NCBI GenBank assembly: GCA_029777885.1
Contig: JAKORJ010000131.1
Span: forward strand, 1 to 37,875
Length of the DNA stretch: 37,875 nt
Direction of reading: 5' to 3'
Source: Bacillota bacterium
Lineage (GTDB): Bacteria > Bacillota > Clostridia > Caldicoprobacterales > DTU083
Position 1 is the stretch's first letter. Every line of letters begins with the position of its first letter. Shown here piece after piece: positions 1-37,875 of this stretch. Position numbers and translations under genes: made by a program. Below the pieces are notes generated by a model. That model was not told the DNA's origin. It was given only the letters and a program-made list of their open reading frames with translations, and searched no databases.

Positions 1-1
1 G

Positions 2-337
2 GACATAAGTCAGCTCCAGGAGGCGGTAGCCAATATCAAGGTCGCCGAGCCTGTCAAGGAATACATATCAGACATCGTTGCCCTGACCCGGGAGCACAAG
101 GACTTAAGCCTCGGTGCAAGCCCAAGGGGTGCCCTGTACCTGATGCGGGCTGCCCAAGGGTACGCCCTGCTCGAGGGCAGGGATTATGTGATCCCCGATG
201 ACATACAAAGGATGACGATACCCGTCCTGGCCCACCGCCTGATATTGAAGCCTGAAGCCAGGCTCAACCAGATGACTGCGGAACGGGTGTTGAGATCCAT
301 AATCAATACCCTGCACGTGCCGGTGACTACATCATGA
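2..337 (+). CDS. MoxR-family AAA+ ATPase, C-terminal part (5' truncated by window edge)
   Basis: Open frame from base 2 (DISQLQEAVANIKVAEPVKEYISDIVALTREHKDLSLGASPRGALYLMRAAQGYALLEGRDYVIPDDIQ...) matches the MoxR lid-domain pattern GASPRA...A..GR.YV.PDD; followed directly by a DUF58 gene. Confidence 0.9.
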   Translation, partial: DISQLQEAVANIKVAEPVKEYISDIVALTREHKDLSLGASPRGALYLMRAAQGYALLEGRDYVIPDDIQRMTIPVLAHRLILKPEARLNQMTAERVLRSIINTLHVPVTTS

Positions 338-1551
338 AAGACTGGCTCAAAAGGATCGTTTTTGGAGCTGCTGCCCTAATCACCCTGTTTGCCGGCCTGT
401 ATACCGGTGAATATATCTATTATATATGCTTTGGAGTCCTGCTTGCCATAGCCCTTTACGCGATCGTCACAAACATCTGGGTCCTGCTGGACTTCAACTA
501 CCTGCAGACCGTCACGCCGGGCAGTGTGCAAAAGGGCGAAAAGGCTGAGCTCAAGCTGCAGATCCACAATGACAAGCCTTTTATCTACCCGCTCATAAAG
601 GTGTATTACCGGACCCCCATGTCCTGCCTGACCGGGGATGCGGAAGTCGGGTACCTGTCGATCCTGCCCTTTCGACACGGAGAGATTTCTAGCAGCTTCA
701 TGTGCTCCCTGCGGGGCACCTATCCCCTGGGCATTGTCCGCATCGAGGTAAGCGACATGTTCGGTCTGTTCAGATTTCATATGGACCTGACCAAAAAGGC
801 GTATCACAAGCTGCCTGTCCTGACGGTATACCCGAGGATAATCAGGCTGACAAATCTTCCCCTGCCCCAGATACCCCTGGAGGGCATGCAAAACACCCGG
901 CTAAGCAAGACCGATGAATTGTCGACCGTTTCCGATATACGGCAATACCAGTACAGCGATCCCATGAAAAAGATCCACTGGAAGATCTCATCCAAGCTCC
1001 AGGAGCTATACGTAATGAACTATGAGATGACTGTCCAGCCCCATACCTTCCTCTTCGTCGAGACAACGCCCAACACAATACCAGGCATAGCGAAGTATCA
1101 AATGGAGGATCAGATAGTAGAGACAGCCACTGCCCTGATCCATTACATATTGAGCAGGTGGCTGCCCCTTAAGCTTGTCGTATACAGCAATGAGCGCCAT
1201 GATATCCCAGGAAAGGACCCCAAGGATTTTCAGGCGTTTTATGAATACCTGTCAGGCATGGCTTTCGACAGCCCCTTTGCCATGGCCGACATCATGAAAA
1301 TCGAGTCGCCCTCCTTCCACAGGCAGGGCAGCATAATCCTGGTCGTCAAGAAGCTAGAGTTCGTCCTCTTCAACAGCCTGTGCATCCTGAAACAGACCGG
1401 GGTGTATCCCATGGTATTTTTGGTACAGCACCGGGAATACTGCGACGATGATCAGCTCAATATGGTGGAAGAGCTAAGGATGAAAGATATACCGGCCTTT
1501 CTCATATACACGGATCAGCGCGTAGATGAGGCACTGGAGGCGATATTATGA
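334..1551 (+). CDS. DUF58 domain-containing protein
   Basis: 405 aa; two N-terminal TM segments, then a DUF58-like core (DELSTVSDIRQYQYSDPMKKIHWKISSK, cf. RxYxxGDxxRxIHWK). Overlaps the MoxR stop by 4 bp (ATGA). Confidence 0.88.
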   Translation: MKDWLKRIVFGAAALITLFAGLYTGEYIYYICFGVLLAIALYAIVTNIWVLLDFNYLQTVTPGSVQKGEKAELKLQIHNDKPFIYPLIKVYYRTPMSCLTGDAEVGYLSILPFRHGEISSSFMCSLRGTYPLGIVRIEVSDMFGLFRFHMDLTKKAYHKLPVLTVYPRIIRLTNLPLPQIPLEGMQNTRLSKTDELSTVSDIRQYQYSDPMKKIHWKISSKLQELYVMNYEMTVQPHTFLFVETTPNTIPGIAKYQMEDQIVETATALIHYILSRWLPLKLVVYSNERHDIPGKDPKDFQAFYEYLSGMAFDSPFAMADIMKIESPSFHRQGSIILVVKKLEFVLFNSLCILKQTGVYPMVFLVQHREYCDDDQLNMVEELRMKDIPAFLIYTDQRVDEALEAIL

Positions 1552-3881
1552 AAAAAGCCGCTTTGGTAGCGATACTTACGGAGTACATACTGCTGTGCCT
1601 GCTGGCCGGCAGCTTGAGCTCCGCCATAATATTTTCGCTCAACATCTATTTCAATCTAGTAGAGCTGCTCTTCATTACTACAGCAGTATTTTTCGTGTTG
1701 AAAGTCGCCCTCTACAATAAATGGACCATTGTTATTTCCATACCCCTGTTGTTCATGGGAACGATACTGTTCCTGTTTGCGATAAGCAAAGGGGCCTTGA
1801 TTTCCAATGTCACGGCCTTTTTCAACTGGCTCTGGCAGTATACCATGCGCTATACAAGTTATAACCCGGATTACAGGCTTGCTACCATTCTCTTCATAAC
1901 GATCACCGGAAGTGTCCTGTTCCATGTCCTGGCCATAAGGCTGCGCCTGTTCACAGTCCCCTTCCTTTTAGGCACCGCCTCTTTTGCGGCCTTGTGGTTC
2001 ATGGGCAATGATGAAATAAGCTCCTATATACGCACATATGCCCTGGGAAGCATCCTTATGTGGAGCTCAGGCTACCACAAGACCCTGTCCAAGCGGTTCA
2101 GGATGCCGCCCCGCGGTTACTGGCAGGCCTGCACACTCGTGCTGGCAGCCGCTATAATACTCACATCAGGCTTTCTCATACCCAGCGAAAAATCCAGGAA
2201 CCTGAGGTGGCAATACCTTGTAGAGCAGGTCGACCGCCTGGAGGAAAAAGTGAACGATACTTTCGGATTCAGGAAGCCCCGGCAGCCCTTCCGCCTGTCC
2301 CAGACCGGGTACTCTTCTTCTCCGGGCAAGCTGGGTGGCCCGGTCATACAAAACTACGACCTTGCGCTCCTGGTCGAAGCACCCTTCCCGCTTTACTTAA
2401 GGGGTTCAATTTTTAATGAATACACCGGGTCTGAATGGACCGACACCGTGGAGGACCTGCGCTATAAATACAGGGACGATACCTGGAAGCAGGCAAGGTC
2501 CCTGGCTTATGACCTGGATGAGCCCATATGGAGCAAAGTAGATGAAGACCTCCTGAACGGCTTATATTATCGCAGTGCTAAGGCCGTTATATTCCATGCT
2601 GACATAAAGATCTCAACGCTGTTCCATCCCATGCTCCCTACAGGCCTTGAAACCGTGAAAGGGGCATCGACGCCTTACTACAACACAAGGGGCGAGCTGT
2701 TCACGACCCGCAATATATTACCTGAAGAGCCCTATACGATCACTGCCATGATCCCCAACACCGACATAAGCACTGAATTCATCACCTATATAAGGCAAGC
2801 CTCCCCCACCCTTGACTGGAGCCGGCCTGTGGATTCGAACTATAGTGTTCCTGCTTATGCTCAGAAGCTAAGGTATATCCGGGAAAATTACACAAAGGTG
2901 CCTGAATCGGTGACAGAAAGGACCATAAGGCTCGTAGAATTGATAACGGAAGGCAAAGCTACAGCCTATGACAAGATCGTTGCCATACAGGAATACCTGA
3001 AGGCCAACTACGAGTATACGCTGGCCCCGCCTGACACTCCAGCCGGACGGGATTTTGTAGATTATTTCCTGTTCGACCTCAAGCGTGGATATTGCACTTA
3101 CTTTGCCTCTGCCCTGGCGGTCATGGGACGGGTGGCCGGGGTGCCGACCCGCTATATCGAAGGCTTCCTCATGCCTGCAAAGCAGAACAAGGATGGATTG
3201 TACGAGGTCCGCAACACGAACGGGCATGCCTGGGTAGAAGTATACTTCCCGGAGATCGGCTGGCTTACCTTTGACCCCACGCCTTCAAGCGGATCGGGCG
3301 ACTCTTCGTCTCCCGGCAGGGACCCGTATTACGATAAATACCTGGAGGAATACTGGCGGCATTATTATGAGAGCAAGCGATGGGAAGAAGCCAACAAGCC
3401 AAAACAGCCTGTCGAGCCTCCTCCGGTCAAAAGTAATAGGTCCCCCTCCTGGTACGGTGTAGCTTTTGCAGCATCTATCGCCCTGTCCGTGATAATAGCG
3501 GCCATGCTCCTGGTACTGGTCGTCAGCAGCCTCAGGTACAGGCGGATCCGCCGTTTGCCGCTGAGCAAGCAGTTACAGTTCTATTACCGTGAAATACTGT
3601 GGCTGCTTAAGCTATACGGGAAACCTATCAAAACCGGCGAAACCCCATATACATACGCAAAAAGGGTCGACACATGGCTGGTCAACCCTGAAGGCTCCAT
3701 GACTGATATATCAAGGCTTTTAGTAGAAAGCGTTTTTGGCCGCAGGGAGCTTGGCAAGGATGATATAGAATACATGAAAGCTTTTTACATCCACTTGCTC
3801 AAGACAGTCCAAAAGGTCCTGGGCTACCCCCGTTTTATGGCAAGGCTGCTTAGGCGCGGATTCGAACCCTGGGCTCTCTAG
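1548..3881 (+). CDS. Transglutaminase-like (TgpA-type) multi-TM protein
   Basis: 777 aa; N-terminal TM block, transglutaminase core (FDLKRGYCTYFASALAVMGRVAGVPTRYIEGFL...NGHAWVEVYFPEIGWLTFDPTPS), C-terminal TM + DUF4129-like tail. ATGA overlap with the DUF58 gene. Confidence 0.9.
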   Translation: MKKAALVAILTEYILLCLLAGSLSSAIIFSLNIYFNLVELLFITTAVFFVLKVALYNKWTIVISIPLLFMGTILFLFAISKGALISNVTAFFNWLWQYTMRYTSYNPDYRLATILFITITGSVLFHVLAIRLRLFTVPFLLGTASFAALWFMGNDEISSYIRTYALGSILMWSSGYHKTLSKRFRMPPRGYWQACTLVLAAAIILTSGFLIPSEKSRNLRWQYLVEQVDRLEEKVNDTFGFRKPRQPFRLSQTGYSSSPGKLGGPVIQNYDLALLVEAPFPLYLRGSIFNEYTGSEWTDTVEDLRYKYRDDTWKQARSLAYDLDEPIWSKVDEDLLNGLYYRSAKAVIFHADIKISTLFHPMLPTGLETVKGASTPYYNTRGELFTTRNILPEEPYTITAMIPNTDISTEFITYIRQASPTLDWSRPVDSNYSVPAYAQKLRYIRENYTKVPESVTERTIRLVELITEGKATAYDKIVAIQEYLKANYEYTLAPPDTPAGRDFVDYFLFDLKRGYCTYFASALAVMGRVAGVPTRYIEGFLMPAKQNKDGLYEVRNTNGHAWVEVYFPEIGWLTFDPTPSSGSGDSSSPGRDPYYDKYLEEYWRHYYESKRWEEANKPKQPVEPPPVKSNRSPSWYGVAFAASIALSVIIAAMLLVLVVSSLRYRRIRRLPLSKQLQFYYREILWLLKLYGKPIKTGETPYTYAKRVDTWLVNPEGSMTDISRLLVESVFGRRELGKDDIEYMKAFYIHLLKTVQKVLGYPRFMARLLRRGFEPWAL

Positions 3882-3901
3882 GTCAGAGAGCCCAGTATTT
3901 T
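3869..3901 (+). terminator. Intrinsic terminator nested in the overlapping 3' ends of two convergent genes
   Basis: Perfect 11-bp stem CTGGGCTCTCT / AGAGAGCCCAG (3869-3879 / 3885-3895), 5-nt loop, then TATTTT. Confidence 0.7.
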
Positions 3902-5281
3902 GCGCTTTATCGAGCTAAGCGTATCCCTGGCCAGCTTGCGGGCGGTAGAAGCATTTTCCTCCTCCACTGCTGGAAGCAGGCAGACCACTGCCAGGCCTCT
4001 CAGCACTGATGTGATCGCGAACAGCAGGTGGTAATTCCTTATAGGATAACCGAGGAACATAAGGTTGAGCCGTTCAAACAGGTCATGGGTCGCTTCCATC
4101 AGCATGCCCCCGGTGAAATAGGCCACTATGCTACCCATGATAGCAGTCACCATTGAAAAGCTGCCGATGTAAAAGGACCGGTTTTTATCCGGCGCCAGGC
4201 CGATCATCATGTTGTTCGAGGTAAGCTCCACACCGCACCAGAACAGGCCTGACAGCACATTGATCATGGCGATCATGCCGATGGTATCCGACGTTACGAA
4301 GATCCACAAAAACGGCACGAGCACCACGCCAAGGCCGCATATCTGCATCACGGGCTTGTTCCCGTACTTATCGATCAGGTTCCCCCACCTGCGGACGGAA
4401 AGCACGGTGGTTATACTGTATACAGTGCTTGCCAGAAGGGTTATCTGCAGGTATTTCATGTTCAGGAAATTCAACATGTAGTCATTGAAAAAGGGGGCTG
4501 ACAGGTTTACTGCAAAGGTCCATACGGACCAGAACATAAGGTATTTCCTGAAATTTTGGTGGCTCAAGGCCTCCTTCCACACCCTGAACAGGCTCATGTT
4601 CCTGTCCGGTATGTCCATGGGCGGGTCGTAGATCCTGATGAAGCATGCGATATCGAGCAAGCCGAATACGGTAGCTATGACCAGCACCACGATATAACCT
4701 AGGCTGCCCCCGATAAGATCCAGGAGGGACCCTAAGGCCAATCCTCCAATGAGGCTCGTTATCGTGAAGAAAAGCTGCCTTTGGCTGAAAAACCTGCCCC
4801 GGATGCTGATGGGGACGATAGAGGCCATCCATGAAAAAAAGGTCACGCCGTTGAATGAACCGCCTAAAGCGGAAACCAGCAGCATCAGCATGATGAACCC
4901 TATTGTCAGGGGCTTATATCCCGGCGGCATGATGTATGCAATCAAAACGATGGGTATAACCACGATGCGCTGCATCACGCCGCTTATCAAAAACAGCTTC
5001 TTCCTATGCCCTGTGCGCTCAAGCACGTAGGCTGCCAGTACCTGAAACAGGCCTCCCATCACGGGAAAAGCCATGAGCACGCCATACAGGAAATCCCCGA
5101 CGCCCAGGCTGCGTACAAAGCCGGAAAAAGGTGCGCCGTTGTATGTGCTGAAAAATACCATGCCCAACCCTGACCCCAGGATGACCCGGTTCAGGTCGAG
5201 CATAAGACTGCGGTCTATACTGTAGTTTTTAAAAAGCAAATACTTGTCGTTTTTCAAGCAACCAAACCCCCGGTCAGCCAT
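3878..5281 (-). CDS. MFS transporter
   Basis: 467 aa with about 12 hydrophobic segments and MFS-like loops (VLERTGHRKKLFLISG; FSWMASIVPISIRGRFFSQRQ). Confidence 0.8.
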   Translation of the reverse strand: MADRGFGCLKNDKYLLFKNYSIDRSLMLDLNRVILGSGLGMVFFSTYNGAPFSGFVRSLGVGDFLYGVLMAFPVMGGLFQVLAAYVLERTGHRKKLFLISGVMQRIVVIPIVLIAYIMPPGYKPLTIGFIMLMLLVSALGGSFNGVTFFSWMASIVPISIRGRFFSQRQLFFTITSLIGGLALGSLLDLIGGSLGYIVVLVIATVFGLLDIACFIRIYDPPMDIPDRNMSLFRVWKEALSHQNFRKYLMFWSVWTFAVNLSAPFFNDYMLNFLNMKYLQITLLASTVYSITTVLSVRRWGNLIDKYGNKPVMQICGLGVVLVPFLWIFVTSDTIGMIAMINVLSGLFWCGVELTSNNMMIGLAPDKNRSFYIGSFSMVTAIMGSIVAYFTGGMLMEATHDLFERLNLMFLGYPIRNYHLLFAITSVLRGLAVVCLLPAVEEENASTARKLARDTLSSIKRKILGSLT

Positions 5282-5330
5282 TTATCAGAACTATTGCATT
5301 TCTGCCTCTAGATCTACAATCATTTATATC

Positions 5331-6473
5331 CTAAAATTGCCTTATGCCTTTCACATATGCGGATACAACATTCAGGTCACGGTCAAGTATGACCACATCC
5401 GCGTCCCAGCCTGCTTTAAGATGGCCTTTGAAGGCTGATACGCCGATTATCGAAGCCGGAGTCGAAGTAAGCATGGTAATGGTGTCCTCAAGAGGCACCC
5501 CGATGTCGACCATGTTTTTTAAGGCCTTGCCCTGAGTCAGCGTGCTGCCGGCAAGGGTCCCGTCCTTGAGCCGGGCAGCGCCCATCTCTACATGCACTTC
5601 AAGCCCTCCGAGGTTGTATATGCCGTCCCCCAGGCCCGCTGCCGCCATCGCATCTGTAATGAGGGCGCACTTCCTGCACCCTTTCACTTTCACGGCAAGC
5701 CTTAGGGCTGCCGGATGGATATGTATAAGGTCCGAGATGAGCTCAACGGTATTCTCGCCATGATCCAGCACTGCGCCCACGACTCCCGGGTCCCGGTGCT
5801 TAAGCGGCGTCATGGCGTTGTAAAAGTGGCAGGTATGATCCATGCCAAGGTCGATTGCCCTGCAGGCCGTGTCATAATCCGCCCTTGTGTGCCCTATTGA
5901 AACCTTGATGCCCCTGGCCTTGAGGTACGATGTCAGCCCGGCCGCCCCATCAAGCTCCGGCGCCATGGTGACAAGGCGGATGATATCGATATTGTCGCCA
6001 ACGATTGTGTTGAACGACTCCACCGAGGGATCGATCAGATAGGTTTCGTCATGGGCGCCTTTTGCATCCGGGTTCAGGAAGGGCCCCTCCAGGTGGATGC
6101 CCAGGCACTGGGCGCCTGCCGCCTGTTCCTGCTTCATGAACTCCGCTGCGGCTTCGATGCTGCTCCGTATGGCATCGGCGTTCAAGGTCATGGTGGTGGC
6201 TAAAAATGATGTAGTCCCGTTCTTTGCAAGGAATGAGGCTATCCTTTCCAGGGAACCGGTCCTGGCGTCCATCACGTCGCAGCCCACGGACCCGTGTATA
6301 TGGATATCGATGAAGCCGGGTACTATGTAACCGCCTTGTGCATCAACAAAGTCCCCGTCCTTTACCGTCCCTAGCGGCATTATGCCTGCAATCCTGCCCT
6401 TTTCCACTGCAAGCTCCAGCCCGTCCTCAAACCTGCCCTCCAGAAAAATCAGGCCGTTTCCGAATATGGTCAT
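5331..6473 (-). CDS. nagA: N-acetylglucosamine-6-phosphate deacetylase
   Basis: 380 aa; GFIDIHIHG, HLEGPFLNPDAKGAH, SIGHTRADY, HCFYNAM-type HLFNAM equivalent (TCHFYNAMTPLKHRDPGVVGAVL), LITDAMAAAGLGDG. RBS AGGGGGGAG upstream. Confidence 0.95.
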   Translation of the reverse strand: MTIFGNGLIFLEGRFEDGLELAVEKGRIAGIMPLGTVKDGDFVDAQGGYIVPGFIDIHIHGSVGCDVMDARTGSLERIASFLAKNGTTSFLATTMTLNADAIRSSIEAAAEFMKQEQAAGAQCLGIHLEGPFLNPDAKGAHDETYLIDPSVESFNTIVGDNIDIIRLVTMAPELDGAAGLTSYLKARGIKVSIGHTRADYDTACRAIDLGMDHTCHFYNAMTPLKHRDPGVVGAVLDHGENTVELISDLIHIHPAALRLAVKVKGCRKCALITDAMAAAGLGDGIYNLGGLEVHVEMGAARLKDGTLAGSTLTQGKALKNMVDIGVPLEDTITMLTSTPASIIGVSAFKGHLKAGWDADVVILDRDLNVVSAYVKGIRQF

Positions 6474-6537
6474 ATAACTCCCCCCTGGTATCTTATACCG
6501 CTCGCACTTTATCTAACCTTACATGGATATATTGAAT

Positions 6538-6575
6538 CAAAAAAATCACTCCCCGACAAGTATGTATCGGGGAGT
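6538..6575 (-). terminator. Intrinsic terminator downstream of the EF-G-like gene
   Basis: Stem ACTCCCCGA / TCGGGGAGT followed on the minus strand by GATTTTTTTG. Confidence 0.8.
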
Positions 6576-6618
6576 TATCATATGTTTTGTATGTTCAGGA
6601 TCGCTTTTATAAAGCAGG

Positions 6619-8706
6619 TTACTCCTGAGCGGCTTCCTGCTTGGCCTGCTCGATTATCTTGGCGCTGATATTGGCAGGGACCTCTTCGTACCTGACAAAG
6701 GTGAGCTTGAAGCTGCCCCTTGCCTGGGTCATGGACCTTAAGTCGGTGGCATACTTGAACATTTCAGCCTGAGGCACTTCCGCCTCGACCTTCTGCAATC
6801 CGTGGCCAACCGGGTTCATGCCCAGAATCCTGCCCCTGCGCCTGTTCAGGTCGCCGATGATGTCGCCCATGTATTCATCGGGGACTATGACCTCTGCCTT
6901 CATGATGGGCTCAAGGAGCACCGGCGATGCCTGGTCCAGCTTCTTGAAGGCCAGGGAGGCTGCTACCTTGAAGGCCATTTCTGAAGAGTCTACGCTGTGA
7001 TAGGATCCGTCATACAGGGTAGCCCTGATCCCGACTGTGGGATATCCGGCCAGGACGCCGTTGGGCAGGCATTCCCTCAGGCCCTTCTCAACCGCGGGTA
7101 TATACTGCCTCGGCACGACGCCGCCTACGATCTTGTCAACAAACTCAAAGTCCTTATCCGTGGTCTCAAGGGGCTCAAACTCGATCCATACATGCCCGTA
7201 CTGGCCATGGCCGCCGCTCTGCTTTTTGTGCTTGCCTTCGGCCTTGATCGACTTGCGTATGGTCTCCCTGTACGGCACCTTGGGATCCTTGAATACGGCC
7301 GTGACTCCAAACTTGTTCTGCAGGCGCTTTGCGATTATCTCCAGGTGCATTTCACCGACACCGGATATGAGCATCTGGTTAGTTTCAAGGTTTTTGGTGA
7401 CCGTAAAGGTGGGATCCTCTTCGGTCAGCCTGTTGAGGCCTGCAAAGATCTTGTCCTCGTCCCCCTCCTTCTCCGCTGCTATGGCAAGGGATATGGACGG
7501 CTCGGGGAACTGGATCTCACTGTATTTTACCTGGTTGTTCTGATCGCTCAGGGTATCGCCCGTTACGGTATACTGCAGCTTGGCTACCGCAGCTATATCG
7601 CCGGCTGTGACCTTGTCAACGGTGATCTGCTTCTTGCCCCTGAGCAGATAGATCGTGCCGACCTTTTCAGCCTTTTCCTTGTTTACGTTGTAGAAGCCGG
7701 TCCCCGCTGCCAGCTCGCCTGACATTACCTTGAACAGGTTCATCTTGCCTACGAAGGGGTCGACTACCGTCTTGAACACAAATGCGGAGAAGGGCTCGTC
7801 GGCCTTGTAGCTTCTCTCAACCGTTTCGCCGGTCTTGGGGTTGACACCTTTTACGCTGCCGCATTCACCAGGAGCGGGCATATAATGGGTTATGACGTCC
7901 ATGAGCTGCACAACGCCCTGATTGTTGACAGCGGATCCACACAATACGGGCACTATGTCACCACAGACGACACCCTGGCGCACTGCTCCCCTGATCTCCT
8001 GCTCGGTGAGCTCTTCGCCCTCGAAGTATTTTTCCATAAGCTCTTCGCTGGTCTCAGCCGCTGCTTCGACAAGCATGGTCCGGATGGGCTCAATGACATC
8101 CTTCATGTCGTCGGGTACCGGTACCTCGGTAACATCCTTGCCCTTGTAGGCGTATGCCTTCATTGAGATTACATCCACATAGCCGGTAAACTGCTCCTTG
8201 CTCATTATCGGAACCTGGAAGGGTGCAATAGCTGTCCCGTACATTTCCTTGAGCTGGTCCAGGACCTTGGTGAAGTTGGCATTTTCACGGTCCATCTGGT
8301 TTACGAAAATCAGCTTGGGTATGTTGTGCTCACTGCAATAATCCCAGGCCTTTTCAGTACCGACAGTCACGCCGGAAACAGCACCCACTACTATGCAAGC
8401 GCTATCAGTAACCCTGAGACTTCCAACCATTTCACCGATGAAATCGAAGTACCCAGGAATATCAATCACGTTGACCTTATGATTATTCCATTCAAACGGT
8501 GCGAGCGCAGCGCTGATGGAGATATGACGTTTAATCTCTTCCGGGTCATAATCGGTGGTTGTGGTACCATCCTCAACTTTGCCCAAGCGGTCTATAGCTC
8601 CCGCATTGAAAAGCATAGCTTCGGTAAGGGTGGTCTTTCCTTCGCCGCCGTGGCCTATGATTCCGATATTGCGCAGTTTGTCGGTCGTGTAATTCTTCAT
8701 TAACAT
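6619..8706 (-). CDS. Elongation factor G-like translational GTPase (EF-G2-like, non-canonical G motifs)
   Basis: 695 aa with all EF-G-type domains (RNIGIIGHGGEGKTTLTEAML..., LRVTDSACIVVGAVSGVTVGTEKAWDYC, domain IV GGHGQYGHVWIEFEP, domain V ADLRSMTQARGSFKLTF). Confidence 0.93.
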   Translation of the reverse strand: MLMKNYTTDKLRNIGIIGHGGEGKTTLTEAMLFNAGAIDRLGKVEDGTTTTDYDPEEIKRHISISAALAPFEWNNHKVNVIDIPGYFDFIGEMVGSLRVTDSACIVVGAVSGVTVGTEKAWDYCSEHNIPKLIFVNQMDRENANFTKVLDQLKEMYGTAIAPFQVPIMSKEQFTGYVDVISMKAYAYKGKDVTEVPVPDDMKDVIEPIRTMLVEAAAETSEELMEKYFEGEELTEQEIRGAVRQGVVCGDIVPVLCGSAVNNQGVVQLMDVITHYMPAPGECGSVKGVNPKTGETVERSYKADEPFSAFVFKTVVDPFVGKMNLFKVMSGELAAGTGFYNVNKEKAEKVGTIYLLRGKKQITVDKVTAGDIAAVAKLQYTVTGDTLSDQNNQVKYSEIQFPEPSISLAIAAEKEGDEDKIFAGLNRLTEEDPTFTVTKNLETNQMLISGVGEMHLEIIAKRLQNKFGVTAVFKDPKVPYRETIRKSIKAEGKHKKQSGGHGQYGHVWIEFEPLETTDKDFEFVDKIVGGVVPRQYIPAVEKGLRECLPNGVLAGYPTVGIRATLYDGSYHSVDSSEMAFKVAASLAFKKLDQASPVLLEPIMKAEVIVPDEYMGDIIGDLNRRRGRILGMNPVGHGLQKVEAEVPQAEMFKYATDLRSMTQARGSFKLTFVRYEEVPANISAKIIEQAKQEAAQE

Positions 8707-8821
8707 TCCCCCTATGGTTTTATTAACGGATTCACTGATTCAGTTAAGCTGAGATCAATAACGGATTTACTGACGCACATACTTAGTACAGATTCGATAA
8801 GAATCTCAAATTCCCTTCTTT

Positions 8822-8853
8822 ATTGTATCATATTTAAAAACAAAAATGTTCAA
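8822..8853 (-). promoter_or_regulatory. Putative promoter for the EF-G-like gene (extended -10)
   Basis: Minus strand TGATACAAT (extended -10, TACAAT at 8822-8827); TTGAAC lies upstream at 20 bp spacing, which is longer than optimal. Confidence 0.4.
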
Positions 8854-8988
8854 CCTCCGGTGTTTATTTTACGGATTTCCATGTTATATTATACCATGCC
8901 AATAGACATGCTTCTATTGACTTTTGCTGTGCCGCGGCATACAATTTTTAAAATTACAAAAGATCTAGTCAACAGCAGGAGCCTCAAC

Positions 8989-10074
8989 ATGAAAACGATA
9001 GGAGTAAACCTTGGCGCAACCTCATACCCCATACATATAGGCGCAGGCTGGGACGATATCCTAATAAGCGAATGCGCCCGCATAAAGCCAAATAAGGCTT
9101 TGATCGTGGCCGACGCCAATACCGGGCTTCTCTATGGCGGCAAGGTGCAAGGCTTGCTCGCCTCTATTGGCATTGAAGCAAGGCAAATCTCCATTCCGGC
9201 CGGAGAAGGCGCTAAAACCTTAGATACCGTTGGCGGCCTTTATACAGCAGCCCTGGAGTTTGGCATGGACAGGGGCTCGGTCTTTATAGCCCTGGGCGGG
9301 GGTGTTACCGGCGACCTGACCGGCTTTGCCGCATCAACCTATATGAGGGGCGTGAAGTATATCCAGATGCCCACCACCCTGCTGGCCCAGGTGGACAGCA
9401 GCGTCGGTGGCAAGACCGGCGTGGATTTCGCCGGGGTGAAAAACATCGTGGGCTCCTTTTACCAGCCCGTTTCTGTGATCATAAACACGGACACCCTGAT
9501 AACCCTGCCGGTAAGGCAGGTCCTCTCAGGCCTGGCGGAAGTGATCAAGTACGGCATCATAGCCGATGCCGGTTTTCTCGATTTTCTGGAGGCCAATATC
9601 CAGCCTATCCTCTCCCTGGACAGCCAGGTGCTCATCCATGCTGTCAGCCGTTCCTGCTCTATAAAGGCTGAGATCGTATCAAAGGACGAAAGGGACCACG
9701 GCATCAGGGCTGTCCTGAATTTCGGCCATACTGTGGGACATGCCGTAGAAGCCCTTGGTGGGATGTCTGCCTATACCCATGGCGAAGCGGTTGCGATAGG
9801 CATGGCTGCCGAAGCGAACATGGCACTTTTACTTGGCCTGATCGACCAGCGGTTTGCAGAGAGGATAAAGGAGCTGCTTCTCAGGGCCGGACTGCCTGTC
9901 AGAATGCCGGACTTCAGCAATGAAAGCATCATCAGCCTCATGCGGCATGACAAAAAGGCCACAGGCAGCAGGCTCGTTTTTGCCCTGCCGACAGGCCCGG
10001 GACAGGCCGATATATATAAGGATCTAAAACCCGAGATAATCAGCAGAGCCCTCGATATGGCAAGGCTGGCCTGA
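8989..10074 (+). CDS. aroB: 3-dehydroquinate synthase
   Basis: ORF opens at 8860 but the homologous region and an AGCAGGAGC SD-like site support ATG 8989 (MKTIGVNLGATSYPIHIG). Motifs GGGVTGDLTGFAASTYMRGV, PTTLLAQVDSSVGGKTGVD, NFGHTVGHAVEAL, HGEAVAIGM. Confidence 0.95.
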   Translation: MKTIGVNLGATSYPIHIGAGWDDILISECARIKPNKALIVADANTGLLYGGKVQGLLASIGIEARQISIPAGEGAKTLDTVGGLYTAALEFGMDRGSVFIALGGGVTGDLTGFAASTYMRGVKYIQMPTTLLAQVDSSVGGKTGVDFAGVKNIVGSFYQPVSVIINTDTLITLPVRQVLSGLAEVIKYGIIADAGFLDFLEANIQPILSLDSQVLIHAVSRSCSIKAEIVSKDERDHGIRAVLNFGHTVGHAVEALGGMSAYTHGEAVAIGMAAEANMALLLGLIDQRFAERIKELLLRAGLPVRMPDFSNESIISLMRHDKKATGSRLVFALPTGPGQADIYKDLKPEIISRALDMARLA

Positions 10075-10109
10075 GGGACACGGATCAGGCACATTAGGAG
10101 GTAAAACCT

Positions 10110-11123
10110 ATGGTAATAGTAATGAAGCCCAAAGCGACCAAGGAAGATATAAAAGGTGTGGAACAACTGCTCAGAAGCCTGAATTTGGGAGTCCATATAT
10201 CATCGGGCTCAGAGCGGACGATCATTGGAGTCATAGGCGACAAGCGCCTGCTGGCCGATACACCCCTGGAGCTCATGCCCGGGGTCGACAGGCTCATCCC
10301 CATCGTCGAGCCCTACAAGCTGGTCAGCAGGACCTTCAAGCCTGAAAATACGGTATTGAACATCAAGGGCGCAGAGATCGGCGGAAAGCAGGTTGCGGTC
10401 ATAGCCGGCCCCTGTGCGGTCGAATCCGAGGACCAGGTCTTGTCGACTGCCCGGTTTTTAAAGAGCCTGGGCGTCAGATTCCTGCGGGGTGGCGCCTATA
10501 AGCCCAGGACCTCCCCTTATTCCTTCCAGGGCCTTGAAGAAGAGGGCCTTAAGATACTGGCTGCCGCAGGAAAGGAGACCGGCCTGATCACCGTATCGGA
10601 GATCGTGTCTGCCGAGTCCCTCCACCTGGCTGAAAAGTATGTCGACATGATCCAGATAGGCGCCCGCAACATGCAGAACTTCCACCTGCTCAAGGAGGTC
10701 GGCAGGTCCAGGATACCCGTCATCCTGAAGCGGGGCCTGTCCGCCACGATCGAGGAATGGCTCAATGCAGCGGAGTACCTGATGAACGAGGGCAACTACA
10801 ACATAATCCTGTGCGAAAGAGGCATCCGCACCTTTGAGACCTATACCCGCAACACCCTGGACCTAAGCAGCATACCGGCAGTCAAGGAGTTGAGCCACCT
10901 GCCCGTGATCGCCGATCCCAGCCACGGCACCGGCAAGTGGAAGCTGGTCACGCCCATGAGCCGGGCTGCTATCGCAGCAGGCGCAGACGGCGTGATCATA
11001 GAGGTGCACCCCTGCCCAAGCGCCGCGCTGTCCGACGGGCCCCAGTCGCTGAACTTTGAATCCTTTTCCAGGCTGATGAACGAAATAGAAAGCATAGCCG
11101 GAATCCTTGGCAGGGAGCTGTGA
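10110..11123 (+). CDS. aroF: 3-deoxy-7-phosphoheptulonate (DAHP) synthase, AroF/AroG-beta type with N-terminal ferredoxin-like domain
   Basis: 337 aa; AGPCAVESEDQ, LRGGAYKPRTSPYSFQGL, LCERGIRTFETYTRNTLD, VIADPSHGTGK. RBS TTAGGAGGT. Confidence 0.95.
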   Translation: MVIVMKPKATKEDIKGVEQLLRSLNLGVHISSGSERTIIGVIGDKRLLADTPLELMPGVDRLIPIVEPYKLVSRTFKPENTVLNIKGAEIGGKQVAVIAGPCAVESEDQVLSTARFLKSLGVRFLRGGAYKPRTSPYSFQGLEEEGLKILAAAGKETGLITVSEIVSAESLHLAEKYVDMIQIGARNMQNFHLLKEVGRSRIPVILKRGLSATIEEWLNAAEYLMNEGNYNIILCERGIRTFETYTRNTLDLSSIPAVKELSHLPVIADPSHGTGKWKLVTPMSRAAIAAGADGVIIEVHPCPSAALSDGPQSLNFESFSRLMNEIESIAGILGREL

Positions 11124-12226
11124 ATATGACGCCTGAGAGGGTAACGATCATCGGGCTGGGCCTGATCGGCGGGTCGCTGGCCAAAGCCCTGCGCCGTACC
11201 AACCCTAACCTTTACATAGCCGGCATAGACCTGAACAAGGATAACCTGACTGCTGCCGTTACCGAAGGGGTGATCAACTGCCCTTCGGAATGCTTTGACG
11301 AGGCTGCCGCTACCTCAGACGTAATATTCCTGTGCACCCCTGTGAACCAGATAATAAAGACGCTTAAGGAAATTGCCCCTGCCATAAGGCCGGATACAGT
11401 TATAACCGATACATGCAGCGTAAAAACCCCGGTAATTAAGGCGGCAGCGGAATATTTGCCTGTAAATGCCTGCTTCATTGGAGGCCACCCCATGGCCGGG
11501 GCTGAAATAAGTGGCTATGCCTCAGCAAAAGCCCACCTTTTTGAGAATGCCTATTATATCCTGACCCCGGGACATAACGCAACTGATGCTGCTTTGAAAA
11601 TGCTCTCCCGCCTTATATCATCCACAGGCGCTCTTCCGCTTGTCATGGACCCGGAGACCCATGACCGGCTGGTGGGTGGAGTGAGCCATCTCCCCCATTG
11701 CGCAGCCGCTGCCCTGGTGAATGCGGTGATCGACATTGAGGACAAGGAGTCGCTCATCCCCAGGCTGGCAGCGGGCGGCTTCAGGGACATCACCCGCATC
11801 GCGTCCTCCAATCCCCAGATGTGGCAGGAGATAACCCTCGCAAACAGGGACCACCTGATACCGCTCCTATCCTGCCTGATAACAAATCTGCAGGACTTTA
11901 AAGCCTATCTGGAGCAGGGCGACACACAAGCAGTCAGGGATCACTTCCAAAGGGCAAAGTCCTATCGCGACAGCCTGCCCCTAAAAGAAAACCTGTATCA
12001 AACCCAATTCTTTGAGCTTTACGTTGATGTTGAGGACAAGCCCGGCGTAATCGGGCAGGTTGCCACGATACTTGGCTCCAATGGCATCAACATCAAAAAC
12101 ATCAGGGTGATAAACAGCCGTGAGAACGAGCCCGGCTGCCTTCTGCTGTCCCTCCCCGACGGTTCGTCTATGGAACAAGCCCGAAATCTGCTGGTCAGCC
12201 ACGGGCTGAAGGCATATGCAAAATAG
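11120..12226 (+). CDS. tyrA: Prephenate dehydrogenase with C-terminal ACT domain
   Basis: 368 aa; TIIGLGLIGGSLAKALRR, TDTCSVKTPV, GGHPMAGAEISGY, HDRLVGGVSHLPH; ACT-like tail (FFELYVDVEDKPGVIGQVATILGSNGINIKNIRVI). GTG 11120 overlaps the upstream TGA; ATG 11126 is an alternative start with an AGGGAG site. Confidence 0.93.
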   Translation: MNMTPERVTIIGLGLIGGSLAKALRRTNPNLYIAGIDLNKDNLTAAVTEGVINCPSECFDEAAATSDVIFLCTPVNQIIKTLKEIAPAIRPDTVITDTCSVKTPVIKAAAEYLPVNACFIGGHPMAGAEISGYASAKAHLFENAYYILTPGHNATDAALKMLSRLISSTGALPLVMDPETHDRLVGGVSHLPHCAAAALVNAVIDIEDKESLIPRLAAGGFRDITRIASSNPQMWQEITLANRDHLIPLLSCLITNLQDFKAYLEQGDTQAVRDHFQRAKSYRDSLPLKENLYQTQFFELYVDVEDKPGVIGQVATILGSNGINIKNIRVINSRENEPGCLLLSLPDGSSMEQARNLLVSHGLKAYAK

Positions 12227-12256
12227 CAGTGGTAAGGATCATTAAGGAGGATTGCC

Positions 12257-13537
12257 GTGAATGCGACGATAAGGCCTGCCTGCAGGCTCTCAGGAGAAAT
12301 AGGTATTCCCGGTGACAAATCCATATCCCACAGGGCCATAATGCTTGGAGCGATTTCCCGGGGCATAACCAGGGTGAAAAACTTTCCCGCAAACCAGGAC
12401 TGCCTGAGCACGATCAAAGCCTTTGAGCAGATGGGCATTGAAATACAAACAAGCAGCAATGAGATCCTGGTGTACGGCAAAGGTCTGCGTGGCCTAACAG
12501 CGCCATCAAAGCCAATCGACGCTGGCAACTCAGGCACCACCGCCCGCTTGCTCGCCGGAATCCTCGCAGGCCAGAGCTTTGAATCCATGCTTGACGGCGA
12601 TGCATCCCTCAGGAAACGGCCTATGAAACGGGTGATCGAACCCCTCAGCATGATGGGGGCAAAAATCGCAGCCCGGGATGGAGGATTTCTACCCCTGCAC
12701 ATCTCAGGTGGAAGGCTCAAGGGGATCGAGTATACCCTCCCCATCGCCAGTGCCCAGGTCAAGTCCGCCATCCTGCTTGCCTTGCTGTATGCCAATAGCC
12801 CGGGCACAGTACACCAGCCGGTCATATCCAGGGACCATACCGAGCTGATGTTGAAGCAATTTGGCGGCAATATAGGGATAAGCCAGCATAGCATCACCCT
12901 GACTCCCGTACCCGACCTGTACGGGCAGGATATCACGGTGCCCGGCGACATCTCCTCCGCCGCCTTCTTCATTACGGCTGCCCTGCTGGTGCCGGGCTCC
13001 TGCATCAAAATCAGGAATGTGGGCATCAACCCGACCCGCACTGGCATCCTTGATGTATACAAGCGCATGGGCGCTACGATCGATATCGAAAATGTCAGGA
13101 ATGCGGAAGCCGAACCGGTAGCGGACATCATCGTTTCAGCTTCCAGGCTGAAAGGGACCACTATAGAAGGTGATATCATCCCCCGGCTCATAGACGAGAT
13201 CCCCATTATTGCGCTGGCTGCCACCCAGGCGGAGGGCACCACCGTGATACGGGATGCCCAGGAGCTCAAGGTCAAGGAGTCGGACAGGATCAAAACCGTA
13301 GTGGACATGCTCAAGGGCTTCGGTGCAGACATAGAAGCCACGGACGACGGGATGATCATAAGGGGCCCCTCGGGGCTTAGAGGTTGCAAAACAGCCCCCA
13401 CGATGGACCACCGCATCGCGATGACGGCAGCAGTTGTCGGCCTTGTGGCAAGTGGTGAAACGGTGATTACCGGAGCCGAATGGGCTGACATCTCCTTCCC
13501 CGGGTTCTTCGATGAAATAAACAAGCTCAGGTCATAA
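12257..13537 (+). CDS. aroA: 3-phosphoshikimate 1-carboxyvinyltransferase (EPSP synthase)
   Basis: 426 aa; GDKSISHRAIMLGAIS, DAGNSGTTARLLAGIL, GDASLRKRPM, IDEIPIIALAAT, KESDRI, MDHRIAMTAAV. GTG start after TTAAGGAGGAT. Confidence 0.95.
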   Translation: MNATIRPACRLSGEIGIPGDKSISHRAIMLGAISRGITRVKNFPANQDCLSTIKAFEQMGIEIQTSSNEILVYGKGLRGLTAPSKPIDAGNSGTTARLLAGILAGQSFESMLDGDASLRKRPMKRVIEPLSMMGAKIAARDGGFLPLHISGGRLKGIEYTLPIASAQVKSAILLALLYANSPGTVHQPVISRDHTELMLKQFGGNIGISQHSITLTPVPDLYGQDITVPGDISSAAFFITAALLVPGSCIKIRNVGINPTRTGILDVYKRMGATIDIENVRNAEAEPVADIIVSASRLKGTTIEGDIIPRLIDEIPIIALAATQAEGTTVIRDAQELKVKESDRIKTVVDMLKGFGADIEATDDGMIIRGPSGLRGCKTAPTMDHRIAMTAAVVGLVASGETVITGAEWADISFPGFFDEINKLRS

Positions 13538-13548
13538 GGCCTGAGCTT
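13523..13548 (+). terminator. Hairpin at the 3' end of aroA (possible terminator)
   Basis: Perfect 9-bp stem AAGCTCAGG / CCTGAGCTT with the aroA stop codon in the loop. The T-rich tract (CTTTTTT) is only about 12 nt downstream, so this is a weak terminator call. Confidence 0.45.
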
Positions 13549-13591
13549 AATATGTCTGTTCTTTTTTCTGCTCTATTTACTTCTTATTTGC

Positions 13592-14263
13592 TTATCCGTC
13601 CGCCAGCTCTTCTCGGTATTTTTTCATAAGATCATGAAACAGCTCCGCAGGGGTCGGCGGTGTATAGGTAATGGCATTGGCGCCTGCCTGGATCGTTGCG
13701 TAAATGGTCTCATCCGTTGGCCCTCCCGTTGCTATGATCGGCACCAGGGGAAACTCGTCCCGGATCTTCTTTACTATGTCCGGTGTTTTTGCCGCGCCGG
13801 AAACATTTATGATGGTGGCTCCAGCATCCAGCCTCTCTTTTACATTGGTGTGCTCGGATACAACGGTTATCACTATGGGGATATCTATGGTATCCCGCAC
13901 TGCCCTGATAGTTTCATTGGATGTGGGCGCGTTGAGCACCACGCCTATAGCGCCCTCAAATTCAGCATCAAGGGCCAGGTTCACCACTCGCTTTCCCGTA
14001 GTCCGCCCTCCGCCCACACCGCAAAACACCGGCACGTCAGCCGCGCTTGTAATGGCGCTGGTTATAGCGGGCTGGGGTGTAAAGGGATAGACCGCAATGA
14101 TGGCATCTGCGTTTATGTTTTTTATGACTGCAACATCCGTTGTAAAGGCCAGAGAACGGATCAGCTTTCCGAAGATCCTGATGCCACTGGCTTCCTGGAT
14201 CACCTCTGGTACCTCTATCATATGCTTGCGCAAGGTCCCTTTTATGCTTGGGGTGTACTTCAT
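13592..14263 (-). CDS. Uncharacterised TIM-barrel (phosphate-binding beta/alpha barrel) protein
   Basis: 223 aa; alternating beta/alpha pattern, GAIGVVLNAPTSNETI, GATIINVSGAAKTPDIV, PIIATGGPTDETIYATIQAGANAITYTPPT resembles a C-terminal phosphate-binding barrel. Confidence 0.7.
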   Translation of the reverse strand: MKYTPSIKGTLRKHMIEVPEVIQEASGIRIFGKLIRSLAFTTDVAVIKNINADAIIAVYPFTPQPAITSAITSAADVPVFCGVGGGRTTGKRVVNLALDAEFEGAIGVVLNAPTSNETIRAVRDTIDIPIVITVVSEHTNVKERLDAGATIINVSGAAKTPDIVKKIRDEFPLVPIIATGGPTDETIYATIQAGANAITYTPPTPAELFHDLMKKYREELADG

Positions 14264-14478
14264 TTTATCACCTGCCCCATATTACTCGTGAGCTTGTCCC
14301 TTTTGTTTTCAATTGTAGCATATTATTGGTAATCAATAAAGGTAAATTTAATAGAAGTTTCCTGCTTGTCCGCCTAAAACCGTTCGGGACGATCATGACG
14401 TCCATATGGCGGCATCATTTCAGTCCCGATTGCTTTGATTCAATGTGTTTGATCTATGTACATAAGGGTCCGGACAGC

Positions 14479-14574
14479 TCAAAGCACCTTGAGCAGGATT
14501 ATAAGGACGATCACAGCAACGATTAGCGCTGCAGCCCACACTAAATGTTTTTTGCGGAAGAAGTATATCTTCAT
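14479..14574 (-). CDS. Small single-TM protein, 31 aa (MKIYFFRKKHLVWAAALIVAVIVLIILLKVL)
   Basis: Not in the ORF track. ATG (14572-14574) to TGA (14479-14481); SD-like AAGGGGGTGTGGTGA immediately upstream; positively charged start then one hydrophobic helix. Confidence 0.5.
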   Translation of the reverse strand: MKIYFFRKKHLVWAAALIVAVIVLIILLKVL

Positions 14575-14651
14575 TCACCACACCCCCTTAGTACATGGTA
14601 TGCAGGGAGCGTCCGTTTTAGGCAGGCTGAAACAAATAAGGACAATATGTT

Positions 14652-14789
14652 TTATGTGTTTATATCTAGTCTACTAAATAGTGTATGCCCACTAAAGTAG
14701 AAAAGTATCGTATAAATTCCAACTACAATTGCAGGCAATATCATTGCACTTGTTAAGTAGAGTATCATATTTAAGTTCTTCTGCACCAT
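14652..14789 (-). pseudogene. Probable remnant of a membrane protein (MVQKNLNMILYLTSAMILPAIVVGIYTILFYFSGHTLFSRLDINT)
   Basis: 45-codon hydrophobic reading frame in an AT-rich stretch with no clear RBS. A neighbouring frame just upstream also reads hydrophobic (VKGQILVIVISSLITGIVFYGAEEL), consistent with frameshift decay. Confidence 0.35.
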
Positions 14790-14874
14790 AGAATACAATA
14801 CCAGTTATCAGTGATGATATAACTATGACCAGTATTTGTCCTTTAACTGTATTTTATATATAAAACCAGGCTGT

Positions 14875-15900
14875 CTATAGTACTGCTTCCTTTTCCCCGC
14901 CTTTGTCAGCAGACCTGGCCTCGGCCTCGGCGATCCTTATTGTATCGGCTGTGCTCTCAGGCGTGGATATAAGGATCGGTTTGCCGTTCATGACCGCATC
15001 AAGGAAGTATATGAGCTCCCGGTAATAGCCATCCTCTGCGGACAAATCGGGGGTGTAGCTCTTACCGCCATTCGGGTTTACTCTAAGCCTTCCGTTTTTG
15101 AACTCCAGATTGCCCCTTTCAAAGTTTACTCGGAAGAGCATCTCAAAGCCAAAGTCACCGTTCAAGGTCCAGTCATCCTGGGCATTTATGACCTTCCCAT
15201 CGTCGAAATAATAATGGGTGGAAACTATATCATACCCGCTGCCCGGTATCACATTCTTGCCCAGAGTCGAAACATACCGGGGTCTCCCGAACAGCCAGTT
15301 TATCATATCTATATCGTGTATGTGCTGGTCCATCAGGCAGCCGCCGCATAGTTCCTTTTTCATCATCCAGCCTTGGTATGACCATTGGGGCGTGCCACCA
15401 CCACGGAAGAAATAGCCGCCTACTGCCTTGCCGAACTTGCCTGTGTCCACACAGTGCTTGAGGTACTCGTATGCAGGCCAGAAACGGAGGCATTGGCCTA
15501 TCATAAGCTTTTTGCCGCTTTGCTCCGCTACGCTTATCACTTCCTCACAATCCGCTGAATTCAATGCCATTGGCTTTTCACACAATACGTTGACGCCCCT
15601 CTTCAGAGCTTTGATCGTTGTCTCCTTGTGCAGATATGTGGGCAGCGCGATTATCACACAATCAAGCTCTTCCTTTGCCAGCATTTCGTCAAAGTCTGTA
15701 TAGAGGGCATACTTCGAGAAGTCATATTCCTTCAGCCCTATCTTGAGATTACCTGTAATTGTTTTGTTGCTGAATTTCTCTTCATCGATGTCGCAAATAG
15801 CAGTCAGCCTGACGGGATACCCCTCCTGCGTCAGCCTTATAAGGTTGTCAAGGTGACCTCTTCCCATAAATCCCAATCCAACCAATCCGGTTTTAAGCAT
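14875..15900 (-). CDS. Gfo/Idh/MocA family oxidoreductase
   Basis: 341 aa; GLVGLGFMGRGHLDNL nucleotide-binding start, ALPTYLHKETTIKALKRGVNVLCEKPMALN, HIHDIDMINWLFG. RBS GGGGAGG. Confidence 0.92.
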   Translation of the reverse strand: MLKTGLVGLGFMGRGHLDNLIRLTQEGYPVRLTAICDIDEEKFSNKTITGNLKIGLKEYDFSKYALYTDFDEMLAKEELDCVIIALPTYLHKETTIKALKRGVNVLCEKPMALNSADCEEVISVAEQSGKKLMIGQCLRFWPAYEYLKHCVDTGKFGKAVGGYFFRGGGTPQWSYQGWMMKKELCGGCLMDQHIHDIDMINWLFGRPRYVSTLGKNVIPGSGYDIVSTHYYFDDGKVINAQDDWTLNGDFGFEMLFRVNFERGNLEFKNGRLRVNPNGGKSYTPDLSAEDGYYRELIYFLDAVMNGKPILISTPESTADTIRIAEAEARSADKGGEKEAVL

Positions 15901-15938
15901 GATATCAAGACCTCCCCGCTATTTATATACATCATGAT

Positions 15939-17111
15939 TTATATATAGTTCATATTCTCAGTCCATGGAAAGGGGATCGGAAATACCGATCCAAGGATCT
16001 CCTTAAGCCTTGGTTTACTGTCGAGTTCAGCCATTAGCCCTTCCAGGCCGGCTTCTTGCCCTGCTTCGCCAAATAAAAGCTGGCACAGAACATTCATACC
16101 GTTGATCGTAACTGCTTCGTTGCCTAACTCAAAAACATATTTGCTCCCGCTTGTACCGAACCTGAGGCCGTCGACTGTTTCATCCGGCAAATACAGGCGC
16201 ATATAGGGTTTTAAGCTGTTCATCAAGGATGGGAAGTTCAGTATTTTTACCGTGCCCTGCTGATCCCTGTCCTTAAGCTCTATATTTAATGCTTCGAGGA
16301 GGGCAGCCAGCACATCCTGCTTATGCACCACCAGTTGGATCCTGTCTAGCCCGTGCCGCTTTATGAGCCTATCCAGGCCCTTCAATACAAGGGACCTGTC
16401 GCCTGCGAACTCCCTGATATATGCTGTGCTTTTGCCTTCCTCAAGCTGTGCAAAAATATAGGCTGCAGGCCTTTGCCTTATATTTATAAGGTATGAAACA
16501 TATGAATACCTGCCCCAGGGTGTCATTGCTCCCTTGAAAAAGCCTTTGTACTCATCAAAGGTCCTGTCAAACCTTACAGGTTCATTGGTGTATATATTTG
16601 CTGCTTCTCTGATATTTCCTTCATTGATCTCCAATAATTCGACGTCATCTGCACAGTCCCATGCCTTAGTATCATCAGAAGATATGGTGCATTCGAAGAA
16701 GCCCCCTGCTCTTACACAGTTTCTTCGCAAATATAGATTGCGGGTACCGGATACCAGCATGATCTCAGTGCCTTCCTGGACCATGGAGCTTTCAACATCG
16801 TCAAGGAGCATGGATGCATAGTTCTTTCCCCTGTAGTCCGGGTGTGTGCATACAGAACCTACAGAAGCCACCCTGACCCTTGCACCTCGGATGCTTACGG
16901 TCGCCGGATAATAATTGACATTCGACACGGGGCGTCCCTCTTCGAATATCACCCGCATGTTCGGTGAGTTCTTTTCACTAAGCAACAGGGGGAACTCCTC
17001 GCCCATCGTGGGCGCCAACCCCCCGCTGGTGCGAAAGACTGAATTGATAAGCTCCAGTACCTGGGAAAGTTCTTCATTTCTGACCGGCCTTGGCCCTTCC
17101 ATAACATACAC
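15939..17111 (-). CDS. Eis-like GNAT family N-acetyltransferase (GNAT + SCP2-like C-terminus)
   Basis: 390 aa; VGSVCTHPDYRGKNYASMLLDDV acetyl-CoA binding motif; C-terminal DGLRFGTSGSKYVFELGNEAVTINGMNVLCQLLFGE resembles an SCP2 domain. ATG 17102 after GAGGTG is a more likely start than GTG 17111. Confidence 0.78.
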   Translation of the reverse strand: MYVMEGPRPVRNEELSQVLELINSVFRTSGGLAPTMGEEFPLLLSEKNSPNMRVIFEEGRPVSNVNYYPATVSIRGARVRVASVGSVCTHPDYRGKNYASMLLDDVESSMVQEGTEIMLVSGTRNLYLRRNCVRAGGFFECTISSDDTKAWDCADDVELLEINEGNIREAANIYTNEPVRFDRTFDEYKGFFKGAMTPWGRYSYVSYLINIRQRPAAYIFAQLEEGKSTAYIREFAGDRSLVLKGLDRLIKRHGLDRIQLVVHKQDVLAALLEALNIELKDRDQQGTVKILNFPSLMNSLKPYMRLYLPDETVDGLRFGTSGSKYVFELGNEAVTINGMNVLCQLLFGEAGQEAGLEGLMAELDSKPRLKEILGSVFPIPFPWTENMNYI

Positions 17112-17230
17112 CTCATTACATGTTGTTTTGAATTCTCTTGAATCGTAGCTTTACCGAAATTGCAGTATACTAATGTCTTTATGCTTAATAAGTAGAAAAT
17201 TGCAATCTTCAGCTTGTCTTAATCGTTGGC

Positions 17231-18682
17231 TTATTGCTGTCGTTCCTTTATCTGCTGCTGCACCGACTCGATCCTTTGTTGGTTCAGCGAATAGCGCGAA
17301 TATGCCAACATGGCTGCAACCAGGCTCACTATGCAGCCGATCGCAAGTATCAGGCCCAGTGTCATTAGTGTGGCTCTGGGCTGAGATACCGCTTCTGCGT
17401 CAAACCCTACCAAATCCAGCAATATACCCAGCAGGAATATGGCTATTGCCTGGGACAGCTTGTAGCAGAGGGTCATGCACCCGTAAAATACGCCTTCGTT
17501 TCTGAATCCCGATGAAAGCTCCTCTACATCGATCGTATCGGCGATCATGGACAGAGGGAGAGAGAAAAGTCCACCCATGCCAAAGCCCGACAGGGCTGCA
17601 AATGGAATGAAATATAACACCTTTCCCGTCACAGCATCCCTGAGGAAAACAAGCATGAGGAAGTACAGGGCCCCTATAAGGGATGCAGCCAGTCCTGATA
17701 TCACAGTACGCTTTTTGTCCAGTACGGTCGATATCTTTACCCAGACCGGCTGGGACAGCACGCACATGCCGAACAGGACACCGAATATGATCGCAATGTC
17801 AGTATTATTGAACCGGAACGTATAGGTGAAAACATGCATGCCTATGGAGCTTATCAGCGCCGAGGCTATATTTGTAAGCAGATAGCCTGTCACCACATAC
17901 CTGTAATCCGCATTGGAAAATGCCCGCTTTACATCGCCAAGAAGGCCGCCTGTCTTTTTGTGTTCACTATCAGCCTTCTCAGCCGGTACCGGCAGGCATG
18001 GAATGTACTTCTTTGTGCTTAAATAGCATATAAGGCCGAATACCAGGGCTATGACCGACGAAGTCAAGCCCATGTTCCTATATGCCGCAGGGTTGAGCTG
18101 GCCCTGGGGGTACATCGGCGTCGGGTTGAAAAACAGGTACATGCCCATGACAGTGACACCAAAGAGGCCGAGTATAAAGAATATGGTTTTTATGCCCTGG
18201 ATGGAGCTCCTTTCGTTGTAGTCATCGGAGAGCTCGGCTCCTAAGGCAGTATGGGGTACTGAATATATAGTCATGGCTGTTTTTATCAGAAAAAGCAATA
18301 TGGCAAGGTATGCTGTCTTCAGAGTTGTTGACAGGCTGGGATCTATGACCCACAGGAAGTAGTTCGAAACCGCTATGAGCATGCAGCCGCTCAGCAGGTA
18401 AAAATGCCGTCTTCCGAAGCCCATTATCCGGGTATGGTCCGATATATAGCCCATCAGGGGGTCAGAAACACCGTCCCAGATTACGCTCAAGCCTACAACA
18501 GTCCCTATGATGCTGCCGGGTATGCCCAGTATTGCAGTAGAATAGAAAACCACATATGTGGCAACCAGCTGAAATACTATGCCGTAGGTCAGATTTCCAC
18601 TGCCATATCCTATTTTGTCTAGCAAGGGTAGTCCGGATCCATTGGTACGGTGATGTCTGTCTCTACTGCTGCTCTCCTGCAT
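17231..18682 (-). CDS. GPH-family (glycoside-pentoside-hexuronide:cation symporter) MFS transporter
   Basis: MelB-like signature (KIGYGSGNLTYGIVFQLVATYVVFYSTAILGIPGSIIGTVVGLSVIWDGVSDPLMGYISDHTRIMGFGRRHFYLL). The ORF extends to 18724 (GTG), but ATG 18682 has a GGAGG site. Confidence 0.88.
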   Translation of the reverse strand: MQESSSRDRHHRTNGSGLPLLDKIGYGSGNLTYGIVFQLVATYVVFYSTAILGIPGSIIGTVVGLSVIWDGVSDPLMGYISDHTRIMGFGRRHFYLLSGCMLIAVSNYFLWVIDPSLSTTLKTAYLAILLFLIKTAMTIYSVPHTALGAELSDDYNERSSIQGIKTIFFILGLFGVTVMGMYLFFNPTPMYPQGQLNPAAYRNMGLTSSVIALVFGLICYLSTKKYIPCLPVPAEKADSEHKKTGGLLGDVKRAFSNADYRYVVTGYLLTNIASALISSIGMHVFTYTFRFNNTDIAIIFGVLFGMCVLSQPVWVKISTVLDKKRTVISGLAASLIGALYFLMLVFLRDAVTGKVLYFIPFAALSGFGMGGLFSLPLSMIADTIDVEELSSGFRNEGVFYGCMTLCYKLSQAIAIFLLGILLDLVGFDAEAVSQPRATLMTLGLILAIGCIVSLVAAMLAYSRYSLNQQRIESVQQQIKERQQ

Positions 18683-18776
18683 CGATGCTAAACCTCCATG
18701 CAAATATCTTTTGTCTTCTGTCACATTTTATCATATCTGAGTAAATATTAATATCACCTGGTTTTAAAAGCAGCAT

Positions 18777-18813
18777 AAAAAACTCCCTGTAAGATTGACT
18801 TATATACAGGGAG
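18777..18813 (-). terminator. Intrinsic terminator of leuS
   Basis: Stem CTCCCTGTA / TACAGGGAG followed on the minus strand by TTTTTTATG. Confidence 0.8.
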
Positions 18814-18828
18814 GTATATATGGTGGGT

Positions 18829-21237
18829 TTATTTCACAACCACGTTCAGGATGCGGCCCGGTACATAGATGACCTTTACGACCGTCTTATCCAGGAACAC
18901 TGCTTTTAGCTTTTCATCCTCAAAGGCCTTTTGCTGCACTTCTTCCTGGGTGGCTCCGGCAGGTACCGTGATCTTGCCCTTGACCTTTCCGTTGACTTGG
19001 ACTGCTATTTCGACGACCTCATCCACCGTTTTGGCTTCATCCCACTTGGGCCATTCTTCGTCTGTGATCCGCGTCCCGCTGCCGTACATCGACCAGAGCT
19101 CCTCGGTTATATGAGGCGCTACGGGGTTCAGGAGTATCATCAGGGTCTTGAACTCGCCCCTGGTTATCCTGCCTGCCGCATAGAATTCGTTGACCAGGGA
19201 CATCATTGCGGCTATGGCCGTGTTGAACTTCAGGGTTTCAAAATCCTCGCTGACCTTCTTTATCGTGCGGTGGACACTGGTCTCAAGCTCCGGCGAGTAA
19301 TTTTCATCATCCGTCAGGAATTCAGGGAGCCTCCATACCCGGTCCAGGAACCTCCTGCAGCCTCTTACGCCGTTTTGCGACCAGGGCGCACTCTTTTCAA
19401 AGTCGCCGATGAACATCTCGTACGTCCTGAGCGTATCGGCACCGAACTCATTGACTATATCGTCGGGATTGACCACATTGCCCCTGGATTTGGACATCTT
19501 CTCGTTGTTTTCGCCCAGGATCATGCCGTGGGAGGTGCGCTTCTTATAAGGCTCCGGAGTCGGCACTACGCCGATATCATACAGGAACTTGTGCCAGAAC
19601 CTTGAATACAAAAGGTGCAGGGTCGTATGCTCCATGCCCCCGTTGTACCAGTCGACGGGCAGCCAGTATTCAAGGCTCTCCCTGGAAGCCAGCTCCTTGT
19701 CATTGTGAGGGTCAAGATATCTGAGGAAGTACCATGACGAACCCGCCCACTGGGGCATGGTATCCGTCTCGCGCTTAGCAGGCCCGCCGCACTTGGGGCA
19801 GGTTGTATTGACCCAGTCCGGCATGTTGGCCAGGGGTGACTCACCGGTGTCTGTCGGCTCGTAGCTCTCGACCTCGGGCAGCAGGAGCGGAAGCTCCTCT
19901 TCCGGGATCGGCACCCAGCCGCACTGGTCACAGTGGACCAGCGGTATAGGCTCCCCCCAATACCTCTGGCGGGAGAATACCCAATCCCGCAGCTTATAGT
20001 TGACCTTTGCCCTGCCCAGGCCCTTTTCCTCCAACCATTTTGTAATTGCTTCTTTGGCTTCTGCCACCTCAAGGCCATTTAGGAACCCTGAGTTGACCAT
20101 TACGCCTTTCTCAGTGTCGGTATAGGGCTCTTCCTCCACATTGCCCCCTGCCACGACCTCTACTATTGGCAGGTTGAACTTCTTTGCAAACTCCCAGTCG
20201 CGGGTATCATGCCCCGGAACGGCCATGATAGCACCTGTCCCATAGGACATCAGTACATAGTCGGATGTGAATACCGGTATTTCCTTGCCCGTTGCGGGGT
20301 TTACAGCCTTTATCCCCTTCAGCTCGACTCCTGTCTTCTCCTTTGAAAGCTCCGTGCGCTCAAAGTCGGACTTTTTATTGGCATACTCCCGGTAACTCCT
20401 GATCTCATCCATGTTTTCGATCCTGTCCTGGAGCTTGTCGATCAGGGGATGCTCAGGGGATATGACCATATAGGTAGCACCAAAGAGGGTATCAGGCCGC
20501 GTAGTGAACACCTTCAGCTTGTACCCCCCGGTCACCTCGAACTCCACTTCAGCGCCGGTCGAACGGCCGATCCAGTTCTCCTGCTGTATCTTGACCCTTT
20601 CGATGTAGTCAACGGTGGCAAGGTCATTGAGGAGGCGTTCGGCATACTCGGTGATTTTCAGCATCCACTGGTTCTTGACCTTCCTTACGACCTCGCTGCC
20701 GCAGCGTTCGCAAACCCCGTTTACCACCTCTTCGTTGGCCAGGCCGACCTTGCAGGAGGTGCACCAGTTGATGGAGGATTCGCTTTTGTATGCAAGACCT
20801 TTTTCAAAGAGCTTCAGGAATATCCACTGGGTCCATTTATAATAGTTCGGATCCGTGGTATTTACCTCCCGGGACCAGTCGAAGGAATAGCCCAGGGACT
20901 TCAATTGGGCCTTGAACCTGGCCACGTTCCTTTCCGTGACTATCCTCGGGTGGATCTTGTTTTGTATGGCATAGTTCTCCGTGGGCAGGCCAAAGGCGTC
21001 CCAGCCCATGGGAAAGAGCACATTGTACCCCTGGAGCCTGCGCTTGCGGGCAACGATGTCAAGGGCCGTGTAGGGCCTTGGGTGCCCTACATGGAGCCCC
21101 TGCCCCGAGGGGTATGGGAATTCCACCAGGGCATAGAATTTTGGCTTTTGCTTATCCTCGGATGCACGGAACGTACCTTCCCTGTCCCATATATCCTGCC
21201 ACTTTTTTTCGATCGCTTTTGGATTGTATTCATGCAT
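18829..21237 (-). CDS. leuS: Leucyl-tRNA synthetase
   Basis: 802 aa; [24 protein letters not shown]1 editing region [29 protein letters not shown]. Confidence 0.98.
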
Positions 21238-21287
21238 GCTGAGTCACTTCCCTTTTCCTTATTTGCGTAGATTATTGGTTTAAATAT

Positions 21288-21583
21288 AGAAAAAAGGCCT
21301 TCATCCTCCATAGAGACGAAAGCCCGCGGTACCACTCTATTTGCCGCTTACAGGCACTTCAGCGCATTTGCCCATAAAACGGCCACCTTGAAAAGATAAC
21401 GGCTTTACCGGCCAGGGCTACTAAGGTTCACCCAGGCAGCTCCGGGACGAGTTCGGCCCTCGTTTTTGCACGCCTTTCACCGGTAATGGCGGCTCTCTTT
21501 GAAAAACGGCCGGGCTTACTACTTCCCTTCATCACTTATTACAACAGCTCACATTGCATATGATTGGCACTAAAATACTATTG
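21288..21583 (-). promoter_or_regulatory. T-box leader (Leu, specifier CUC) upstream of leuS
   Basis: Minus strand: AGAGAGCCGCC...GGTGAAAGGCG stem I region, specifier context GAACTCGTCCCGG (CTC at 21449-21451), T-box sequence AGAGTGGTACCGCGGGC, then GGCCTTCATCCTCCATAG...GGAGGATGAAGGCCTTTTTTC terminator. Confidence 0.93.
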
Positions 21584-21589
21584 CCACTT

Positions 21590-21618
21590 ATTATAGCAAA
21601 AAGCTTAGAGTATTACAA
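21590..21618 (-). promoter_or_regulatory. SigA-like promoter for the T-box/leuS transcript
   Basis: Minus strand TTGTAA-17 bp-TATAAT with TGC extended -10. Confidence 0.7.
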
Positions 21619-21619
21619 C

Positions 21620-22528
21620 TTAAGCATAATTGTTTTCATAGATTCTTTTTACTGCCTCATAGGTATAGGAGTCATCCATGCCCCCTGGGAAGGTAACTGC
21701 CAGGGCTCCGCTGGAATTCCCCCACTGGGCACACTTCTCAAGTTCAAAGCCATTTAGGAAGCCATACAGGAAGCCCGCGTTAAAGAGGTCTCCCGCCCCT
21801 GTCGTATCCACCGGCATGATGCCTTTAACCGGCGGAACCTCTATCAGGTCCCCGCCTTTTATCACAAGGCAGCCCTTGGCCCCAAGCTTGACAACCAGGA
21901 TCTTCACATACCGTGACAATATATGAGCTGCCTCCCTTACATCCTCTGTCCCGGTCAGGGTGCAGGCCTCCACCTCATTGGGGGTAAAGATGTCTATGCA
22001 CTTAAGTATCTCCTTGATATCTTCCACCTTGCGGTCAGCCGACCAAGAGGTATCGAGGGATATGGTGCAGCCATGCTTTTTTGCCAGCTCGATCATGGGC
22101 AGGGTACCTACATAGGCTATGTGGGAATGGACATGCCTCGAGCTCTTGATATGCTCCTCCAAGAATTCCGGATCGACATCCGACAAGTCATTTTTGTCAA
22201 AGCTTGCAAAGCCCCGTTCGTAGCCCAGGGACATGACTGCGGTAACAGATGTCCTTTTATCCTTTGACTGAATGACGGCCTCCGTATTCATGCCCGAATC
22301 CCTGAAAAACCTAAGCATTATATCCCCCATCAGGTCTTTCCCCAGCTGGGTGATGAATGCAGTCCTGAGTCCAAGCCTGGATGCGGCGACAGGGGTGTTG
22401 GCCCCGCCGCCGCCCTTGATCACAAAATCCTCTGAAAACTCCTCGGTGCCCGGTGAGGGCAGCCTTTTCATGCCTGTGAAGATAAGGTCCAGGCAGGATG
22501 AAGCAATGCACAAGAGGTCGTTTTTCAT
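21620..22528 (-). CDS. PfkB-family carbohydrate kinase
   Basis: 302 aa; KGGGGANTPVAASRLGL and PVDTTGAGDLFNAGFLYGFL (PfkB signatures 1 and 2). Confidence 0.9.
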   Translation of the reverse strand: MKNDLLCIASSCLDLIFTGMKRLPSPGTEEFSEDFVIKGGGGANTPVAASRLGLRTAFITQLGKDLMGDIMLRFFRDSGMNTEAVIQSKDKRTSVTAVMSLGYERGFASFDKNDLSDVDPEFLEEHIKSSRHVHSHIAYVGTLPMIELAKKHGCTISLDTSWSADRKVEDIKEILKCIDIFTPNEVEACTLTGTEDVREAAHILSRYVKILVVKLGAKGCLVIKGGDLIEVPPVKGIMPVDTTGAGDLFNAGFLYGFLNGFELEKCAQWGNSSGALAVTFPGGMDDSYTYEAVKRIYENNYA

Positions 22529-23946
22529 CTGTAATCCCCCAGGTAACGGCTGTGGACCCTCATGTAATCATCGAACAGGTCCCTGGCTATGGAATAGCTG
22601 TTCACCAGCGGATGGATCATCAGGGCTTCGATCGCAAGGTCCCTTGATTTGCGCCTGCAGGCTTCTATGGTAAGCTTTTCATAGCGCTTTATGGTCTTCA
22701 TGAGCAGGAGGTTGGACTCCGGTATCCTGTCTACCCTGGCCCTGTGCAGGCCGTCCTTGTCAACTATGCAGGATATCTCCACCACATCGTCGTCATCCAT
22801 GTCCTTTATGGCCCCATTGTTGGGTACGTTTACAGCTATCTCGACCCTGCGGTTATCCTTCTGAGCCTGGATATAATTGAAAGCTACCCCTGCATAGCCT
22901 TCAAGCAGTTCTATATTGTCCTTGTCCCCTTTGAGCTCCTCTATGCCAAACTGTTTTATGTCGATGGGCTTCATTGCCCTGCCGCTGCCGCCCAGCTCCA
23001 TCTGCATATAGGAGCCTTCCCGTTTCTGCATATAATACTTGTAAATCTCCAGCGCTTCTTCCGGGCTTGCCTCCACGTCCACCTGGCGCAGGGCGTCAAG
23101 CATCTGATCGTTTATCTCCTTTATGCTCTCCCCCCTGGTTTTCGGGGATGCCAGCATATTGTTAAGTGCCCGCTCCCGGTGATAGTAGTAATACAGGTAG
23201 CCGTTAGGTATGGATTTGAGCCGTCTTACCAGGTCGGTGTCGAAATACCTGAACTCATGGAAATTATCGATGAACTCATCGTGTTCAAACAGCCTGGGCA
23301 GTATATCCCTGCCGTTTATGACAACCTGGTCGGACCAGGTGAGATGGTTGAGCCCGTAGGTGCGTACGTTGAAGTCCGAGGCGTTGAGCCTGAGGGTCCT
23401 GCCCAGGCTTATCTTGGTCTCGGTAGCGTTGTCGCATATGCCTATTATATTGTCAAAGCCTGCATCATACAGGGCTTGGGTCACCAGGCCTGAAGGGTTG
23501 GTGAAATTGAAGACAGTGGCATTATTGCTTAAAGCCTTCACCCGGTTCATGATCCCGATGAGGTCAGGGATAGTCCTCAAGGCATAGGCAAAGCCGCCTG
23601 CCCCCGTCGTCTCCTGGCCGATCAGTCCGTGCTTCAGGGCTGTGCGCTCATCGAGCACCCTGGCTTCATCGCCGCCGGACCTGATGGTGGTGACCACATA
23701 GTCAGCATCCCTGACCGCCTCATCCAGGCTTGTCGTCAGCACTATCTCCAGCCTGACCCCAAGGGCATCCGCCTTTTTCCGGGCTTCGTACCTGGCCAGG
23801 CTGCCGAATATGTGCAGCTTTTCCCTGTCTATATCCATTATATACAGCTTATCAAAGCCCAGGCTTTGGGCATAGGCCGCAAAGGACCGGGCGAAGTATA
23901 TCGTTCTGACGCTGCCGCCGCCTATCAATGCTAGTTTCATGTGCAT
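22525..23946 (-). CDS. Glycoside hydrolase family 4 protein (6-phospho-glycosidase-like)
   Basis: 473 aa; LALIGGGSVRT start, QETTGAGGFAYALRTIP, NFTNPSGLVTQAL, IIGICDN (metal-ligand Cys), YGLNHLTW. 4-bp overlap with the downstream kinase. Confidence 0.88.
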   Translation of the reverse strand: MHMKLALIGGGSVRTIYFARSFAAYAQSLGFDKLYIMDIDREKLHIFGSLARYEARKKADALGVRLEIVLTTSLDEAVRDADYVVTTIRSGGDEARVLDERTALKHGLIGQETTGAGGFAYALRTIPDLIGIMNRVKALSNNATVFNFTNPSGLVTQALYDAGFDNIIGICDNATETKISLGRTLRLNASDFNVRTYGLNHLTWSDQVVINGRDILPRLFEHDEFIDNFHEFRYFDTDLVRRLKSIPNGYLYYYYHRERALNNMLASPKTRGESIKEINDQMLDALRQVDVEASPEEALEIYKYYMQKREGSYMQMELGGSGRAMKPIDIKQFGIEELKGDKDNIELLEGYAGVAFNYIQAQKDNRRVEIAVNVPNNGAIKDMDDDDVVEISCIVDKDGLHRARVDRIPESNLLLMKTIKRYEKLTIEACRRKSRDLAIEALMIHPLVNSYSIARDLFDDYMRVHSRYLGDYR

Positions 23947-23984
23947 TCCTCCAGTCAGTCAGGTTAAACGATTAACCCAGTAAG

Positions 23985-24013
23985 ATTATATTGTTATCCC
24001 ACTGCAAAGTCAA
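23985..24013 (-). promoter_or_regulatory. Strong SigA-like promoter for the GH4-kinase operon
   Basis: Minus strand TTGACT-17 bp-TATAAT. Confidence 0.8.
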
Positions 24014-24060
24014 CCATCCGGGAGTTTATCGCTTATAACAATATATAGATCAGAGGTTAG

Positions 24061-24088
24061 AAAACCCTCCCGCTGTGGAAGGGTTTTT
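24061..24088. terminator. Orphan terminator-like hairpin between divergent GH4 and GH18 genes
   Basis: AAAACCCTCCC-GCTGT-GGAAGGGTTTT (10 of 11 pairs) with TTTTTC on the plus strand. Confidence 0.55.
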
Positions 24089-24175
24089 CAATCCGGAAGG
24101 AATTATTCGGCAAGCCAGCGAATTATTATAAAAAGGCGCATTGCCTTGACAATTTAAATGAAAGCAGGTGTCAAA

Positions 24176-25201
24176 ATGAGAAAGCATACTATTGCCTATC
24201 TGGCTGACTGGACGAATTGGGAACCGGACAGGATGGATGCCGCAAAGCTCACCCATCTCAACTATGCCTTTGCCCTTATAAAGGACGGCCGGGTCACCGG
24301 CGACCATCTGAAAAAGCTGCACTTGCTCAAGGAACTCAAGCTGAAAAACCCTGGCCTGAAGCTCCTTATCTCGATTGGCGGCTGGGGGGCGGACGGGTTC
24401 TCTGATGCCGTATTCACCAAGGAGTCACGGCAGTTGTTTGCAGACACAGCAATTGAGCTCATGCTCGAGCATGACCTTGACGGGATCGACCTGGACTGGG
24501 AGTATCCCTGCAAGGACTGGGCCAACATAAAAGCCCGGCCCGAAGACAAGCCCAACTATACCCTGCTGGTCAAGCTGCTGCGCTCCAGGCTCGATGACCT
24601 GACCAAAAGGACAGGCAGGCCATACCTCCTGTCCATGGCTGCCGGGGCAGCCGAAATATTTGCAAATGACCTGGAACTGGATGAACTTGTGCCCTGCTTT
24701 GATCATATCAACCTTATGACCTATGATTTCAGCAGCGGTTCTGATATTGTGACCCACCACACATGCCTGTATCCTATAGCCGGACAAATGATCAGCGCTT
24801 CCAAGGCAGTGGAAGCTTACATGGCGGCAGGCGTACCCGCCGAGAAGCTTGTGCTGGGTGCTGCATTTTACGGCCGCGGCTGGTCAGGCCTTGATGGCGA
24901 CAGGCACCCGGTCGGCCAGACCGGCAAGCCCGGGGTCTCATTCAGGTATCCCGCCTGCAAAAAGGCCATAGCCGAAGGCAGCCAGAAGCGCTGCTGGGAC
25001 GATGAGGCCAAAGCCCCCTACCTGTGGAACGGGGATACCTTTGTGGGATATGATGACCCCGAATCCCTGTATCACAAGGTAAACTATGTGGTAAGCAACG
25101 GCCTGGCCGGGATCATGTTCTGGGAGTGGTCCCAGGACGAGGACAACGATCTCCTGACCGCCATATATGAAGCCTACCAGGGCCACAGGTTTCCAAGGTG
25201 A
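24176..25201 (+). CDS. GH18 chitinase-like glycosidase without a recognisable signal peptide
   Basis: Intact DGIDLDWEYP catalytic motif, LLISIGGWG, MTYDFS, GLAGIMFWEWSQD. ATG 24176 has AAAGCAGGTG upstream; the ORF extends to ATG 24158. Confidence 0.92.
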   Translation: MRKHTIAYLADWTNWEPDRMDAAKLTHLNYAFALIKDGRVTGDHLKKLHLLKELKLKNPGLKLLISIGGWGADGFSDAVFTKESRQLFADTAIELMLEHDLDGIDLDWEYPCKDWANIKARPEDKPNYTLLVKLLRSRLDDLTKRTGRPYLLSMAAGAAEIFANDLELDELVPCFDHINLMTYDFSSGSDIVTHHTCLYPIAGQMISASKAVEAYMAAGVPAEKLVLGAAFYGRGWSGLDGDRHPVGQTGKPGVSFRYPACKKAIAEGSQKRCWDDEAKAPYLWNGDTFVGYDDPESLYHKVNYVVSNGLAGIMFWEWSQDEDNDLLTAIYEAYQGHRFPR

Positions 25202-25899
25202 TCGATAAAGACAGGCTTATCTCCCTTGAATTCATCCTTTCTCTGAATAAGCTTATAAATGTCGGAGGCTGATTTTTCAGGCGGAAAATCAGCCTTGTCA
25301 TTCCGCACGCCTTGCATATAGGTCTGCATCCAGCCCGGGTGTACCACAAGCACCTGGCCTCCCTTTTCTCGGATACTGTTGTGCAAGATCGCCGACTGCA
25401 TGTTCAAGGCTGCCTTGGACATGCAGTATCCATACTCGCCCGTGCGCCAGCACCGCGCAATGCTGCCTGCCTCCGACGAGATATTCACGATGAGCTTGTC
25501 CCGGCTGTTTAATACCAGGTCGATCAGGGCGTGGGTCACCCTCAAGGCGCCGAGGGTATTCACATTGTATACCCTGAGGATCTTGTCAATATCCACATCC
25601 TCGAAGATAGCCAGATTGTTTTCCTCCGGACCCACAATGGCGGCATTGTTGATCAAAAGGTCGAGGCTGTCGGTTTCAATTTTGATGCTCTCAGCCGCCC
25701 TTTTGACGCTGGCAGTGTCCGAGATGTCAAGGTCCACCAGGTAAAGGTCGTCTCCGTGCTTTTCTTTCAGCCGGTCCAGCCAGGGCCAGTCCTTCATATA
25801 CCGACCGGCAAAGACACGATAATCGTTTTCGAGGAGGACTTCGGTCAGGCTGTAGCCAAGACCCCTGTCCGCACCGGTCACAAATGCATTTTTCTTCAT
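25174..25899 (-). CDS. Short-chain dehydrogenase/reductase (SDR)
   Basis: MKKNAFVTGADRGLGYSLTEVLLE, LLINNAAIVG, NISSEAGSI...YGYCMSKAALNM (YxxxK). ATG 25899 has an AAAGGGGA site; the ORF extends to 25947. Confidence 0.9.
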   Translation of the reverse strand: MKKNAFVTGADRGLGYSLTEVLLENDYRVFAGRYMKDWPWLDRLKEKHGDDLYLVDLDISDTASVKRAAESIKIETDSLDLLINNAAIVGPEENNLAIFEDVDIDKILRVYNVNTLGALRVTHALIDLVLNSRDKLIVNISSEAGSIARCWRTGEYGYCMSKAALNMQSAILHNSIREKGGQVLVVHPGWMQTYMQGVRNDKADFPPEKSASDIYKLIQRKDEFKGDKPVFIDHLGNLWPW

Positions 25900-26055
25900 G
25901 GAAAATCCCCTTTGCCGATGATTGTTGTTATACATATATGATACCACCTTTTTCTATTTACAAAAACAAAGATAAAGATAGTTCCATGTATGCATATGCA
26001 GTTTATATAAAGGGAAGCAAAAAAACGAGTACAGAAGTATAGAAAGGAGTATGAC

Positions 26056-27138
26056 ATGAAGTTTGAACTGCCTATTTACAGGGAACCGGATTTTACAAGA
26101 GAACCTATGGCAAGCAGCCCCGATGCTGAGTTCAGGCCTGTAGAAACAGATGGGACAGCCCCGGAAGGCTACCACGGGACCACAATCTACCCCGAGTACG
26201 TCAAGGTAAAGGGTGAATGGAAGCTGCTGAAGGAAAGCCGGATGGACTGCGTCGTAGTATTAAGGGATGATGATGAGCTGGAAGTCGTTGAATTCCGCAG
26301 GCTGAAAGCCGGTGACAGGGTCTTGGTCGGCCGGGAAGAGGACGGGAGCAAGGGGATTTTAGTCCATGTGGACGGGTTCCAGACAAGCCAGGCTGTAAGG
26401 GAGCCCTTCGCTTTCAGGACCGGCCGCTCCAGGGAGACCTCCTTTTCCAAGGACTATGACTTCCTGTATGAGCTTTTGAAATATGAGCGGGACCATGGAT
26501 ATATCGTCTGGGTCCTGGGGCCTGCCGTGGTTTTCGATTCGGACAGCAGGAACGGCTTCGTGTCCCTGATCGAAAAGGGCTATGTGGATGCGGTCCTGGC
26601 AGGCAATGCAATGGCGACCCATGACCTAGAGGCGTCAATATACAGAACTGCCCTGGGCCAGGACATATACAGCCAGGTCCCCATAGCTCAGGGACACTAC
26701 CACCACATCGATGTCATCAACAGGGCTAGAAAGTACAAGAGCCTGAAGGATTTCATAAAGGCTGAGAATATTGATACAGGCATAGTGCAGGCCTGCATCA
26801 GGAAGGACATTCCCCTGGTCCTGGCGGGCTCCATCAGGGATGATGGCCCCCTGCCGGATGTGATAGCCGATGCGTATGAAGCCCAGGACAGGATGCGCGA
26901 CCAGACACGAAAAGCCACGACCCTGATTTGCCTGGCCACCCAGCTCCATACTATAGCCTCGGGCAACATGACGCCCTCTTACATAGTACATAAGGGCAGG
27001 GTCAGGCCGGTGTTTATATTCACCGTCGATATTTCCGAATTCGTCGTCAATAAGCTGCAGGACCGGGGCAGCCTGTCGGTGATCTCCATAGTGACCAACA
27101 TTCAGGACTTTGTGGTGCATCTGAGAAACAATGTCTGA
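26056..27138 (+). CDS. Archaeal-type ornithine cyclodeaminase / LOR-SDH-like protein (TIGR00300-like), shortened N-terminus
   Basis: GTTIYPEYVKVKGEWKLLKESRMDCVVVL, VLGPAVVFDS...YVDAVLAGNAMATHDLEASIYRTALG, GHYHHIDVINRAR, VLAGSIRDDGPLPDVIADAYEAQDRMRD, DISEFVVNKLQDRGSLSVISIVTNIQDFV. RBS AAAGGAG. Confidence 0.8.
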   Translation: MKFELPIYREPDFTREPMASSPDAEFRPVETDGTAPEGYHGTTIYPEYVKVKGEWKLLKESRMDCVVVLRDDDELEVVEFRRLKAGDRVLVGREEDGSKGILVHVDGFQTSQAVREPFAFRTGRSRETSFSKDYDFLYELLKYERDHGYIVWVLGPAVVFDSDSRNGFVSLIEKGYVDAVLAGNAMATHDLEASIYRTALGQDIYSQVPIAQGHYHHIDVINRARKYKSLKDFIKAENIDTGIVQACIRKDIPLVLAGSIRDDGPLPDVIADAYEAQDRMRDQTRKATTLICLATQLHTIASGNMTPSYIVHKGRVRPVFIFTVDISEFVVNKLQDRGSLSVISIVTNIQDFVVHLRNNV

Positions 27139-27150
27139 TCTTAATTAACA

Positions 27151-28053
27151 TTAATAATAAATGATCTTCCTGCCCATCATGGCGCATATCAAGGACACCG
27201 CCATCTCAGCAGTCTGGTTCTGCTTGTCGAGCATGGGGTTTACCTCGACCAGTTCCAGGGATCTGATATTATTGTCGTTGGCGATGATCTCGGCCGCCAG
27301 CAGAGCTTCCCTGTATGTCAGACCGCCGTATATAGGAGTGCCAACGCCCGGCGCTTCGCTGGGATTCAATACATCCATGTCAAAGCTGACATGGTACCCG
27401 ACCGTACCGTCGGAAACCAATTTGATGGCTTCCTCCATGACGCTGCGCATGCCGTACATGTCAATATCCCTGATCGTAAAGATCGTGACCCCGGATTTTT
27501 TGAGCAGGACCGCTTCCTCGTCGTCTATACTCCTGGCCCCGATGATCACTACCTTTTCAGGATTTACGAAAGGCACATCATCGGCTTTGAACGGGATTAT
27601 CTCCTTTGCGCCTATTCCAGTGGAGGCTGCCAGGGGCATGCCATGGACATTGCCGGTCATGGTGGTTTCGAGTGTATTGAAATCCGTATGGGCGTCTATC
27701 CAGAGGACACCTATGTTTTTGAGCACGCTCTGCACGCCGTAGAGCGTACCGACCGCTATGCTGTGGTCGCCGCCCAGCACTATCGGGAATGCGCCGTCCT
27801 CAAGGCTCCTCCTCACCTGGTCGGCCAGCGACTTGTTGACTTGATTTATCTGATCGATATGCCTTGCCCTTCTGGGCTGGGGCTCCTCGTACTCTATGAC
27901 ATCGACCGCTATGTTGCCCTTATCCCTGTATTCCAGGCCCATAGCCATGAGCTCCCGCCGCAAGCCGGCATAGCGTATGGCGCTGGGCCCCATATCAACG
28001 CCTCTCCTGTTGGCTCCCAGATCTATCGGGACACCGATTATATCTACCTTCAT
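27151..28053 (-). CDS. rocF: Arginase
   Basis: MKVDIIGVPIDLGANRRGVDMGPSAIRYAGL, GGDHSIAVGT, WIDAHTDFNT, SFDMDVLNPSEAPGVGTPIYGGLTYREAL, ELVEVNPMLD. ATG 28053 follows AAAGGATGAG; the ORF extends to 28071. Confidence 0.95.
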   Translation of the reverse strand: MKVDIIGVPIDLGANRRGVDMGPSAIRYAGLRRELMAMGLEYRDKGNIAVDVIEYEEPQPRRARHIDQINQVNKSLADQVRRSLEDGAFPIVLGGDHSIAVGTLYGVQSVLKNIGVLWIDAHTDFNTLETTMTGNVHGMPLAASTGIGAKEIIPFKADDVPFVNPEKVVIIGARSIDDEEAVLLKKSGVTIFTIRDIDMYGMRSVMEEAIKLVSDGTVGYHVSFDMDVLNPSEAPGVGTPIYGGLTYREALLAAEIIANDNNIRSLELVEVNPMLDKQNQTAEMAVSLICAMMGRKIIYY

Positions 28054-28153
28054 ACATCTCATCCTTTGCAAGTATTAGTGATATGCTTCCGTAGTGAACA
28101 CATTTACATTGTAACCACTATTACGCCTGCTTAGCAAGCCATCGATTGTTATG

Positions 28154-28181
28154 ATTATATCAATTCCACATTACTTGTAAA
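28154..28181 (-). promoter_or_regulatory. SigA-like promoter for arginase
   Basis: Minus strand TTTACA-16 bp-TATAAT with TGA extended -10. Confidence 0.65.
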
Positions 28182-28204
28182 GGGCTGTAAGGCTTTTTTC
28201 GCGA

Positions 28205-28246
28205 TAAAATAAAAGCTGCCCCGCCGAATAAATATGGCTGGGCAGC
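28205..28246 (-). terminator. Intrinsic terminator of the glycyl radical enzyme operon
   Basis: Stem GCTGCCCAGCC / GGCGGGGCAGC (one mismatch), then TTTTATTTTA on the minus strand. Confidence 0.7.
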
Positions 28247-28309
28247 ACTATATGTCGATTAGTTATTTCGCTTTTGTTGTCGGTCATTGCATTGTAATTC
28301 AAAAGGACA

Positions 28310-29221
28310 TCAGCCGATCATCGCCTTATCACAGCCAAAGGCTTTAAGCCTTTCAAGCCACGACCTCTTTGTCGCCTCATCCGTTGTCGGCAGCATTTCC
28401 ATCTCGGGCTTGCGGCCGATCCTTTCGTATTTATCATATCCCATGTTGTGATAGGCCATTAATTCGATCCCCGCAAGATTAGGATACTTCCTGCCTATTT
28501 CAGCGATGCCTTTTAAGTGCTCATCCGTATCGTTTATCCCCTTGACTAGTGGGCAGCGCAGTATGATGCGGGCGCCTTTCTCGTAAAGGAAGTCCAGATT
28601 GTCCAGGATAAGCCTGTTGGAAACGCCCGTGAGTCTCAGATGCTCATTATCATCCGTGGCCTTGTAGTCATAGAGGAACAAGTCGGTATATGGGACTACC
28701 TTCTCAAATAACTCCCTGGGGGCATAGCCGCTTGTGTCCAGGCAGGTATGGATGCCCTGGTCCTTTGCGGCCTTTAAAAGCTCCAGGGTGAACCTGAACT
28801 GGGACATGGGCTCGCCACCGGATATTGTCATACCACCGCCTGAGTTGTTGTAATAGGCGATGTCCCTGACGACTACATCCATGACTTCCTGTACGCTTTG
28901 CTTCCTGCCTATTATCTTCAGCGCCCTGTTGGGGCAGGCCTCTATACATTTTGCGTTAAGGCAGCACTTGCCATAGTCGACTGCATGCTTTCCATCTACT
29001 ATTTTATGGGCGCCCGCGGGACAGGCCGCAACGCACCGGAAGCAGTTGGCACACTTGGTCTTGTCAAAGGAGAGCTGGGGTTCAAAAGCCTGTGACTCCG
29101 GGTTGTGGCACCACAGGCAACGCAGGGGGCAACCCTTCAGAAATACCGTTGTCCTTATCCCTGGACCGTCATGCAGGGCAAATCGCTGTATATCAAATAT
29201 CGTTCCCTGGACTTTTTCCAT
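28310..29221 (-). CDS. Glycyl radical enzyme activase (radical SAM, with bis-4Fe-4S ferredoxin-like insert)
   Basis: GTIFDIQRFALHDGPGIRTTVFLKGCPLRCLWCHNPESQ (CxxxCxxC), CANCFRCVAACPAGAHK and CCLNAKCIEACPNRAL, GGMTISGGEPMSQ. ATG 29221 has a GAAAGGCAGG site; the ORF extends to 29254. Confidence 0.92.
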   Translation of the reverse strand: MEKVQGTIFDIQRFALHDGPGIRTTVFLKGCPLRCLWCHNPESQAFEPQLSFDKTKCANCFRCVAACPAGAHKIVDGKHAVDYGKCCLNAKCIEACPNRALKIIGRKQSVQEVMDVVVRDIAYYNNSGGGMTISGGEPMSQFRFTLELLKAAKDQGIHTCLDTSGYAPRELFEKVVPYTDLFLYDYKATDDNEHLRLTGVSNRLILDNLDFLYEKGARIILRCPLVKGINDTDEHLKGIAEIGRKYPNLAGIELMAYHNMGYDKYERIGRKPEMEMLPTTDEATKRSWLERLKAFGCDKAMIG

Positions 29222-29257
29222 ATTCGCCTGCCTTTCGCAGCTAGCTTTGATCATGCG

Positions 29258-31495
29258 TCAATACAGGGTCCTGTGGAGAATATCGAGCTGCACGTCCCTG
29301 CCGAGCTCTACAAAGCGTGCACTGAAACCGCCTACGCGCACAAAGATATGGTGGTACTTCTCCGGCTCCTCCATTGCCCTTTCCAGGTCATTGCGGTTCA
29401 CTACCGTGATCATTGCCTGGGCACCGCCCTTCTGGAAATAGGTCTTTAGCAGTGCTTCCAGCTCCGCCCTCCTGGTGGTGAACATCTCCCGGCTGAACTT
29501 CATGTTCTGCACAGCCCCGGCATGGATATGGGTGCTGGGCTTGACTATTGAATTCAGCATGGCGGTGATGCCGTTTTTGTCCATGCCGCTCATCGGCGCA
29601 TTACCGTTGTTCATATACAGCCCGCTCTTTCTGCCGTCGGCTGAGGCTGAAGCCTGGTGCCCCATGAGCGCGTTGGCGCTGTTGTTGATTATAACTACGA
29701 GGTACGAATGCAGGTTTGTCCGGTGCTTCTGGTTCCTTACCACGTTGCACACATGGTTGTGGACTTTCAGGAGCATTTCATCTGCAGTATCATCGTCATT
29801 GCCGTACTTTGGCGCATCCAGCAAGAGCTGACGGATGTCCTCATAGCCTTCGAAATCCGCATCCAGGGCTGCAAGGAGCCGGTCCTTGCTGATGACCTTC
29901 TCATCATACACCAGCTTCTTTATAGCAGTAAGGCTGTCAGCCGTATTCGTGTTGCCATAGGTCTCCAGGGTGCCTCCCAGGTACCTTACGCCGCCGGAGA
30001 ACATGCCCTTGCCCCGCTCCAGGCAGTCGTCGTATAGCATGCTCATGTACAGGAAGGGCGCCGTCTCCCCGGCTATCTTGTACTCAAGCTCCTCATGGTC
30101 CGCCATGATCTCAACGAAGTATTCGACCTGCTTTTTATAAGCTTCAAACAGATCATCAAAGGTCTCAAAGTCCTCAAACCTGCCCAGGGCGAGGCCCATC
30201 TTCCTGCCGGTCATCGGATCGATGCCGTTGTGCATGGTGACCTCGAGGGCTTTGAGCAGGTTTATGACCCCGCTGGGTGTACCGAAGCTCTGATGGTCGA
30301 TAATATATTCACCACAGCCGAAGGGCACATATTGCTCAGCTACCTCAGTGCAAAAACCAAATGCCTCTTCTACCGCCTTAATGTTAACATCGTCATTGTA
30401 CAGAATCGGGTATGTCCTGCCCTCCCCGATAACATCAAGGGCTTTTTCAAACAGGGCCGGGTTCATGCCCTCATAGAAGCGCAGGGACAGCTGGGGTTCG
30501 ACCTCTAGTACCCGCCTTGTAGCTTCCATGGCCAGGAGGGCGAATTTGTCGGCGTTTTCCTCGTTGCGCCTGCCCTTACCGCCAATGATCACCCGCCCGT
30601 GCACCCGGGTGTTGCGGTCCGCGATCAGCTGCCAGAGGGATTCAAGGTACCTCAGGGCTTGATCTTCCGTCAATACGCCGGACTTAAGGTCGTTTACATA
30701 AAAGTCTCCCAGGTAGACATCCATCCTGCCCAGATTCCTTACATCAGCGACCAGTGAGTATAGCCACATGAGCTGGATGGCTTCCCACAGGTGGGCCGGC
30801 TTCTCCTGTGTTATTTTTTTCAGTGTATTGCCCATCAGCTTAAGCTCTTCAGCCCGCTCCTTGGTTTTGGCTGTTTCCGCCATCTCCAAGGCCATATTTG
30901 AGAAATACAAACAGGTATCAACAAAGACATCAAGGGCGATTTTTGCGCCTTCGTAGAATTTGACGTCCCTACCGTCCCTTTCAGCATTTTGCCTGTACCT
31001 CTCAACTTCGTCATATAGGCCGGGAATGCCTATCTGCATGAGCTTATCAAAATTGATGTAGCCTCCGCAAAGCCTGTACAGGGGGAAGGATATGCCCGAC
31101 TGGTTCATCCAGTCATCAGTATAAAGCTCCTTTGCCATTTTCTCCGGAAATGCCCGGCGCAGCTTCGTGGACGTATTCTCCTCCCTCCAAAATTCAAGCA
31201 TGTCCTTTACTGCCTGCCTGTAGTCCTCATCGAGGGATGGATCCTCGATCTCTGCCAGGAGCCTGTGCTCTATGCAATAATACCCGAATGAAGTCGGTCC
31301 CCATTCGTCGGGAGTAATGCCGACCGCGGGCAGGTCCAGCCGGCCTACGAACAGGTCGTTATCCTTTATGCCGCCGAGAAAGCCCGGAAATTGTGCTTTA
31401 AGGCACATGGCCTCCCGTATGGCGATATGCTCATCCTTATACTTCTTGTACACTTCTGTAAAGTGTAACTCTCTGGTAAGTTTTCCTATTGCCAT
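29258..31495 (-). CDS. Glycyl radical enzyme (pyruvate formate-lyase superfamily), substrate unknown
   Basis: 745 aa; C-terminal glycyl radical loop HIFVRVGGFSARFVELGRDVQLDIL; active-site Cys in EQYVPFGCGEYIIDHQSFG; adjacent activase. Confidence 0.92.
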   Translation of the reverse strand: MAIGKLTRELHFTEVYKKYKDEHIAIREAMCLKAQFPGFLGGIKDNDLFVGRLDLPAVGITPDEWGPTSFGYYCIEHRLLAEIEDPSLDEDYRQAVKDMLEFWREENTSTKLRRAFPEKMAKELYTDDWMNQSGISFPLYRLCGGYINFDKLMQIGIPGLYDEVERYRQNAERDGRDVKFYEGAKIALDVFVDTCLYFSNMALEMAETAKTKERAEELKLMGNTLKKITQEKPAHLWEAIQLMWLYSLVADVRNLGRMDVYLGDFYVNDLKSGVLTEDQALRYLESLWQLIADRNTRVHGRVIIGGKGRRNEENADKFALLAMEATRRVLEVEPQLSLRFYEGMNPALFEKALDVIGEGRTYPILYNDDVNIKAVEEAFGFCTEVAEQYVPFGCGEYIIDHQSFGTPSGVINLLKALEVTMHNGIDPMTGRKMGLALGRFEDFETFDDLFEAYKKQVEYFVEIMADHEELEYKIAGETAPFLYMSMLYDDCLERGKGMFSGGVRYLGGTLETYGNTNTADSLTAIKKLVYDEKVISKDRLLAALDADFEGYEDIRQLLLDAPKYGNDDDTADEMLLKVHNHVCNVVRNQKHRTNLHSYLVVIINNSANALMGHQASASADGRKSGLYMNNGNAPMSGMDKNGITAMLNSIVKPSTHIHAGAVQNMKFSREMFTTRRAELEALLKTYFQKGGAQAMITVVNRNDLERAMEEPEKYHHIFVRVGGFSARFVELGRDVQLDILHRTLY

Positions 31496-31637
31496 ATCGA
31501 TCTTCCTCTCAAAGCCGCATCTCTGACTATTTTTGATATATATATATAAACATAAAATTGCTTTCCAAATTAATTATATGAAAAAATACAGCCTGTTTGC
31601 TTTATACAAATTGCATCATACAAGTCATTAAAGTATC

Positions 31638-31668
31638 AAAGCTGCTGCATTTGTTGTACAGCAGCTTT
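31638..31668 (-). terminator. Hairpin downstream of lipoprotein 1 (terminator-like)
   Basis: Perfect 10-bp stem AAAGCTGCTG / CAGCAGCTTT. Confidence 0.5.
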
Positions 31669-31695
31669 AATGTCCATATAAATCTGCTAAAAGGG

Positions 31696-32355
31696 TCAAT
31701 TGAGCTCAACACTCAAATCGGTGATCAGGAAGCTTGCCTTGGGCAAGTTGTTTCCGTCAAAGACGAAAAAGATCATATCGCCTTCCTTTACTTCCACTTC
31801 CTTGCCTTCAAATATGTTGTCTCCGCTGGCTGTCGTGGTGGCGCTGAACAGCTCCTCCCTATTCTTAAGTATAGTAACTATCCCGCCGTCCAGCTTGTTT
31901 ACCATATCCTGATATTCATATGCTGTGAAGTCCCATCTGCCGATTTTGGCCGTACCGTCCTGGTATGCCCTCCATCCGATGATGATCTTGACATTCAAAT
32001 CGCCATAGGGGCCGGCCCATACATAGTTTTGATGCACGCCTTCCGCATCGTCCTGGTCAAAAATCGAATAATACACATTGTCCACAGTCGGGTGATCCGA
32101 ATACTGCCAGTTGTCTCCCCATTCCTCTGTGTAATACAGCTCCTTGTACCCGCTGCCATCATCAAAGAGATAGAACCAGACGGGTCCCTGCTCCTTGTCG
32201 CCCTTGACCGCATCTTTGAAATAGACTATCTTGTCTTCTTCCTTGACTTCAGTTACCTGCGGCTTATATGGTGAGGTGTCTTCCGCGGGTTTGCTGCAGG
32301 AAGCAGTCGCCAGCAGTATTATGCCTGCCAATAGTACAGCCAGTACTTTTTTCAT
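31696..32355 (-). CDS. Small secreted lipoprotein (paralogue 1), unknown function
   Basis: 219 aa; MKKVLAVLLAGIILLATASCSKP lipobox (ATASC); RBS TAGGAGG; beta-rich body VKIIIGWRAYQDGTAKIGRWDFTAYEY...EVKEGDMIFFVFD. Confidence 0.85.
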   Translation of the reverse strand: MKKVLAVLLAGIILLATASCSKPAEDTSPYKPQVTEVKEEDKIVYFKDAVKGDKEQGPVWFYLFDDGSGYKELYYTEEWGDNWQYSDHPTVDNVYYSIFDQDDAEGVHQNYVWAGPYGDLNVKIIIGWRAYQDGTAKIGRWDFTAYEYQDMVNKLDGGIVTILKNREELFSATTTASGDNIFEGKEVEVKEGDMIFFVFDGNNLPKASFLITDLSVELN

Positions 32356-32429
32356 CTATTTTATCCTCCTATTAAAACAAGATAACCTAATGACTGACAC
32401 ATGTTGCTAATTACCATAGCAATTTAATA

Positions 32430-32455
32430 GAGCTGCTGCATTGCTGCAGCAGCTC
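32430..32455 (-). terminator. Hairpin between the tandem lipoprotein genes
   Basis: Perfect 10-bp stem GAGCTGCTGC / GCAGCAGCTC, similar in sequence to the hairpin at 31638-31668. Confidence 0.5.
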
Positions 32456-32474
32456 ATTTAGCTCAGGTTGCTAA

Positions 32475-33125
32475 TTATTCCAAGGTAACGGACAGAGTAT
32501 CAAGGGCATGATGAGCAGTGGAAGCATCCTTGCTGTCGAATACGAAGTAGATGAAGTCGCCTTCTTTAACTTCTACTTCGGTACCTTCGTAAACATCTCC
32601 GCCCTCAGCGGTGGATGTACCTGTCCAGATCTCTGTATCGTTGTGGAGGATGGTGACCTTGGAGCCAGCTACAAAGCCTTCAAGGTTGTTTGATCCGTCA
32701 TAAGCTGTATAGTCCCACTCACCGATCTTGGCAGTGCCGTCTTTATATGCGCGCCATCCGATGATTATCTTGACATTGACGTCTCCCCACATACCGGCAT
32801 TGACCTTTAGGCCTTCCCAGTCCATAAGTGAGTAGTAAACCTGGTCAACAGTGGGATTCTCGGAATACTGCCAGTTGTCGCCCCATTCTTCTGTATAATG
32901 GAGCTCTCTTATGCCTGTACCGTCATCGCACAGATAGTACCATACAGGACCGTTTTCCTTGTCACCTTTGTATGCATCTTTATAGTTGGCGATCTTGTCA
33001 GCATCTGTCACAGTAGGAACTTCAGCCAACCAGTCGGGTTTATTGACCTCCGGCGGCTTCTTTGTGCAAGCTGCGAAAGCCAGTACCATAATCCCGACCA
33101 ATAGCAGGGATACTAATTTTTTCAT
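32475..33125 (-). CDS. Small secreted lipoprotein (paralogue 2), unknown function
   Basis: 216 aa; MKKLVSLLLVGIMVLAFAACTKKP lipobox (AFAAC); RBS GAGGAGG; extended blocks shared with paralogue 1 (EEWGDNWQYS, VKIIIGWRAY.DGTAKIG, EVEVKEGD). Confidence 0.87.
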   Translation of the reverse strand: MKKLVSLLLVGIMVLAFAACTKKPPEVNKPDWLAEVPTVTDADKIANYKDAYKGDKENGPVWYYLCDDGTGIRELHYTEEWGDNWQYSENPTVDQVYYSLMDWEGLKVNAGMWGDVNVKIIIGWRAYKDGTAKIGEWDYTAYDGSNNLEGFVAGSKVTILHNDTEIWTGTSTAEGGDVYEGTEVEVKEGDFIYFVFDSKDASTAHHALDTLSVTLE

Positions 33126-33164
33126 TTTGATTTTTCCTCCTCGAAATGTGTAGGATCTTTTATC

Positions 33165-33893
33165 TTATTGAAACCTTAGCTTTCTGCTCAATACAACGAT
33201 ACCGGTCAGAGCTGCAAGGCCGAGAACTACGAACATAACAACTGAGCTGTCACCGGTCTGCGGGGGCTCTTCTTCATTGGGCTCTTCGGAAGCTGCAGGG
33301 GCTTCTACTTCTTCAACTTCGATGTCAAAGTACAGGCTGGCCCAACCAGTTGCTCCTGTTCCAAAGAAGTATACACGATCTCCTGCTTTTAATGACAAGG
33401 TCTTGTTGATGTTGACTACAAAACCCTCTTCCTGCTCAACAGCTTCAGAAAGTACTTCTTCAGCATTCTTCTTGACCTTCAATGTACTAGCGGGCTGACC
33501 GAACGCATTTGTAACTGTCCCGGTTATCTTGAATTCTCCGTCGTTAGGTGCAACAAAGGCTATAGCACTGCTTCTGCCCTCGCCATCCTGATTGGTTTCA
33601 AGTTCTGTAGGCCTATCGATATTCTTGCCAACGCCGCAATAATCGTCAGTGGCAATAAACCAGCCTTTGTACTCTTTTCCTTCATAATCACGGGTCTCGT
33701 TTGAAGTTAAAGCTTCAAAATTTGTCCCGTCGGAAGTAATGAAGTACATCCACGGTACGTTTGATGCATCGTTTTTCTCATGATCAAAATCAGCCAATGC
33801 ATCATACTTGTCACCAACGGCAGCAAATGCGGACACAGTACCTAGTGCCAGTACCAGAGCAAGCGCCAAAACAACTGATAATAGTTTCTTCAT
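33165..33893 (-). CDS. Secreted protein with LPXTG-like (PPQTGD) cell-wall sorting tail
   Basis: Signal peptide MKKLLSVVLALALVLALGTVSAFA; C-terminus PPQTGDSSVVMFVVLGLAALTGIVVLSRKLRFQ (motif + TM + basic tail). ATG 33893 follows AAAGGGG; the ORF extends to 33911. Confidence 0.82.
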   Translation of the reverse strand: MKKLLSVVLALALVLALGTVSAFAAVGDKYDALADFDHEKNDASNVPWMYFITSDGTNFEALTSNETRDYEGKEYKGWFIATDDYCGVGKNIDRPTELETNQDGEGRSSAIAFVAPNDGEFKITGTVTNAFGQPASTLKVKKNAEEVLSEAVEQEEGFVVNINKTLSLKAGDRVYFFGTGATGWASLYFDIEVEEVEAPAASEEPNEEEPPQTGDSSVVMFVVLGLAALTGIVVLSRKLRFQ

Positions 33894-34031
33894 TATTAAT
33901 ACCCCTTTCATATGATTTTATTATTTATAGTCACGGAATTTTCTCCGTGAAGACTATACATGGATATTGGTTTATACTGAGATAACGTTTACTCAGCCGA
34001 AGCTCTAAGTATGTATGTTATAACTACATAC

Positions 34032-34060
34032 ACTATAGCATATATTTTTGTACAAATCAA
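34032..34060 (-). promoter_or_regulatory. SigA-like promoter for the secreted-protein array
   Basis: Minus strand TTGATT-17 bp-TATAGT with TGC extended -10. Confidence 0.7.
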
Positions 34061-34084
34061 CCTTATTTTTAAATTTAGGCAGAT

Positions 34085-35119
34085 CTACAGTTCTGTTATC
34101 AAGGCCATTATTTCGCTGAGCTCTTTTAATTCCTCTTCCTTGTTTGCATGGTCAAGCGCGTTTTCTATAAAATCGATTACCTTGGCCTTGTCCACCCCTT
34201 GTAATGGGGTGATCCTTTCAAAGTTCTTGTGCAGTATTTTCTCCAGGAATTCCCTGCTCAGGCCTATGCCATGAAGCTCCAGGTCCCAGGCCTTGAAGGG
34301 CTTGTCGTCAAACAGGAAGCTGTACATCAGGCTGTTTATGACATCCTTTATCTCCTTTTCTTCCTGGGGATCGACATCGTAGTTGTCCGTACCGAATATG
34401 ATCCGGTCCTGGTACTTCTCGAAGAAGGCTCTGGCAATCGCTGTATCCTGGGCAAAGTCAACATACATTTCTGTGCCGGGCGTTATATCATAATACAAGT
34501 TGGGATACTCCTCAAGCAGGTCTCCTGCTCTCTTCAGGTCATCGGACATAAAGAAGAAGTGTGCCAGTATCAGCTTCAGCTGCTTATGCTTTTCCAGTAC
34601 CCCGATCACTTCCTGGGTTATCTCTTCTTTTGACAGAAAAGTCCCGTCCGTATACAGCCATCCGCTTTCCTTGGCAAAGGAGGGCGCTTTGGACTCATCC
34701 CAGAATACAGCTGGGTCTGCTGCGTGGAGCAACACGGGTATACCGTTTTCCTCACAATAACTGTAAAAGGGATCATAGACCGGGGCGTTCAAGGGGATGC
34801 CGATCTTCTTCCTGGGACCGGGCTTGCCCTCTATCATTTTGAAACCGTCAAAGCCCAAATCGTATAATGCTTTGGCTTGAGAAAGGAAATCATCATCGGA
34901 TTTGTAGCTTAGGCCTGCAAAGGCATAATCTCCGGGAGACAGCAGCTTAAAGGCCAAACATTTTGCATTCTGCAGACTGCCGGTCGCTTCAAGGCTCAAT
35001 ATATTGACCTTATCATAGCCGTAGCGTTCCTTTTGCTTTTTCAGTATCCCGATTCCGTCAGCGCCGCCCATGATGTGGATATGGCAATCGATCACCCGGA
35101 TTCCTTTAAAATTGAACAT
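34085..35119 (-). CDS. Amidohydrolase-family (TIM-barrel metal-dependent) hydrolase
   Basis: MFNFKGIRVIDCHIHIMGG, GIPVLLHAADPAVFW, LKLILAHFFF, IIFGTDNYDVDP. ATG 35119 follows GGGCGGGGG; the ORF extends to 35167. Confidence 0.82.
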   Translation of the reverse strand: MFNFKGIRVIDCHIHIMGGADGIGILKKQKERYGYDKVNILSLEATGSLQNAKCLAFKLLSPGDYAFAGLSYKSDDDFLSQAKALYDLGFDGFKMIEGKPGPRKKIGIPLNAPVYDPFYSYCEENGIPVLLHAADPAVFWDESKAPSFAKESGWLYTDGTFLSKEEITQEVIGVLEKHKQLKLILAHFFFMSDDLKRAGDLLEEYPNLYYDITPGTEMYVDFAQDTAIARAFFEKYQDRIIFGTDNYDVDPQEEKEIKDVINSLMYSFLFDDKPFKAWDLELHGIGLSREFLEKILHKNFERITPLQGVDKAKVIDFIENALDHANKEEELKELSEIMALITEL

Positions 35120-35220
35120 ATAACCCCCGCCCTTAACATTTTCAGTTTTCGTATATAATACTAGCAAAATATCATATAGGTACTTGCTTAGCCTGTTATG
35201 CCTATATTTTTAAACGAAGC

Positions 35221-36084
35221 TTACAAAACCAACCGTGCAAGGACACGCTCGATGAACTCATCCTTCCTGACATCGACCGCAACCTGGGCGTTTGGCTCAT
35301 GCTTCCAGTCGCAGTCCACGGTGACGCCCCGGGTGAACTCGCCCCTGGTCTCTATTAGGATCGTCTTTTCCTCAAAGGTCAGCAGCTCCGGCCATATTAT
35401 CGATGCCAGCGCCAGCGGGTCGTGCAGGGTCGGCATGAAGTTGAAGTCCTTCAAAAACTTGTCCAGCATCTCGGACAACAGGTCCGTCCGCTTGTTGCCG
35501 GCTGCTTTTATCCTGCCGATATGGCCGTGGTCGAATTTGCACCGGTTGGTGACATCCAGCCCGATCATCCTGATCGGTATGCCGCTCTCAAACACGATCC
35601 TGGCTGCTTCCGGGTCGCAGGCTATGTTCCATTCGGGATGGGCCCTTGTGACCTGCCCTCCCATAAGCACAAGCCTGGTCTTTCGGGGCAGGTCCGGGTC
35701 CTTGGAGATAGCCAGCGCAATGTTGGTAAGGGGCCCTATCGCCAGCAATGTCAGATCCTTTTCCTCATTGACCTTTTTTATGATATAGTCGCAGGCAGGC
35801 ATATTGACTGTCCCCTCAACATTCAAATGGGAGGAGAGCTGCCTTTTGTCATCCCACCATCCGCAAAGGGGCTTTTCTGCTCCTATCGCCACTTCTATAT
35901 CAGTACGGCCGTAGGTTTCAAGCATACGGCGTATGACGCCGACCCGCCACTCTCCTGCGATGTATACGGAGGTGATCCCCCTTATGTCTACCTCAGGGGA
36001 GTTGAGGGCCATGGCCAGCGTAAGGGCATCATCTATGTCTCCGCCTATATCGGTGTCTATCAGTATTTTTGTTATGTCGCTCAT
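35221..36084 (-). CDS. Nucleoside hydrolase
   Basis: 287 aa; ILIDTDIGGDIDDALTLAMAL, LLAIGPLTNIALAI, LVLMGGQVTRAHPEWNIACDPEAARIVFES, HDPLALA. Confidence 0.93.
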   Translation of the reverse strand: MSDITKILIDTDIGGDIDDALTLAMALNSPEVDIRGITSVYIAGEWRVGVIRRMLETYGRTDIEVAIGAEKPLCGWWDDKRQLSSHLNVEGTVNMPACDYIIKKVNEEKDLTLLAIGPLTNIALAISKDPDLPRKTRLVLMGGQVTRAHPEWNIACDPEAARIVFESGIPIRMIGLDVTNRCKFDHGHIGRIKAAGNKRTDLLSEMLDKFLKDFNFMPTLHDPLALASIIWPELLTFEEKTILIETRGEFTRGVTVDCDWKHEPNAQVAVDVRKDEFIERVLARLVL

Positions 36085-36096
36085 ATCGTTAGCTCC

Positions 36097-37029
36097 TTAT
36101 AATCCCCTTTGTGCCATGAACTCAGCCACGTCCTCGGCAGTGGGCAGGGACGGCTGGGCCCCCATCCTGCTGACACAAATGGCGCCGACCGCATTGGCAT
36201 AGGGCATTGCCTTCCTGATGTCATTGTACTCGATCATCTTCAGGGTCATGGCAGCAGTAAAGGAGTCGCCGGCTGCTGTCGTATCAACGGCCTTGACCTT
36301 GAAAGCGGGGAATATTTCGTGCTTGCCGTCCTCATAGAGCAAAGCGCCCTTTTCACCGAGCTTGATAAGCACGTATTTGGCCTTGGTTTCCCTGGCCAGG
36401 AACCTTGCAGCCTCCAGGGCACTTTCCTCGTCCTGCACCCTTATACCGGTTATAGCCGATGCTTCGCTCTCATTCGGGCTTATGACGCTTATGCCTTCAA
36501 ACCGTGAAAGGTCGAGCTTCATTGCCGGGCCTGCGTCCAGTATGACCGGGATCCCCTTTTCCGAAGCCTTTTTGTATGTATAATATACTGTCTCCAGGGG
36601 TATCTCAAGCTGCATCATCACCGCATCATAGGATTCCTCAAGGGCTTTGTCCACGTCTTCCTTTGAGACCCGGCCGTTAGCGCCGGGGAACACTATTATC
36701 CTGTTCTGGCCAGTGGCATCCACAGGGATGACTGCAAGCCCCGTCTGAGAGTCCTTGTCCTTTGTGATATAAGCTGTATCCACGCCGTTCTTCCTTAAGT
36801 TTCCGAGCAGGATCTCACCGTTGGCATCATCCCCGACCCTGCCGCAGAAGGTCACATCTGAGCCCAGGCGGGCTGCTGCTACTGCCTGGTTTGCGCCTTT
36901 GCCACCGGGTATGTATGTATAGGTATCTCCAAGTACTGTTTCACCCGCTTCAGGCGCCCGCTCCAGGCTCATGACCAGGTCCATGTTGATGCTGCCGACA
37001 ACCAGTATACGAACTTTGCTTTTATCCAT
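36097..37029 (-). CDS. rbsK: Ribokinase
   Basis: 310 aa; GSINMDLV, YIPGGKGANQAVAAARLGSDVTFCGRVGDD, VDTTAAGDSFTAAMTLKM. Confidence 0.92.
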   Translation of the reverse strand: MDKSKVRILVVGSINMDLVMSLERAPEAGETVLGDTYTYIPGGKGANQAVAAARLGSDVTFCGRVGDDANGEILLGNLRKNGVDTAYITKDKDSQTGLAVIPVDATGQNRIIVFPGANGRVSKEDVDKALEESYDAVMMQLEIPLETVYYTYKKASEKGIPVILDAGPAMKLDLSRFEGISVISPNESEASAITGIRVQDEESALEAARFLARETKAKYVLIKLGEKGALLYEDGKHEIFPAFKVKAVDTTAAGDSFTAAMTLKMIEYNDIRKAMPYANAVGAICVSRMGAQPSLPTAEDVAEFMAQRGL

Positions 37030-37065
37030 ATAAACCCCTTCCCTCAGAAAGAATCTTTTGCATGA

Positions 37066-37100
37066 ATACCGGAGACAGGACTTATGTCCCGCTCCGGTAT
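37066..37100. other. Intergenic hairpin between the glycoside hydrolase-like gene and rbsK
   Basis: ATACCGGAG / CTCCGGTAT 9-bp stem enclosing an inner GGAC/GTCC pairing; no T-tract on either side. Confidence 0.6.
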
Positions 37101-37107
37101 CATATAT

Positions 37108-37136
37108 TAAAGGTTCAGCTTACTAAAGGTTCAGCT
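37108..37136. repeat. 16-bp-period tandem microduplication of the 3' end of the last CDS
   Basis: TAAAGGTTCAGCT at 37108-37120 and 37124-37136. Confidence 0.85.
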
Positions 37137-37875
37137 CGAATATATCATAGGGTACCAGCTCTATATCGAATATCCCGGATGCCTGCTTCACACCCTCAAG
37201 TATATTGATCAGCGTATTCACTACCCGGACGGTGATCGTGTTTTTGCCCGGTTTCACAAGATCGGTGATATCGATCTCATAAGGCTTCCACAGGCATACC
37301 CCGGCCTTTGCCCCGTTCACATCGGCTTCGAACACGTCGCGCCCGGGATCAGCCTTGAGAACCAATCTCTTGCCGGCATACTCGGCCGGGAGCTCGAATT
37401 CCCTTGTGTATTCCATGGTGCCTGAATAGTACGGGAAGCCCTGGGGCACAAAATCGCCGGTGCTTAAGGTATCGACAGGAGCGCAGATAGTATCGGCGCC
37501 GTCCTTTTCAAAGACCGTGAATGTACCGATCACCTTCAAAAGGTCCACCATACCGTCGGATTTCTTGTTGACTGTAAGCAGGACCGCGATCGTGTTGGTG
37601 CCTTCTTTGAAATATGCGGATACAGGCACTTCCTTGATCTCAGCATCAAGGTAGCTGCGAACAGGCTCTTCGGTCACAGCTAAGCCATTTATGAACAGCT
37701 TGTAGTCGCTGCCCTTGAAGCCGTCGATCATCAGCCTCAGATCAGCCGGTACATACTCCGCTTTAATCCTGGTCACATACCACAGCCTTACAGGATAGGT
37801 ATCCTCGTCCCTTTCAGAAGGAAGCTGGGCTTCCCAGGCACCCATCCTGAAGTCATAGAAGCCTTCGAAGGAGTA
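37123..37875 (-). CDS. Glycoside hydrolase-like protein, C-terminal galactose-binding/jelly-roll region (5' end outside window)
   Basis: Frame runs open to the window edge (YSFEGFYDFRMGAWEAQLPSERDED...). Repeated beta-sandwich patterns FEADVNGAKAGVCLWKPYEIDITDLVKPGKNTITVRVVNTLINIL and YKLFINGLAV...VSAYFKEGTNTIAVLL are typical of GH2-like or GH106-like accessory domains. Confidence 0.7.
   Translation of the reverse strand, partial: YSFEGFYDFRMGAWEAQLPSERDEDTYPVRLWYVTRIKAEYVPADLRLMIDGFKGSDYKLFINGLAVTEEPVRSYLDAEIKEVPVSAYFKEGTNTIAVLLTVNKKSDGMVDLLKVIGTFTVFEKDGADTICAPVDTLSTGDFVPQGFPYYSGTMEYTREFELPAEYAGKRLVLKADPGRDVFEADVNGAKAGVCLWKPYEIDITDLVKPGKNTITVRVVNTLINILEGVKQASGIFDIELVPYDIFELNL

Follow-up and report, generated by a model that had tools for sequence, protein, structure and literature searches.

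What do three small secreted proteins, encoded in a row beside genes for sugar catabolism, do at the surface of a clostridial cell? The genes, referred to here as A, B, and C, are located in a window of 37,875 nucleotides, which is a single contig (JAKORJ010000131.1) from the 2.05 Mb, 249-contig draft genome of a Bacillota bacterium (Clostridia; Caldicoprobacterales; DTU083; assembly GCA_029777885.1). The array is also present in a sister genome, from one other species of the genus examined, where it lies on contig JAKPIB010000037.1. Both genomes are metagenome-assembled. An initial inspection of the window, the sequence-only reading, described three short co-directional genes and proposed synteny with relatives as a check. 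All three genes are found on the minus strand and co-occur in the sister genome with the same order and neighbours. From upstream to downstream, the minus strand of the window encodes:

37126..37875 (-), GH106-like protein, of which the contig end leaves the C-terminal part; the sister genome has it in full (L030 3449-6718)
36100..37029 (-), ribokinase, above the cut-off of TIGR02152
35224..36084 (-), nucleoside hydrolase (IU_nuc_hydro), family match
34088..35125 (-), amidohydrolase (Amidohydro_2), family match
33168..33893 (-), gene A, encoding a leader, one module copy, an acidic stalk, and PPQTGD followed by a transmembrane segment and a basic tail
32478..33125 (-), gene B, encoding a probable lipoprotein that has a single module copy and an insertion specific to B and C (EEWGDNWQYS..PTVDxVYYS)
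31699..32355 (-), gene C, encoding a probable lipoprotein that is a paralogue of B
29261..31495 (-), glycyl radical enzyme of the PFL2-3 group, followed by its activase at 28313-29254

The sugar-catabolism genes that the sequence-only reading saw beside the array belong to a locus with a GH106-like protein, an ABC importer, and a sugar kinase. Farther upstream in the sister genome, this locus includes ABC permeases, solute-binding proteins, two alpha-amylase-type proteins, a ROK protein, and RpiB. The window contig stops short of that region, and the importer components were seen in the sister genome. Judged by the features of a gpPUL (PMC5320581), enzymes are represented by the GH106-like and alpha-amylase-type proteins, assigned by family match only, and transport by the ABC permeases and solute-binding proteins of the sister genome. 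The sole candidate regulator seen is the ROK protein upstream in the sister genome.

One module common to the three proteins

Proteins B and C, which are 216 and 219 residues long, are 56% identical and are clear paralogues. A C protein of unrelated fold had been named as the finding that would speak against the array; C is a homologue of B. The relationship of the 242-residue protein A to B and C is not apparent from direct comparison. BLAST of A against B and C found no similarity past the leader and N-terminus, and a profile comparison of A with B and C alone was weak, with a probability of 29%. The kinship would fail on these two comparisons; it was settled by an HMM built from 19 module copies in large extracellular clostridial proteins, from which A, B, and C had been left out. 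This independent HMM matches A with an E-value of 2.7e-9, B with 8e-10, and C with 2.8e-9, and the orthologues from the sister genome with values of 1e-9 to 2.4e-7. No further ORF among approximately 480 was reported at E-values up to 10, and the best E-value from 6000 shuffles of A, B, and C was 0.24. Because the independent HMM matches all three proteins and does not match the shuffles, the architecture that they had been proposed to share is common to them beyond chance. As judged from sequence, A, B, and C each carry one copy of the same module. Matches of the A8 profile to the three proteins were rejected as evidence of homology, because that profile includes A, B, and C and the argument would be circular.

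The module was likened in the sequence-only reading to an accessory, probably carbohydrate-binding part of large clostridial extracellular glycosidases, and copies recognized by the same HMM are indeed present in proteins with carbohydrate-active domains. Profile searches of class-level relatives with B and C identified related stretches within large proteins, and a wider profile identified more. In these secreted proteins, the module accompanies sialate O-acetylesterase (SASA), GH2/NPCBM, GH10, esterase, and beta-helix domains. The copies have in common the core pattern W..., (W/F).AP.DG..kI, ..kn...iw, and V..GD.iyF, and all those found outside the A-B-C array belong to longer open frames of about 480–2300 residues. 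In being discrete modules within carbohydrate-active enzymes, the enzyme-borne copies have one of the features of carbohydrate-binding modules in the CAZy sense. The module has no match at the cut-off to a CBM or other family in Pfam or NCBIfam and no sequence relative in the PDB.

The enzyme-borne copies, exemplified by a SASA-esterase (G277), a GH2/NPCBM protein (G183), and a nine-module protein (G235), are the same module by HMM; however, they form one part of larger proteins, whereas in A, B, and C the module makes up nearly the whole mature protein, has its own anchor, and has an altered C-terminal motif. The motif N..D...WNP, which is located near the C-terminus of the enzyme-borne copies, is absent from A, B, and C. 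Therefore, the ligand site of the three proteins may differ or be lost, which counts against glycan binding. The nine-module protein (L047 5171-10303) is secreted, 1710 residues long, and encoded by a gene that adjoins one of GH32 type.

The module may be a beta-sandwich of the jelly-roll type, with which the predicted structures agree without providing proof. AlphaFold models calculated from few input sequences are of low confidence (pLDDT 60 and pTM 0.62 for B, 55 and 0.58 for A); they are mostly beta and have a similar strand order. Foldseek searches with these low-confidence models yielded TM-scores of about 0.3–0.5: the first matches of B are to CBM6 and CBM35, with PA14 sugar-binding domains lower, and the best matches of A are to TNF-like jelly rolls, with some to CBM6.

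Anchoring and transcription of the array

The module appears to be displayed in two ways, as had been proposed, with one module encoded per gene and a sortase tail in A as opposed to lipoprotein-type leaders in B and C. Protein A, with a start at 33893, has the sequence features of a sortase-anchored wall protein: a Sec-type leader and, at the C-terminus, an (x)PxTG motif in the form PPQTGD with a hydrophobic stretch and a basic tail behind it. The C-terminus noted in the sequence-only reading is confirmed by the NCBIfam LPXTG model TIGR01167, which the tail passes with 22.2 bits (22.2–26 overall) against a cut-off of 15.9. The tail is among the two top-scoring sortase tails of the genus. Both genomes encode a sortase that is closest to class B enzymes (SrtB-like, in a 302-residue frame). 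For SrtB of C. difficile, SPxTG and PPxTG are the proposed sorting motifs, and SPKTG is cleaved in vitro (PMC4371152). Protein A resembles the substrates of this enzyme in its PPxTG-type tail and in the presence of an SrtB-like enzyme in the genome; by contrast, its cargo is a single CBM-like module. We infer that A would be exported and then fixed to the peptidoglycan of the cell wall by the class B sortase of the genome. After the class B sortase gene, both genomes encode a long protein composed of MORN-like repeats, YEGEWKDG (L120 1108-3498, G000:C5; L121).

Proteins B and C have leaders of the lipid-attachment type and are probably lipoproteins that would stay attached to the outside of the membrane in a presumably monoderm, sortase-bearing host. 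The previous assignment of both as lipobox lipoproteins holds in so far as their leaders end in a cysteine that fits the loose PROSITE PS00013-type pattern and the sister-genome orthologue of C has the strict lipobox LVSC; however, B and C of the window genome, with FAAC and TASC, do not match the strict form [LVI][ASTVI][GAS]C.

Four non-coding features flank or separate the three genes:

34032..34060 (-), sigma-70-like promoter that precedes A, with the form TTGATT-N17-TATAGT and an extended TG, from a consensus scan
33926..33958 (-), hairpin (TATAGTC..TCACGGAGAAAATTCCGTGACTATA) that closely precedes the ribosome-binding site in the 5' leader of A
32430..32455 (-), hairpin in the gap between B and C that has a perfect 11-bp stem and a GCAA loop and is unchanged in the sister genome
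31638..31668 (-), hairpin downstream of C (AAAGCTGCTG...GCAGCAGCTTT), z -3.3, conserved in the sister genome

The array had been described as preceded by one promoter. The promoter-like site (34060-34032) is present and nearly invariant in the sister genome, although matches to the consensus are no more numerous than chance predicts (8 against 5.8). However, the conserved hairpin in the 119-nucleotide gap separates B from C, and the inclusion of C in the same transcript is tentative. The stretch containing this hairpin has a folding energy of -26 kcal/mol and a z-score of -3.75. Genes A and B are likely to be co-transcribed, because the gap between them is only 39 nucleotides long; it is without a hairpin. 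The hairpin in the 5' leader of A has fold z-scores of -3.9 and -3.1 in the two genomes, which differ in it by one substitution. Short hairpins of differing sequences apparently occur just upstream of the ribosome-binding site in three sets of displayed proteins, at 33926-33958, before 5466 in L031, and before the gene ending at 253 (-) in L032.

Displayed modules of the genus and divergence of A

In the window genome, a profile search finds the module confined to A, B, and C. When 84,980 species were scanned with a pattern for genes like B and C, the sister genome alone was identified, and single-sequence searches of 99 relatives produced, outside the genus, weak matches only, mostly to leader peptides or tails. 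Among the genomes searched, the standalone module is restricted, as far as sequence comparison reaches, to this genus. The genome encodes other small sortase-tailed proteins with one or two CBM-like modules each, most of which have a counterpart in the sister genome. Further standalone sortase-tailed CBM-like loci in the two genomes are:

L031 5466-7605 and L128 13631-15092
L032 253-1482 and L035 2346-3611

The L031 locus, on contig C143, encodes three tailed proteins in a row that adjoin a GH26+CBM35 gene and have matches below the cut-off to the mannanase galactose-binding domain and CBM35. The tails encoded by its genes 1 and 2 are nearly identical, and the modules differ. Contig C192 encodes a tailed protein that is CBM4_9-like and galactose-binding-like. 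Relatives from the same family have sortases, and none of their few readable tailed proteins is a single CBM-like module. A search of the open-access literature found no described array of single-CBM proteins that combines sortase and lipoprotein anchoring.

Comparison of the two species singles out one part of A:

33348..33773 (-), apparently exchanged part of the A module, residues about 41-182, with saturated synonymous divergence from the sister gene (L030 9950-10678)

Protein identity between the two species is 96% for B, 92% for C, and 66% for A; over the module, the identity of A is 57%, with the core motifs kept. Other compared genes of the locus have 83–92% DNA identity and a dS of about 0.4–0.8. 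Within A, dS is 0.40 in the leader and 0.27 in the stalk and tail, and reaches about 2.2 in the module. Identical fourfold sites number 8 of 31 in the module, 33 of 42 in the leader and tail of A, and 672 of 966 in the neighbours (Fisher p 1e-6, with segment boundaries picked post hoc after the data had been seen). Selection at the protein level alone leaves dS unraised, and replacement by a diverged homologue raises it. Therefore, the wall-displayed module of A was apparently replaced by a diverged homologue between the species, and the leader, tail, and neighbours were not. Positive selection as the sole cause of the divergence was rejected, because the synonymous sites are also saturated. 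No leftover paralogue of A was found elsewhere in the sister genome. Similarly confined divergence is seen in the galactose-binding-like protein beside GH26 and in the first module of the C192/C17 protein, and the tailed CBM35-like protein has no such pattern. It is a tentative and rather doubtful generalization that the genus displays binding modules apart from its enzymes, on a fixed leader and sortase tail in which the module can be swapped by recombination, and that species could thereby re-specify binding at the wall while the membrane-proximal binders and enzymes stay constant.

Possible function and known systems

With a probability of about 0.6, A, B, and C serve a sugar-utilisation locus as non-catalytic proteins that bind glycans at the cell surface, with one displayed on the wall and two on the membrane. 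Carbohydrate binding is suggested because of the company that the module keeps elsewhere. The three proteins would hold polysaccharide or released oligosaccharides near the glycosidases and the ABC importers that the adjacent locus encodes, and may be co-expressed with this locus. The class B sortase and the other standalone tailed CBM-like proteins beside the GH26 gene count for this function. The lack of a CBM family at the cut-off, the poor models, and the limitation to two metagenome-assembled genomes count against it.

The module could instead serve as a spacer that has a structural role or binds proteins, in the manner of an adhesin or by self-association, in which case A, B, and C would organise the envelope or mediate adhesion and be unrelated to the sugar genes. 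The module is not known to bind a ligand, its conserved C-terminal motif is lost in the three proteins, many of the Foldseek matches of A are to protein-binding TNF/C1q folds, and the array has its own promoter-like site and hairpins. However, the enzyme-borne copies repeatedly accompany carbohydrate-active domains, and the genus has further standalone tailed proteins that are similar to known CBM families, which makes a spacer unlikely. The presence of the same module on both layers and of importer components in the sister-genome locus would also suit a relay from wall to membrane, in which A catches an oligosaccharide and hands it to B or C and then to the ABC importer. Such a relay would be analogous to the Isd system, in which wall-anchored NEAT proteins pass haem inward; the NEAT domain has no Pfam match in A, B, or C. 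Protein A is distant from B and C in sequence, though, and the apparent exchange of its module, in which B and C did not take part, fits poorly with a co-adapted hand-off, so that a relay seems quite improbable.

The exchange itself invites yet another explanation, that A acts much like a surface antigen and that pressure from phages or predators drives the replacement of its exposed module, with glycan binding being secondary. It would account for saturated synonymous divergence that is confined to the modules of A and two other tailed proteins, the leaders and tails of which are more alike. However, the incoming module of A belongs to the same family, is 57% identical, and keeps the core motifs, and exchange did not affect one of the tailed proteins, which is CBM35-like; we regard such an antigen-like role as very unlikely. 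Glycan binding at the surface remains the preferred function of the array.

The statement of the sequence-only reading that no system of this kind has been described was too strong, because there are known examples of surface proteins that bind glycans without catalysis. The SGBPs of Bacteroidota (SusE/SusF/SGBP) are binding-only surface proteins (PMC10318527). If binding is confirmed, A, B, and C would resemble them as non-catalytic surface binders encoded beside genes for glycan degradation and import. Unlike the SGBPs, the array is without SusC/SusD (no such pair was found among the Pfam-scanned proteins of the locus), is of Gram-positive type, and has single modules displayed on wall and membrane. 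Sas20 and Sca5 of the Ruminococcus bromii amylosome are starch-binding proteins, of which Sca5 has a sortase signal (PMC9112005). They are likewise non-catalytic glycan binders at a Firmicute cell surface; however, Sas20 is docked by cohesin and dockerin, both are multi-domain, and neither has lipoprotein versions of the same module. The A-B-C locus shares with a gpPUL the combination of degrading enzymes and an ABC carbohydrate importer (PMC5320581), and differs in holding three binding-only proteins. What is new is the undescribed module, its display as a single copy per protein by two kinds of anchor, and the exchange that the module on the wall appears to have undergone.

The module is missing from the family libraries searched, yet is found repeatedly in carbohydrate-active proteins of clostridia. 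A, B, and C contain little besides it and are well suited to studies of its fold and ligand. Should binding be confirmed, the array would correspond, in a Gram-positive cell, to the SGBPs of Bacteroidota, with binding split from catalysis and distributed over two layers. Exchange of displayed modules between sister species would be a testable route by which environmental bacteria change the glycan specificity of their surface.

Two other features of the window were recorded. The glycyl radical enzyme has a GCGE motif at its apparent active-site cysteine and scores below the cut-offs of all named dehydratase and lyase families. Together with its activase (28313-31495), it is kept with the amidohydrolase, nucleoside hydrolase, and ribokinase; a relative that is 60% identical is located at a contig end in one family member (G004). 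An ordinary T-box leader (21309-21541 (-); Rfam, 112 bits) lies upstream of a leucyl-tRNA synthetase-like gene at 18829-21237.
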